From: Hamadaea tsunoensis DSM 44101
GTDB taxonomy: Bacteria; Actinomycetota; Actinomycetes; Mycobacteriales; Micromonosporaceae
Direction: 5' to 3'
Length of the DNA: 64,000 nucleotides
Assembly: GCF_000428945.1 (NCBI RefSeq)
Contig: NZ_AUAX01000020.1
Location: forward strand, 124,001 to 188,000
Each line of letters opens with the position of its first letter. The stretch's first letter is position 1. Position numbers and translations under genes: made by a program. Shown one piece after another: positions 1 through 64,000 of the stretch. The notes below the pieces were generated by a model, which did not search any database, was not told the origin of the DNA, and saw only the letters and a list, made by a program, of their open reading frames with translations.

Positions 1-29
1 TGATCCGGGTGCCCGCACTCATCGTCTGA
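1..29 (+). CDS. Possible C-terminal end of an upstream gene
   Basis: In the frame starting at base 3 the sequence reads I-R-V-P-A-L-I-V and then stops at TGA 27-29, directly before the ribosome binding site of the next gene. It could be the tail of a gene that begins outside the window. Too little is visible to name it, and a chance stop is equally possible. Confidence 0.25.
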
Positions 30-38
30 GGAGGCATT

Positions 39-875
39 TTGACCCGCGTACGCTTAAGAACCAGGTTCGCGGTCCTCACCGCGCTCGCCGGACTGCTCGC
101 GTTCGCCCTGCCCGCCCCCGGCGCGGCCGCGAACGCCGGCGCCCGCTCCCACCACGTCAAACCGAAGCCGACCGTGGTCCTCGTCCACGGTGCCTGGGCC
201 GACGGCTCCTCGTGGAACGCGGTCGCTCAGCGCCTGATCCAGGACGGGTATCCGGTCCGGATGCCGCCGAACCCGCTGCGCAACCTGAGCACCGACGCGC
301 AGACGGTCTCGGACTTCCTGTCCACCGTCACCGGGCCGGTCATCCTGGTCGGACACTCCTACGGCGGCGCGGTCATCACCAACGCCGCCAACGGGCACGC
401 CAACGTGAAGGCACTCGTCTACGTCGACGCCTTCGCGCCGGCCGCCGGTGAGTCGATCTTCCCGCTCGCGGGCGCCGGCTCGGTCGTCCTGGGCGACCCG
501 GCCACCGTGTTCGACACCGCGGCGTATCCGGGTGCTCCGCCCGGCGACGTCGACCTGTATCTGAAGCACGACCTGTTCGTCACGTCGTTCGCGAACGGCG
601 TACCTCGGTCGCAGGCCGAGTTGCTGTGGGCGGCCCAGCGGCCGATCGCCTACAGCGCGGGGACCGTGCCGTCCGGGGTGCCGGCGTACCTGACCATCCG
701 GTCCTGGTACGTCCTCGGCACCCAGGACAAGGTGATCACGCCGGACGCGCAGCGGATGATGGCCGAACGGGCCGGCGCCAGGATCACCGAGGTCCGCGCG
801 GGGCACCTTTCGATGATCACTCGCCCGGACGTCGTCACCGGCGTCATCGAGCAGGCGGTACGCGCGACCGCGTGA
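39..875 (+). CDS. Secreted alpha/beta hydrolase
   Basis: Predicted extracellular serine hydrolase of 278 aa. The start is TTG at 39, chosen because GAGGAGG lies at 28-34. An N-terminal signal peptide is visible (Arg-rich n-region, hydrophobic Leu/Ala stretch, then A-A-A-N-A around residue 32). The fold opens with VVLVHGAW (oxyanion strand), and the nucleophile elbow is GHSYGG near residue 107. A candidate Asp is in GTQDK near 229 and the His in AGHLS near 256. This matches the EstC/salicylate-esterase-like branch of alpha/beta hydrolases. The substrate cannot be inferred. The neighbour on the right is convergent, so it is probably transcribed alone or with whatever lies upstream. Confidence 0.85.
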   Translation: MTRVRLRTRFAVLTALAGLLAFALPAPGAAANAGARSHHVKPKPTVVLVHGAWADGSSWNAVAQRLIQDGYPVRMPPNPLRNLSTDAQTVSDFLSTVTGPVILVGHSYGGAVITNAANGHANVKALVYVDAFAPAAGESIFPLAGAGSVVLGDPATVFDTAAYPGAPPGDVDLYLKHDLFVTSFANGVPRSQAELLWAAQRPIAYSAGTVPSGVPAYLTIRSWYVLGTQDKVITPDAQRMMAERAGARITEVRAGHLSMITRPDVVTGVIEQAVRATA

Positions 876-943
876 TCCGCACCGGTCCGGCCATCCGCAA
901 CGGGGGGTGGCCGGACCGTGCGCGCGTACGCCGCACGAGGTCG

Positions 944-3673
944 TCAGGTCGAGCGAAGCTTCTCACGCAGCTCGACGGTCAGCGGGCTGTCGGTGTTCTC
1001 GGCGCGGGCGAGGGCCTGCCGGTAGGACTCCGCGGCGGCGGCGGCGTCGCCCGCGTCGAGTTCGCAGTCGCCCAGGTACCGCAGCGTGCTCGCCGCCCGG
1101 GCGGGTTCGACGGCGAGGTCGAACAGCCGCGCGCCGTGCCGGTAGGCGTCGCACGCCGGAGCGTGGCGGCCGAGCCGGTGCAGGGCGGCGCCGTAGGTGT
1201 CCCAGGTGGCCGCGGCGTGGGTGGATTCGCTGAAACCGGCGGCCGCCAACATGTCCAGCGCCTCACGGCAGTGCCCGATCGCCGCGTCGAACTCGCCGAG
1301 GTGGACTTCGGCCCAGGCGATGGCGTTGATCGATCCCGCCGCCCACTCGTCGTGCCCGGCCTCCCGGAACACCTCGTACGCGTCCCGCGCGGCGGCGCAC
1401 ACGGCGGTGTAGTCGCCGCGGCTGAAGTACATATGGGCGAGCCCGTTCATCGCGTTGCCGAGGACCCGCCGGTTGCCGGTACGCCGCAGGCACTCGATGG
1501 CGCGGCGGAACTGCGTCTCCGCCTCGTCTTCGCGGCCGAATTTGAGGTACGCGTACCCCAGCGAGCGGTGCAGCCAGCCGCGTTCGGCGTCGTCGTCCAG
1601 CAGTTCGGCGACGGGCAGCAGCCGCTCGGCCACGGTCAGCCAGTCGTTCCAGTGCCCGGCGCGGTCGAGGAAGAAGCCGATCGCGCGGCCGAGCCCGGTG
1701 GCCTGCTCGTTCCAGCCCCGGTCGGCGAGGTCGGCGACGGTGTGGACGAGGTTCGCCCGTTCGGCGGTCAGCCATCGGCGGGCGTCGTCGGCGTCGGTCA
1801 GCGGTGCGCGTACGGCGGTCGCCAGGGTCTCGTGCGCGACCGGCTCCTGGGGGTAGAGGAGCACCCGGGCGTCCCATGCCGTCTCGTAGTAGTGCTGGTA
1901 GAGGCGCAGCCGGGCGGCGCTCAGCGCATCGGGTTCCTCCTGCGCGGCCGCCAGTTCCGCCGCGTACGCGATCAGGAGGTCATGGGCGCCGAAACGGTCC
2001 GATCCCAGCTCGGCGAGCAGGCCGGCGTTCACCAGTTCGTCCAGCGCCCGGCGCAGGTCCTCGGGCGGCGCGTCCGCCAGGCTCTGCGCCGCCGGTGCCG
2101 ACAGCTCGCCGTCGGGCACGATGCTCATCCGCCGGAAGACCCGCGCGGCGAGCCCGGACAGCTGGTCGTAGGACCACGAGAAGACGCTGTGCGGGTCGGT
2201 CACCGGATCCTCCACATGGGACACCGTGGAGCTCAGCCGCCGCACGATGTCGGCGAGCCGGTGGCGGGGCCGCGTGAGAGCCTGCGCGCCGATGACCGCC
2301 AGCGCGAGCGGCAGCCCGGCGCACCGTTCGACGATGACGGCGACCGCGTCGGGTTCCTGTTCCATCCGTTCGCGGCTCAGATATCCCGCGAGTACCTGGT
2401 GCGCGCCGTCCGGGTCCAGCAGCGGCAGCTCGACCGGGTGGGTGTCGTGGGTGACGGCCAGGCCGCTGAGCCGGTTGCGGCTGGTGACCAGGGCCGCCGA
2501 CGTGCCGCCGGGCGGCAGGAGCGGGCGGACCTGCTCGGCGTCCCGCGCGTTGTCGAGGAGAACCAGGACGCGACGGCCGGCCAGCAGGCTGCGGTACAGC
2601 CCGGTCCGGGCGTCGAGACCGTGCGGCACCGCTGCCGGCGCCGCGCCCAGGCCCACCAGCAGCGCGTACAGCGCGTCGTCCGGGCCGACGGCACCGGCCG
2701 GCGAGAAGCCCCGCAGGTCGAGATACAGATGCCCGTCTGGGTAGGTGTCGGCGAGCCGGTGGGCCAGGCTGACCGCGAGCGTCGTCTTGCCCACCCCGGC
2801 GAGCCCGGAGACGGTCAGTACCGCCGGCGAGTCGGCCCGCTTCATGAGGTCCGCGAGAGTCTCCAGGTCGCGGCGGCGCGCCGCGAAGAAGCGCGGCTCC
2901 GGCGGCAGTTGCGCCGGTACCGTCCGGGCCGGCCGCGCGACCGGCTCGACCGTCGCACCGCGCAGGATCCGCGCGTGCAGATCCGCCACCGCCGCACCCG
3001 GATCCAGACCGAGATCCTCACTGAGGCGTACGCGGAGCCGCGCGAACGCCTCCAGCGCCTCACCCCGCCGGCCGGCGTACGCGAGCGCGCGCATGAGCAG
3101 CATCGTGGCGTCCTCGTCCAGCGGCCGCGCCCCGACCAGATCCGCCAGCTCGCCGAGGATCTCGGCGGCGTGCCCGGCGTCGAGGCGGGCGGCGTACGAC
3201 CCGCGTTGAACCTCGCGGTGCCGCCGCTCCAGGGCTTCGCGCAGCGACGTGAGCGCCGGCGCGTCGACGAGGGCCGGGCCGCTCCACAGCCGCAGAGCCT
3301 CCCCGTAGACCAGGGCCTGTTCGGCGGGATCCGCCAGCCCCGCCGCCCGCCGGGCCAGCGCCTCGAACCGGTGGCAGTCCACGGCGTGCGGATCGACGTC
3401 CAGCCGGTACGCGTCCCCGCGGCGCTCCAGCGCGCCGGGCGCGCCCGCAGCCCCGAGGACGTGACGCAACCGGGAGACGTAGGTCTGTACCGTCTCGCGG
3501 GCCCGCGCCGGCGGCGTCGCCGTCCACAGCAGATCCACGATCCGGTCGACGGTCACCCACCGGCCCGCGTTCAGCAGGAGCAGGGCCAGAATCTCCCGCT
3601 CCTGCCGGCGTACCACCCGGACCCGCTCGCCGGCGATCGTGATCTCCATCGGCCCGAGGAGGCGGAAGTCCAC
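944..3673 (-). CDS. AfsR/SARP-family STAND transcriptional regulator
   Basis: A 909-aa regulator. An OmpR-type winged helix spans residues 1-90 and a bacterial transcriptional activation domain about 95-240. An NB-ARC ATPase follows (Walker A GLAGVGKTT near 290, then VLVLLDNARDA), with TPR-like repeats from about 600 to the end. Proteins of this type activate antibiotic genes in actinomycetes, with ATP and ligand or protein binding as the switch. It lies 2.5 kb left of the NRPS locus, so a role as its activator is plausible but unproven. The start is GTG at 3673. No Shine-Dalgarno is seen, and a TATCGT box ends 7 bases upstream, which suggests a leaderless mRNA. Confidence 0.9.
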   Translation of the reverse strand: MDFRLLGPMEITIAGERVRVVRRQEREILALLLLNAGRWVTVDRIVDLLWTATPPARARETVQTYVSRLRHVLGAAGAPGALERRGDAYRLDVDPHAVDCHRFEALARRAAGLADPAEQALVYGEALRLWSGPALVDAPALTSLREALERRHREVQRGSYAARLDAGHAAEILGELADLVGARPLDEDATMLLMRALAYAGRRGEALEAFARLRVRLSEDLGLDPGAAVADLHARILRGATVEPVARPARTVPAQLPPEPRFFAARRRDLETLADLMKRADSPAVLTVSGLAGVGKTTLAVSLAHRLADTYPDGHLYLDLRGFSPAGAVGPDDALYALLVGLGAAPAAVPHGLDARTGLYRSLLAGRRVLVLLDNARDAEQVRPLLPPGGTSAALVTSRNRLSGLAVTHDTHPVELPLLDPDGAHQVLAGYLSRERMEQEPDAVAVIVERCAGLPLALAVIGAQALTRPRHRLADIVRRLSSTVSHVEDPVTDPHSVFSWSYDQLSGLAARVFRRMSIVPDGELSAPAAQSLADAPPEDLRRALDELVNAGLLAELGSDRFGAHDLLIAYAAELAAAQEEPDALSAARLRLYQHYYETAWDARVLLYPQEPVAHETLATAVRAPLTDADDARRWLTAERANLVHTVADLADRGWNEQATGLGRAIGFFLDRAGHWNDWLTVAERLLPVAELLDDDAERGWLHRSLGYAYLKFGREDEAETQFRRAIECLRRTGNRRVLGNAMNGLAHMYFSRGDYTAVCAAARDAYEVFREAGHDEWAAGSINAIAWAEVHLGEFDAAIGHCREALDMLAAAGFSESTHAAATWDTYGAALHRLGRHAPACDAYRHGARLFDLAVEPARAASTLRYLGDCELDAGDAAAAAESYRQALARAENTDSPLTVELREKLRST

Positions 3674-3680
3674 AGGCGAT

Positions 3681-3686
3681 ACGATA
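3681..3686 (-). promoter_or_regulatory. Predicted leaderless -10 box of the AfsR-like gene
   Basis: Read on the minus strand this is TATCGT (TANNNT), ending 7 bases before the GTG start. No purine-rich ribosome site lies between them. The spacing fits transcription starting at or next to the start codon. No clear -35 is visible. Confidence 0.45.
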
Positions 3687-3769
3687 CGTCGGCCTGTCTC
3701 GCGCCTGGCGGGGCCGGATCGCCGTACCGCCTCGCGAGGCCGATCGGGCGAGCGGGTCCGGGTGCCGGT

Positions 3770-4099
3770 CTACGCGCCGGCGACCTTGCGCTGCGGTGCC
3801 TTCATGCCGCAGACGACGTCGACGATCTCGATGTACTTGCCCTTGGCGCCCATCCGGAAGTCGACCGCGGCGTGGTGGATCTCCTCCAGGGTGTCCGCCT
3901 CGATGATGGTCACCTGGTCGTACTTGCCGTTGACACCGCTGGTGACGATGTGGGTGAGCTGGCTGGACCACTTGGACAGGTCCTTGGCGTGCGCGGCGGA
4001 CACGTCGTGGATCCCCTTGCGGCCGAGCTCGAAATACGCGGGGTCGATCTTCATGAAGAGCATCCCGATGTACTTGTTCTTCGCGGCGACCTCGTGCAC
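3770..4099 (-). CDS. Small protein, possibly dimeric alpha/beta-barrel (GYD/ABM-like)
   Basis: About 109 aa. GTG at 4099 was chosen because GGGAGGA lies 3 bases upstream (4103-4109). An internal ATG giving MLFMKID is the alternative. The protein has a short alternation of strands and helices: LFMKIDPAYF, then LTHIVTSGVNGKYDQVTIIEADTLEEI, then YIEIVDVVCGMKAP. This resembles dimeric alpha-beta barrel proteins of the GYD/EthD kind, but I cannot assign a family firmly. There is no catalytic motif and no signal peptide. It lies between the AfsR-like gene and a hydrolase on the same strand. Confidence 0.7.
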   Translation of the reverse strand: MHEVAAKNKYIGMLFMKIDPAYFELGRKGIHDVSAAHAKDLSKWSSQLTHIVTSGVNGKYDQVTIIEADTLEEIHHAAVDFRMGAKGKYIEIVDVVCGMKAPQRKVAGA

Positions 4100-4174
4100 A
4101 AATCCTCCCAAATGCGACAAAGCAGGTAGGCGGAAATCTAGCACGCCGGCGGCCGGCCCACCCGATGTCCTCGG

Positions 4175-5089
4175 TTATGCGGCGGGAGGGAAGCCTGACA
4201 GCAGTTCGGCGGTACGCGCCGGGTCCTCGACCATCGGCGAGTGCCCGGAGTCGGCCACCACCTCGATGCGGGCTCCCGCGACCGCCCGGTACAACTCGGC
4301 GGAGCTCACCGGCCAGCGCTGGTCCTGCCGGCCGAAGATCACCAGAAGCGGCTTGCCGAGGGCGCTCAGCCGTTCGGGCATCGTGCGTTGCGTGAGGTAG
4401 TCGTCCGACGCGTGCGACGTCGCGAGGAGCCCGTGGTAGGTCATCGCCCGCACGTCGTCGACGATGTCGGCCGGTGCGGTGAAGCCGGGCGCGAAGGCAC
4501 TGCTGAGGCTCTTGCGGACCAGCCCCTCCGTGCGTACGCGCCAGAGGAGCTGGCCCACGACGGGCGCCTCGACGAGCTTCCCGGTGAACCCCTCGGAGGC
4601 GAAGAGGTCCAGGCGCGGGCCGGTGTCGATGAGCGCGAGCGCGTCGACCAGGCCGGGGCGCTGCTCGGCGAGCGAGGTGGCGACGTAGCCGCCGGTGGAG
4701 TGGCCGACGAGGACGGCATGCTGGATGTGGAGCTGGTCGAGCACCTGCCCGACCCGGCGGGCCTGGGCCGGGATGCTGTAGTCGGCGTCGGCCGGCTTGG
4801 CGGAGTCGCCGTGGCCGAGCAGGTCGACGCGTACGACGTGGCGCGACCGGGCCAGCGCCGGCACGACACCGTCCCACCAGCGTGACGATCCGCCGAGACC
4901 GTGGATGAGGACGAGGGCGGGCGCGCCCGCCGGGCCGTCCTCGCGGACGTGCATCAGGCCGCCGTCGACCGTGAGCAGCGGCGAGCCGGTGGCCGCGGCG
5001 GCCTGCCGGGAGCCGAGCAGGGTGTTGGTGAGCAGAGCGGCGGCCACGACGGCGACGGCCACGGCGGTGATGATCAGACCTCGTTTCAT
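4175..5089 (-). CDS. Alpha/beta hydrolase with N-terminal membrane anchor or signal
   Basis: 304 aa from ATG at 5089. The N-terminus MKRGLIITAVAVAVVAAALL is a signal peptide or uncleaved anchor, so the enzyme acts outside the membrane. Visible are LVLIHGLGGSSRWWDG (oxyanion region), GHSTGG with the nucleophile Ser near residue 130, FGRQDQRW (acid region) and DSGHSPMVE (catalytic His). The open frame continues far upstream, but everything before this ATG lacks homology and overlaps the divergent AraC gene. The divergent AraC regulator only 67 bases away is its likely controller. Substrate unknown. Confidence 0.85.
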   Translation of the reverse strand: MKRGLIITAVAVAVVAAALLTNTLLGSRQAAAATGSPLLTVDGGLMHVREDGPAGAPALVLIHGLGGSSRWWDGVVPALARSRHVVRVDLLGHGDSAKPADADYSIPAQARRVGQVLDQLHIQHAVLVGHSTGGYVATSLAEQRPGLVDALALIDTGPRLDLFASEGFTGKLVEAPVVGQLLWRVRTEGLVRKSLSSAFAPGFTAPADIVDDVRAMTYHGLLATSHASDDYLTQRTMPERLSALGKPLLVIFGRQDQRWPVSSAELYRAVAGARIEVVADSGHSPMVEDPARTAELLSGFPPAA

Positions 5090-5156
5090 GCGTTCACTGT
5101 CGGCCGCGCAGGGGTGCCGCGGCTTGAACGAATGTTCCCCACCTGCGCGGCGTACC

Positions 5157-5996
5157 ATGCGGGGTGTGAGGTCCAGCGCCACCGCGGTGTGGGACGTCGT
5201 CCGTCCACAGAGGCCGATTCCCGTCCCGGGTGTCGGCATGGTCGGCTTCCGCGACCGCGGCGTGTCCGCCACCCCGCAGCGCGCGATCGCCCATCCGTCG
5301 CTGACCCTGGCCGTCGACTTCGGGGCCGGCCGGCTCATCGTCACCGACGCCTCCGGCCGGCAACTGCGCGGCAGCGTCGCCGCCGGACTCGGCTTCGGCC
5401 CCGGCCCTTTGTGGGTCGGCGGCGAGCACTTCGAAGCCGTCCAGGTACGCCTGCCGCCGGCGCTCGCCCGGCCCCTCCTCGGCGTACGCCCCGCCGACCT
5501 GACCGGCGCCCCCGTCAGCCTCGACGACCTGTGGGGCCGGTCGGCCGCGCGGCTCCGCGAACAGCTGGCCGGCGCCGCATCCTGGGCGGAGCGCTTCTCG
5601 CTGGTCGCCGAGCAGCTGGCGAGCCGCCTGCGGGCCGCCGCGCCCGGAACGCAGCCGGCGGGCGAGATCGCGTGGGCGTGGGGACGCGTACAGGCCGGGG
5701 GCGGCCGGGTCCGGATCGACGAGCTGGCGGCCGAGCTCGGCTGGAGCCGCAAACGCCTCTGGTCGCGGTTCCAGGAGCAGATCGGCCTGCCGCCCAAGCG
5801 GGCCGCCCGCCTCGTCCGCTTCGACCACGCGGTCCACCGCCTCGTCGCCGGGCAGGACATCGCCCGGGTCGCCGCCGACTGCGGGTACGCCGACCAGTCC
5901 CACCTGCACCGCGAAGTCGTGGAGTTCACCGGGGAGACGCCGACGGCCGCACCGCGCAAACCATGGCTCGCCGTCGACGCCACCGCCTGGACGTGA
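5157..5996 (+). CDS. AraC-family transcriptional regulator
   Basis: 279 aa from ATG 5157; GTG 5166 is an alternative start. The N-terminal ~150 residues (VWDVVRPQRPIPVPGVGMVGFRDRG ... GRQLRGSVAAGLGFGPG) form the sensing domain typical of a large actinobacterial AraC group. The C-terminal ~100 residues hold two helix-turn-helix motifs (IDELAAELGWSRKRLWSRFQEQIG and IARVAADCGYADQSHLHREVVEFTGETP). It is divergent from the anchored hydrolase and upstream of mbtH, so it could control either. The hydrolase is the default guess. Confidence 0.88.
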   Translation: MRGVRSSATAVWDVVRPQRPIPVPGVGMVGFRDRGVSATPQRAIAHPSLTLAVDFGAGRLIVTDASGRQLRGSVAAGLGFGPGPLWVGGEHFEAVQVRLPPALARPLLGVRPADLTGAPVSLDDLWGRSAARLREQLAGAASWAERFSLVAEQLASRLRAAAPGTQPAGEIAWAWGRVQAGGGRVRIDELAAELGWSRKRLWSRFQEQIGLPPKRAARLVRFDHAVHRLVAGQDIARVAADCGYADQSHLHREVVEFTGETPTAAPRKPWLAVDATAWT

Positions 5997-6016
5997 GTCT
6001 GCGCTAAAGCTTCCTG

Positions 6017-6042
6017 GATGACCGGGCAATCTGCCGGTCATC
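6017..6042. terminator. Stem-loop between AraC gene and mbtH
   Basis: Perfect 9-bp inverted repeat GATGACCGG (6017-6025) and CCGGTCATC (6034-6042) with an 8-base loop, 21 bases after the AraC stop. There is no T-tract. It could terminate the AraC transcript, or act as an operator for the mbtH/NRPS promoter, which must lie in 5997-6127. Confidence 0.5.
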
Positions 6043-6127
6043 TGCCGCTTCACCAGCCGGTTTCGCCTGCGTGGCGGCCATAGCCTCCTGTCATTCCCTT
6101 TCCGGAACGACTTTGGAGATGGTGGCG

Positions 6128-6346
6128 ATGGCCAACCCCTTCGATCGCGAGGACGGCTCCTTCCTGGTCCTGGCGAACTCCGAGAACCAGCATTCCCTGT
6201 GGCCCGTGGAGATCGGCGTGCCCGCCGGCTGGCGGGTCGTGCACGAGGCGGACACCCGGGCGGCCTGCCTGGACTATGTCGAGACACATTGGACGGACCT
6301 GCGGCCCGCGAGCCTCGTCGCGGCGGCCGGGGCCTCCGCTCGCTGA
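6128..6346 (+). CDS. mbtH: MbtH-like NRPS accessory protein
   Basis: 72 aa, the usual MbtH length. ATG 6128 was chosen over ATG 6119 because GGAG at 6115-6118 is then 9 bases away. It carries the full family signature: NPFD near the start, [10 protein letters not shown] with the S-L-W-P tract, [10 protein letters not shown], and [14 protein letters not shown] at the end. MbtH proteins bind adenylation domains and are needed for folding or activity of many NRPS A domains. It is the first gene of the NRPS transcription unit, 37 bases before the first synthetase. Confidence 0.96.
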
Positions 6347-6383
6347 CCCCCGTCGTACGTCCACTCAGATAGGGGTAGCGAAA

Positions 6384-9300
6384 GTGGCTGTGACTATCGC
6401 GGAGCCGCCCGCGCTCCGATGGTGCGAACCCGAGGATACGCACGAGTATCCCCGTGACAGTACGGTGCACGCTCAGATCGAGATGTACGCGACGCGTACG
6501 CCGGACGCGACCGCGCTGATCTTCCACGGCGAACGGATCAGCTACGCCGCCCTCGACGCGGCCGCGAACCGGCTGGCCCATGTTCTCATCGAGGACGGCG
6601 TACGCCGGGGCGATCTCGTGGCCGTCTACGTTCCCCGGGGACCGGAGATGGTCGTCGGGATGCTGGCGGTCCTGAAGGCCGGCGCCGCCTACGTTCCGGC
6701 GGATCCGGCGTACCCGGTGAGCCGGATCGAGGGGCTGCTGGACCAGGCGGACCCGCGCACGATCCTGACGACGAAGGAACTCGGCAGGTCCCTCCACGAC
6801 AGACGGACGCTGGACGTCGCCGACCCGCGAATCGCGAGCGCCGATCCGGCGAAGCCCGACGTGACCGTCGGGCCTACCGACGCCGCGTGCGTGATGTTCA
6901 CGTCCGGGTCGACGGGGCGGCCGAAGGGGGCGGTGGGCGACCACCGGTCGATCCTGCGTACGTTCTGCGGCCAGGATTTCATGCAGCTGACCAGTGATCT
7001 CGTCTACCTGCAGGCGGCGCCGGTCTCGTGGGACGCGTGCGCGCTGGAGTTGTATCCGGCGCTGCTGCACGGGGCGGCCTGCGTGCTGCAGCCGGGGCAG
7101 AGTCCCGATCCGGCGCTCGTGGTCGAGCTGATCGAGACGCAGGGCGTGACGAGCCTGTTCCTGTCGGCCGGGCTGTTCGCCCTGCTGGCCGACCTGAACC
7201 CGGAGATCTTCGGGCGGCTGCGGCAGGTGGTCACCGGCGGTGACGTGCCGGTGCTCGCCCAGCTGCACAGGATCCGGCGGATGTACCCGGACCTGCGCAT
7301 CGTCAACGGGTACGGGCCGGTCGAGAGCATGGTCGTGGCGAGCTGCCACCAGGTCGTGGCGGCCGATCTCGACGCGGTCACGCTGCCGATCGGCGTGCCG
7401 GTCGCGTACACGAGCGTGCATCTGCTCGACGACGAGTTGCGCGAGGTGCCCGCCGGCGAGCCCGGCGAGGTGTACATCGGCGGCGACGGGCTGGCCCAGG
7501 GGTATCTCGGGCAGCCGGGCGTCACCGCGACCCGGTTCGTCGCGTCGCCGTTCCACAGTGGAGGACGGCTCTACCGGACCGGGGACCTGGCGCTGCGGCG
7601 GGCGGACGGCGTACTGGAGTTCCTGGGGCGCTCGGACGACCAGGTGAAGATCCGGGGGTTCCGGGTCGAGCCGGGAGAGATCGAGGCCGTGGTGGCGAAG
7701 GCGCCCGGCGTCGCGGCGGTCAAGGTGATCGCGCGTGAGGACCGTCCGGGCGACAAGCGCCTCGTCGCCTACGTGGTCGGCGAGGATGTCGGCGGGGGCG
7801 TCGGCGGGGACCTGGACGCCGTACGCGCGTTCAGCGAGGAGCGGTTGCCCGCCTATCTCGTGCCCAGTGCCTTCGTACGCCTGGAAGCGTTGCCGCTCAC
7901 CGCGAACGGCAAGGTCGACCGCAAGGCGCTGCCCGCGCCGGAGCTGCCGGCCGGCGAGCGGCGGGGGCCGCGGACCGGGCCGGAGGAGCTGCTGTGCGGG
8001 CTCTTCGGCGAGGTCCTCGGCCTGCCGGCGATCGGCATCGACGACCACTTCTTCCACCTGGGCGGGCATTCGCTGCTCGCCGCCCGCCTCATCAACCGGG
8101 TCCGTGCCACGTTCGGCGCGGAGCTGACCGTACGCGACCTGTTCGCCAGCCCCACCGTCGCCGACCTGGCCGGCCGCCTGGGTACGTCCCGGGGCAGCCG
8201 GCCGGCGCTGCGTTCCCTTTCACGGCCTCAAGGAGCTTCGATGATTCCCCTGTCCTTCGCCCAGCAGCGGCTGTGGTTCCTGAGCCGTCTGGAACACAGC
8301 CCGGCGTACAACGTGCCGGTCGCGGTCAACCTGCGCGGCCGGATCGACACCGCGGCCCTGCGTGCCGCCCTCGCCGACGTCGTCGCGCGCCACGAGGCGC
8401 TGCGTACGGTGTTCCCGGAACGGGACGGCGAGCCGTATCAGCAGATCGTGGACGACGCCCGGCCCGAGTGGATCGAGATCGACTGCGCCGCCGGCGAGGT
8501 CGACGACCTGATCCGGGACGCGTCGCGGTACGTGTTCGACCTGTCGGCCGAGCTGCCGCTGCGGGTCACCCTGCTGCGCAGCGCGCCCGACGAGCACGTG
8601 CTGCTCGTCGTCATGCACCACATCGTCAGCGACGGCTGGTCGATGAGCCCGCTGCTGCGCGACATCGCCGTCGCGTACGAGGCGCGCAGCCAGGGCGCGG
8701 CACCGGGCTGGGAGCCGCTGCCCGTCCAGTACGCCGACTACACCGTCTGGCACCGCGAACTGCTCGGCGACGCGGCCGATCCGGAGAGCCTGTCCAACCA
8801 GCAGCTCGCGTACTGGTCGAAGGCGCTGGACGCGCTGCCCGAAGAGGTCACGATCGCGCCCGACCACCCGCGCCCGGCCACGCCGAGCTACCAGGGTTCC
8901 GTCGTGCCGCTCGAATTCGACGTGGCGACCCACGGCGCCCTGCTCGACCTGGCCCGCCGCGAGCAGGTCACCCTGTTCATGATCCTGCAGGCGGCCCTGT
9001 CCGGCGTGATGAGCCGGCTCGGCGCCGGGCACGACATCGTCTTCGGCTCGCCGGTCGCCGGCCGGGTCGACGACGCGCTCGAAGACCTCGTCGGCTTCTT
9101 CGTGAACACCGTCGTGCTGCGTACCAACACTTCCGGGGATCCGACGTTCGCCGACCTGCTCGGCCGGGTACGCGAGACCGACCTGGCCGCGTACGCGCAC
9201 CAGGACCTGCCGTTCGAGCGGATCGTCGAGGCGCTGAACCCGGCCCGTTCGCTGGCCCGGCATCCGCTGTTCCAGGTGATGCTGGTGCTGCAGAACAACG

Positions 9301-11422
9301 ACGAGGCGTCGCTGGCCCTGCCGGACCTGGAGGTCACCAGCCGCCTGTCGGACACCGGGACCGCCAAGTTCGACCTGACCGTGGCGTTCTCCGAGATCCG
9401 CAACGCGCAGGGGGAGATCGCCGGGATCAGCGGTTCCTTCGAGTACGCGACCGACCTCTACGACCGCCGCACGATCGAGCTCGTCGCCCGCAGCATGGAC
9501 ATGGTCGTCCAGACCCTGGTGGCCGACCCGTCGGCCCGGCTGAGCAGCGTCGACCTGGTCCCGGCGGCCGAGCGTACGCAGTTGCTGGAGGTGTGGAGCG
9601 GTGCGACCCGGCCGGCGTCGGCACCGTCCACGATGCACGAGACGTTCGCCGCGCAGGCCGCCCGTACGCCGGGTGCCGTGGCGCTGATCGAGGGCAGCGT
9701 CCAGGTCACCTACGGCGAACTCGACGCGCGGGCCAACCGGCTCGCCCACCACCTGATCGCGGCCGGGGTACGCCGCGGCGACCTCGTCGGCGTCTACCTC
9801 GACCGCGGCGCCGAACTCGTCGTGGCGGTCCTCGCGATCGCCAAGGCCGGCGGCGCGTACACGCTGCTGGACACGAAGTATCCGGTCGAGCGGCTGGCCT
9901 CGGTCGTCAGCGACGCCGGGATCCGGACCGTGCTGAGCCGGCCGAAGGAGATGACCGAGCGCAACGCGTACACCCGGTGGTCCTGGCTGGACATCGCGGA
10001 CCCGGAGGTCGGGCAGCGGCCGGTGTCCCCGCCGCTGGTCGAGGTGTCGCCCGCGGACGCGGTGTGCGTGATGTTCACGTCGGGCTCGACCGGGCGGCCG
10101 AAGGGCGTCGTGTCGTCGCACGAGTCGCTGGTGGCGACGTTCGTGGGGCAGGAGTTCGTGAAGTTCGGGCCGGACGAGGTCGTGCTGCAGTGCTCGCCGG
10201 TGTCCTGGGACGCGTTCGCGCTGGAACTGTTCGCGGCGCTGTTCTTCGGCGGCGCGTGCGTGCTGCAGCCGGGCCAGACGCCGGAGCCGGCCGTGATCGC
10301 GCACCTCGTGTCGCGGCACAAGGTGTCGACGCTGCACGTGTCGGCGAGCCTGCTGAACTTCCTGGTCGACGAGTACCCGACCGCCTTCACGGGGGTACGC
10401 CAGGTGATGACCGGCGGCGAGGCGGCCTCGGTCGCGCACATCCGCAAGCTGCTGGAGATCAACCCGGGGCTGCGCCTGGTGAACGGCTACTCGCCGGTCG
10501 AGTCGATGATCTTCACGGTGTTCCACGCGGTCACCCGCCCGGACACCGACGGCCGCTCGATCCCGGTCGGGAAACCCTTGCACGGCAAGCAGGTCTACGT
10601 CCTCGACGAGTTCCTGCAGATCGTGCCGGTCGGGGTGATCGGCGAGCTGTACATGGCGGGCGTCGGCCTCGCCCACGGCTATCTCGGCCAGTCCGGGCTG
10701 ACCTCGTCCCGGTTCGTCGGCCACCCCTTCGCCGAGGGCGGCCGCATGTACCGCACCGGCGACCTGGTGCGCTGGCGTCCGGACGGCGTCCTGGAGTTCT
10801 GCGGGCGGGTCGACGACCAGGTGAAGATCCGGGGCTTCCGGGTCGAGCCCGGCGAGGTCGAGACCGTCATCGGCCGGTACGCGAGCGTCGGCGCGGTCGC
10901 CGTCATCGTCCGCGAGGACAAGCCGGGCGACCGGCGGCTCGTCGCGTACGTGGTGCCGGCCGGCGTGGACAGAATCGCGGCCACTGTGGACGTCGCCGGT
11001 CTCCGCGACCACGTGGCGGCGTGCCTGCCGGACTACATGGTCCCGTCGGCCTTCATGGTCCTCGACGGCCTGCCCCGCACGCCCAACGGCAAGCTCGACC
11101 GCAAGGCGCTGCCGGCCCCGGAGATCACCGCCTCGGCCGACGGCCGCCGTCCCCGCAACGAGCGCGAGCAGACGCTGTGCGACCTCTACTCCGAGATCCT
11201 CGGGGTGGCCGGGGTCGGCATCGACGACGACTTCTTCACCCTCGGCGGCCACTCGCTGCTCGTGACCCGCCTGATCAGCAAGGTACGCAAGGCGTTCGGC
11301 GTCGAGCTGACCATCCAGACCGTGTTCAGCGCGCGTACCGTCGCCAACCTCGTCGAGCAGCTCGACAACGCCGACAAGGCCCGTCCGGCCCTGCGTGCCC
11401 GAGCCCGGACGGAGTCCATGCG

Positions 11423-11426
<4 letters not shown>
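6384..11426 (+). CDS. Nonribosomal peptide synthetase, modules 1-2 (A-PCP-C-A-PCP)
   Basis: 1680 aa. GTG 6384 is preceded by AGGGG at 6371-6375. Domains: A1 about 20-520 ([10 protein letters not shown] ~171, [15 protein letters not shown]); PCP1 with GGHSLL ~559; C 619-1040 ([20 protein letters not shown] ~745); A2 ~1083-1590 ([10 protein letters not shown] ~1232); PCP2 GGHSLL ~1621. It starts with an A domain and no C domain, so it is the initiating subunit. Pocket residues aligned by eye to GrsA: A1 D-A-L-F-V-G-G-V-V-K, A2 D-A-L-H-M-G-G-I-F-K. I cannot assign substrates for either. The stop overlaps the next synthetase by ATGA, so the two are translationally coupled. Confidence 0.95.
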
Positions 11427-21702
<10,276 letters not shown>

Positions 21703-21706
<4 letters not shown>

Positions 21707-22068
21707 GCACGCCCGACTCCGGTGAGACCCTGGTCCGCCGCTACTACGCCTGCGTCGACGCCGGAGACGTGGCCGGCCTGGTCGCGCTGTTCGAACCGGA
21801 CGCCGTCTACTGCCGGCCCGGCTACCCGCGGATGAACGGGCACGCCGAGATGGCCGCCTTCTACAGCAGCGGCCGCAAGTTCCGCAGCGGCAGCCACGAC
21901 TTCACGGCCATCCTCGACACGGGCGGCCACGTGGCCGTGCACGGGGAGTTCCACGGCGAACTGCACGACGGTACGCCGATGGACCTGCGCTTCGCGGACT
22001 TCTTCGAACTCGGCGACGCGGGACTGTTCTCGCGCCGCGACACGTACTACTTCGCACCGCTCGGCTGA
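21703..22068 (+). CDS. SnoaL-like (NTF2 fold) protein in the NRPS operon
   Basis: 121 aa. ATG 21703 overlaps the NRPS stop by ATGA, and a strong AAGGAGG lies just upstream. The pattern [45 protein letters not shown] is the classic opening of SnoaL-like/ketosteroid-isomerase-like NTF2 proteins. It is followed by strands ending in [22 protein letters not shown]. Family members are cyclases, isomerases, hydrolases or non-catalytic binders. Tight coupling to the thioesterase-bearing synthetase suggests a role in tailoring or releasing the peptide, but the reaction is unknown. Confidence 0.85.
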
Positions 22069-22112
22069 ATCTTCCGAATGAGTTGTTCCCTTTGACCGAC
22101 AGGAGACCTGAC

Positions 22113-23201
22113 ATGACCGCTGTTGCCGAACCCATGACGGCCGTCCACCCCGGCGGCCGGCCCAGCAAGGCGATGGCCAACCCGGGCCACGGCGACGCGT
22201 TCACCGACCACATGGTGACGGCGTACTGGACCAGAGAGGCGGGCTGGGGTCCGGCCCGGCTCGGCGCGCTGGAGAACCTCACGATCCACCCGGGAATGAT
22301 CGGGCTGCACTACGCGCAGGTGGTGTTCGAGGGGCTCAAGGCCTTCGTCCAGGCGGACGGGTCGATCGCGGCGTTCCGCCCGCGGGCCAACGCCGCCCGC
22401 TTCGCCCGCTCCGCCGCCCGCCTGGCGATGCCGGAGGTCGGAGAGGCGATGTTCCTGCGGGCGGTCGAGGACGTCGTGCGTGCCGACGCCGACTGGCTGC
22501 ACGACAACCCGCGGCACACCCTCTACCTGCGACCGCTGCTGTACGCGAGCGAGAACAACCTGATGCTGCGGGCGTCCAACGAGTACACGTTCCTGATGAT
22601 GGCGTTCCTCGCGGGCGGCTTCTTCGGCGACGCGGTCGAGCCGGTACGCGTACTGGTCAGCCGCGACTTCACCCGGGCGGTTCCGGGCGGCACCGGGAAC
22701 GTGAAGTGCGCGGCGAACTACGGGCCGTCGCTGCTGGCCCAGCGGCAGGCGCACGAGGCGGGCTGCGCGCAGGTGGTCTGGCTCGACGCGGCCGAGCACC
22801 GGTACGTGGAGGAGATGGGCGGCATGAACCTCTTCTTCGTCCGCGGTTCCGGCTCCTCGGCGACCCTGGTGACCCCGCAGCTCACCGGTACGCTGCTGCC
22901 CGGCAACACCCGCAGCAGCCTGCTGACGATCGCGGGGCTGGAGGGCCACGCGGTGAGCGAGGAGCGCATCACGGTCGACCAGTGGCGGGCCGAGTGCGCG
23001 GCCGGGACGATCACCGAGGTGTTCGCGTGCGGCACGGCGGCCGTCGTCACCCCCGTCGGCGCGGTACGCGACCGCGACGGCGACTTCGCCATCGGCGACG
23101 GCGCGATGGGCCCGATCACGAAGAAGCTGCGCACGGCGCTGCTCGACATCCAGCACGGCCGCCGCCCCGACCCGGACAACTGGCTGCACCCGATCTGCTG
23201 A
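22113..23201 (+). CDS. ilvE: Branched-chain amino acid aminotransferase (PLP fold type IV)
   Basis: 362 aa, normal length for bacterial IlvE. ATG 22113 has AGGAG at 22101-22105. Diagnostic features are GLHYAQVVFEGLKAF, RPLLYASE, GGTGNVKCAANYGPSL with the PLP lysine near residue 198, EEMGGMNLFFV, and the TEVFACGTAAVVTPVG phosphate-binding loop. It interconverts Leu/Ile/Val and their 2-oxo acids. As the last gene of the NRPS unit (44 bases after the SnoaL-like gene) it may supply a branched-chain or unusual residue, consistent with the Leu-like code in module 5. A housekeeping paralogue elsewhere in the genome would be expected. Confidence 0.92.
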   Translation: MTAVAEPMTAVHPGGRPSKAMANPGHGDAFTDHMVTAYWTREAGWGPARLGALENLTIHPGMIGLHYAQVVFEGLKAFVQADGSIAAFRPRANAARFARSAARLAMPEVGEAMFLRAVEDVVRADADWLHDNPRHTLYLRPLLYASENNLMLRASNEYTFLMMAFLAGGFFGDAVEPVRVLVSRDFTRAVPGGTGNVKCAANYGPSLLAQRQAHEAGCAQVVWLDAAEHRYVEEMGGMNLFFVRGSGSSATLVTPQLTGTLLPGNTRSSLLTIAGLEGHAVSEERITVDQWRAECAAGTITEVFACGTAAVVTPVGAVRDRDGDFAIGDGAMGPITKKLRTALLDIQHGRRPDPDNWLHPIC

Positions 23202-23236
23202 TCCCCAACCCCCGCCCCCAACCTCACCCCCCACCC

Positions 23237-23319
23237 CCAAGATCCCGCTTGGATCAGGAAAATCACCCGAATCTTGGCCCAAGATTACGTGGCGATCCCT
23301 GATCCAAGCGGGATCTTGG
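23237..23319. repeat. Long intergenic hairpin, family A copy 1
   Basis: A perfect 22-bp inverted repeat (23237-23258 with 23298-23319) encloses a second perfect palindrome, AATCTTGG-C-CCAAGATT (23270-23286). It lies 35 bases after the aminotransferase stop and before the convergent gene ending at 23388. A related element with different but still paired arms is at 28526-28606. Probably a bidirectional terminator, or a REP-like element. Confidence 0.75.
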
Positions 23320-23387
23320 CCGTTGCCCGGCCGGCGGTCAGGGCCGGCGATCGGGCTGGCGGTCGGGCTGGTGGTCAGGGCTGGTGG

Positions 23388-24401
23388 TCAGGGCTGGTCC
23401 TGCTCGGGGTCGGGCGTGGTCCAGGCTTCGGGACGGCAGTCGGCGCCGGCCGGTTCGATCGCGGGCGCGGCCTTCCGGCGGCGTCGCGTACCCCGGTCGA
23501 GCAGCGAGCGGAGCGGGCGTTTCGGCGCAGGGGGCAGGTCGGCCACCGGCTCGGGCCGCTGCGCCGCGACGACGGCCGCCGCGCCGACCGTCAGCGTCAG
23601 CAGCTCGTCCAACTGCTCGGGCGAGGCCACCTCGGCCAGCTCGGTGAACTTCTCGCGGGCCAGGCCCACGGTCGCGTCGAGCCAGGCCCACGCCTCGGCC
23701 ACCATCAGATCGGCGCCGAGCGGCGCGTACTTGTCCAGCGCCTCGGCTGCCAGCAGCGTCGCGGCCGGGCACTGCGCGACCGGCTCGCCGGCCAGGGTCC
23801 ACGCGGCGACGCTCGCTATCCGCAGGCTGATGGACACCGAGTACGCGGGCGCGAGGAAATGGTGCACGAGGGCCCGGCCGGTCAGCCGCACGATGCGCTC
23901 GGCCAGTTCGTCGGCGAGGCCGTCCACGGTCAGCTCGACCTCGGCGATCCGGGAGGTGCCCCGGCCGATCAGGCGGGTCGCGTCGTCGAGGACGTCCGCG
24001 AGCAGGGCCAGCGTCTCGGCGAGGGACCGGCCGAACGTGGGCAGTTCCCGCGTACCGGGTTCGTCGTACTGGGCCGCCCATCGGCGGACGAGCACGGCGG
24101 TGGTGCCGGTGGCCGTCGCGGGGCGTGGCCGCCGTCCGGCCGTCATCCGGCAGCGCAGCACCGTACGCGCCCCGGTGGATTCCCGTTCGGCCCGGGTCGG
24201 TACGCCGGTTACCGGGGTCAGGTCGCCGTCGGGGTCGCAGTACCGGCAGGTCGGGCCGTCGACGACCACGCGGACGGTGGAGCCGGCGGCCTCCACGAGA
24301 TACCAGGTGTCGCAACCGCCGACGTCGTAGGTCTTCGGGCAGTGCGCGACCGCCACGACCCGACCGTCGAGGGCGTACGCATGCGAATCGATCAACGACA
24401 T
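23388..24401 (-). CDS. Hypothetical protein with a CxxC-containing N-terminal part
   Basis: 337 aa from ATG 24401. No strong ribosome site is seen, and GTG a few codons upstream is an alternative. I do not recognise the family. The N-terminal ~110 residues are beta-rich with C-x2-C (GPTCRYCDPDG) and two more Cys, perhaps a zinc-binding or SWIM-like module. The middle is helical (LAETLALLADVLDDATRLIG; LADELAERIVRLTG), then Ala-rich helices. The C-terminus is Pro/Arg-rich and disordered. No signal peptide or membrane segment. It is divergent from the HAD-like gene and convergent with the NRPS operon. Confidence 0.75.
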   Translation of the reverse strand: MSLIDSHAYALDGRVVAVAHCPKTYDVGGCDTWYLVEAAGSTVRVVVDGPTCRYCDPDGDLTPVTGVPTRAERESTGARTVLRCRMTAGRRPRPATATGTTAVLVRRWAAQYDEPGTRELPTFGRSLAETLALLADVLDDATRLIGRGTSRIAEVELTVDGLADELAERIVRLTGRALVHHFLAPAYSVSISLRIASVAAWTLAGEPVAQCPAATLLAAEALDKYAPLGADLMVAEAWAWLDATVGLAREKFTELAEVASPEQLDELLTLTVGAAAVVAAQRPEPVADLPPAPKRPLRSLLDRGTRRRRKAAPAIEPAGADCRPEAWTTPDPEQDQP

Positions 24402-24512
24402 ACCGGCAGTGTGATTCACCGTGTCCACGACCGCCAGGTACGCCGCGCGGGCATCCTGAACTCGGCATACTGGTGGCTTGGCCGGGACCCGCACGAGTTG
24501 GGGCGATATTTC

Positions 24513-25043
24513 ATGGCGATTCCGATGTGGCTGCTCGACATCGACGGCGTGATCAACGCGCTGGCCGACGAACCGCCCGCGTCCGTCTGGCCCGCCGATC
24601 AGTGGATCACCACGACCGCCCGCAGTGCCGGGGATCTGGAGTGGCCGCTGCAGGCCGCCCGGCCCGTGCTCGACTTCCTGCGCGAGGTGCACCGGTCCGG
24701 CCGGGCCGAGATCCGCTGGCACACCGGCTGGCAGCACTACGCCGGCAACGTGTCCGCCGCGCTCGACCTGCCCGCCTGGCCGATCCTCGACTGCCCCGAG
24801 TACGCGTCGGCGCCGCTCGGCGTACCGCTGACGGAGGCGGCGGAGCCGTGGTGGAAGCTGCCCGCGGCGCAACGGGTCGCGGACTCGGGCCGGGCGCTGC
24901 TGTGGACCGACGACGACGCCCTGCGCCAGGGTGCCGCCATCGAGGGGGCCCTGATCATCGCGCCCGACGAGGAGACCGGCCTGACGCCGTCCCAGCTGCG
25001 CCTCATCGACACGTGGCTGAATGCGAGGGGTATCGCCATATAG
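24513..25043 (+). CDS. HAD-like hydrolase-type protein
   Basis: 176 aa from ATG 24513. The N-terminus MWLLDIDGVINAL is the HAD motif I (D-x-D-G-V). A conserved Thr follows in HTGWQHYAG (motif II region), a Lys in EPWWKLPAA, and LLWTDDDA (motif IV acidic pair). It is short and lacks an obvious large cap, as in the group of actinobacterial HAD-domain proteins of unknown substrate. Cytoplasmic. It is preceded by a 111-base divergent promoter region and followed by a secreted protein gene. Confidence 0.75.
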   Translation: MAIPMWLLDIDGVINALADEPPASVWPADQWITTTARSAGDLEWPLQAARPVLDFLREVHRSGRAEIRWHTGWQHYAGNVSAALDLPAWPILDCPEYASAPLGVPLTEAAEPWWKLPAAQRVADSGRALLWTDDDALRQGAAIEGALIIAPDEETGLTPSQLRLIDTWLNARGIAI

Positions 25044-25101
25044 GGATGTGTGGATGTAAATTCCTTTCAGGATTTCACCGATCTCTGAAAGGGGTTTACC
25101 G

Positions 25102-25713
25102 ATGGCGCTCCACCCCCTGCGCCGCGGGCTCGCCGCGACCGCCCTGTCCGCCCTCGCGGTCCTGGTCGTCGGCCTGGCCGGGCCGACCGCCGCCCACGCC
25201 GCGACCGCCAACACCCTCACGAGCTACACGTTCCAGGCGCAGAGCACCTCCTACTGGTGCGGTCCCGCCGCGACCCGGCTCGCGCTCACGGCCCGGGGGT
25301 ACGCCCCGGCGCAGAGCACGCTCGCGAACGCGCTGCCGACCGACACGAACGGGACCGACTCGATCACGCAGGTGATGCGGGTGCTCAACAGCTACGCGAA
25401 CGTCAACAACTGGTACGAGCACAAAGTGATCAACAGCAACAGCGCGGCCGAGCAGAACCTGCTCCAGTACGACATCACGTTCGACATCGACCGGGGCTAC
25501 GTGCTGGTGCTCAACGTGCGGGGCGGGCGTACCGACACCGCGGGCGTCTACCACAACTATCCGGGCGGGCACTACCTCACGGTCGTCGGCTACAGCAGCT
25601 CCGGCGCGTACGCGGTGATCGAGGACGTCGCCCTCGGCAGCGGGCACCGGTACACGATGAGTCTCGCGAACGTGGCGTGGTGGGTCTGGTCGACGACCGG
25701 CTACACGGCTTGA
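25102..25713 (+). CDS. Secreted C39-like peptidase-fold protein
   Basis: 203 aa from ATG 25102, with GAAAGGGG 8 bases upstream. Signal peptide 1-33, with a probable cut after A-H-A. The mature part begins with QAQSTSYWCGPAATRLAL, in which C53 and the nearby Gln match the C39/papain-like catalytic start. The expected His is in GGHYLTVVGY near 155 and an Asp in VIEDV. This is the C39_2-type domain common in actinobacterial exported proteins. It may be a thiol peptidase or an inactive binder. It is convergent with the next gene with one base between the stops. Confidence 0.82.
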   Translation: MALHPLRRGLAATALSALAVLVVGLAGPTAAHAATANTLTSYTFQAQSTSYWCGPAATRLALTARGYAPAQSTLANALPTDTNGTDSITQVMRVLNSYANVNNWYEHKVINSNSAAEQNLLQYDITFDIDRGYVLVLNVRGGRTDTAGVYHNYPGGHYLTVVGYSSSGAYAVIEDVALGSGHRYTMSLANVAWWVWSTTGYTA

Positions 25714-25714
25714 T

Positions 25715-26494
25715 CTACACGGCCTGATCCGCGCCGGTCACCGGGGTCGGCACCGGCCGCTTGGCCGTGATGCCGTCCCCGGACGACTCGCCCCGGGCGT
25801 GCCGGACGATCCACGGCACGAAATGCCCGCGCAGCCAGGCGCCCTCCGCCGCGAGCGCGCCCCACGGCGTACGGCGGGGGGCGGGCGGGAGCGGCTGCGT
25901 CCACGTGTCGTCGAACCCGGGCAGCCCCGCCGCCCAGGCGAGGGCCCGGCCGATCCGCTCGTGCCCGGCGCTGTTGGCGTGCAACCGGTCCAGGCTCCAC
26001 AGCCGGGGATCGCCGGCCACCTCATGGGCGCCGAGATCGAGCAGGATCGCCCCCGTCCGGGCACTGACCTCCCGCAGCCGGGCGTTGTACGCCGCGAACC
26101 GGCCCCGCAACGGCCGGGCCAGGGGCATGACGCGTACCGGGTCGGGCATGGTGAACGTGATCACGGTGGCGCCGCCGGCGATCAGGGCCGCCTGCATCTG
26201 GCCGATCTGCCCGGTCACCTCGTCGGCGTCGAACTTCGGCCGCAGCATGTCGTTGACCCCGGAGACCACGGTCGCGAGATCCGGCCGGAGGTCCAGCGCC
26301 ACCGGCAGCTGCTCCTGGCGGATCTCGGCGGTCAAGCGGCCGCGGACGGCGAGATTGGCGTACTCGAGACCGGGATGGGCGGCGGCCACGTGCCCGGCGA
26401 ACCGGTCGGCCCAGCCCCGGTAGCCGCCCCGGCCGTCCGGATCGTCCAGGCCCTCGGTCGTGCTGTCGCCGATCGCCACGTACCTCGTCCACAT
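25715..26494 (-). CDS. SGNH/GDSL-type esterase
   Basis: 259 aa from ATG 26494. Block I is VAIGDSTTEG (nucleophile Ser 11), block III is SGVNDML (Asn of the oxyanion hole), and block V is DRLHANSAGH (Asp and His of the triad). There is no signal peptide, so the enzyme is probably cytoplasmic. The C-terminal ~50 residues are Pro/Arg-rich. The promoter appears leaderless: TACTCT at 26503-26508 (minus strand) lies 8 bases before the ATG and no Shine-Dalgarno is present. Substrate unknown; lipid, acyl or carbohydrate esters are typical for the family. Confidence 0.88.
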   Translation of the reverse strand: MWTRYVAIGDSTTEGLDDPDGRGGYRGWADRFAGHVAAAHPGLEYANLAVRGRLTAEIRQEQLPVALDLRPDLATVVSGVNDMLRPKFDADEVTGQIGQMQAALIAGGATVITFTMPDPVRVMPLARPLRGRFAAYNARLREVSARTGAILLDLGAHEVAGDPRLWSLDRLHANSAGHERIGRALAWAAGLPGFDDTWTQPLPPAPRRTPWGALAAEGAWLRGHFVPWIVRHARGESSGDGITAKRPVPTPVTGADQAV

Positions 26495-26502
26495 GACGGG
26501 CA

Positions 26503-26508
26503 AGAGTA
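26503..26508 (-). promoter_or_regulatory. Predicted leaderless -10 box of the SGNH esterase gene
   Basis: Minus strand TACTCT (TANNNT), 8 bases before the ATG at 26494, with no ribosome site between. Confidence 0.4.
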
Positions 26509-26525
26509 CTGCGGCGGGAGATCGG

Positions 26526-27248
26526 TCAGGAGAACCGGTACTGGATGCGGTACGGCGCGAACGTGTTGTCCCCGGCGGAGGAGATCGTCAGGACGGCGAC
26601 CCGGCGTCCCGTCGTCACCAGGCAGGCGCTGATCGTCGACCCGGCCTGCGGTTGCAGTGCCGTGTGCAGGTCGAACTCGGTCTGGAAGCCCGTGCCGCCG
26701 TTGGATGCGGCCTGCGCCGCGCAACTGCCGGGGCTGTCGGTGCGCCACAGCCGCGCGCTGTTCTCCGGGTACGCGTTGTCCGGCCCGATCCGCACGTCCA
26801 TCGGTGTCGGCGTGTCCCCGGTGGCGCCTTGGACGGTCGGCGTACCGGCGTCCCAGTCGATCCACGTCCCCTCGGCGGCCTGCAGCACGCCGCCGTTCCC
26901 GACCGGGCTGGGACTCGGCGACGGGGTCGCCGGCGGCGGACCGGTACGGCTCGGCACCGCGACGATCGGCGAAGCGAGCGCGCTCGGGCCGGTCGTCGCC
27001 GACGGGGTGGCCGGCGGAGCGGCCGACGGCGACAGCACGACCCCGGCGACGCCGCTCGGACTCGGTGCGGCGGAGGCGCTCGCGGCCGGGCCGGGCTGCG
27101 GCGGTGCGGTCCGATCGTTCGGTGACCCGTTCGCCATGAGGAAGGGGATGATCGCGCTCGCCACGCCCGCGAGCGTGCCGAGGACGGTCCAGCCGGGATG
27201 CTTGAGGAAGGGGTCGCGAAGTCTTCGAGCGGAAGGTTCGGTCGGCAC
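26526..27248 (-). CDS. Membrane-anchored protein with Pro/Ser/Ala linker and C-terminal beta domain
   Basis: About 240 aa. GTG 27248 is preferred because AGGG lies 9 bases upstream; other in-frame starts extend it by up to 13 residues. A short cytoplasmic N-terminus (RRLRDPFLKHPGW) is followed by one membrane segment (TVLGTLAGVASAIIPFLMA). A low-complexity Pro/Ser/Ala/Thr linker runs to about residue 115, then a ~120-aa extracellular domain (GTWIDWDAGTPTVQG ... RIQYRFS) with two Cys that may pair. I do not recognise the domain. It could be a cell-surface sensor or binding protein. It is transcribed with the same polarity as the SGNH gene. Confidence 0.72.
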   Translation of the reverse strand: MPTEPSARRLRDPFLKHPGWTVLGTLAGVASAIIPFLMANGSPNDRTAPPQPGPAASASAAPSPSGVAGVVLSPSAAPPATPSATTGPSALASPIVAVPSRTGPPPATPSPSPSPVGNGGVLQAAEGTWIDWDAGTPTVQGATGDTPTPMDVRIGPDNAYPENSARLWRTDSPGSCAAQAASNGGTGFQTEFDLHTALQPQAGSTISACLVTTGRRVAVLTISSAGDNTFAPYRIQYRFS

Positions 27249-27375
27249 AACCACACGCCCTAGCGAGAGATCGACAGATGGCAACAATCCGTTGACTCAC
27301 TGTAAGCGGGAGATGCCAACGTCGCTGTCATCCTCTGGACGGTTACCCCCGCCCGATCCCGGGAAGGTGCTGATC

Positions 27376-28506
27376 ATGGATCGTTTCGTCCTCGACGTCC
27401 CGTCCGCCGCCCTCGACGATCTCCGGGACCGGCTGCGCCGTACGCGCTGGCCCGAACCCGCCACCGCGCCGGGCTGGACGCAGGGCGTACCGGTGGAGTA
27501 TCTGCGGGACCTGTGCCGGTACTGGGCCGAGGAGTACGACTGGCCGGCGCGGCAGGCGCGGCTCAACGCGTACCCGCAGTTCCGGACCGAGATCGACGGC
27601 CTGAACCTGCACTTCCTGCACGTACGCGCACCCCGGCCCGACGCGCCGGCGCTGATCCTGACGCACGGCTGGCCCGGCTCGGTGGTGGAGTTCCGCCACG
27701 TGCTCGGCCCGCTGAGCGAGACCTTTCATGTGGTCTGCCCGTCTCTGCCCGGTTACGGCTTCAGCGACCGCCCGACCCGGCCTGGTTGGGGCGTCGAGCG
27801 TACCGCCCGTGCCTGGGCCGGCCTGATGACCAGGCTCGGCTACGAGCGCTTCGCGGCCCAGGGCCACGACTGGGGCACCAGCGTCAGCACGTCGCTCGGG
27901 CAGCAGTTCCCCGACCGGATCCTCGGCCTGCATCTCGTGCCGCCGCTCGTCGCTCCGGACCCGGACACGTTCGGTGATCTGACCGCGACCGAACGCAGTG
28001 CGCTCGACGACCTGGAACGCTCCGGCGACGGTGACCGTGAAGATGGCGACGGCTACTCCCACGAGCAGGCCACCCGCCCGCAGACTCTCGGCTACGGACT
28101 CGTCGACTCGCCGGCCGCGCTCTGTGCCTGGATCATCGAGAAGTTCCACGCCTGGAGCGACTGCGGCGGCGATCTCGACTCCGTCTTCGCCCGCGACGAC
28201 CTGCTCGACAACCTGATGTTCTACTGGCTGCCCGGTACCGGCGCGTCGGCGGCCCGGTTCTACTGGGAGAGCTTCCGCGGCGTACGGCAGATCTTCCGCG
28301 AAGGAACCGGTGACACCGTGAGCGTGCCGGTGGGCTGCTCGATCTTCCCGCGGGAGAACCCGCGGCCGTCGCGGCGATGGGCGGCGCGTCGTTTCACGGA
28401 CATCCGCTACTGGAGCGAGCCGGAGCGGGGCGGGCATTTCGCGGCCTTCGAACAGCCCGAGATCTTCCTCCGCGAAGTACGCGCCTGCTTCGCCGCGCTC
28501 CTCTGA
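27376..28506 (+). CDS. Epoxide hydrolase (EHN-type alpha/beta hydrolase)
   Basis: 376 aa from ATG 27376. It opens with the epoxide-hydrolase N-terminal domain (LDDLRDRLRRTRWPEPATAPGW ... YWAEEYDWPARQARLNAYPQF). HGWPGS (oxyanion) follows near residue 100, then GHDWG with the nucleophile Asp near 175, and the catalytic His in GGHFAAFEQP near 352. This subfamily opens epoxides to diols by an ester intermediate. The cytoplasmic location is inferred from the lack of a signal peptide. Convergent with the monooxygenase gene across a hairpin. Confidence 0.92.
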   Translation: MDRFVLDVPSAALDDLRDRLRRTRWPEPATAPGWTQGVPVEYLRDLCRYWAEEYDWPARQARLNAYPQFRTEIDGLNLHFLHVRAPRPDAPALILTHGWPGSVVEFRHVLGPLSETFHVVCPSLPGYGFSDRPTRPGWGVERTARAWAGLMTRLGYERFAAQGHDWGTSVSTSLGQQFPDRILGLHLVPPLVAPDPDTFGDLTATERSALDDLERSGDGDREDGDGYSHEQATRPQTLGYGLVDSPAALCAWIIEKFHAWSDCGGDLDSVFARDDLLDNLMFYWLPGTGASAARFYWESFRGVRQIFREGTGDTVSVPVGCSIFPRENPRPSRRWAARRFTDIRYWSEPERGGHFAAFEQPEIFLREVRACFAALL

Positions 28507-28525
28507 ACCGCCGCCCAGCACCGCC

Positions 28526-28606
28526 CAAGATCCGGTGTGGATCAGGGAAGTCACCCGAATCATGGCCCATGATTCCGGTGACAACCGTGATCCACACCGG
28601 ATCTCG
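28526..28606. repeat. Long intergenic hairpin, family A copy 2
   Basis: Perfect 17-bp outer arms (28528-28544 with 28588-28604) surround a perfect inner palindrome GAATCATGG-C-CCATGATTC (28557-28575). The order and several loop bases match copy 1 at 23237, while the arms differ with both sides changed together. It sits between two convergent genes, as copy 1 does. Confidence 0.75.
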
Positions 28607-28620
28607 GGGGTGTCGGCCGG

Positions 28621-29721
28621 TCAGAGGGTCCCGCCGACACGCGCCGCGAGGTTGCGGACGCCGATACCGAGGCGGGTCTTCGGCACGATCAGGCCCGCCG
28701 CGCGGGAAACGTTGCGCTGCTTGGGTTCCACGAGCTTGCGGTGCTCGGTCTCGTACCGCGCGAACGCGACGTCGTGGGGAGCCTCGGCCAGCGTGGCCGC
28801 CAGCGTGTACCCCGCGGACATCGCCAGGCTCGACCCCTCGCCGAACAGCGACAGGCACGCCGCCGCGTCGCCGACGAGCGCCACCCGGCCGGTCGACCAC
28901 GCCGGGAGGCGTACCTGGCTGACGGAGTCGAAGTAGAGGTCCGTCGCCGTGCGTACGCGGTCCAGCAGTTCCGGTACGCGCCAGCCGATCCCCGCGTACG
29001 CGTCGAGGACGATCTTCTTGTGCTGGTCCATGTCGCGGTGGTCGAAGCCGGGGATGGCCGGACCGCGGAAGATGAAGGCGGCCAGGGCGTCGCCGTTGGC
29101 CGGGTGGATGGACAGCAGCCGGCCGGGCGTGTTGTACATGAGGATCTCGTCGGGTTCGCGGGCCGGTTCGCCGAGCGGCAGCGTGGCCACGTAGACGCCC
29201 ATGTGCCGGACGAAGTCCGCCTCCGGCCCGAACACCAGCCGCCGCGTCGTCGAGTGCAGCCCGTCCGCCCCGATCACCAGGTCGAACCGGCGCGGCCCGG
29301 CCCGGTCGAAGGTGACGTCCACGCCGCCCTCGTCCTGGTGCAGTCCGGTGATCGTCTCGTCGAACAGGAACTCGGCGTGGTCGCGGGCCGCCGCGTACAG
29401 GACCGAGGCCAGCTCGCCGCGCGGCAGCTCGACCTCCTGCGAGCCGGCCCGCTGCGCCCCCATCGGTACGCGGGCCAGCGGCTTTCCGTCGATCCCGAGG
29501 ACGCGCATCGCCTTGGCCCGCGTCTGGTGCTCCCGCAGCGCGGGCAGGATGCCCATCTGCTCGGCGACGGGGAAGGCGGGGCCGCGGACGTCGACGGGGT
29601 TGCCGCTGGAGCGCAGGCCCTGCGAACGCTCCACCACGGTGGGCCGGAAACCGTTGCGAGCCAGCCAGTACGCGAGCGTCGGGCCGGCCACGCCGGCCCC
29701 GGAGATCAGGATGTCGGTCAT
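28621..29721 (-). CDS. FAD-dependent monooxygenase (PHBH-like)
   Basis: 366 aa from ATG 29721. FAD binding: ILISGAGVAGPTLAYWLARNG (GxGxxG at residues 8-13), VVERS with the ribose-binding Glu, and GRVALVGDAAACLS (GD motif, flavin phosphate) near 285. The middle DLVIGADGLHSTTRR is the DG motif of class A flavoprotein hydroxylases. It is a single-component aromatic or polyketide-type hydroxylase. The divergent TetR gene 76 bases away probably represses it. Its minus-strand -10 TATTGT lies 7 bases before the ATG (leaderless). Confidence 0.9.
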   Translation of the reverse strand: MTDILISGAGVAGPTLAYWLARNGFRPTVVERSQGLRSSGNPVDVRGPAFPVAEQMGILPALREHQTRAKAMRVLGIDGKPLARVPMGAQRAGSQEVELPRGELASVLYAAARDHAEFLFDETITGLHQDEGGVDVTFDRAGPRRFDLVIGADGLHSTTRRLVFGPEADFVRHMGVYVATLPLGEPAREPDEILMYNTPGRLLSIHPANGDALAAFIFRGPAIPGFDHRDMDQHKKIVLDAYAGIGWRVPELLDRVRTATDLYFDSVSQVRLPAWSTGRVALVGDAAACLSLFGEGSSLAMSAGYTLAATLAEAPHDVAFARYETEHRKLVEPKQRNVSRAAGLIVPKTRLGIGVRNLAARVGGTL

Positions 29722-29728
29722 GCCGTCG

Positions 29729-29790
29729 ACAATAACTGCATCGAGTGCAGAATTGCAACAAGTGCAGCTCGGCATTGGCTGCCGTATACT
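29729..29790. promoter_or_regulatory. Divergent leaderless promoters with four TGCA boxes (probable TetR operator)
   Basis: TGCA occurs at 29737, 29746, 29754 and 29763, forming two TGCA-N5-TGCA units 17 bases apart. The left unit extends to CTGCA-TCGAG-TGCAG (29736-29750). Minus -10 TATTGT (29729-29734) ends 7 bases before the monooxygenase ATG; TTGCAA at 29753-29758 (minus strand) is its possible -35. Plus -10 TATACT (29785-29790) ends 7 bases before the TetR ATG. Binding here would block both promoters. Confidence 0.6.
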
Positions 29791-29797
29791 CCTCGGC

Positions 29798-30397
29798 ATG
29801 TCCCTTCGTGACCGCAAGCGCGTACGCACCCGGCAGGCGATCGTCGAGGCCGCCACCGAACTGTTCGAGAAGCGCGGTTACGACGAGACGACCGTCGCCG
29901 AGATCGCCGCGGCGGCCGAGATCGGCACGCGTACCTTCTTCAGCTACTTCACCAGCAAGGAAGAGGTCATGTTCGCCGAGAGCGACGCCCGGGTGGTCGC
30001 CGCGATCAAGGCCATCGCCGACCGGGCCCCGGACGAGCCGCCGGCCTCCGTGCTGCTGCGGGCGCTGCGCACGGTCGGCGAGGACAGCGACGACATGGGC
30101 AGCCGGATGGCCGCGCTCCGGGTCCGCTTCCTGCGTACCGTCCCGGCCGTGCGGGGGCGCGCCGCCCAGATCCAGTTCGACGCACAACGGGAGATCGCCC
30201 GGCATCTCGCGGCCGCGTACCCGGGTGAGCTGACGGAGGTCCAGGCGGGCGCGCTCACGGGTGCCTTCGTCGGAGCGGTCACCGGGGCACTGGCGGTGCT
30301 CCTCGACGACCTGTCCGAACAGGACGATCCGGCCGCGGTCCAAGCCGCCGTACGCGAGGCCACCGACATCGCGCTCGCCGTCTACCTGAAACCGTAA
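29798..30397 (+). CDS. TetR/AcrR-family repressor
   Basis: 199 aa from ATG 29798. N-terminal TetR helix-turn-helix: RVRTRQAIVEAATELFEKRGYDETTVAEIAAAAEIGTRTFFSYFTSKEEVMF (residues 9-60). The ligand-binding C-terminal domain is all-helical and unassigned. It is divergent from the FAD monooxygenase, the usual arrangement for a local repressor whose ligand is a substrate of the oxygenase. The transcript appears leaderless. Confidence 0.92.
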   Translation: MSLRDRKRVRTRQAIVEAATELFEKRGYDETTVAEIAAAAEIGTRTFFSYFTSKEEVMFAESDARVVAAIKAIADRAPDEPPASVLLRALRTVGEDSDDMGSRMAALRVRFLRTVPAVRGRAAQIQFDAQREIARHLAAAYPGELTEVQAGALTGAFVGAVTGALAVLLDDLSEQDDPAAVQAAVREATDIALAVYLKP

Positions 30398-30694
30398 TCA
30401 ATTCAAGATCAATTTCATGTCCCGGGTTCGTCGATCTCACCTCCGCTCCTCGCGCGGGAGACCGTTCCGGCCCTGGGGGGCCTCCACTGCCAGGTGAGTG
30501 GGGCGAAGCATCTGTCACCGCGGCTCGGTCACCGTTTCACCCCTCGCCCCGGCCTTTGTCGCGACTGTCCGATATGGCGCGTTCCGATGTGGATGCTCGC
30601 GGGGCAGCGGGGACGGACCGGGTCGGCCTACCATCGAGCACACGGGGGCATCAGCCCAGCGGCCTAGGACGCTTCAGGGGATGTGAGCGGCGCG
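30398..30694. other. Intergenic stretch, no gene recognised
   Basis: About 300 bases between the TetR gene and a small membrane protein gene. A short open frame at 30498-30686 has Arg/Gly/Cys-rich coding that looks random. The first ~60 bases after the TetR stop are AT-richer than the surroundings. No convincing promoter or terminator is visible. Confidence 0.5.
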
Positions 30695-31015
30695 ATGGAT
30701 CCGGCACGGTCGCTGGGAGGCTTCGTCGGAGCGGTCCTGTGCTTCGTCTTCGCCGCCGCGGCGCTGACCGGCATCGTCTACAAGGCGATCGAGGCGTTCC
30801 GGCCGAAGCGGTCGTTCCAGGGACCGCTGTACCCGACCGACTTCACGCCGCGCCCGGGACCGACCGCGGGGCAGGGGAGCTCCGCCGGGCCGCAGCAGGT
30901 CACGCCGGTCTACCAGGCGCCGCCCCCGCCGCCGGGTCAGCCGATGCCGCCGCCGCCACCGGTGTCCGGGCCGCCCGTGCCGCCGCCGTCGGGCTGGAGA
31001 CCGCCCGGCGCCTGA
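30695..31015 (+). CDS. Small membrane protein with proline-rich tail
   Basis: About 106 aa from ATG 30695; GTG 30683 is the alternative, and CAGGGG at 30675-30680 suits neither perfectly. One membrane helix (LGGFVGAVLCFVFAAAALTGIVY) is followed by a basic segment and a ~60-residue tail rich in Pro, Gly and Gln. Such tails are common in actinobacterial cell-envelope proteins. Function unknown. Convergent with the next gene. Confidence 0.6.
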   Translation: MDPARSLGGFVGAVLCFVFAAAALTGIVYKAIEAFRPKRSFQGPLYPTDFTPRPGPTAGQGSSAGPQQVTPVYQAPPPPPGQPMPPPPPVSGPPVPPPSGWRPPGA

Positions 31016-31031
31016 GCACGTGCGACTCGCG

Positions 31032-31544
31032 TCAGGAGGCGTACTCCGCGTCGCAGACGATCGTGGCGCCGTAGTCGGCCACACGCTGCTGGAGCACCTG
31101 GATCCGGTCCACGCCGGGCAGGTGGCGGACCTTCGCGTACCCGGTGCAGTCGAACAGGCGGCCCTTGGTCTGCAGGGTGAACGACTCCGGCAGGCTGTCG
31201 GCGGTGGTGCCCTTCAACAGGTCGGGGAAGTCCTTCGCGCGCTCCTGGAAGATACGCCAGGCGTCGTCCCGGCTGACGAAGGTGATGTCGCCGGTGGGGT
31301 CGAAGGACGGCAGCGCCGCCCGGATGCTCGCCTTCTGGTCGGCGGTCACGTCGTGGGTGAGGTAGACGAAGACGGAGAAGCGGTGCACCGGCTGGCCCGG
31401 CAGGCCGGTGAGGGAAAGGATCCCGGTCGCGGCGGCCGCTCCGACCAGCATCGCCACGACGGCGACGGCCGCGATCCTCAGCCGGCCACGCGGGCTCGGC
31501 TGCTCGGCGGGTTCGGGGGCGGGGAGCGTGGCGAGATCGGTCAC
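31032..31544 (-). CDS. Stand-alone FtsX extracellular-domain protein
   Basis: 170 aa from ATG 31544. A short cytoplasmic segment and one membrane helix (RIAAVAVVAMLVGAAAATGIL) precede a ~110-residue extracellular domain. That domain has VFVYLTHDVTADQKASIRAALPSFDP, ITFVSRDDAWRIFQERAKDFPDLLKG and LPESFTLQTK, which match the extracellular loop of the cell-division permease FtsX that activates peptidoglycan hydrolases. The three remaining FtsX membrane helices and FtsE are absent here. Two Cys (FDCTGY, IVCDAEY) may pair. It may regulate a wall hydrolase independently of FtsEX. Confidence 0.75.
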   Translation of the reverse strand: MTDLATLPAPEPAEQPSPRGRLRIAAVAVVAMLVGAAAATGILSLTGLPGQPVHRFSVFVYLTHDVTADQKASIRAALPSFDPTGDITFVSRDDAWRIFQERAKDFPDLLKGTTADSLPESFTLQTKGRLFDCTGYAKVRHLPGVDRIQVLQQRVADYGATIVCDAEYAS

Positions 31545-31634
31545 GGGACGTGAGATTAGCAGTCCGCTGCCGCCCGCGTGGCCCGATGAAAACGGCCCGG
31601 ACCACCAGGGTCCGGGCCGCTGAGCGCGGACCGG

Positions 31635-33077
31635 TCAGCCGACGGCCACGGCCACCCGGTTCGGGCTGCCTTCGCGTTCGAGTGCCCGCAGGATGTCCTC
31701 GACCCGCGCCTTGGCGTCGCCGAACAGCATCTGCGTGTTGTCGCGGAAGAACAGCGGATTCTGTACGCCGGCGTACCCGGCCGCCATCGAGCGCTTGAAC
31801 ACGATGACGTCGGCCGCGTCCCACACGTGCAGGACGGGCATGCCGGCGATGGGGCTGCCGGGGTCGGCCGCGGCCGGGTTGACGGTGTCGTTGGCCCCGA
31901 TGACGAGGACGACGGACGTGTCGGCGAAGTCCTCGTTGATCTCGTCCATCTCCAGGACGATGTCGTAGGGGACGTTGGCCTCGGCGAGCAGCACGTTCAT
32001 GTGCCCGGGCAGGCGGCCGGCGACGGGGTGGATGCCGAAGCGCACGTTGACGCCCCGGTCGCGCAGCCGCCGCGTCAGTTCGGCGATCGGGTACTGGGCC
32101 TGCGCGACGGCCATGCCGTAGCCGGGCGTGATGATGACCGAACTCGCCTCGCTGAGCAGTCCCGCGACCTCCTCGGCGGTCGCTTCGCGGTGCGTACCGT
32201 AGTCCTTGTCGTCGGTGGTGGGGGCCTCGATGCCGAAGCCGCCGGCGATGACGGAGATGAACGAGCGGTTCATCGCCTGGCACATGATGTAGGACAGGTA
32301 CGCGCCGGACGAGCCGACGAGCGCGCCGGTGACGATGAGCAGGTTGTTGTCGAGCAGGAAGCCCGACGCGGCGGCCGCCCAGCCGGAGTAGCTGTTGAGC
32401 ATGGACACGACGACGGGCATGTCGCCGCCGCCGATGGAGGCGACGAGGTGCCAGCCGAGCGCGAGGGCGAGCGCGGTGACCGCGATGAGCAGGCCCAGGC
32501 TGGGGTGGATCACGAAGAACACGGTCAGTACGCCGAACGCCACCAGCGCGCCGATGTTGAGCAGGTTCTTGCCGGGCAGCATGAGCGGGCTGGAGCTGAT
32601 CCGGGCGGACAGCTTGAGGTTGGCCACGATGGAGCCGGTGAAGGTGACGGCGCCGATGAAGATGCCGACGAACACCTCGCCGTGGTGGATGCGCAGCAGC
32701 GAGCCGGTCATCTCGGCGGTGGCCGGGTGGGCCTCGACTTCGAGGTAGCCGTTCCAGCCGACGAGGACGGCGGCGAGGCCGACGAAGCTGTGCAGGATCG
32801 CGATCAGCTCGGGCATGCCGGTCATCTTGACGACGCGGGCGCGCCACAGGCCGATGCCGCCGCCGATGACGACGGCGAGGGCGAGCAGCGCGCCGCCGGC
32901 GGTGGAGATGCTGCGGGTGGCCAGGGCGATGGTGGCGGCGAGGGCGATGGCCATGCCGGCGATGCCGAAGACGACGCCGGAGCGCGAGCTCTCGTGCCTG
33001 GACAGGCCGGCCAGGCTGAGGATGAACAGCAGGGCCGCGACGATGTACGCCGCCTGTGCGGCGGTGGTGGCGGTCAT
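31635..33077 (-). CDS. pntB: NAD(P) transhydrogenase subunit beta
   Basis: 480 aa from ATG 33077, typical PntB length. About eight to nine membrane helices fill the first ~270 residues. The C-terminal NADP(H)-binding domain III follows, with [59 protein letters not shown] and [18 protein letters not shown], all hallmark motifs. With PntA it couples proton entry to hydride transfer from NADH to NADP+, supplying NADPH. It begins 5 bases after the pntA stop, so the two form an operon. Confidence 0.97.
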
Positions 33078-33082
33078 GGCGG

Positions 33083-34681
33083 TCAGCCCTTCGTGAACAT
33101 GCTGAGCATGCGGCGGGTCACGGCGAAACCGCCGAGGATGTTGATGCTCGCCAGCAGGATCGCGGCGAACGACAGGGCGGTGACGACGGCGTCGCCGTGG
33201 CCGATCTGCAGCAGGGCCCCGACGACGATGATGCCGGAGATCGCGTTGGTGACCGACATCAGCGGCGTGTGCAGCGCGTGGTGCACCTTGCCGACGACGT
33301 AGTAACCGATGACGACCGCGAGCGCGAACACCGTGAAGTTGCCGATGAACTGGTTCGGGGCGAACGCGGTCACGCCGAACAGCGCGGCCGCGGTCACGCC
33401 GACGACCGTGTAGGTGCGGCCGGGACGGCGTACGGGTGCGGCGGCGGGGGCCGGTGCGGCGACCGGGGTCGCGGCGGCCGCCGGGGTGGCGGAGACCTGG
33501 ACGGGCGGCGGCGGCCACAGCAGCTCGCCGGCGTGCACGACGGTCATGCCGCGCTGGACGGCGTCGTCGAGGTCGAGCCCGATCCGGCCGTCCTTGGCGG
33601 GGGTGAGCAGCTTGAGCAGGTTGACGACGTTGGTGCCGTACAGCTGCGAGGCCTGGCTCGGCAGCCGGGCCGGCAGGTCGGTGTAGCCGATGATGGTCAC
33701 GCCGTTGTCGGTGACGACGACCTGCCCGGCGACCGAGCCCGCGACGTTGCCGCCCTGGGCGGCCGCCATGTCCACGATGACGCTGCCGGGCTTCATGTCG
33801 GCCACGTGCTCCGCGGTCAGCAGCCGCGGCGCGGGCCGGCCGGGGATCAGCGCGGTCGTGATGATGATGTCGACGTCGGGCGCCTGCTCGGCGTAGATCT
33901 CGGCGGCCCGCTTGTTGTACGCGTCCGACGTGGCCTTCGCGTACCCGTCGGTGCCGACCTCCTGGGCGACCTCGACGGCGAGGAATTCGCCGCCGAGCGA
34001 GCGGACCTGCTCGCCGACCTCGGGGCGGGGGTCGGTGGCGCGGACGATCGCGCCGAGGCTCTTGGCCGCGCCGACGGCGGCGAGCCCGGCGACGCCGGCC
34101 CCGGCGATGAGCACCTTGGCGGGCGGGACCTTGCCGGCGGCGGTCACCTGGCCGTTGAAGAACCGGCCGAAGGCGTGGGCGGCCTCGACGACGGCCCGGT
34201 AGCCGGCGATGTTGGCCATGGAGCTGAGCACGTCCATCGACTGCGCGCGGGAGATGCGGGGGACGGCGTCCATCGCGAGCACGGTGACCGGCCGGGCGGC
34301 GAGGTTCTGGACGAGTTCGGGGTTCAGCGCGGGGCTGATCAGGCTGATCAGGGTCTGCCCGGTGCCGAGCCGCTGGACCTCGGGATCCGAGGGCGCGTTT
34401 ATCTTGATGACGACGTCGGCCTGCCAGCAGTCGCGCTGGGGGGCGATCTTCGCGCCGGCTTCGGCGTACGCCTCGTCGGGGAAGTTCGCCTTCGCACCCG
34501 CGCCGGCTTCGACCAGCACTTCGTAGCCGAGACCGGTGAGCTGGCGTACGGTCGCCGGGGTCGCGGCGACCCGGGTCTCGCCCGCGAGTGACTCGGCCAC
34601 GACGCCGAGTCGCTGCCCGGTGGCCGGGACCGCGCCGGGCTGGGCGCCTTCCGGCTGGTCGGCGCTTTCTACCTGATCCAC
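33083..34681 (-). CDS. pntA: NAD(P) transhydrogenase subunit alpha
   Basis: 532 aa. GTG 34681 was chosen because GGGAG lies 5 bases upstream; the open frame continues further, into the kinase gene. The N-terminal NAD-binding domain I includes [70 protein letters not shown] and a long Pro/Ala-rich hinge after about residue 385. Three to four membrane helices at the C-terminus (residues ~425-520) show it is the fused form, not split PntA1/PntA2. It precedes pntB by 5 bases. Confidence 0.97.
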
Positions 34682-34869
34682 GTGCACTCCCGGTGATAGA
34701 GGGACTACGCAACAGTAGCGATCGTGAATACCGTGCACGTTCCCCGGGGGCGGGGTGCGTCCAACTGGTGATCCATGGTGCGGTAGCAGGTGCTTGGAGC
34801 GGAACCCGTGCGAGCCCCTCAAAGATGTGATCTGGTCGGCGCGTCCCACCGCTTGGACGTGGCTCAAGA

Positions 34870-36477
34870 TTATGCCGGAAGCTCCACAGTAAACACCGTT
34901 CCGGCGCCCTCGCTGCTCACGACACTCATCGTGCCATCGTGGGCGGTGACGATCTCGCGGGCGATGGCCAGGCCGAGGCCGCTGCCGCCGGTCGACCGGG
35001 CCCGGGCGGCGTCGGCGCGCCAGAACCGGTCGAACACGTGCGGCAGGTCGGCGGCGGCGATGCCCCGGCCGGTGTCGGCGACCTCGACGATCGCCCGCCC
35101 GCCGGCCGGGCGTACGCCGATCGTGATGGTGCCGCCGTCGGGTGTGGCGGCGACCGCGTTGCGTACCAGGTTGCCGAGCACCTGGCGGAGCCGGTCGGGG
35201 TCGCCGGGCACGGTCAGCGGGACGGCCTCGACGCGTACGCGTACGCCGGCGGTCTCGGCCTGGGGGAGGAAGGCGGCGCGGGTGGTCTCGGCGAGGTCGG
35301 CGAGGTCGACGGCCGCCCGGTGGTACGCGAGCGCGCCCGCCTCGGCCAGCGCCAGCTCCTGCAGGTCGTCGACGATCCGTTGCTGCAGCAGCGTTTCCTC
35401 GTGCAGGGACGCGAACAGTTCGGGCGTCGGCGGGATCACGCCGTCGGCGAGGGCCTCCAGATAGCCGCGCAGGTTGGCCAGGGGCGTACGCAGCTCGTGC
35501 GCGACGTCGCCGATGAGCCGCCGCTGCTGTTCCCGGCTGCGCGACAGCGACTCGGCCATCCGGTTGAAGGTACGCGCCAGCTCGCCCAGCTCGTCGCGTC
35601 CGTTCTCCGGTACGCGGGCGGCCGCCGAGCCGGCACCGAGCCGCCGGGAAGCCTCGGTCAGCGCGCCGATCGGGCGCAGGACGCGCCGGCTGAGCAGGAA
35701 TCCGGCGAGGATGGCGGCGATCGTGACGGCCCCGGCGGCCACCGCGATCGAGCCGGTGGACAACTGGTGGGTGGGCTCGTCGCGTACGCCGAGGTAGAGG
35801 TGCAGCTGGGGTGGCGCGGCGGGGGAGATGGCGTCGGCGAAAAGGCCGCGCAGGCAGCCGGCGGGATCGGTGGCGCGCAGGCATTGCTTGCCGCGGTCGG
35901 CGGCGGCGGGGTTGGTGACCGGCGTGTTGGGGAAGGCGCAGCCGGCCCCGGTGGCGGCGACCGGGTCGACCGGTACCACCAGGGCGAATCCCTTGGCGGG
36001 GACCGCCTGCGCGGGGATGCGGGCCTGGCTGAGGCAGGCCGCGTACCGCTGGTTGCGGGTGTACGCGTCGACCGCGCCGAGGGTGAACATCATCCGGTTG
36101 TAGTCGTCGTGGACGAGCCCGAAGTCGATGACCGGCCGGGCGTCCACCGGGGACGAGGTGGCCGGGGCGGGCCGGGCGGCGTGCCCGGCGAGCAGGTCGG
36201 AGTCGGCCAGCACGGTGTCGGTGCCGGTCGTGACGCGGACCCGCTGGCCGAGCGAGCGGGCGAGGTCGGACACGACCGCCTCGACGCCCTGCCAGCCTCC
36301 GTGCAGGTGCCCGTACGCGGCGAGCCGGGTGCTCGCCTCGGTGACGTCGTGCTGGCTGGCGACGACCGAGGCGGTGAGGTCCTTGCCGGCCTGGCGGAGC
36401 GTGAGCCACGCGGTCGCGGCCGACGAGGTCGCGACCAGGAACACGATGAGCAGCAGGACGCGCAGCCGGAAGCTCAC
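34870..36477 (-). CDS. Sensor histidine kinase
   Basis: 535 aa from GTG 36477. TM1 is residues ~5-25. A ~210-residue extracellular sensor with four Cys follows, then TM2 (~243-265) and HAMP ([20 protein letters not shown]). HisKA comes next with [23 protein letters not shown] (phosphorylated His near 327), then HATPase_c: [37 protein letters not shown]. It overlaps the response-regulator gene by 4 bases (ATGA-type overlap), so the two are coupled. The signal is unknown; the cognate targets are probably the divergent lipoprotein/ABC genes. Confidence 0.95.
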
Positions 36478-37163
36478 GACGGCTCGCCCATCCGGTAGCC
36501 GCGGCCGTATACGGTCTGCACGTAGCGGGGCTCGGCCGGGTCGTCCTCGATCTTGCGGCGCAGGTTCATCACGTGCGCGTCGACCGTGCGCTCCTCGACG
36601 TGGTGGTCGAAGCCGAACGCGCGGTCGATGATCTGTGCGCGGGTGAAGGCCCGGCCGGGTTCGGCGGCCAGGGTCTGCAGGATGCCGAACTCCTTGGCGG
36701 TGACGGTGACCGCGCGGCCGGCGACGCGTACCTCGAACCGGCCGGTGTCGACGGTCAGGTCGCCGACGGTCAGCACGTCGGCCTCACCCGACGGGATCCG
36801 GCCGGACCGGCGCAGCAGCGCGCGTACGCGAGCCGTCAGCTCCCGCGGGCTGTAGGGCTTGGTCATGTAGTCGTCGGCGCCGATGTCGAGCCCGAGCAGC
36901 AGGTCGTCCTCGGTGCTGCGGGCGGTCAGCAGCAGGATCGGCACGGCGGACTCGGCGCGCAGGATGCGGCACACGTCCAGGCCGTCGACGAGCGGCATCA
37001 TCACGTCGAGGATCACCAGATCCGGCCGGTACGCGCGGCTGCGGTCCAGGGCCGCCCGGCCGTCGCCGACGACGAGGACGCTGTGGCCCTCGCGTTCGAG
37101 GTACACGCGCAGCAGGTCGGCCTGCTTGCGGTCGTCTTCGGCGATGAGCACCCGGGCGGTCAT
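36474..37163 (-). CDS. OmpR/PhoB-family response regulator
   Basis: 229 aa from ATG 37163. Receiver domain 1-118 (EDD acidic pocket, LVILDVMMP with the phosphoryl Asp near residue 52, [15 protein letters not shown]). Winged helix ~130-227 ([32 protein letters not shown] ... [18 protein letters not shown] ... TVYGRGYRM). It forms a two-component pair with the kinase downstream. TACTGT on the minus strand (37170-37175) lies 6 bases before the ATG with no ribosome site, suggesting leaderless transcription. Confidence 0.96.
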
Positions 37164-37169
37164 GCCGCC

Positions 37170-37175
37170 ACAGTA
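37170..37175 (-). promoter_or_regulatory. Predicted leaderless -10 box of the response-regulator operon
   Basis: Minus strand TACTGT (TANNNT), 6 bases before ATG 37163. A weak TTCACC at 37194-37199 (minus strand) with an 18-base spacer could be the -35. Confidence 0.45.
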
Positions 37176-37232
37176 GGCCGCGCGGGTCGGCGGGGTGAAC
37201 CGGTCGGAACGCGGCCGGACGGGCAGTCCACA

Positions 37233-37270
37233 GGTTCTTCACGGGTTCTTCAAAGGGGGTTGCCTAGCGT
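37233..37270 (+). promoter_or_regulatory. Direct-repeat response-regulator box and -10 of the lipoprotein/ABC operon
   Basis: GGTTCTTCA occurs at 37233-37241 and again at 37244-37252, an 11-base period typical of OmpR/PhoB-family sites. TAGCGT at 37265-37270 is the -10, 8 bases before ATG 37279. The repeats cover the -35 position, the placement expected for activation by the adjacent response regulator. Confidence 0.55.
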
Positions 37271-37278
37271 CCTGGCCC

Positions 37279-37839
37279 ATGTCGAAGCGAACAGCTGTGC
37301 TCCTGCTTCTCGTGACCGCGCTCGGCGGTTGCGGCTCCCCGGCGGCGTCCCCGCGGATCGCGACCGCCGGCGGTACGCCGACCGCCTCGGCCGCACCGGC
37401 GGACGTGCTCGCCCAGTTCATCGAGGCGCAGCGGGCCTGGGTCGCGTGCCTGCGCGGCGAGGGGGTCAAGGTCGCCGATCCGGATCCGACCGGGGACGTG
37501 CACTTCGAGGGCGACCCGAAGGTGTTCAAGGTCGATCCGAAGTTCCAGCAGGCGCAGCGCAAATGCCAGAGCCTGAGCGTGCCGATGCCGATGGAACTGC
37601 TGCGGGCGCGGCTGCCGAAGCTGACGCCGGAGGAGATCGAGCGGGCGGGCCGCTATGCCAGGTGCATGCGTGAGAACGGCGCCCCCGACTTCCCCGATCC
37701 GGACCCCGACGGCTACTTCCTCGGCAGCGGCGACGGGAAGCCGGACTGGAACCAGGACACCCCGGGAGCGCTCAAAGCCACCGCGGCGTGCGAGTCGATC
37801 CAGCGCGGCTCCGCCTCACCCGTGCCGGCCCAAGGATGA
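37279..37839 (+). CDS. Lipoprotein of the ABC efflux operon
   Basis: 186 aa from ATG 37279. Signal peptide II with lipobox LGGC (Cys18), so it is membrane-anchored outside the cell. The mature part has repeated short motifs: [27 protein letters not shown] and later [25 protein letters not shown], each with a Cys and a D-P-D-P tract. This duplicated C-x-R-x-x-G-V/A pattern is common in actinobacterial lipoproteins next to MacAB-type pumps. Exact role unknown. ATGA overlap with the next gene. Confidence 0.85.
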
Positions 37840-38864
37840 GGCGCCGGACGATCCTCACCGGCGGCGGCCTGGTCGCCGTCGCCGGGGCCGCCGGCTGGGC
37901 CGCGTTCGGCCTCGGCGGCGGCACCGATCCCGCCGCGCCCGCGCCGGCCGCGTCGGTGGCCGGCGTGCCGGTCCGGCGGGAGACGCTCGTCCGGTCGGTC
38001 ACCGCGGACGGGCAGGTCGGGTTCGGCACGCCGCAACCGTTCGGTGTCAAGGCGGCCGGCACGGTCACCTGGCTCGCCCCCGAGGGCTCGACCGTCCGGC
38101 GTGGACAGACCGTCGCCCGGGTCGACGACCAGCCCGTCGTGCTGCTCTACGGGGTGCTGCCGGCGTACCGGGACCTCGCCGAGCCGGCCGAGGGCGCCGA
38201 CGTGGTCCAGCTGGAGACCAATCTGAAAGCCCTGGGCTACACCGGGTTCACCGCCGACCGCCGGCTCTCCGCGGCCACCACCGCCGCGATCAGGCGCTGG
38301 CAGCACGACCTCGGCCTGCCCGAGACCGGCTCCGTCGCCCTCGCCCGGGTCGTCTACGCGCCCGGTCCCGTGCGCATCGAACAGCATCTGGTACGCCTGG
38401 GCAGCCCGGCCCCGGCCGACATCGCCTCGGTCACCGGCACGGCGAAGATGGTCACCGCGTCCGTCCCGGCGGCCGAGGCCGGGTGGGCCAAGGCGGGCGT
38501 CGCCGTGACGATCGGCGCCGACGGGGCGGAGGTGGCCGGCACGGTGCAGGCCGTCACGCAACCGGCCGCCACCGCCGAATCGGGGGGCGGGCCGCCGGCC
38601 GTGACCGTCACGATCACGGTCGCCGACCAGGGCAAGCTGAGCCAGGACCGGGGCGCGGTCACCGTCCGGTACGCCGCCGAGCAGCGGCCGAACGTGCTGA
38701 CCGTCCCGGTGGCGGCGCTGCTGGCACTGTCGGAGGGCGGCTACGGCGTCGAGTTGAACAGCGGCGGGATCGTCGCGGTGAAGGTCGGCATGTTCGCCGG
38801 CGGCCGGGTCGAGATCTCCGGCTCCGGCATCGCCGAGAACGTCGTCGTGCGGGTGCCGCAATGA
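37836..38864 (+). CDS. Membrane-fusion-like protein with peptidoglycan-binding domain
   Basis: 342 aa from ATG 37836. A twin-Arg-like [21 protein letters not shown] start gives a signal or anchor. An HlyD-like beta/lipoyl segment ([31 protein letters not shown]) is interrupted by a peptidoglycan-binding-1 module at ~120-170 ([16 protein letters not shown] ... [18 protein letters not shown]). A beta-barrel region and VPVAALLAL follow. It is the periplasmic-adaptor-like partner of the MacB-type permease in Gram-positives. Overlaps both neighbours by 4 bases. Confidence 0.88.
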
Positions 38865-39658
38865 TCGCGGCCGTCGAACTCACCGACGTATCCAAAGTGT
38901 ACGCCGGTGGCGTCACCGCGCTCGCGGAGGCGAACGTCGTCGTGCGGCGGGGCGAGCTGGCCGGGATCGTCGGCCCGTCCGGTTCGGGCAAGTCGACCCT
39001 GCTGCACCTGCTCGGCACCCTCGACCGCCCGACCACCGGCAGCGTACGCGTCGACGGGCACGACGTGGCCCGCCTGTCCGACCGGGCCCTGTCGGCGTTG
39101 CGGGCGACCACGATCGGCTTCGTCTTCCAGCAGTTCCACCTGGCCGCCGGGGTCCCGGTCCTGGACAACGTCGCCGACGGGCTGCTGTACGCCGGCGTAC
39201 CCCGCAAGGAGAGAAGGAGACGCGCGGCGGCGGCGCTCGCCCGGGTGGGCCTGGACCATCGCCTGGATCACCGGCCGCATGAACTGTCGGGCGGCGAGCG
39301 GCAGCGGGCCGCCATCGCCCGCGCGGTGGTCGGCGAGCCGGTGCTGCTGCTGGCCGACGAGCCGACCGGGAACCTGGACAGCGTGGCCGGGGCGGCCGTG
39401 CTCGACCTGCTGGACCAGCTGCACCGGGCCGGGACCACCGTCCTCGTGATCACCCACGACCGCGAGATCGCGGCCGGACTGCCGCGCCGGGTCGAGCTCA
39501 AGGACGGCCGGATCGTCGCCGACTCGGGCTCACCGGCAGCCGGCTCCGGGGGAGCGGCCGGGCCGGCGAGCGCGGCTGGCTCGGCGGGCTCGGCCGGTTC
39601 GGCGGGCTCGGCCGGTTCGGCGGGCTCGGCCGCCTCGATCGAAGGAAGTGTCGTATGA
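38861..39658 (+). CDS. ABC transporter ATPase (MacB/LolD-like)
   Basis: 265 aa from ATG 38861. Walker [10 protein letters not shown] near residue 37, Q-loop FVFQQFHL, signature LSGGERQR near 140, Walker [10 protein letters not shown] near 162, H-loop VITHD. After the usual end of the domain (~230) a 35-residue tail of Ala-Gly-Ser repeats follows, ending in IEGSVV. The tail is encoded by an 18-base DNA repeat. It drives the permease encoded next, for export or mechanotransmission of an unknown substrate such as an antimicrobial peptide. Confidence 0.93.
39577..39632 (+). repeat. 18-bp tandem repeat in the ABC ATPase tail
   Basis: About three copies of a unit near GGCTCGGCCGGTTCGGCG, encoding A-G-S repeats. 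The length is a whole number of codons, so the frame is kept. Likely length-variable by slippage. Confidence 0.7.
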
Positions 39659-40830
39659 GGACGGTCCGGCGACTGTCGCCCGCGGAGTCGGCCCGGCTGG
39701 GCGCGAGCGGACTGCGTACGCGGCCGCTGCGGGTGTTCCTGTCGGCGCTCGGCATCGCCATCGGGATCGGCGCGATGCTCGCCGTCGTCGGGATCTCCGC
39801 GTCCAGCCACGCCGACCTCGACCGGCAGCTGAGCACCCTGGGGACCAACCTGCTCACCGTCGAGCCCGGCGCGAGCGCCTTCGGCGAGGCGGCCAAGCTG
39901 CCGCCCGAGTCGACCGTCATGGTGTCGCGGATCGGCCCGGTGCAGTCGGTCGCCGCCACCGGCACCCTCGACGTCCACGTCTACCGCAACGACCACATCC
40001 CGGCCGGCGAGACCGGCAGCATCGCCGTCCTGGCCGCCGACCGCGACCTGCTCGGCACGCTGCGCGCCCACCTGTCGGCCGGCTCCTGGATCGCCCCCGA
40101 CCTGCCCACCGTCGTCCTCGGCCGGCGGGCCGCGGCCCGGCTCGACATCCGCGTACCGGGCGGGCTGGTCTGGCTCGGCGGGCGCTGGTACACCGTCACC
40201 GGACTCCTCGGCCCGGTCACCCTCGCCCCCGAACTCGACGGCTCGGCCATCATCGGCTGGGCCGCCGCCCAGGCCTTCGCCCGGTTCGACGGGCATCCGA
40301 CACGCATCTACCTGCGTACGCCGGAAGACCAGGTGGCCGCCGTCCAGGCGATCCTCGGCGCGACCGCCAACCCGGCCGCCCCGCACGAGGTGGCGGTGTC
40401 CCGCCCGTCCGACGCCCTGGCCGCCAAGCAGGCCACCGACTCGGCGCTCACCGCCCTGCTCGTCGGCCTCGGCGGGGTCGCCCTGCTCGTCGGCGGCGTC
40501 GGCGTGGCGAACACGATGGTCATCTCCGTCCTCGAACGACGCTCCGAGATCGGCCTGCGCCGGGCCCTCGGCGCGACCCGGGGCCACGTGCGTACGCAGT
40601 TCCTCGCCGAGTCCCTCCTGCTGTCCGCCCTCGGCGGCGTCGGCGGGGTCGCGGTCGGCATCGCGGTCACCGCCGCGTACGCGTACAGCCGGGGGTGGCC
40701 GCCCGTCGAACCGGCCTGGGCGACGGCCGGGGGAGTGGCGGCGACCCTGGTCATCGGAGGGATCGCGGGGTTGTATCCGGCGATCCGCGCTAGCCGGGTA
40801 GCGCCGGCGACCGCCCTCGCCGCCGGCTAG
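39655..40830 (+). CDS. ABC transporter permease (MacB/FtsX type)
   Basis: 391 aa from ATG 39655. TM1 ([24 protein letters not shown]) is followed by a ~200-residue MacB-like extracellular domain ([18 protein letters not shown] ... [11 protein letters not shown]). Three membrane helices with the FtsX signature come next ([46 protein letters not shown], and finally [24 protein letters not shown]). Four-base overlap with the ATPase gene. It completes a lipoprotein/adaptor/ATPase/permease operon driven by the divergent two-component system. Confidence 0.94.
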
Positions 40831-41286
40831 AAACGGCGGCAGCGAGTTGGTCTTGGATGGAAACCGCGCTCTCCGGTTGCTTGTGGGTCCGGAACATCCC
40901 TGGCCTCGATCCAGTACCCGGAGTCTGTTGTAGTGGATCTCCATGGCGTGATCAAGTTCCCTGGAGCTGCGGAATCGGCCCGTTTTCTGCAGGATTTGGG
41001 AACTTGATCATGCCTTCGCGTCTGACAGGGCGCCCCCCGAGTGATCGTTCACCGCTATTACGGCAGGACGCGACGGATGGCCTTGATCAAGTACCGTCTA
41101 TTCGGCAAGGAGGCGCCCTCGTGCCGTAATGGCGGTACTTGATCAAGGGAATCGGCGTCGTGATGCCGTATTAGTGGTATCTGATCAAGGTGGCGGCCGT
41201 TTATTGATCACTGGCGGGGCGCGGTCCCAGCAACGGTTCCCGTCCAAGACCGACTCCGCCGAGCCTGCGGCCGCCCGGATAGGGTG
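40831..41286. repeat. Intergenic region with TGATCAAG palindromes (family B)
   Basis: No gene seen. Element B1: 40946-40961 pairs with 40998-41013 (15 of 16). Element B2: 41055-41096 pairs imperfectly with 41133-41174, including a perfect 16-bp core (41081-41096 with 41133-41148). Both contain TGATCAAG. Further TGATCAAGG and TTGATCA occur at about 41182 and 41204. They may act as terminators for the ABC operon or as remnants of a mobile palindromic element. Confidence 0.65.
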
Positions 41287-41289
41287 CTC

Positions 41290-41575
41290 CGGTGGATCTT
41301 GCTGTGCGCGGACCTGCGCGAACAGCACGGGCGTACGCTCGTCGCCGTCCTGCACGACCTCAACCGCGACCCACCTGATCGCCTTGAAGCGGGGCCGGAT
41401 CGTCGCGCAGGGCCGGCCGGCCGACATCGTGACCGCCGCGCTGGTCGAGGAGGTGTTCGGGCTGCGCTGCCGGATCATCGCCGATCCGGAGACGGGTACG
41501 CCGCTCGTCGTACCGCTCGCGCGGAGGTCTTCCCGGCAAGCCGCCGATGACGTGCTGGTGGCCGTGAGATCGTGA
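41290..41575 (+). pseudogene. Remnant of an iron-siderophore ABC ATPase (FecE/FepC-like)
   Basis: Only the last ~90 codons survive, in two frames. First DLREQHGRTLVAVLHDLN (about 41308-41364, one frame), then, after a small deletion where the family normally reads QACRYA, THLIALKRGRIVAQGRPADIV...EEVFGLRCRIIADPETGTPLVVPLARR in another frame, to the stop at 41575. These are the H-loop region and C-terminus of FecCD-partner ATPases. Walker A, signature and Walker B are missing, so it cannot be functional. It lies just right of the palindrome cluster. Confidence 0.8.
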
Positions 41576-41579
41576 GGTC

Positions 41580-42176
41580 ATGGACTCCGCCGAGCACTGG
41601 CGTACCACCTATGACACGAAGGGCGACCAGGTCAGCTGGTACCAGGCCGAGCCCGCGCCGTCCCTGCGCCTGCTGGACGTCGCCGGTCTCGCCGCGGGGC
41701 GCAGTGTGATCGACATCGGCGGCGGCGCCTCGGTGCTGGCCGACCGGCTGCTGGACCGCGGCGTCACCGACGTGACCGTGCTGGACATCGCCGGCAGCGC
41801 GCTGGCGGCCGGGCGTACGCGGCTCGGCGACCGGGTGACGTGGCTCGTCCAGGACCTGCTGACCTGGCGACCCGAGCGGCGGTACGACTTCTGGCACGAC
41901 CGCGCGGTGTTCCATTTCCTGACCGAGCACCGCGAGCGGGACCGCTACCGGCGGGCGCTCGTCGACGGGCTGGCCCCGGACGGCCGGGTGGTGATCGGAA
42001 CCTTTGCCGCGGACGGCCCGCAGACCTGCTCGGGCCTGCCGACCGCCCGGTACGCGCCGGCGGAGCTGGCGGCGGAGTTCCCCGGGTTCGAGATCGTCGC
42101 GGTGGAACGCGAGGAGCACCGTACGCCGTGGGATTCCGTGCAGCCGTTCAGCTGGGTGGTGCTACGCCGAGGGTGA
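41580..42176 (+). CDS. Class I SAM-dependent methyltransferase
   Basis: 198 aa from ATG 41580. HWRTTYDTKGDQVSWYQ is the usual N-terminal helix of this small-methyltransferase group. SAM motif I is VIDIGGGASVLADRLL (residues ~43-58), motif II DVTVLDIAGSAL, and motif IV YDFWHDRAVFHFLTE. Short and without a large cap, it most resembles TehB/thiopurine-like methyltransferases. Substrate unknown. Its 3' end overlaps the convergent gene by 15 bases. Confidence 0.88.
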   Translation: MDSAEHWRTTYDTKGDQVSWYQAEPAPSLRLLDVAGLAAGRSVIDIGGGASVLADRLLDRGVTDVTVLDIAGSALAAGRTRLGDRVTWLVQDLLTWRPERRYDFWHDRAVFHFLTEHRERDRYRRALVDGLAPDGRVVIGTFAADGPQTCSGLPTARYAPAELAAEFPGFEIVAVEREEHRTPWDSVQPFSWVVLRRG

Positions 42177-42737
42177 CCGGCAGCTCTGGTACGCCATCGC
42201 CGTCTGCCACTGCACTTCGTCGGCGGCGGTGAACGCGCCGTTCGTGTCGGCCGGATCGGGCATCGTCTGCGGTCGCACCTCGACGGTCCGCCGGCCCCAC
42301 GGCTGGTCGACGACGATCGGCACCGGCCACGTGCCCGCCGGGACCGCCGAGCAGTCGGTCACCTCGTATTCGAGGACGAGCAGGAGTTCCTGTCCCACGG
42401 CGAGGTGGTGCTCGACCGCCAGCACGGGCGCGACGAGGTGGAGCCCGGGACCGTCCTGGCCGGCGCTGACGACCGTGAGCGCCGTGATCCCCTGATTGCG
42501 GACCTTCACCTGGAGCGAGAACACCTTGTGCTGCCCGGCCGTCGCGGAGTACGAGAGGAAGTCGTCGGCGGCGACGAGCGGGTGTGCCACCGTACGCCAC
42601 GCCACCAGGCCGCCGTAGGCCACGGCGGGCAGGGCCAGGCAGGCGGTCAGGAAGAGCAGGAAGCCGCGGCGCGACATGCGTCCCGCGTTGCGGTCGAGCT
42701 GCCGCCACACATCATCGGAGATCTCCGTCGCCGTCAT
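42162..42737 (-). CDS. Membrane-anchored hypothetical protein
   Basis: 191 aa from ATG 42737. A ~25-residue cytoplasmic segment (ISDDVWRQLDRNAGRMSRRG) and one membrane helix (FLLFLTACLALPAVAYGGLVAW) are followed by a ~130-residue extracellular beta-rich domain. That domain reads like a DUF4352/immunoglobulin-like fold (VFSLQVKVRNQGITALTVVSA ... PVPIVVDQPWGRRTVEVRP). I cannot name it. It is divergent from the GntR operon, and its promoter lies inside the same palindrome, so it should share that regulation. Confidence 0.75.
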   Translation of the reverse strand: MTATEISDDVWRQLDRNAGRMSRRGFLLFLTACLALPAVAYGGLVAWRTVAHPLVAADDFLSYSATAGQHKVFSLQVKVRNQGITALTVVSAGQDGPGLHLVAPVLAVEHHLAVGQELLLVLEYEVTDCSAVPAGTWPVPIVVDQPWGRRTVEVRPQTMPDPADTNGAFTAADEVQWQTAMAYQSCRSPSA

Positions 42738-42743
42738 GTGGAG

Positions 42744-42769
42744 CAATGTAGCAAGACATTGCTACATTG
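42744..42769. promoter_or_regulatory. Perfect operator palindrome overlapping two divergent -10 boxes
   Basis: CAATGTAGCAA (42744-42754), a 4-base spacer, and TTGCTACATTG (42759-42769) form a perfect 11-bp inverted repeat. Minus-strand TACATT (42745-42750) ends 7 bases before ATG 42737. Plus-strand TACATT (42763-42768) ends 6 bases before ATG 42775. No ribosome sites are present. The GntR protein encoded at 43512 is the obvious ligand. Confidence 0.7.
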
Positions 42770-42774
42770 TCGTC

Positions 42775-43515
42775 ATGTCTTCGCTGTGGACGGTCGCCGC
42801 CTCCTTCGCCGGCTTCGCGGTGCTGGTCGCCGGGTATTACGCGTACGGGCCGATCTCGCGGTCGCGGGTGCGCTCCTTCGCCCGCCACGCCCGGCTCGCC
42901 GTCACCGCCGGCAACGGCGACCAGGTCATCCGCTACCTCGCGGTCACCCGACGCTGGCGCAGCGCCGGCTTCGCGGCCGGTGCCGTCGCCTCGGTCCTGG
43001 TCAGCCTGCCCGACCGGGTCAGCGTCAACTTCCTCGCCCTGTTCGCCGGCTGGTTCGCCGGCGCGCTGTGCGCGGAGCTCCATCTCGCGTTCACCGCCTC
43101 CAGTACGCGTCGCGCCGCCTCCCTCGACGCGCGTACGCCGGACCGGTACGTGAGCTGGTTCGTGTGGGGGCTGCTGCCGGCGGCCTCGGTCGTGCTCGTC
43201 GCGCCCTGGCCGACCGGTCGGCGGCCGGTGCTGTGGACCGCGATCGGGCTCGCCATCCTGCTCGCGGTCGGGCTGGTGCGCCGCAGCGTCCTGCGGCGCG
43301 CGCAGGATCCCGGCGAGCCGGACCGCGTACGCGCGGACGACGCCGTCCGGGCCCGCTCGCTGCACGTGCTCAGCGGCGGCGGGTTCACCCTCGCCGGGCT
43401 CTGCGGGCTGGCCGGCTGGGGCGGCGATCCCGGCGTCGTCGTCCTGATCGGACTCGCGATCGTCCTCGTCGGCCGGTACGCCGCGTCGGCCCGTGGGCCG
43501 CTGGCGTACGCATGA
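42775..43515 (+). CDS. Integral membrane protein of a GntR operon
   Basis: 246 aa from ATG 42775. About six hydrophobic segments: SLWTVAASFAGFAVLVAGYYAYG, SAGFAAGAVASVLVSL, VNFLALFAGWFAGALCAE, WFVWGLLPAASVVLVAPW, VLWTAIGLAILLAVGLV, and GDPGVVVLIGLAIVLVGRY. No transporter motif is recognised. Membrane proteins co-transcribed with YtrA-type GntR repressors often take part in envelope-stress or antibiotic responses. The stop overlaps the GntR start by ATGA. Confidence 0.8.
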   Translation: MSSLWTVAASFAGFAVLVAGYYAYGPISRSRVRSFARHARLAVTAGNGDQVIRYLAVTRRWRSAGFAAGAVASVLVSLPDRVSVNFLALFAGWFAGALCAELHLAFTASSTRRAASLDARTPDRYVSWFVWGLLPAASVVLVAPWPTGRRPVLWTAIGLAILLAVGLVRRSVLRRAQDPGEPDRVRADDAVRARSLHVLSGGGFTLAGLCGLAGWGGDPGVVVLIGLAIVLVGRYAASARGPLAYA

Positions 43516-43883
43516 TCGTCGAAGTCGACACCGGCAGCGCAGTCCCGGTCTACGAGCAGATCCGCGCCCAGATCGCGGGGCTGATCGAGACCGGCCAGCT
43601 GCCGCCGGGACGCCGCCTGCCACCCGTCCGGCAGCTCGCGGCCGATCTCGGTCTCGCGGTCAACACGGCCGCCCGCGCGTACCGGGAGCTGGAAGGGGCG
43701 GGCCTGGTCACCTCGCGCGTACGCCACGGGACGGTCGTCGCGCCGCGGCCGGCCCTGTCCGCGGCGGCGGTGGCCGAGCGGCTCGATGTCGCCGCGCGGG
43801 ACTTCGCCCGGGTCGCGCACGGTCTCGGCGTGGGCGCCGAGCAGGCGGAGCAGGCGATCCGGGCGGCACTGCGCACGGCCTGA
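43512..43883 (+). CDS. GntR-family (YtrA-type) transcriptional repressor
   Basis: 123 aa from ATG 43512. Winged helix at 10-72: PVYEQIRAQIAGLIETGQLPPGRRLPPVRQLAADLGLAVNTAARAYRELEGAGLVTSRVRHGTVV. Only a short helical C-terminus follows, as in the YtrA subfamily, which lacks a ligand domain. It probably binds the palindrome at 42744-42769 and represses its own operon plus the divergent gene. Confidence 0.93.
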   Translation: MIVEVDTGSAVPVYEQIRAQIAGLIETGQLPPGRRLPPVRQLAADLGLAVNTAARAYRELEGAGLVTSRVRHGTVVAPRPALSAAAVAERLDVAARDFARVAHGLGVGAEQAEQAIRAALRTA

Positions 43884-44003
43884 GGAAAGCCGGGCAAACT
43901 GCGGGCGCGGGTGGCGGCCGGGGCCTACCGTCGAGGCCGGGGCCATCGAACGCCGTCTCTCACGGCGGGGCGCTGTGGCCGGTGATCGCGGAAGGTGGGC
44001 GTC

Positions 44004-44204
44004 ATGTCGGAGCGGGAGGGCCGTCGCTGGTCGGGACGCGGGGGCGGCGGCGGGGGCGCGGTGTACGGGCTGGGCCTGATCGGCGCCCTGATCTACTATA
44101 TCCAGCAGGCCGACGGGTTCTGGTCCGGTGTCGTCGGCGTGCTCAAGGCCCTCGTCTGGCCGGCGTTCCTGGTCTACGAGGCGTTCAAGGCCCTGCACTC
44201 GTAA
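44004..44204 (+). CDS. Small membrane protein
   Basis: 66 aa. ATG 44004 has GGAAGG about 7 bases upstream; GTG 43995 is an alternative. A Gly-rich N-terminus (GRGGGGGGAVYG) is followed by one long or two short hydrophobic stretches (LGLIGALIYYIQQADGFW and VVGVLKALVWPAFLVYEAFKAL). This resembles small actinobacterial proteins of unknown role. No operon partner is visible. Confidence 0.65.
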   Translation: MSEREGRRWSGRGGGGGGAVYGLGLIGALIYYIQQADGFWSGVVGVLKALVWPAFLVYEAFKALHS

Positions 44205-44383
44205 CCTGCGCTCGTAGCGGTGTACTCGTTGCCCAGCACCCGTAGCCGTGCGCTCCGGAAAGTGCTGCCGAGGCGGGAGCGTCGCCGCGGGTGAGGGTGA
44301 GGGGCGCCGCCCGTGCGACGAATCGGCGGACCGCCGCGAGCGCCCCTCGCCGCGAAACACTATGTGGCTCAACAGGTTTCACA

Positions 44384-44425
44384 TTAGGGACTTTAGTCCC
44401 GAAAGGACAGGACTTTAGTCCTGAG
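44384..44425 (+). promoter_or_regulatory. Tandem DosR/DevR-like boxes
   Basis: Box 1, TTAGGGACTTTAGTCCCGAA (44384-44403), fits the mycobacterial DosR consensus TTSGGGACTWWAGTCCCSAA at every position but the degenerate third. Box 2 (44406-44425) has the core AGGACTTTAGTCCT. The centres are 22 bases apart, two helical turns. The next gene rightward is the FG-GAP secreted protein, 220 bases away. Confidence 0.7.
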
Positions 44426-44645
44426 TGGACGGGACCGAAGACCCGGCGGCGGAGGTGCCCCGCTCGCCGTCGTGACCTTGGCGACCGGCAGAAGGCGGCC
44501 GTTTCTGCCGCCGCGAGCTGCCGGTCCGGGCGCCGTTACCCCCTCCGGCCAGCGTCGAAACATCCGGATCGGCGCTGAGCGATCGACCCGTGCCCGCTCC
44601 CTACGCTGCGCTGAACTGTCATCGGCGCAGAGCTTGGGAGACTTA

Positions 44646-47600
44646 GTGCGCATTCCATCTGTCCTTTCCGTGATCGCAGCGACCGCTCTGGTCGCCGCGG
44701 CGGGGATCGTGGCACTCGCGCCGCCGGCCTCGGCGGCTGCGCGGTGCCCGCATCCCGTAACGTCGGCCGCCGACCGAAGAACGGCCCTCGCCTCGGCCCG
44801 TTCGTGCGGCCACCGCGTCCAGGCGGCCGACCAGACCGACGAGCAGTCGCAGACGTACGCGAACCCGGACGGCTCCTACACCGTCGAGACGGCCGCGACC
44901 CCGCAGCGCGTACGCCAGGCGGACGGCTCGTGGGCGGCCATCGACACCGCGCTGCGGCCCGTCGGCGGCCGGATCGCACCGCGCGTGGTCACCGAGAAAG
45001 TGAGCTTCTCCGGCGGCGGCACGGGTCCGCTGGCAGCCGTCGACACGAAGGCGGGCCGCTTCGCGCTCGGCTGGCCGGGTGTACTGCCCGTCCCGTCGAT
45101 CGAAGGCGACACGGCCGTGTACGCGAACGTCCGCCCCGAGGTCGACCTGCGCGTCCGCGCGCTGCCGACCGGATTCACCTATGTCCTCGTCGTCCGGGAC
45201 CGGACGGCGCTGACCACGTTCCAGCCGGTACACCTGACGGTGTCCGGGCCGGCGGTGCGACCGCGGGCAGACGGGGGAGCGGAGGTCGTCGCGCCGGACG
45301 GTTCGGTGCTGCTGTCGTCGGGCGGCGGTGTGCTGTGGGACTCCTCGGGCGAGGCGAGCGCCACCGGCCCGGGTGACACGACGCGCTCGGCCCCGGTCGG
45401 CGTACGTGCGGGGTCGGGCGAGATCGTGCTGACCCCCGATCCCGCCGCGCTCGCCGACCCGGCCCTGAAGCTGCCGGTGTTCATCGACCCGCAGACGTCG
45501 GGCCGCAACCGGTGGGCGTACTCGGACTCGAGCAACTCCGACCGCAACGACGGCATCGCCCGCGTCGGTCTCAACCCGGACGGCAGCGGCATCTACCGCT
45601 CCTTCTTCGAGTTCCCCACCAGCGCGGTCGTCGGTACGCGGATCATCGCCGCGTCGGTGAGCACGCTGCTGACCCACTCCTGGTCCTGCGGCAGTACGCC
45701 GGTCGACCTGTACTGGGCGGGCGGCCTGCCGGCCGGGGTCAACGGGACCCGGGTGTCGTACAGCACCGCGCTGCTGGCCTCGCTCGACGAGGAGTGGGGC
45801 AACGCGCACAAGCCGAGTTCGGGCGCCGGGTGCGGCAACGACCCGCAGCCCGACATGCCGATGACGTTCACCGGCGGGCTCACCGGCAAGGTCCAGGAGT
45901 GGGCGAACGCCGGGGTCACCGCGACCACGCTGGCGTTCTCGGCCCGGGACGTGTCGGGCAACAACGAGGGCACGACCGACCGGTGGAAGAAGTTCGACGT
46001 CGGTTCGACCTGGCTGATCATCAAGTACAACTCGCTCCCGGGTACGCCCCCGGCCGCGAACCTGTCGGCCAGCGGCATCACCGCCACGATTCCCTGCTAC
46101 ACGGCGGGAACGGACGGGCAGCCGTACATCAACGCGTCCGGTGGCGTACACCTGAAGGCGACGCTGACCGACAACGACTCCGGCGACAACCTCGTGGCCC
46201 GTTACGAATGGCAGGATGTGAGCGCGGGCACGGCGGTCGTCACCGTGCCGGACACACCGGCGTTCCCGTCGGGACACCAGTTCGACGTCACCATCCCGGG
46301 AACCTCGTTCCCCAACGGGCACAACTTCCAGTGGCGGGTGCACGGGTTCGACGGCACCGACAACGGCTCGGTGTCCGCCTGGTGCCACTTCGGCTACGAC
46401 AGCAACGCCCCCGGCCAGCCACTGCTCACCTCGTCGGATCTGCCGGTCTATCCCGCGGCGCCGACCGCCAACGACGTCACCGGCACTCCGGCGTCCGTGA
46501 CGGCGACCCCGGCGAACGGGGACACCGACATCGTCGGCTACTACTACGGCGTCGGGTCGGTGCCGACCGATCCGACCGTCTACATCCCGGCGGCACCCGG
46601 CGGCGTCGGCACGATCCCGGTGGTGCCGGTGGTCTCCGGGATCGCGAAGAACTTCCTCACCGTCGTCGCCGTCGACGCGGCCGGCAACCGTTCACCCGTA
46701 CCGGTGTCCCAGGCGGACGCCGCGGGTACCCGCCAGTTCCGCGCCGATCCGGGCACCGTCCACCATGTACACGGTGACGTTACCGGCGACGGCAAGGCCG
46801 ACATCACCACCGCGTTCGACCTCGGCGCCGCCAAGAGCAAGCTGCTCGACTTCACCACCAAGGCCGACGGCTCCACGGTGTTCAACCCGGCCTCGCCGGT
46901 CAGCAGCGACCCCTACGTGATGGAGCTGTACTCCAGCCGCCAGTACATGGGCGACTTCAACGGCGACGGCAAGAGCGACCTGGTGTCCATCCGCAACGAG
47001 GGCAACTGCCGCACGACCGGATCGGTCTACCTGTCCAACGGCAACGGCCTCGCCGCCAGCCCCAGCCCGTGGTGGGACTCGGGAGTCAACAGCTGGTGCT
47101 TCTACACCGGCGACAAGACGGCGGTCGGCGACTTCAACGGCGACGGCATGGACGACATCGCGTCCTTGTACAACTTCAGCAACGCGCAGACGAAGCTGTA
47201 CGTGATGATCTCCACCGGCACGTCGTTCACGCCCCCCGTGATCTGGTGGGACTCCGGAGTGGGCAACTTCGACTGGACGCTCATGCGGATCGTGGCCGGC
47301 GACTTCAACCACGACGGCAAGGACGACATCGGCGCGCTGTACGACTACCTCAACTGCCACGCCGGCATGTTCCGGTTCCTGTCGAGCGGCTCCGGCCTCA
47401 TCGGCGGCTGGCCGGCGCGTACCTGGTTTGTCACCACCCAGTACGCGTGGTGCGCGGCGAACACGATGAACCTGCTGCCCGGCGACTTCAACGGCGACGG
47501 GTACGCCGACATCGCCTCGATGTACTACTACGGCAACGGCGTGTGGAAGGTGTTCACCTGGTTCGGGCCCGATCTCGCCAACGGCGCGCAGATCGGCGCC

Positions 47601-47819
47601 GCGTCCGGCTACTCGGACGCGGCCAACGTCAAGGCCTTCACCGGTGACTTCAACGGCGACGGCAAGACCGATCTCGCCCACTTCTACGCCAGCGGCACCG
47701 GCCGCTCGACGCTGTGGGTGCTCTACAACACCGGCTCGGCGCTGTCCGGCGAGAACCTGCGCTGGGACTCCAACAACGGCGGCGGCCTCGACTGGAACGC
47801 GCTACGGGTGATCCAGTGA
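44646..47819 (+). CDS. Large secreted protein with DNRLRE-like domain and FG-GAP repeats
   Basis: 1057 aa. GTG 44646 has GGGAG 5 bases upstream. Signal peptide to about residue 31 (AAAGIVALAPPASAAA). The N-terminal ~240 residues (DGSYTVETAATPQRVRQADGSW ...) match the conserved front of actinobacterial Rhs/YD-type exported proteins. A DNRLRE-like carbohydrate-binding or adhesive segment follows (residues ~285-460, YRSFFEFPTSAVVG), then a fibronectin-like part. At least five C-terminal FG-GAP/VCBS units carry D-F-N-G-D-G calcium-binding loops (for example GDFNGDGMDDIASLY). There is no toxin domain at the end. Probably an adhesin or binding protein. The DosR-like boxes upstream suggest low-oxygen control. 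Confidence 0.85.
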   Translation: MRIPSVLSVIAATALVAAAGIVALAPPASAAARCPHPVTSAADRRTALASARSCGHRVQAADQTDEQSQTYANPDGSYTVETAATPQRVRQADGSWAAIDTALRPVGGRIAPRVVTEKVSFSGGGTGPLAAVDTKAGRFALGWPGVLPVPSIEGDTAVYANVRPEVDLRVRALPTGFTYVLVVRDRTALTTFQPVHLTVSGPAVRPRADGGAEVVAPDGSVLLSSGGGVLWDSSGEASATGPGDTTRSAPVGVRAGSGEIVLTPDPAALADPALKLPVFIDPQTSGRNRWAYSDSSNSDRNDGIARVGLNPDGSGIYRSFFEFPTSAVVGTRIIAASVSTLLTHSWSCGSTPVDLYWAGGLPAGVNGTRVSYSTALLASLDEEWGNAHKPSSGAGCGNDPQPDMPMTFTGGLTGKVQEWANAGVTATTLAFSARDVSGNNEGTTDRWKKFDVGSTWLIIKYNSLPGTPPAANLSASGITATIPCYTAGTDGQPYINASGGVHLKATLTDNDSGDNLVARYEWQDVSAGTAVVTVPDTPAFPSGHQFDVTIPGTSFPNGHNFQWRVHGFDGTDNGSVSAWCHFGYDSNAPGQPLLTSSDLPVYPAAPTANDVTGTPASVTATPANGDTDIVGYYYGVGSVPTDPTVYIPAAPGGVGTIPVVPVVSGIAKNFLTVVAVDAAGNRSPVPVSQADAAGTRQFRADPGTVHHVHGDVTGDGKADITTAFDLGAAKSKLLDFTTKADGSTVFNPASPVSSDPYVMELYSSRQYMGDFNGDGKSDLVSIRNEGNCRTTGSVYLSNGNGLAASPSPWWDSGVNSWCFYTGDKTAVGDFNGDGMDDIASLYNFSNAQTKLYVMISTGTSFTPPVIWWDSGVGNFDWTLMRIVAGDFNHDGKDDIGALYDYLNCHAGMFRFLSSGSGLIGGWPARTWFVTTQYAWCAANTMNLLPGDFNGDGYADIASMYYYGNGVWKVFTWFGPDLANGAQIGAASGYSDAANVKAFTGDFNGDGKTDLAHFYASGTGRSTLWVLYNTGSALSGENLRWDSNNGGGLDWNALRVIQ

Positions 47820-47834
47820 CCGCCCGGGCCCGTC

Positions 47835-50696
47835 TCAGTCCTTGAGGCGGGCCCGGACCCCGTCCACGTCCGGGTGGCTGAGGCGGTCGAGGATCGTCAC
47901 GGCCGCCTCCCAGGACGCGCGCGCGTCGTCGGTGCGGCCGGTGTCGGCGTACGCGTCGCCGAGGTGGGTCAGCGCGTCGGCCTCGTTGTAGAGGTCGTGC
48001 ACCCGCCGGAACATGGTCACCGCCCGGTCGAGGCATTCGACGGCCAGCTCGTGCTCGCCGAGGTGATGGTGGACGTAGCCGATGCTGTCCCAGATCGCGG
48101 CGCAGCCGGCCGGGTCGTCGAGCGGTTCGGCCAGCACGAGTGCCTGGCGGCAGTGCTCCAGCGCCCGCGCGTACTCGCCGAGCTGGGCGTAGCCCCAGCC
48201 GATCGCGTTGAGCGCCCGGGACTCGCCGATCGCGTGGCCGGCCCGCCGGTACAGGTCGAGGGCGGTGAACCGGTCGCGCTGGGCGGCGTGATGGCTGCCG
48301 CGGGTCATGTGCATGAACGAGCGGCCCATCGAGGTGTGGGCGCTGCCGAGCAGGTCGCCGTGCCGGTGGTAGAGCGTGAACGCCGCGCTGTAGTGGCCGA
48401 TCGCCTGGGCGTACTCGCCGAGTTGCGCATGGCCGCGGCCGAGCAGCCGGTGGGCGTAGGCCTCGCCGATCCGGTCGCCGCGGCGGGCGGCGGCGGTCAG
48501 CGCCAGGCCCTCCACCGTGATCCAGTCCCGCCAGTGCCCGCGGTTGTCCAGGTAGTCCAGCAGCGACCAGGCCAGCTGCCAGGCCCGCGCGTCCTCGCCC
48601 GTGGCGGCCGCCCGTTCCGCCGCCGCCATCAGCACCGCGTGCTCGGCGGTGAACCAGGCCATCGCCTGGTCGGCGTCCGCGAGCACCAGCACCGTCACAC
48701 CCGTGACGAGCGGCTGCGGCACGATCGGCTCCCGGTGCGGGTCCAGCAACAGCGCCGCGGCCGTCGCCGTCGCCCGATAGTGATCGAGTACGCGCAGCCG
48801 GGCGTCCCGCTGCCCGTCCGCGTCGAGCAGTTCGTTGGCGTACGCGCGGAGCAGGTCGTGCTGGGTGAAGCGGCCCGGCGCGTGCTCGGTGACCAGGTGG
48901 GCGCGGACGAGTTCGCCGAGCGCGGCCCGGGTGCGCGAAGCCGGCCACCCGGCCAGGCTGGCCGCGGCCGGTGCGGCGAAGTCGGTGCCCGGGACGAGGG
49001 CGCACAACGCGAACAGCGTGGCGGCGTCTTCGCCCAGGGCCTGATACGACCAGGAGAACACTGCCCGCACGTCCCCCAGCTCGCCGAGGTCGGCATCGTC
49101 GGGCCGAAGCCCGTCGGCGATCTCGGCCAGCGAGAAGCCGGGGTAGAGCGCGGCCCGCGCGGCGGCGACGCCCAGGGCGAGCGGCAGCCGGGCACAGCGT
49201 TCGGCGATGTGCTCGGCGACCCGGGGTTCGGCGTAGGTCCGCTGTGGACCGATCCGCTCGGCCAGCAGCCGGACGGCGTCGGACGGGCTGAGCAGGTCCA
49301 GGGTGATCGGCTCGGCGCCCTCGGCGAGCAGCGGCCGCAGCTGGTCGCGGCTGGTGACCACGACCCGGCAGCCGGGCGCCCCCGGCAGCAGCGGCCGGAC
49401 CTGGGCGGCGTCCCGGGCGTTGTCGAGCACGACGAGCATCCGCCGCTCGGCCATGAGGCTGCGGTAGAGACCGGCCTGCGCGTCGAACCCGGCCGGTACC
49501 CGTCCCGCCGGAACGCCCAGCGCCGCCAGGAATCCGCGCAGCACCGTACCGGGATGGGCGATCGCGCCGGCCGGGTCGAAGCCGTGCAGATCCGCGAACA
49601 GCTGACCATCCGGATAGGACTGCCGTACGCTCTGCGCCCAGCGTACGGCCAGGGTGGTCTTGCCGACCCCGGCGGTGCCGGTGACCACGCTGACCGCGGC
49701 CCGGCTCGTGTCCAGACGGCGCAGCGCGTCGAGCCGGCCGACGAAGCCGGCGCCGACGCCGGGCAGCTGCGCGGGGTGGACCCGGGCCGGCTCGTCGTCG
49801 CCGGCCGCCTCCCGGTACGCCGAGCGCAGCTCGTCGCCGGGCAGCACCCCCAGTTCGTCGGCGAGCCGGTCGGTGATCTCGGCGTGTGCCTGCAGGGCCG
49901 CCGCGCGGTCGCCCGCCCGGGCCAGGACGAGGACGAGCCGGGCGTGCAGCGGTTCGTGCAGGGGTTCCTGGGCGGCCAGTTCGCGCAGCAGGTCGACGGC
50001 CGGGCCGCCGGACGCCGCGTACGCGAGCGCCGCCGTGATCCGCTGCCGGGCCAGGGCCAGGGCCGCGGGGTGGGTACGCAGCCGGGCCGGTGCGTCGGCG
50101 AGCACGAGGCCGCGCCAGCACCGCAGCGCCGCCTCGGTCCGGCCGGCGTCCAGGAGCGCGGCGAACTCGGCACTGTCCACTTCGTCCGGTCCGAGGGCGA
50201 GCCGGTAGCCGTGCGGTGCGGTGTGCAGCCGGACCGTCCCGTCCTCCTCGAGCAGGCGGCGCAGCCGGCTGACGGCGGTCTGCACCTGCCCGACGGCCGT
50301 CCGCGGCGGATCGTCGCCCCAGACCACGTCGACGATCTCGTCCCGGGAGACGGTCTCGCCGGCCCGCAGAGCCAGCAGCCCCAGGACGGTACGCTGCGCC
50401 GGCGGCCCCGGATCGGCGGGCAGGCCGCTGGCCACGACGGTCAGCGGGCCGAGCACCCCGATCCGCACCCCCGGTACGCGCTGGTCCAGCCCGTCCACGC
50501 CGGACAGGCCGAGGACCTCGTTGAGGCGGGCCAGCGAACCGGCCCGGGGCGCGGCGACCTTGCCGCTTTCGAGATCGCGTACGGCCCGGATGCTCAGGCC
50601 GCTGCGCTCGGCGAGCTGCTGCTGGGTCAGCTGGGCCCGGCGCCGGTACTCGCGCAGGAGTACGCCGACGCGGCTGGGCTGCGGCCGATGGTCCAC
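47835..50696 (-). CDS. HTH-SARP-STAND transcriptional regulator (AfsR-like)
   Basis: 953 aa from GTG 50696. It starts with a Cro/CI-type helix-turn-helix (LLREYRRRAQLTQQQLAERSGLSIRAVRDLESGK). A winged helix and BTAD domain follow (~78-310), then NB-ARC with TGTAGVGKTTLAVRWA and MLVVLDNARDAAQV, and TPRs from ~650. The extra N-terminal HTH distinguishes it from the regulator at 944-3673. Such proteins activate secondary metabolism or stress genes. No biosynthetic cluster adjoins it directly. Confidence 0.9.
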   Translation of the reverse strand: MDHRPQPSRVGVLLREYRRRAQLTQQQLAERSGLSIRAVRDLESGKVAAPRAGSLARLNEVLGLSGVDGLDQRVPGVRIGVLGPLTVVASGLPADPGPPAQRTVLGLLALRAGETVSRDEIVDVVWGDDPPRTAVGQVQTAVSRLRRLLEEDGTVRLHTAPHGYRLALGPDEVDSAEFAALLDAGRTEAALRCWRGLVLADAPARLRTHPAALALARQRITAALAYAASGGPAVDLLRELAAQEPLHEPLHARLVLVLARAGDRAAALQAHAEITDRLADELGVLPGDELRSAYREAAGDDEPARVHPAQLPGVGAGFVGRLDALRRLDTSRAAVSVVTGTAGVGKTTLAVRWAQSVRQSYPDGQLFADLHGFDPAGAIAHPGTVLRGFLAALGVPAGRVPAGFDAQAGLYRSLMAERRMLVVLDNARDAAQVRPLLPGAPGCRVVVTSRDQLRPLLAEGAEPITLDLLSPSDAVRLLAERIGPQRTYAEPRVAEHIAERCARLPLALGVAAARAALYPGFSLAEIADGLRPDDADLGELGDVRAVFSWSYQALGEDAATLFALCALVPGTDFAAPAAASLAGWPASRTRAALGELVRAHLVTEHAPGRFTQHDLLRAYANELLDADGQRDARLRVLDHYRATATAAALLLDPHREPIVPQPLVTGVTVLVLADADQAMAWFTAEHAVLMAAAERAAATGEDARAWQLAWSLLDYLDNRGHWRDWITVEGLALTAAARRGDRIGEAYAHRLLGRGHAQLGEYAQAIGHYSAAFTLYHRHGDLLGSAHTSMGRSFMHMTRGSHHAAQRDRFTALDLYRRAGHAIGESRALNAIGWGYAQLGEYARALEHCRQALVLAEPLDDPAGCAAIWDSIGYVHHHLGEHELAVECLDRAVTMFRRVHDLYNEADALTHLGDAYADTGRTDDARASWEAAVTILDRLSHPDVDGVRARLKD

Positions 50697-50929
50697 TGCG
50701 GAGAGGCACCCTTTCGATCAGCTCAGTCTGTGCTGCTCAGATGATGTCCATCCGGGATCGATCCGGCTTTCGTGAAACCGGCTGGCGGTGCGGGCGGGTT
50801 GGCGGGAGTGGCCCAGATCATAGATCCATGCACCTCCGATGATCAGATCCCGCCCCGATTCTCCTCCCCTCGGTCAACAACCTTCCAGGACCGTGCATTG
50901 TCGGAGTGTGTGACAAGGGAGGTGGTCGC

Positions 50930-51445
50930 ATGGCCGGAGAACCGGCCGACGACGGCTTCGACGAATTCGTCGAAGCCCGCTACGGCGATCTGGTACGCGT
51001 CGCGTACCTGCTGACGGGTTCGGCGCACGACGCCGAGGACCTGGTGCAGGGCGCGCTCGTGAGCACGCTGCGGAAATGGTCGAAAGTGGACGATCCGATG
51101 GCGTACGTGCGGCGGGCCATGGTCAACCAGCACGTGAACTCGTGGCGGCGGTTCGGCCGCCGGGAGTACGTCTCGGCCCGCCCGCCGGAGCCGGACCGGG
51201 TACCGGACATCGCCGACGGGGTCGCCCAGCGGCTGGCGCTGCAGGCGGCCCTGCGCACGCTGGCGCCCCGCGCCCGGGTGGTGGTGACGCTGCGCTACCT
51301 GGCCGACCTGTCGGAGGCCGAGGTCGCCGCGGCGCTGGGCACCTCGGTCGGCAACGTCAAGGGCCTGGCCTCGCGGGGCCTGGCGAAACTGCGCGCCGCC
51401 ATGAAAGCCGCCCCGACCCGCGAACCCGAGGAGATCACGCTATGA
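50930..51445 (+). CDS. SigE-family RNA polymerase sigma factor (ECF)
   Basis: 171 aa. ATG 50930 has AAGGGAGG 7 bases upstream. Region 2 is FDEFVEARYGDLVRVAYLLTGSAHDAEDLVQGALVSTLRKW. Region 4 is LRTLAPRARVVVTLRYLADLSEAEVAAALGTSVGNVKGLASRGLAKLR. This is the SigE-70 ECF subfamily abundant in actinomycetes. The overlapping downstream gene encodes a one-helix membrane protein, the usual position of its anti-sigma factor. Confidence 0.93.
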   Translation: MAGEPADDGFDEFVEARYGDLVRVAYLLTGSAHDAEDLVQGALVSTLRKWSKVDDPMAYVRRAMVNQHVNSWRRFGRREYVSARPPEPDRVPDIADGVAQRLALQAALRTLAPRARVVVTLRYLADLSEAEVAAALGTSVGNVKGLASRGLAKLRAAMKAAPTREPEEITL

Positions 51446-52776
51446 GCACCGACAACCAGCTCCGCGAGCTGATGCTGGACCTCGCCGGCGAGGTACGCGC
51501 CGAGCCGGGGGCGGCCGCCCGGGCCCGGGCCGGCCTGCGCCGCTCGCAACGGCGCCGCCGCTCGATGGCCGCCGTGTGCGGGGTCGCGGCGCTCGCCGTC
51601 GTGGCCGCCACCGTCACCCAGCTCGGCCGGGCCGCGCCGGAGATCGACGCCGCGACCGGCAACAGCTGGACCGACCGGCTGGTGAACGGCCCGACGGTCG
51701 GGAACATCGCGGCCGCGCACGATCCCGCGTACCTGTCCGCGCTGGCGAAGGGGCAGTCGAAGGTGCTGTTCCTGGGGGCGGTCGGCGACCAGTGGGTCGC
51801 GATCGTCGCGGTCCGGCGGAACGGTTCCGGCCACCCCACGGCGGAGCCGACCCGATCGACGTCCGGTGACCCGGAGTACGGCATGACCTTGTACGAGGCG
51901 CCGGCCGGTGCCACACCGCGGCAGCTGGCCGCCGCCGAGGCCGGGAACCAGCCGAGCATCCAGCCGCTGACCGGGGTGAACTTCAGCGGCGGCACGGTCG
52001 CGATCGTTCCGCCGGGCTGCACGCTCGCCACCGCCCCGGTACCCGGCCTGCAGCCGTGGCAGCCCGCCCCGGACGGCCGCTTCCTGGTCCGCGACGGCGA
52101 CCGGAAGACGCGTACGGAGTGGTATCAGGCGACGTGCGACGGGATCGTGCGGCAGGAGAGTCCCGCGTGGACGAACACGGCGCCGCCCGTGTACACCGAC
52201 GCGGAACTCGCTGCGCTCATCGGGGCGGCGCGCGGGACCGTGGACCCCGACGTCGCCCGGGACACGCTGCGCGAGCTCGACGGCGAGCGGCCGCTGGCCG
52301 GAGGCGCTCCGCGGCTGCTGTGGGGCGGCCCCGCGGTCTGGCCGGGAGGGTCCGGTGGGACGATCACCGGTCGCGTGGTCGTCGCCGCGGTGCCGCGGGT
52401 CAAGCAGTCCGGGTGGCAGGGCATCGCGTACATCCGGTTCGACTCGCCGGACAGCGGCAGCGGCGGCTCGGTGGCAACGTCCGCGACCTTCACCACGTCG
52501 CACGACCCGGGTGCGGCGACCGCGCTCACCGCGATCCGGGCGGACCCCGACGCGAACCGGATCCTGCTGCTGGCCCCGGTCGGCGCCCGGACCGTCCGAG
52601 CGGTACGCGACGGCGCGACGGTCGCCCAGGCGGTCGTGACCGGCGGTGCCGCGACGCTCGACGTGGACCAGCCGGCCACGGCGGCGTTCGAGGCGCTCGA
52701 CGAGCACGGGCAGAAGATCGCCACGACCGTGCTGCACGAGGACGTCCCCACCGTCGAGGTACGCCTCTGGAACTGA
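51442..52776 (+). CDS. Membrane protein, probable anti-sigma partner
   Basis: 444 aa from ATG 51442, overlapping the sigma stop by ATGA. The N-terminal ~40 residues are cytoplasmic (NQLRELMLDLAGEVRAEPGAAARARAGLRRSQRRRR), followed by one membrane helix (SMAAVCGVAALAVVAATVT) and a ~380-residue extracellular part with two Cys. No HxxxCxxC zinc anti-sigma motif is present. It therefore belongs to the poorly described partners of SigE-family factors and may sense an envelope signal. Role inferred from position and topology. Confidence 0.75.
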   Translation: MSTDNQLRELMLDLAGEVRAEPGAAARARAGLRRSQRRRRSMAAVCGVAALAVVAATVTQLGRAAPEIDAATGNSWTDRLVNGPTVGNIAAAHDPAYLSALAKGQSKVLFLGAVGDQWVAIVAVRRNGSGHPTAEPTRSTSGDPEYGMTLYEAPAGATPRQLAAAEAGNQPSIQPLTGVNFSGGTVAIVPPGCTLATAPVPGLQPWQPAPDGRFLVRDGDRKTRTEWYQATCDGIVRQESPAWTNTAPPVYTDAELAALIGAARGTVDPDVARDTLRELDGERPLAGGAPRLLWGGPAVWPGGSGGTITGRVVVAAVPRVKQSGWQGIAYIRFDSPDSGSGGSVATSATFTTSHDPGAATALTAIRADPDANRILLLAPVGARTVRAVRDGATVAQAVVTGGAATLDVDQPATAAFEALDEHGQKIATTVLHEDVPTVEVRLWN

Positions 52777-52800
52777 CGGCCGGACGAGTGGAACCGAGGG

Positions 52801-53316
52801 TCAGACGAGGGCGGCCAGGTCGTCCCAGCGGGTGACGACGAAACCGATCACGAGGCCGAACAGCCCGACGATCGCGGCGAGTCCCCACTGGACGGATCCG
52901 TCCACGAACGACCCGGCCAGGCCGAGCAGGCTCACCCCGAGCAGCAGCGCGTTACGCACGATGTGGGCTGTTCCCAGTGGCGCCGTGGTCGCACCGAAGC
53001 ATCGGCACGCGACCGCGGCGCCGCGGCGTACCACCGCCGTGACGGCCAGCGTCAGGGCCGCCATCAGGCCGGCGGCGAGCACGAACGCCACGGTGCCGGC
53101 GACGCGTACGGGAACGAGGGCGACGAGCACCACGGCGGCCTCGGCGGCGGCGGCGGCCACCGCGGCGGCGGGAACCAGCCGTTCGGGGACGACGGCCATG
53201 TCCCGCAACGATTTCACGAAGGCGGCCCACGCGGCCCGGCCGGCGACCTTGCTCGCGAAGGCGAGCGCGAAGACGGTGACGAGGATCAGGCGGGCGGCGA
53301 CGTCGACGTACTGCAC
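52801..53316 (-). CDS. MauE/DoxX-like membrane protein
   Basis: 171 aa from GTG 53316. Four membrane helices, with RLILVTVFALAFASKVAGRAAWAAFVKSLRDMAVVPERLV at the front and C-R-C-F-G after the second loop. These are the signatures of the MauE family, whose members take part in thiol/disulfide or quinone-linked redox maturation. No mau genes or thioredoxin partner is adjacent, so its partner is unknown. Confidence 0.85.
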   Translation of the reverse strand: MQYVDVAARLILVTVFALAFASKVAGRAAWAAFVKSLRDMAVVPERLVPAAAVAAAAAEAAVVLVALVPVRVAGTVAFVLAAGLMAALTLAVTAVVRRGAAVACRCFGATTAPLGTAHIVRNALLLGVSLLGLAGSFVDGSVQWGLAAIVGLFGLVIGFVVTRWDDLAALV

Positions 53317-53368
53317 CGGTCCGACACTGCCACGCCGGCCGGCCGGCGACAAGACCGGCGGCGTCCGG

Positions 53369-54022
53369 TCAGGACCCCTGCGGCTCGGCGCCGTCGGGCC
53401 AGGCGCAGACGCAGACCCGGTTGCCGGCCCGGTCGGCGAGGATCCACGCGGACGGGGCGCCGGAGTCCACCACGATCCGGCCACCGGCGGCCAGCGCCGC
53501 CGCGACCCGCTGCTCGACCTGCTCGCGGGCGACCGAGACGTCGACGTGCATCGCGTGGCGCAGCGGCCGGCCGGGATCGAGCTCCTGCATCCAGACCGTC
53601 GAGCCGTGGCCGAGCGGGTCGACGGCGTTGTCGTCGGACATCGCGGCGTACCCGAGCACCGCCCGCCAGAAGCCGACGTCCACCGCGTCCGGCCGGGCGG
53701 CGACCGCGAACTGGACCTCCTGCACGAGCGTCCGGTCGGCGGGGGCGCCGTGCTCGCGGGCCGTCGCCGAGACCGCCCGCGCCAGCTCGACGTGGCGCTC
53801 CTCCAGCAGCCAGAGGTCGCGGGTCAGGCGTACGGTGAGGCGGTCGGCGGCGACGGTCATCAGCAGCTCGCCGGTGCCGGGGATCCGGGCGACCGCCTCC
53901 GCCAGCCGGGCCGCCGCCACCATCCCCGGTACGCGGAAGGCCGCCGTCGCGCCGCCGTGCAGCACGACCCAGTCGCCGACCCCGTCCGCGGCGAGGAACG
54001 CCCGCCAGCCCTGCTCGCTCAC
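53369..54022 (-). CDS. Pterin-dehydratase-like / VOC (glyoxalase) fusion protein
   Basis: 217 aa. GTG 54022 has GGAGG 6 bases upstream. The N-terminal ~100 residues resemble pterin-4a-carbinolamine dehydratase (AARLAEAVARIPGTGELLMTVAADRLTVRLT ... ELARAVSATAREHG), but the catalytic H-H-P pattern is not evident. The C-terminal ~115 residues (VQFAVAARPDAVDVGFWRAVLGYA ... WILADRAGNRVCVCAWP) form a VOC/glyoxalase-like domain. Such fusions occur in actinobacteria without known function. Confidence 0.7.
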   Translation of the reverse strand: MSEQGWRAFLAADGVGDWVVLHGGATAAFRVPGMVAAARLAEAVARIPGTGELLMTVAADRLTVRLTRDLWLLEERHVELARAVSATAREHGAPADRTLVQEVQFAVAARPDAVDVGFWRAVLGYAAMSDDNAVDPLGHGSTVWMQELDPGRPLRHAMHVDVSVAREQVEQRVAAALAAGGRIVVDSGAPSAWILADRAGNRVCVCAWPDGAEPQGS

Positions 54023-54109
54023 GTCCGCCTCCGGCCGGGGAAGGAAAACAACCTCTCGCGGAATGGTAGCGGCCGCGCGACAATGATCCTTCGATCATCG
54101 AGGAGCCTG

Positions 54110-54733
54110 ATGAGCTACCCGCCTGAGCCGTGGCACCTGCGAGGCCGGATGTACGTGTCCGTGTTCGGAGTGCCGGTCGCCGACCTGCCGCCGCTGCCCG
54201 CCGCCCTGGCGTCGCTGCGCCCGGTCCGCCTCGGCCGCCGCGCGCTCGTCGGCGCGGCCTGGGTCGACTACGAGCCCGGCGGCGTGCTGTCCTACCGCGA
54301 GCTGCTCGTGTCCACGCTGACCCGCGACGGGCTGCGGCCGCGCGTCACGATCACCGGCATCTGGGTCGACAGCGTGCCCTCCCGCGACGGCGGCCGGGCG
54401 CTGTGGGGCATCCCGAAGGAGCTGGCCGCCTTCGAGCTGACCGGAACGGACGCCTCGGCCGCGGCGGAGGGCGGCCCGCTCGCCACGGCGGTGTTGCGGC
54501 GGCGGCTGCTGCCGTTCCGCGTACCGGTGGGGTTCAAGGTCGCCCAGGATCTCGGCGGCCGCCCCAAGACCTCGCCCGTACGCGCGACCGCCCGGCCCGG
54601 AACGGCCCGCGTCACCTGGGACGTGGCGCCCGGCGGCCCGCTCGGGTACCTCGCCGGCCGGCGCCCGCTGCTGTCGTTCGCGATCGGCGACTTCGACATG
54701 CGCTTCGGGGCGGCCGCCCCCGCCGGGGCATAG
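54110..54733 (+). CDS. Acetoacetate-decarboxylase-like protein
   Basis: 207 aa. ATG 54110 has AGGAG at 54101-54105. The pattern WHLRGRMYVSVFGVP, VGAAWVDYEPGGVLSYRELLVSTLT and VDSVPSRDGGRALWGIPKELAAFEL matches the ADC-like superfamily. The Lys in GIPKEL occupies the place near the Schiff-base/pocket region. Substrate unknown. A palindrome ATGATC-cttc-GATCAT (54083-54098) lies just upstream and may be an operator. Confidence 0.75.
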   Translation: MSYPPEPWHLRGRMYVSVFGVPVADLPPLPAALASLRPVRLGRRALVGAAWVDYEPGGVLSYRELLVSTLTRDGLRPRVTITGIWVDSVPSRDGGRALWGIPKELAAFELTGTDASAAAEGGPLATAVLRRRLLPFRVPVGFKVAQDLGGRPKTSPVRATARPGTARVTWDVAPGGPLGYLAGRRPLLSFAIGDFDMRFGAAAPAGA

Positions 54734-54856
54734 TCGTCCGCGTGGTTATCCACAGGCGGATCGATCTTCCTTGACGTCTCGGCGTGCCGCTGTGTTCCAT
54801 GGTGTCGTCCGCTGTCCGCGGTACACGAGCGGTCCACTGATACGGGGGAGGGCGCC

Positions 54857-55237
54857 GTGCCCGATCACGGTGACGCACTGGGAGCCGACCTCTACAAGCT
54901 GCTGATCGTCGGCCAGCAGGATCTGCCGTCGATCGCCGAGATCTACCACGAGGGCGTGGGCGACGTCGACGCCGCCGGTGGGCAGGCCGCCTCGGCGATG
55001 AACCGGCCGGCGTACTTCGGCGGCGGGTCGGGCGGCCCCGTGCACGATTCCTGGGCGGCCCTGCAGCAGACCGTGCAGAGCCTGCTCAAGCAGACCGCGT
55101 CCAACCTGGACGACACCGGCCACGCGCTGGTGCTGGCGGTCAACGCGTACGCGGCGGCCGACACCGGCGCCCGGGACAAGCTCACCTCGCTGCGCTCGGT
55201 CAACGGCGAGCCGAAGGCGACGGTGACCCCGAAATGA
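54857..55237 (+). CDS. ESX-type (WXG100/EspC-like) small protein
   Basis: 126 aa. GTG 54857 follows a GGGGGAGGG tract. It is an all-helical protein with no signal peptide: LGADLYKLLIVGQQDLPSIAEIYHEGV, a glycine-rich turn, VHDSWAALQQTVQSLLKQTASNLDDTGHALVLAVNAYAAADTGARDKL. The size, the W-x-x-L helix and the Y-A-A-A-D near the end resemble EspC/WXG100 type VII secretion substrates. It is the first of four overlapping genes. Confidence 0.7.
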   Translation: MPDHGDALGADLYKLLIVGQQDLPSIAEIYHEGVGDVDAAGGQAASAMNRPAYFGGGSGGPVHDSWAALQQTVQSLLKQTASNLDDTGHALVLAVNAYAAADTGARDKLTSLRSVNGEPKATVTPK

Positions 55238-56155
55238 GCTTCGACAAACTCATGGAAGAGGCCAACGACGTCCAGCAGACGGCGATCCGCCGGGCGGTCC
55301 AGAAGCACGAGGACGACCCGGCCTACGCCGCCCACGGCGTCGAGGGCTACTACGCCGGCCTGCCGGACCAGTTCAAGCCGTTCTCGCAGATGCCCGACCC
55401 GGCCGCGTACGACCCGATGATCGCCGACCTGCGCAGGCTGCTGTCGCGGCTGTCGGCGGGCGACCACAACGACACGCCGCTGAACAAGAACGACGTGTTC
55501 TACGCCAACACCGACCTGGCCATGATGACCACGGCGGCGGACTACATGACCATGTGGGACGGCCGGGCGGCGATCGCCTTCAAGACGAACTTCGTCGACC
55601 CGTTCCCGCTGGTCTGCCGCAACCAGTTCCTGCTGGTCTCGATCCTCAAGGCCGGCCTGGAGGCGCACCAGGAGATGTGGCGCAACGCCCGGCAGAACGT
55701 CGACACCATCGTCCACGACACGCTGGACGCGCTGGACAACTCCGGCTGCTGCAGCACGAACTCGTGGGTCATGACGTTCACGGTGATCGCCGCGGTCGCG
55801 TTCGTCGCCGCCGTCCCGCTCGCTCCGATCGAGGGCATCGGGCTGGGCCTGGCCACCGGGATCACCGCGGTCGGGTCCGCCTCGTCGGTGGTCGCCGTGA
55901 AGCCGCCGGAGGCGCCGAAGGTGAAGTACCAGGGCACGACCGCCCGCCAGATCACCGACGAGATGGGCAAGGGCGCTGGTCAAGCTGACGCAGGACATCC
56001 AGGACACCGAGTCCAAGATCAGCCAGTCCCTGGACGCCACCCACGACCTCGTCTTCGGCGACGGCAAGCGGCTGTTCGTCGCGCCCCGCCCGGCCCTGGC
56101 CGACGCCACCGCGCAGAACGTCACCAGCGGCCAGAACCTCGGACAGGCCAACTGA
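55234..56155 (+). CDS. ESX-cassette protein interrupted by a +1 frameshift
   Basis: ATG 55234 overlaps the previous stop. About 246 codons read normally to 55971 (helical, with a hydrophobic hairpin VMTFTVIAAVAFVAAVPLAPIEGIGLGLATGITAVG). One extra G at about 55972 then shifts the frame. The +1 frame continues sensibly (ALVKLTQDIQDTESKISQSLDATHDLVFGDGKRLFVAPRP...LGQAN) to TGA 56153-56155, which overlaps the next ATG by one base. Restored length about 307 aa. The unshifted frame is Arg/Pro-rich nonsense that runs into the next gene. Either a sequencing error or a real mutation. Looks like an LXG/PPE-like secreted substrate. Confidence 0.75.
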
Positions 56156-56649
56156 TGGGCGCGCTCGCCGACCGGCTCGACCGGATCCACCTGCGCGTAC
56201 GCGTACCGGGGACGGACATCTCCGCGGAGCTGCGCAACCGGGAGGAGGTGAGCATCTCCTTCGGCCACGGCGTGTACGACGGGCTGTCCGAGCGGGATCT
56301 CGAACACTACCTGGCCAGCCTGGCCCGGCTGCTGTTCGTGGCGTGGCAGCGCGCGTACTCCGAGGCGCTCAGCGAATCGTTCCGCGAGGCGCTGGTCGGC
56401 GCGGACAGCGACGAGGACCGCGCCTATCTGAGGGCGCGCGGGGAGATGGTCTCGACCGGCGCCTCGAACGACGGCCGGGTGACCGTCACCGGCCGGGCCA
56501 TGCAGGACGTCGAGGTGCGCATCGCCGCCGGCACCGTACGCGAGCTCACCGAGTGGCAGTTCGCCGAGCGGGTGCACGAGGCGGTGGTCGTCCTGGCCAA
56601 GAACCACATGGACCAGATCGAGGAACTGAAGAAGCGGTACTACGTATGA
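56155..56649 (+). CDS. YbaB-like / ESX-associated protein
   Basis: 164 aa from ATG 56155, read in the same frame as the first half of the previous gene, which explains an apparent 471-aa fusion. Early part: DRLDRIHLRVRVPGTDISAELRNREEVSISFG. Later part: GRVTVTGRAMQDVEVRIAAGTVRELTEWQFAERVHEAVVVLAKNHMDQIEELKKRYY. The beta-then-helix end resembles YbaB-type proteins often found beside ESX substrates. Function unknown; perhaps a chaperone of the pair encoded before it. Confidence 0.7.
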   Translation: MGALADRLDRIHLRVRVPGTDISAELRNREEVSISFGHGVYDGLSERDLEHYLASLARLLFVAWQRAYSEALSESFREALVGADSDEDRAYLRARGEMVSTGASNDGRVTVTGRAMQDVEVRIAAGTVRELTEWQFAERVHEAVVVLAKNHMDQIEELKKRYYV

Positions 56650-57446
56650 GCCGCCGGGCCGGCGCGGTGCTGCTGGTCGTGATCGTCGCCGCGGCCGGCG
56701 CGGTCTGGTGGGCCACGCATCGCCGACCCGCGCCGGCCCCGGCCGCGTGCACGATCCCGGACTCGGTGGCGGCCGCCCCGGACGCGTCCGGCGGCGTGAT
56801 CACCGTGCTGGAGAAGGGTTTCAGCCGGCAGCGGCGGACCGCCGACAGCGGCGCCGAAGGCGTGAGCATGGGCGCGGTCGTGCGGAACACGGGCAGCCGG
56901 GTGGCGTACCGGACCCGGATCACGTTCCAGGTGTTCGACGCGGCGCACCACGACGTCGCCCGGCCGAGGTCGCTGCAACTCGTGCAGGAGATCCCCGTGC
57001 TCATGCCGGGCGAGCGGATCGGCGTCGGGGCGTTCGCGTACGTGGCCGGGACGGGGCAGGCCGTGTCGATCGACGTCCTGCCGAGCGGCACCCGCTGGAT
57101 CGACCCGGCCGTGCTCGGCGCGTACCGTCCCGTCACGGCGGCGTACGCGGGCACGAGCAGCAACGCCCCGCCGACGGTCTCGATGACGGTGGACTCCGCG
57201 AACTGCCGGGCACTGGACTCGCGGGGCGGCGCGGTCGTCTACCGGGCCGCGAACGGGACGATCGTCGGCGGTGACGAGGCGCCGCTGCGCTCGGCGGGCG
57301 ACCAGGTCTGCCGGCCCGGTACGGCGACGGCCTTCCTCGACGCGACCGCGGACGCCCCGGAGCAGCGCGCCGCCGCCCGGACCGAGGCGTACGCCTACTG
57401 CGACCTGGAACCCAAGCCGTTCGGGGCCGACGTCCCCTGGAACTGA
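56646..57446 (+). CDS. Exported or membrane-anchored protein of the ESX-like cassette
   Basis: 266 aa from ATG 56646, ATGA overlap with the previous gene. One N-terminal helix (AGAVLLVVIVAAAGAVWWATH) anchors or exports it. The remainder is a beta-rich extracellular domain (GAVVRNTGSRVAYRTRITFQVFDAAHH ... IPVLMPGERIGVGAFAYVAG) resembling FxLYD/DUF-type immunoglobulin folds, with about four Cys. Its end overlaps the convergent monooxygenase gene by 52 bases. Confidence 0.75.
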   Translation: MSRRAGAVLLVVIVAAAGAVWWATHRRPAPAPAACTIPDSVAAAPDASGGVITVLEKGFSRQRRTADSGAEGVSMGAVVRNTGSRVAYRTRITFQVFDAAHHDVARPRSLQLVQEIPVLMPGERIGVGAFAYVAGTGQAVSIDVLPSGTRWIDPAVLGAYRPVTAAYAGTSSNAPPTVSMTVDSANCRALDSRGGAVVYRAANGTIVGGDEAPLRSAGDQVCRPGTATAFLDATADAPEQRAAARTEAYAYCDLEPKPFGADVPWN

Positions 57447-58861
57447 CCGGCCGGCGCGTAGTCGGCCGGGCGGAACACCTTCGTCCGGGCCCGGTACTCG
57501 CCGGCCATCCCGGGCCAGTTGGTGACGACCCGGCCGGTCGCCGTCCGGTACCAGCTGGAGCACGCCGTCCAGACGCTGCGGGCCAGGCGCCGCTGGATCT
57601 CCGCGTCGAACGCTTCGGCCACCTCCCGGCGTACCTCGACGGGGCCGTGGGCGTCGACGTGGCGTACCGCCTGGACGATGTAGCGGGCCTGCGATTCGTG
57701 GAAGTAGACCACCGACGTGTTGCCCGTATTGGTGTTCGGGCCGTACATCAGGAACAGGTTCGGGAAGCCCGGTACGGCGATCCCCAGATGCGCGTACGCG
57801 CCGTCGCGCCATTCGGCGTCCAGCGGACCGGTACGCCCGTGGACGCGTACCGGCGCGAGGAACTCGGTCGCGGCGAAGCCGGTCCCGTAGACGAGCACGT
57901 CCACCGGGTGCTCGACACCGTCCGCCGTGCGTACGCCGGCCGGCGTCAGACGGTCCACATCGGACGTGACGAGGCTGACGTCCGGCCGGCGCAGCGTCCG
58001 GTACCAGTCCCCGGTGAACAGCACCCGCTTGCAGCCGAGGGCGTAGTCGGGGCGGACCCCGGCAAGGCCCCGGCCCTGGATCGCCCGCTGCGTACGCGAG
58101 ATCGTGCCGACGACGACCTGGGCGAGCCGGCTGCCGGTGACCGCCTTGCCGGTGACGACGGTGAGCAGCCACGTCCCCGCCCGCGCCGCCCGCAACACCA
58201 CCGGTACGCGTCGGTGCAGCGCCCGGCGCAGGCGGCCGTAGCGGCGATCGGGCTTCGGCAGCGTCCACGGCGGTGTCCGCTGGAGCACGGTGACGTGGGC
58301 GGCCTGCCCGGCGATCGCGGGGACGAGCTGGATCGCGCTCGCCCCGGTACCCAGGACGGCGACCCGCCGCCCGGTCAGGTCCACCGAGGCGTCCCACTGC
58401 GCGGTGTGCATCGCGATGCCGCCGAACTCGGCCGCGCCGGGGAGCACCGGGATCACCGGTCGCGACAGCTGGCCCATGGCGGGGATGAGGACGTCGAACT
58501 CCTCGGCTCCGGCGGCCGTCACGACCCGCCACGCGGATCCGGTCCAGGCGGCCTCGACGACCTCGGTGCCCAGCCGCAGGTGCGCGGTGAGGCCGAAGTC
58601 GCGTACGCACGCGCGAAGGTAGTCGAGGATCTCGGCGCGCGGCGGGAACCTGCGCGTCCACTCGGGATTGGGTGCGAAGGAGTAGGAGTAGAGCGGCGCG
58701 GGGATGTCGCAGGCGCAGCCGGGATAGAGGTTGTCGCGCCACACTCCGCCGACCTCCGGCGCGCGCTCGAAGATCGTCAGGTCCCGGTAGCCGGCCTGGC
58801 GCAGCTGATGGGCGACGGCGATGCCGCCGAAGCCCGCGCCGATGATCGCCACTCGCGTCAC
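57395..58861 (-). CDS. Baeyer-Villiger-type flavin monooxygenase
   Basis: 488 aa from GTG 58861. FAD Rossmann: VAIIGAGFGGIAVAHQLRQAG (GxGxxG, residues 5-13). BVMO fingerprint: FGGIAMHTAQWD (FxGxxxHxxxWD). NADPH Rossmann: VAVLGTGASAIQLVPAIAGQA near 175; C-terminal region YGPNTNTGNTSVVYFHESQARYI. It would insert oxygen next to a ketone or oxidise a heteroatom, using NADPH and O2. Divergent from a cupin gene. Confidence 0.93.
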   Translation of the reverse strand: MTRVAIIGAGFGGIAVAHQLRQAGYRDLTIFERAPEVGGVWRDNLYPGCACDIPAPLYSYSFAPNPEWTRRFPPRAEILDYLRACVRDFGLTAHLRLGTEVVEAAWTGSAWRVVTAAGAEEFDVLIPAMGQLSRPVIPVLPGAAEFGGIAMHTAQWDASVDLTGRRVAVLGTGASAIQLVPAIAGQAAHVTVLQRTPPWTLPKPDRRYGRLRRALHRRVPVVLRAARAGTWLLTVVTGKAVTGSRLAQVVVGTISRTQRAIQGRGLAGVRPDYALGCKRVLFTGDWYRTLRRPDVSLVTSDVDRLTPAGVRTADGVEHPVDVLVYGTGFAATEFLAPVRVHGRTGPLDAEWRDGAYAHLGIAVPGFPNLFLMYGPNTNTGNTSVVYFHESQARYIVQAVRHVDAHGPVEVRREVAEAFDAEIQRRLARSVWTACSSWYRTATGRVVTNWPGMAGEYRARTKVFRPADYAPAGQFQGTSAPNGLGSRSQ

Positions 58862-58867
58862 GGCCGC

Positions 58868-58896
58868 AGCGTAACCCCCTGTTGACAGATTGCCAA
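58868..58896 (-). promoter_or_regulatory. Promoter and operator of the BVMO gene
   Basis: Minus strand TTGGCA (58891-58896), 17-base spacer, TACGCT (58868-58873), then 6 bases to the GTG start with no ribosome site: a well-formed leaderless promoter. The near-palindrome TTGACAGATTGCCAA (58882-58896) covers the -35 and faces the cupin gene as well, a likely operator. Confidence 0.6.
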
Positions 58897-58948
58897 TAGG
58901 CCCGCGTGCGATCATGAAAAGGACCGCGCACAACAGGAGGAGCCCTTC

Positions 58949-59449
58949 ATGTCGTACCCGCCCGTCCAGTACACGGCTGACGCCGGCAACGTCAGCGCCA
59001 CCTTCCGGCCGTCGGACACGCCCTCGGATCTGGCGATCGGCGTACGCACGCTCGTGGACCACCTGGCCACCGGCGCGTCGACCGAGGGACGGTTCGGCCT
59101 CTACCGCTGGAACATGGCCGCCTATCCGCCGCCCGGCAGCCTGCCCGCCGGGCACTTCCACCGGACGATGTCGGAATCGTTCTTCATCCTCGACGGCACG
59201 GTGTCCCTGTACGACGGTGCCACGTGGCGTTCGGCGACCGCCGGGGACTTCCTCTACGTCCCGCCGGGCGGCGTCCACGGCTTCGCCAACGAGTCCGGCG
59301 CCGAGGCGTCGATGCTCGTGCTCTTCACGCCGGGAGCGCCGCGGGAGGCGTACTTCGAGGCGCTCGCGGAGATCGCGGCGTCGGGACGGGAACTGTCGCA
59401 GGAGGAATGGGTCGAGCTCTGGGCGAGCCACGACCAGTATCAGGTGTGA
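58949..59449 (+). CDS. Cupin-domain protein
   Basis: 166 aa. ATG 58949 has AGGAGGAG upstream. Cupin motif 1 is GHFHRTMSESFFILDGTVSLYDG (two His and a Glu for metal). Motif 2 is GDFLYVPPGGVHGFANESG (third His). A single-domain cupin, perhaps a dioxygenase, an isomerase or a small-molecule binder. Divergent from the BVMO gene, so the two may act on related compounds. Confidence 0.88.
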   Translation: MSYPPVQYTADAGNVSATFRPSDTPSDLAIGVRTLVDHLATGASTEGRFGLYRWNMAAYPPPGSLPAGHFHRTMSESFFILDGTVSLYDGATWRSATAGDFLYVPPGGVHGFANESGAEASMLVLFTPGAPREAYFEALAEIAASGRELSQEEWVELWASHDQYQV

Positions 59450-59499
59450 CCCCGGCCGGTACGCCCACCACGACGGGCGGGCGCACCGGTCACCGGATG

Positions 59500-60027
59500 T
59501 CAGCTGACGTAGAGGCCGGTCAGCTCGACGTTCTTGTCCAGGGCGGCGGTGCCCGGCCGGGGCAGCGTGTGCTCCACCGGTACGCCGTTCTGGTAACCGA
59601 AGATGGTGACGCCCTTCATCTTGCCGGCCTGGCCGGAACCGTTGAGCCGCGACCAGACCGCCTGCGCGAACCCGAACACGGGATCGACCTTGTGGGGATC
59701 GTCCTCGTCCAGCGCGCAGGCCTCGAACAGGACGCCGTCGGGCTTCTGCCGCAGGAGCGAAAGCATCCCGGCGAGCTCATCGGCATGCCAGCCCCACGGG
59801 TCGTTGCGCTTGCCGCTGCCGCCGATCTCGGTGTCGTTGCCGTGGCCGACGAGGCACAGCGATTCGCCGGCCGGCAGCTTCGCCAGCGTGTCGCTCAGCT
59901 GCCTGGTCGCCTGCGTCTGGTCGTAGCCGGGGTCGAGGACGACGATCTGCCCCCATGCGCCGGAGCCGGACCGGGCACTGGTGTAGAACCGCACGATCTT
60001 CGGGTCCTTGGTGATGATGATCAGCAT
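59500..60027 (-). CDS. Stand-alone clan CD (C80/CPD-like) peptidase-fold protein, copy 2
   Basis: 175 aa from ATG 60027. It shares the order MLIIITKD, FYTS, GAWGQ, LCLVGHGNDTEIGGSG, PWGW, FEACA, DPVFGFAQA with its neighbour. A His in V-G-H-G and a Cys in E-A-C, 42 residues apart, with GWHADELAGML between, resemble the autoprocessing cysteine peptidase domain (C80) of MARTX and clostridial toxins, and caspases, by order and spacing. The length is close to that domain alone. No signal peptide or toxin domain is attached. Catalysis is an inference. Confidence 0.8.
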   Translation of the reverse strand: MLIIITKDPKIVRFYTSARSGSGAWGQIVVLDPGYDQTQATRQLSDTLAKLPAGESLCLVGHGNDTEIGGSGKRNDPWGWHADELAGMLSLLRQKPDGVLFEACALDEDDPHKVDPVFGFAQAVWSRLNGSGQAGKMKGVTIFGYQNGVPVEHTLPRPGTAALDKNVELTGLYVS

Positions 60028-60093
60028 GTGCTCCCCCTCACGGTTTGCCTGTCTTGACTGATGAGGGGGTCCGTGAGCTGGGCAGATACGCCG

Positions 60094-60615
60094 TCAGTGG
60101 ATCACGTACGGGATCAGCTCGACGCTTCGCCCGATCGTGGCCGGGTTGGGCAGCGAGTGCTCGGAGTCGGTCTCGTTGATGTACCCGTAGACCGTGCAGC
60201 CGCTCATCCGGCCCGCCTGCCCGTGCCGGTTGAGCTGCTGGGCGAGCGCCTGGGCGAAGCCGAAGACCGGGTCGATCTTGGTGCCGTCCTCCTCTTCCTC
60301 GGCGCACGCCTCGATGAGGACGGCCGTGGGCCGGTGCGGCAGGGCGGCCAGCATCGGGGCCACGTCGGCGTAGCTCCAGCCCCACGGGTCGCGGGTCTTG
60401 CCGCTGCCGCCGATCTCGGTGTCGTTGCCGTGGCCGACGAGGCAGAGCGGTTCGTTGGCGCCGAGCCGGCTGAGCGCCTTCTTCAGCGCGTTCGTGGCCC
60501 GCTCCTGATCGTAGGTGTCGTTGAGCTCGATGACCTGTCCCCAGGCGCCGGAATTGGAGCGCGTGCTGGTGTAGAACTGCCGGATCTTCCGGTCCTTGGT
60601 GATGATGATGAGCAT
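60094..60615 (-). CDS. Stand-alone clan CD (C80/CPD-like) peptidase-fold protein, copy 1
   Basis: 173 aa from ATG 60615. A tandem paralogue of the next gene. GHGNDTEIGGSGKTRDPWGW carries the candidate His, and VLIEACAEEEEDG the candidate Cys 42 residues later. The N-terminal motif MLIIITKDRKIRQFYTS and the C-terminal VFGFAQALAQQLNRHGQAGRMSGCTVYGY are kept in both copies. It lies 125 bases after the DUF3105 gene in the same direction, so it may belong to the RiPP-like transcription unit, perhaps as leader peptidase. That is a guess from position. Confidence 0.8.
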   Translation of the reverse strand: MLIIITKDRKIRQFYTSTRSNSGAWGQVIELNDTYDQERATNALKKALSRLGANEPLCLVGHGNDTEIGGSGKTRDPWGWSYADVAPMLAALPHRPTAVLIEACAEEEEDGTKIDPVFGFAQALAQQLNRHGQAGRMSGCTVYGYINETDSEHSLPNPATIGRSVELIPYVIH

Positions 60616-60740
60616 CAGGCCCCCTCGGGATCGACTGGTGCCACTCCATCAAGGTCTGGCCGCTCCGCCGAGAGTGGTGACGATTTGCTGACACGGCGTC
60701 ACTCGCAGTGCTGACGCCGGCGGTCACCCGTGCGGGTGGT

Positions 60741-61328
60741 TCAGTCGCTGTAGGACGGTGCGACGACGCAATCCGTGGCGCCGTTCTGCCAGGCGTGGTT
60801 GTAGCGGCCGGCGAGCTTGGTGATGAAGGCGACGATCGCCTTCTCGTCGAGCGTGTCCAGCCGCTGCAGGCGCTGCCAGGCCGACAGCGCGATGCCGTGG
60901 CCGAGGTCGGGGTAGGGCGCGACGACCACGTCCCGCGGATGCTTGCGCCCGATCCGTTCCAGCCTGTCGATGTCCTGGGCCGACACGTCCGGCGCGTACT
61001 GGAGCATGATGTGGCCGTGCTCGAGCACGTGCACCTGGAGTTCGGGCAGGATCGGCTCGCGGTAGACGCCCGGCGTGACCACCCGGGGCGAGTGCGGCCC
61101 GGAGGTGGGCGGCATCGTCCGGTAGGGATCGTGCCCGGCGCCTTCGTAGGGGATGTGGTTGTTGCCCTCGAACTGTTCCGGCGTGCCGGGCAGCTGGTCG
61201 CACGGCAGCGCGGCGGTCTGGGCGGCCGTGTGGGCGAGGACGCCGACGCCGAGGCTGGACATGGTGATGATGCTGAGCGTGGTGACGGCGATGCTGACAG
61301 CCGTGCCCAGCCAGCCGCGGCGGGTCAC
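60741..61328 (-). CDS. DUF3105 membrane-anchored protein
   Basis: 195 aa from GTG 61328, overlapping the previous stop as GTGA. One N-terminal membrane helix (LGTAVSIAVTTLSIITMSSLGVGVLA), then the DUF3105 signature: HIPYEGAGHDPYRTMPPTSGPHSP, GVYREPILPELQVHVLEHGHIMLQYA, and a C-terminal CVVAPSY. The domain has conserved His, Glu and Cys but no known activity. Coupling to the M50-like gene suggests shared function outside the membrane. Confidence 0.85.
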   Translation of the reverse strand: MTRRGWLGTAVSIAVTTLSIITMSSLGVGVLAHTAAQTAALPCDQLPGTPEQFEGNNHIPYEGAGHDPYRTMPPTSGPHSPRVVTPGVYREPILPELQVHVLEHGHIMLQYAPDVSAQDIDRLERIGRKHPRDVVVAPYPDLGHGIALSAWQRLQRLDTLDEKAIVAFITKLAGRYNHAWQNGATDCVVAPSYSD

Positions 61329-62533
61329 GGCAGCGCTCCGGCGGCGCGGCGGCCGCGCAGCCAGTTGCGGACGGCGACGCCGAGCGGCAGCGTCACGTTG
61401 AGCAGGGCGAAGACGAGCAATCCGATCCCCTCCCACCAGTACGCGCTGCCGAACGGAGCGCCGATGAGGACGCCGGCCGCCCAGCCGAAGACGACCTTGG
61501 CGCTGGGCAGGAAGAAGTGGAGGAAGAACCAGGCCATCCAGATCAGGCCGCTGACGTAGAGCAGCCGGTACCACCGGGCGACGCGCAGGTCGCGGGCGTG
61601 GGCGTCGCGCAGGATCGCGGCCTCGGCCGGAGTGAGCCGCCGGAACAGCCGCTTGACCGACAGCCGCGTGATCTGGTGGAGGTTGCGGCAGCCCGTCGCG
61701 GTCGCCATCACCAGGTACATGTCCGTACGCAGATACGCCATCGTCTGGAACGCGAGCTTGGCGACCTGGCTGAAGACCACCATCGCCAGCAGCCGGGCGA
61801 ATCCGGGGGACATGTCCAGCCAGCCGCGCGACCAGGCGAACCGGGGCGCCACGGCGGAGAAGAGCAGGACGCAGTCGACGGCCATCCCGGCGAGGAACGG
61901 GCTGTAGCGCTTTTCCGGCGGCAGCGCCCACAGGCCGGACAGGTCGGTCTCCAGGACGGGGAAGATGCCCCGGCGTTCGAGCCGCAGCTGTGACGGTACG
62001 CCGACCGCCGCTCCGGCCAGCGCGTGCCAGATCTCGTGCACGACGGTGAGCGCGATGACGACGACGTTGGTGACGATGAGGCTGAGCACGACGTCGGGGA
62101 AGAGGAAAGTGTCCTCATAGGACGGCAGCAGCGACGGTTCGGCGAGGAACATCACGCCGGTGGCGAGGAGGCAGGCGGCGTAGCAGGTCCAGGCGACCCG
62201 GCCGAACAGCGGGCGGACGAACCTCGCCGGGATCCGCGACACCGACCAGCTGCGGCCGCCCCGCTCCCGGCGGTCCTGGATCATGCCCGAGTCGACGAGG
62301 ACCTCGGCGAAGTCGAGCGCGTCGACGGGTTCGCCGGTGGTGCGCTCGATCTCGTCGGCCGCCTCCGCGACGGTACGCCCGGCCGCGAACAGCTCGACGA
62401 GCCGCGCGCCGACCTCGGGCACCACGACGAACGTGCCGCTGGCCGGGTCGCCGACGACGAACTCGTCCTCGTCCTCCTGGCGTACCACGAGGTGGGCGAC
62501 GTCCAGGCGGCTGGCGGGGCTCAGGGCGATCAT
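61325..62533 (-). CDS. M50-like membrane metallopeptidase with N-terminal PqqD-like domain
   Basis: 402 aa from ATG 62533, overlapping the E1 stop by ATGA. Residues 1-90 resemble a PqqD/RRE winged helix (DVAHLVVRQEDEDEFVVGDPASGTFVVVPEVGARLVELFAAGRTVAEAADEIERTTG). About seven membrane helices follow. HEIWH near 166-170 is the zinc site, and AGMAVD is a likely second-motif Asp. The two-part layout suggests binding of a leader peptide and proteolysis or export at the membrane. Confidence 0.85.
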   Translation of the reverse strand: MIALSPASRLDVAHLVVRQEDEDEFVVGDPASGTFVVVPEVGARLVELFAAGRTVAEAADEIERTTGEPVDALDFAEVLVDSGMIQDRRERGGRSWSVSRIPARFVRPLFGRVAWTCYAACLLATGVMFLAEPSLLPSYEDTFLFPDVVLSLIVTNVVVIALTVVHEIWHALAGAAVGVPSQLRLERRGIFPVLETDLSGLWALPPEKRYSPFLAGMAVDCVLLFSAVAPRFAWSRGWLDMSPGFARLLAMVVFSQVAKLAFQTMAYLRTDMYLVMATATGCRNLHQITRLSVKRLFRRLTPAEAAILRDAHARDLRVARWYRLLYVSGLIWMAWFFLHFFLPSAKVVFGWAAGVLIGAPFGSAYWWEGIGLLVFALLNVTLPLGVAVRNWLRGRRAAGALP

Positions 62534-63633
62534 CGGGGCGCCCCGACCCAGCCGCAGGTGGCGCAGGTGCGACCGGGTTCCGGCCGGACGGCGTAGTGGT
62601 AGGTCAGGTCGGTCAGGCTCAGGTGGAACATCCGGCCGCGCGTACTCGTGGGGATCCCGGTCAGGTGGTAGACGGCGTCCAGCGCGGCGACGTGTCCGGT
62701 GAGGTTGGCCGACGGCGCGATCACGGCGTGCCCGTCGAAGGCGAACAGGTCCTCGGGCCGGCCGCCGTGCTCGTCGGCCAGCCGGTCGGCCACGCTCGGC
62801 AGGCAGTCGGGGCAGCACGTCTCGCCGGGCACGAACAGGCCGACGACCGCCATGGGGCCGGCGTACTGGGCGAGCATCCAGGGGGTGCCGGTACGCAGCG
62901 CAGCCTTGTTCGTCCACTCGCGGATGAGGTGGCGGGGCTGGTCGGCGCAGAGCACGAGCAGGTCCTGGTCGTGCATGAGCGCGGCGGCGGACTCGACCGA
63001 GTCGATGCGGACCTCCTGCCCGGTGACCTTGGTGTACGAGTTGAGCCGGCGCAGCCGTTCGACCGCCACGGAGACCTTGGGCAGGCCGATGTCGTCCTCC
63101 GTGTACAGCAGCTGCCGGGTGAGGTTGCCCTCCTCGACGGCGTCGAAGTCGACGCAGTGCACGGCGCCGACGCCGGCCGCGACCAGGGAGGCGGCGACGG
63201 CCGATCCGGTGCCGCCGAGCCCCGCGATCACCACGCGGCTGTTCTTGAGCTTGGCCTGCACGTCATACGGCGAGGTACGCGGAGTCAGGTCCACCCAGGC
63301 GTAGTAGGTCAGCGCCCGGTCGTACCGCTCGACCTCGGCCGCGCTCAGTTCGGCCGGTACGCGGGCGGCGGCGTCCTCGACGTAACCGGCGTCGATGATC
63401 GTCTGGATCGTCTCCGCGGTGTCGGCCGGGTCGGCATCGGGGTACGCGGTACGCAGGTCGGCGACGATCGCGTCCCGCGTACGCGTGCCGTCCATCAGGC
63501 CGAGCAGCGCCCACAGGGAGCCGTCCTCGTCGTCCATCTCGGCGCCGATGCCCAGCTGCCGGCCGCCGATGCTGATCAGCGTCGGGGTGAGCCGCATCGG
63601 TTTGTGGATGCGCTTGATCCGTGGTCGCAACAC
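62530..63633 (-). CDS. E1/ThiF-family adenylating enzyme with N-terminal RRE-like domain
   Basis: 367 aa. GTG 63633 was chosen because GGAGG (63643-63647) is 9 bases upstream. Residues ~15-95 resemble a winged-helix RiPP recognition element (RLTPTLISIGGRQLGIGAEMDDEDGSLWALLGLMDGTRTRDAIV ...). The E1 domain has VVIAGLGGTGSAVAASLVAAGVG near 136 and DFDAVEEGNLTRQ near 160, the canonical ATP-binding features. Two CxxC pairs (CPDC and CATC) give a zinc site. It resembles the MccB and PaaA kind of RiPP enzymes, which adenylate a peptide. Confidence 0.9.
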   Translation of the reverse strand: MLRPRIKRIHKPMRLTPTLISIGGRQLGIGAEMDDEDGSLWALLGLMDGTRTRDAIVADLRTAYPDADPADTAETIQTIIDAGYVEDAAARVPAELSAAEVERYDRALTYYAWVDLTPRTSPYDVQAKLKNSRVVIAGLGGTGSAVAASLVAAGVGAVHCVDFDAVEEGNLTRQLLYTEDDIGLPKVSVAVERLRRLNSYTKVTGQEVRIDSVESAAALMHDQDLLVLCADQPRHLIREWTNKAALRTGTPWMLAQYAGPMAVVGLFVPGETCCPDCLPSVADRLADEHGGRPEDLFAFDGHAVIAPSANLTGHVAALDAVYHLTGIPTSTRGRMFHLSLTDLTYHYAVRPEPGRTCATCGWVGAPR

Positions 63634-63664
63634 TCCGTCGAACCTCCGTCGAGACAGAACGGCC

Positions 63665-63747
63665 CAAGTACTGAAGGCGCCCAGGTACTGAAAGGCGCCC
63701 AGATACTGAAAGCGCCCAGGTACTGAAAGGCCGAGGTACTGAACGGC
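63665..63747. repeat. Five tandem ~17-bp repeats between precursor and E1 genes
   Basis: Five imperfect units near AGGTACTGAAAGGCGCCC, period 17-18, in the gap between the precursor stop and the E1 start. Unlike a CRISPR array there are no unique spacers. It may be a transcript-control region or a slippage-prone spacer. Confidence 0.75.
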
Positions 63748-63760
63748 CCGGATACGAGGG

Positions 63761-63793
63761 AGCCGGGGCCAGGCTCGCGCCGTGGCCCCGGCT
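63761..63793 (-). terminator. Stem-loop after the precursor peptide gene
   Basis: Perfect 11-bp arms AGCCGGGGCCA (63761-63771) and TGGCCCCGGCT (63783-63793), 11-base loop, 9 bases past the precursor stop on the minus strand. No U-tract. The position suits an attenuator that lets the precursor be made in excess over its enzymes. Confidence 0.6.
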
Positions 63794-63802
63794 CGGCGGC
63801 TG

Positions 63803-63922
63803 TTAGCCGCAGACCTCGTTCCGGCAGCCCGGGTCGACGACGATGACGGCCGTGGTCTCCAGCCGCTCGAGCTTGCGGACGACGACCTTGGACGGCTTGC
63901 GGGTCTCGACGGTCTTCTCCAT
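63803..63922 (-). CDS. Putative RiPP precursor peptide
   Basis: 39 aa from ATG 63922 with GGAGG 5 bases upstream. The leader-like front is charged (MEKTVETRKPSKVVVRKLER), then LETTAVIVV, and the end is DPGCRNEVCG with two Cys. Too small for usual gene calls, but the ribosome site, the adjacent RRE-bearing E1 and M50 genes and the stem-loop after it all support a real precursor. The C-terminal CRNEVCG is the likely modified core. Product unknown. Confidence 0.7.
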   Translation of the reverse strand: MEKTVETRKPSKVVVRKLERLETTAVIVVDPGCRNEVCG

Positions 63923-64000
63923 GGTTTCCTCCTATGGATGGGGAGAAACGGGGTCCGAGGGGTGCACCACTCGCTTGCGAACCATGGAAACATTGATCGA

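Follow-up and report, generated by a model that had tools for sequence, protein, structure and literature searches.

A candidate actinobacterial RiPP operon combining a ThiF-like adenylyltransferase and an M50-type membrane peptidase, each with an RRE domain

In a stretch of actinobacterial DNA 64,000 nucleotides long (the window), four genes lie together on the minus strand and encode a short precursor peptide, an E1-type enzyme, an M50-type metallopeptidase and a DUF3105 protein (Table 1). With a probability that we put slightly above even, they form an operon for a RiPP of the ThiF-like adenylyltransferase type, in which leader docking and adenylation of the precursor's C-terminus would lead to a macrocycle, release by the M50 peptidase and some action of the DUF3105 protein outside the cell. 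An earlier interpretation made from the letters of the window (the sequence-only reading) had already picked out this gene set as RiPP-like; the window's open reading frames confirm the set itself, coordinates and letters agree on the 4-base overlaps (E1 with M50, M50 with DUF3105), and the RiPP interpretation as a whole appears well supported by the RRE matches, the conserved peptide and its coding-type conservation. The locus is within the published group of ThiF-like adenylyltransferase RiPP systems that includes MccB, PaaA, GrcB, EnfB and IndF (PMC12250964, PMC12150305).

Table 1. Features of the locus, in window coordinates.
Feature	Position	Strand	Basis and remarks
Precursor peptide, 39 aa	63803..63922	-	Adjoins E1 in 12/12 named loci; leader VRKLERLETT plus presumed core
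RNA hairpin just 3' of precursor stop codon	63760..63794	-	Folding energy and z-score
RRE-E1 (ThiF-like adenylyltransferase)	62530..63633	-	PF00899 (Pfam), E 1.7e-42; 367 aa from GTG
RRE-M50 membrane metallopeptidase (site-2 protease type), 402 aa	61325..62533	-	HEIWH 166-170, RTD 269-271
DUF3105 protein	60741..61328	-	PF11303, 1.8e-28

The identity of the second gene product as an E1/ThiF enzyme is borne out by Pfam and by profile and fold matches, which include MccB, MoeB, PaaA and ThiF. The best PDB matches of the E1 profile are MccB and, from residue 6, PaaA, while the profile of the N-terminal domain alone matches residues 21-91 of PaaA (E 0.00074), i.e. a solved RRE structure, as expected for the RRE that had been proposed there; the PqqD match in Pfam is sub-threshold (0.0048). 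In the AlphaFold model of the E1 (pLDDT 81.8) the N-terminus consists of two strands followed by three helices, residues 12-18 being of low confidence, and a Foldseek search with this model returned MccB in the best 15 rows and then PaaA. The catalytic-type residues are intact in the alignment, where all 11 E1s keep Arg91, GxGGTG, NLxRQ, Lys174, Asp219 and two CxxC pairs. As to the start of the gene, GTG at 63633 appears better placed than ATG at 63597 (which would give 355 aa), since GGAGG lies upstream of it and VLRPRIKRIHKP resembles the MRRPRIKPEH start of relatives. Among the matches listed by the defence-system search PADLOC (25 of 32), only E1-E2 models fall here, over the E1 domain.

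For the third gene product the description as an M50-like peptidase likewise holds, because the HExxH and RTDxY motifs are invariant in all 18 aligned M50 proteins and the hydrophobic segments expected of a membrane peptidase of this kind are present. Pfam Peptidase_M50 gives no match for the window's own protein, but does so for that of a relative (L064, 2e-06), and a profile of the HExxH region reaches RseP at 0.19. Its N-terminal domain had also been read as an RRE, and the family profile agrees, matching the lasso RRE structures TfuB1 (0.0013) and TbiB1 (0.0083), the closest solved structures by sequence, with a sub-threshold PqqD match in Pfam (0.003). It counts somewhat against the operon reading that the E1-RRE and M50-RRE profiles match each other weakly (hhalign probability 46.7). 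The DUF3105 protein has one N-terminal hydrophobic segment and then a domain without CXXC that is probably thioredoxin-like. NCBIfam has no match for the M50, DUF3105 or C80-like proteins, nor for the window precursor and seven other precursors.

The precursor gene is preceded by AGGAGG, and the letters immediately 5' of its ATG are AGGAGGAAACC. Within its leader, residues 15-24 carry the stretch given in Table 1, and the presumed core that follows is AVIVVDPGCRNEVCG, the boundary between the two having been inferred from the alignment. The leader motif common to the precursors is mostly (V/I)RK(L/V)(E/D)xxETT, and in E1-associated loci the precursors are about 23-45 aa long. That this ORF is not a product of chance follows from its 97% identity to a counterpart in a same-genus genome and from the presence of a precursor beside the E1 in every one of the 12 named loci. 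Each of the 21 pairs tested gave a pN/pS value below 1 (range 0.11-0.91), although many are only moderately so, which is a weakness of the operon reading; together with AGGAGG, this coding-type conservation supports the claim that the 39-codon gene is probably translated from a good ribosome site. The conserved small peptide that homologous loci ought to contain was found in the named loci, in the precursor-profile search described below and in the same-genus genome.

The genes also occur together elsewhere. In the 12 named E1 loci the precursor and the M50 gene are present in 12 and the DUF3105 gene in 11, the Labedaea precursor being a weak match (E 0.014) that is recognised by its leader. 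The precursor profile was also used to search 394 genomes. Of its 16 best matching places (E <= 0.0033), 15 have an E1 homologue no more than about 1.5 kb away, as against 2 of 11 places with E > 0.01; the M50 gene was seen inside 1.5 kb at 10 of these 16, and that it was not seen there at the other six is a point against the operon reading. One precursor-like match (L081) has no E1, M50 or DUF3105 gene within 13 kb. The E1 clades follow core type, and the distances among the E1s correlate with those among the M50s (0.46), the highest value in 2000 permutations being 0.23. A search of the phylum with an E1 alignment (A2) gave matches at E <= 1e-60 in at least 2 of 396 genomes, a count that is too low since only five first-look candidates per genome were scored; for four plasmid records with an E1, the best place of each was taken (six places in all). 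In a motif search the motif was drawn from the same peptides and the shuffles preserve single-base content only, and its control loci (149 kb) count four genomes twice, their loci overlapping.

When all ORFs from -5 to +8 kb were compared across 12 subfamily-A loci, only E1, M50 and DUF3105 were common to all, and beyond these no ORF family occurred in more than six, the family that reaches six being an aldo/keto reductase. No exporter gene common to these loci was found in that range, which is a further point against the operon reading. The sequence-only reading had also counted two C80-like proteins in the locus. Both ORFs are present in the window, one with a sub-threshold Peptidase_C80 match (E 0.26), but such genes were not detected in the available stretches of the 12 named E1 loci; in subfamily A they occur in one of 12 loci, which is the window itself, they are absent from a same-genus genome (G1013), and relatives in two other genomes (G1045 and G1003) have neither E1 nor M50 within 1.5 kb. 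On these grounds the pair is rejected as pathway genes.

What the E1 does to the precursor can best be approached through the cores. If the core is taken as whatever follows ETT, EAT or RLT, which is an assumption, and identical cores are counted once, there are 36 distinct E1-associated cores (excluding L081, which is without an E1, and a second, longer ORF at L050, whose end is uncertain), and these differ greatly between subfamilies. They end in Gly (20), Ser (6), Ala (6), Asn (2) or Thr (2); a strict rule of C-terminal Gly was tried and rejected, since L044 ends in Ser and other cores in Ala, Ser, Asn or Thr. None contains Lys, and 14 of the 36 have no internal Asp or Glu. Given such termini, the lack of Lys and the many cores without an internal acid, it is most likely that the E1 adenylates the C-terminal carboxylate of the precursor. 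It had earlier been left undecided whether the C-terminus or a side chain would be adenylated, and of these the 14 cores without internal Asp or Glu favour the C-terminus, to the disadvantage of a side chain.

C-terminal activation could in principle serve other ends. MccB is the best profile match of the E1 and fills its best 15 Foldseek rows, and two of the cores end in Asn, all of which would suit a microcin C-like peptide-nucleotide in which the E1 adds AMP via a P-N bond and the peptide carries a translation-blocking warhead. However, MccB acts on a C-terminal Asn (PMC12150305), whereas 34 of the 36 cores, including that of the window with its Gly, end otherwise; most McC-like clusters, in the available text of PMC6495379, encode 7-aa precursors as against about 23-45 aa here; and no immunity-type gene is common to the loci, so this product is in our view very unlikely. 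A C-terminal Gly might also be adenylated on the way to a thiocarboxylate or to conjugation to a protein or lipid, as in sulfur-carrier or ubiquitin-like routes, but we hold this to be highly improbable: peptides of this size are too small for a beta-grasp domain, the loci have in common no gene for a sulfurtransferase, E2 or JAB protein, the RRE domains indicate a leader-dependent system, and no free catalytic Cys is evident in the E1, since invariant Cys across the 11 aligned enzymes are limited to C148 and the two CxxC pairs.

In the preferred reading, i.e. the RiPP operon with macrocycle formation, sequence comparison supports the leader motif as the docking site for the RREs of both E1 and M50, and the E1 would use ATP to convert the C-terminal carboxylate (in the window, that of Gly39) to an acyl-adenylate, which would then be captured inside the peptide with a loss of 18 Da; macrocyclisation of the precursor is the leading inference. 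In the window subfamily the simplest nucleophile would be the conserved Cys33, giving a seven-residue CRNEVCG thiolactone. A more specific proposal is that the subfamily makes an AIP-like thiolactone pheromone with DUF3105 as the signal's surface partner; being a special case of the preferred reading, whose likelihood overlaps with its own, it is tentative and rather doubtful. Both Cys are kept in all 11 named subfamily-A precursors (C-terminal Gly in 10, Ser in one), a membrane protease is present, and GrcB is a ThiF-like thiolactone former according to the available part of PMC12250964, but no receptor kinase is common to the loci, and a relative, L109, which has all four genes (E1 60%, M50 54%, DUF3105 52%), has the Cys-free core QQIRWDLEG. 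L109 argues against thiolactone formation throughout the class and, since it keeps the four genes, indicates that, as far as the sequences go, cysteine is not essential to the class; the Cys-containing precursor thereby loses its place as a defining trait. Nor does any single Cys, Lys, Ser or Thr nucleophile serve the whole class, for 6 of the 36 cores have none of these. In Cys-free subfamilies the nucleophile would have to be some other group, e.g. Asn, Arg, the newly formed N-terminus or, as with EnfB, a backbone amide.

The same six cores weaken the case for intramolecular capture, for an external nucleophile would fit them too. It could be that the E1 adenylates the C-terminus and that an amine or amino acid from outside the peptide is then attached, either as an amidation or as a pearlin-like unit later cut off by the M50 enzyme, so that an internal nucleophile would be unnecessary. 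There are precedents, in that EnfB amidates an activated C-terminus with available amines (available part of PMC12250964) and the M50 enzymes TglG and TmoG cleave the C-terminal residue from a scaffold peptide (available part of PMC10885120). Such capping nevertheless seems on balance unlikely: the shared-ORF comparison from -5 to +8 kb yields no further gene, whether for a PEARL amino-acyl ligase or for amine supply, that more than six of the 12 loci of subfamily A have in common, the cores vary greatly between subfamilies as a mere scaffold would not, and the RRE-M50 precedent, MpaP, is described in the available text of PMC10036551 as a leader peptidase.

To return to the macrocycle, the RRE-M50 enzyme would cleave near ETT in the membrane and release the core outward, by analogy with MpaP, an RRE-dependent intramembrane peptidase that removes the daptide leader (same source, as available). 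DUF3105, membrane-anchored and probably thioredoxin-like, may then act extracellularly on the product by folding, carrying or binding it, which is the least certain step. A link of DUF3105 to Cys-containing cores was considered and rejected: it fits subfamily A and L050, but is broken by L109 and by L070-L072, whose cores contain Cys and which have no DUF3105 match (the DUF3105 alignments omit L041; L040, L039 and others are missing from some of the alignments made). A distinctly unlikely variant, with wider consequences, is that the M50 enzyme, by cutting near ETT, frees the core N-terminus, which itself attacks the E1-adenylated C-terminus to give a head-to-tail backbone ring of about 6-21 residues. 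This would explain why all 36 C-termini are small or short and polar, why Lys is absent and why there is no common side-chain nucleophile; if true, backbone cyclisation by an E1 and a site-2 protease, with lasso-like logic, would apply to the whole class.

Compared with known systems, the locus stands closest to the ThiF-like adenylyltransferase RiPPs of EnfB (enterofaecin), IndF (indolylamide) and GrcB, with which it shares an RRE fused to a ThiF-type E1, the E1 fold and an adjoining short precursor with a conserved leader. The (V/I)RK motif is common to it and EnfB, which, according to the available part of PMC12250964, needs a (V/I)RKA leader and activates the C-terminal carboxylate. It differs in being actinobacterial, in having an RRE-M50 partner rather than transporters or an M16 peptidase, in a leader that mostly ends in ETT, and in cores of which 0 of 36 show WWxxI or NWYFI; IndF forms its ring with a C-terminal Ile (PMC12150305). 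By structure the whole E1 is matched best by MccB (microcin C7) and PaaA (pantocin), and its RRE alone also by PaaA, but core sequence and length differ, as do the RRE-M50 and DUF3105 partners. With the daptides there is in common an RRE fused to an intramembrane site-2 protease, in MpaP as leader peptidase (available text of PMC10036551) and here with RRE and HExxH/RTDxY in one protein; the window precursor, though, lacks the ELExMEAP leader and C-terminal Thr, having VRKLERLETT and a final Gly, an E1 is present, and none of the common genes would account for the Mpa set for oxidative decarboxylation. Lasso systems resemble it in the M50 RRE, but a lasso cyclase is absent among the genes common to the loci, these being only E1, M50 and DUF3105 in subfamily A.

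The earlier statement that no named class has this gene set stands in so far as the four-gene set was not found described, but has to be qualified by its place inside the published group. No description of the actinobacterial E1 plus RRE-M50 branch was recognised in the literature searched, although it may be drawn in Figure S1 of PMC12150305, which contains further RRE-ThiF clusters, and no mention of DUF3105 was found in the literature searched. The branch can now be defined by 36 distinct cores, two RRE enzymes (an E1 and an intramembrane protease) and a leader motif common to the precursors, and similar gene sets with other peptides occur repeatedly among actinobacteria. In the available parts of PMC12250964 and PMC12150305, MccB, PaaA, GrcB, EnfB and IndF each have their own chemistry, and the diversity of the present cores suggests that there may be further chemistries beyond these five enzymes; the pairing of E1 and membrane protease also lets the coupling of activation and leader removal be tested directly.

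Two smaller observations concern the surroundings of the precursor gene. The proposal to look past position 64000 for more genes was followed, and a TetR gene was found there, then further ORFs. The hairpin beyond the precursor stop codon (53 nt folded, -35.1 kcal/mol, z -4.6) is perhaps an attenuator or stabiliser that would give excess precursor, and it has a counterpart in the same-genus locus L107 (-35.2, z -3.7).

When the genome contigs of close relatives were scanned with the E1 of the window as query, 12 loci were found (in Kribbella, Micromonospora, Streptomyces, Allorhizocola and Labedaea), and precursor and M50 were each present in all 12; the conserved co-occurrence of small peptide, E1 and M50 to which the sequence-only reading had looked is thus borne out, and on sequence grounds the precursor is genuine and stays linked to its enzymes. 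DUF3105 accompanies them in 11, being partial at a contig end in one case (L040) and lacking only from the Labedaea locus, where the precursor match (E 0.014) is recognised through its leader. A gene-content comparison of 12 loci with window-like precursors (subfamily A), covering -5 to +8 kb where the sequence extends so far, gave E1, M50 and DUF3105 in 12/12 each; their cores follow the pattern (D/E)PGCR(N/D)xxC(G/S), except that L036 carries a glycine insertion. Outside the E1-M50-DUF3105 span, the commonest ORF families reach 6/12 (aldo/keto reductase, in Kribbella and Micromonospora, absent upstream of the window precursor) and 5/12 (Micromonospora synteny); the reductase lies upstream of the precursor in L035, L038, L039, L041 and L042, and farther off in L045. 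Within -5 to +8 kb the two C80-like proteins, originally counted with the locus, were present in 1/12 (the window itself), which argues against their membership, and neither E1 nor M50 lies close to their relatives in genomes G1045 and G1003. One of them weakly resembles Peptidase_C80, and GHGND with FEAC/IEAC is presumably a caspase-like His/Cys pair.

Precursor pN/pS was below 1 in 21/21 pairs (range 0.11-0.91). In a 29-locus maximum-likelihood tree, in which 14/26 inner branches have good support, core types track E1 clades. The distances of E1 are correlated with those of M50 (Spearman 0.46, against a maximum of 0.23 in 2000 permutations), a value to which common ancestry contributes. All four genes recur, 90-97% identical, in the same-genus genome G1013; the locus is nevertheless patchy, since a close M50 (E <= 1e-100) occurs in 7/200 family genomes and in neither of the same-genus genomes G993 and G1030.

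Features of the window (G000:C18:124001-188000; genome size 9.48 Mb) and of a second locus in its genome
Feature	Position	Strand	Remarks
Precursor gene, 39 codons	63803-63922	-	peptide MEKTVETRKPSKVVVRKLERLETTAVIVVDPGCRNEVCG
E1/ThiF, M50-type and DUF3105 genes	same locus as precursor	-	one gene each; 4-base overlaps E1-M50 and M50-DUF3105; best E1 start GTG 63633
Two tandem C80-like proteins	59500-60027, 60094-60615	-	58% identical; GHGND + FEAC/IEAC
Second E1 + RRE-M50 locus	L053:3834-6224 (G000:C13)		24-aa precursor ending HQRDTDLA

An M50 search matched 31 of 249 genomes of the order, and among the loci read, those with an adjoining E1 have precursors sharing the same or a similar leader (KVE(R/D)IEAT in L051, L053 and L055; VRKVEQTRLT in L050), the peptide of L053 being MVIVITKVEDIEATAIHQRDTDLA. 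Cores are varied: GQRANG in Labedaea, VLRNHDG in genome G139, GWRVIGAGG in genome G414, (A/S)(L/V)(N/S)SNPSG in four E1 + M50 loci, and, in four plasmid-collection records, SWRDGGG (Nonomuraea), AQSCPRCA and AVCHEDVPCS (Streptomyces), NSPCANAS (Actinacidiphila) and GLPCSGNGAS (Nocardia). The precursor profile alone, run against 394 class genomes, found 27 places in 22 genomes (E <= 0.1); at the 16 with E <= 0.0033, an E1 homologue lay within about 1.5 kb in 15 and M50 in 10, and since the window and L053 were members of the profile, 13 of 14 places are independently E1-linked. The exception, L081, has no E1, M50 or DUF3105 in 13 kb. The 11 weaker places have both E1 and M50 at 2 and neither at 9. 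A leader regular expression, derived from these same peptides, matches 21/22 E1 loci; it is absent from five single-base shuffles of these loci, from window positions 1-59000 and from 149 kb (partly overlapping) of E1-free M50 loci.

As to mechanism, the RREs of E1 and M50 would both bind the precursor leader; this part of the earlier proposal is supported by profile matches and by a shared (V/I)RK motif, which EnfB needs in its leader (PMC12250964). E1 would then adenylate the precursor, at either the C-terminus or a side chain as first suggested. The 36 distinct cores, counted from an assumed boundary at the leader end (ETT, EAT or RLT), favour the former: internal Asp/Glu is missing from 14, where the C-terminal carboxylate would be the sole core carboxylate open to E1, and this is the best argument for what is a strong inference. 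C-terminal activation has been shown for EnfB and IndF (PMC12250964 and PMC12150305 respectively), whereas the side-chain mode of GrcB (PMC12250964) is disfavoured here, as a general mode, by core composition. Cores end in G (20 of 36), S (6), A (6), N (2) or T (2). That the activated C-terminus closes into a ring is a weaker suggestion than its adenylation, the main alternative being attack by an external amine, with no ring; Lys occurs in 0/36 cores, and 6/36 are without Cys, Lys, Ser or Thr. The cysteines by which the precursor was first described matter to the window's subfamily, not to the class: Cys occurs in 16/36 cores, and in L109, a relative that keeps the full four-gene set, the core aligning with CRNEVCG is Cys-free (QQIRWDLEG). 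Its M50 region (G971:C1) contains two in-frame TGA codons inside the matched stretch, which may reflect either a broken gene or a match that extends beyond the gene's end.

Cleavage near ETT by RRE-M50 is proposed because the leader ends in a conserved motif and because MpaP of the daptides offers a precedent (PMC10036551). DUF3105 might act outside the cell, a guess from its membrane segment; elsewhere in the window genome (L002:785-2298) a DUF3105 gene is followed by a DUF305 gene, which may hint at a general role. Loci of this kind are already known as RRE-ThiF RiPPs, PMC12150305 counting 27,400 candidate RRE-ThiF fusions, one of them studied; the literature searched yielded no description of actinobacterial RRE-ThiF + RRE-M50 pairs, of the ETT leader or of cores like these.

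RRE-M50 genes also occur without E1 nearby (L052, L054, L056-L059, L065, L066), and in all of these except L052 peptides of the type MKKI(x)(V/I)RKxxxVRLTxAA or similar adjoin M50 (five copies in L059), probably representing a further RiPP family that uses this type of M50. A TPR protein of 650-760 aa lies 3' of M50 in L052, L058 and L066, and ORFs of similar size occur in other E1-free M50 loci. In L062, L063 and L060, which have no E1 match, RRE-M50 adjoins 24-25 aa peptides, MKKLVVRKLEPIKTSA(N/A)ADCVP(A/S)AA and MKKLTVRRLESVKTSAVAAACVVS.

In the window itself, AGGAGGAAACC lies upstream of the precursor ATG, and beyond the window end there is a TetR gene, then further ORFs. RNA folding gives a strong hairpin 3' of the precursor stop (z -4.6; -3.7 in the same-genus locus L107), a frequent arrangement between RiPP precursors and their enzymes. 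Between precursor and E1 (63662-63743) there is a 17-base tandem repeat of 4.8 copies, which looks like a lineage-specific insertion, because the gap in L107 is about 85 bases shorter.
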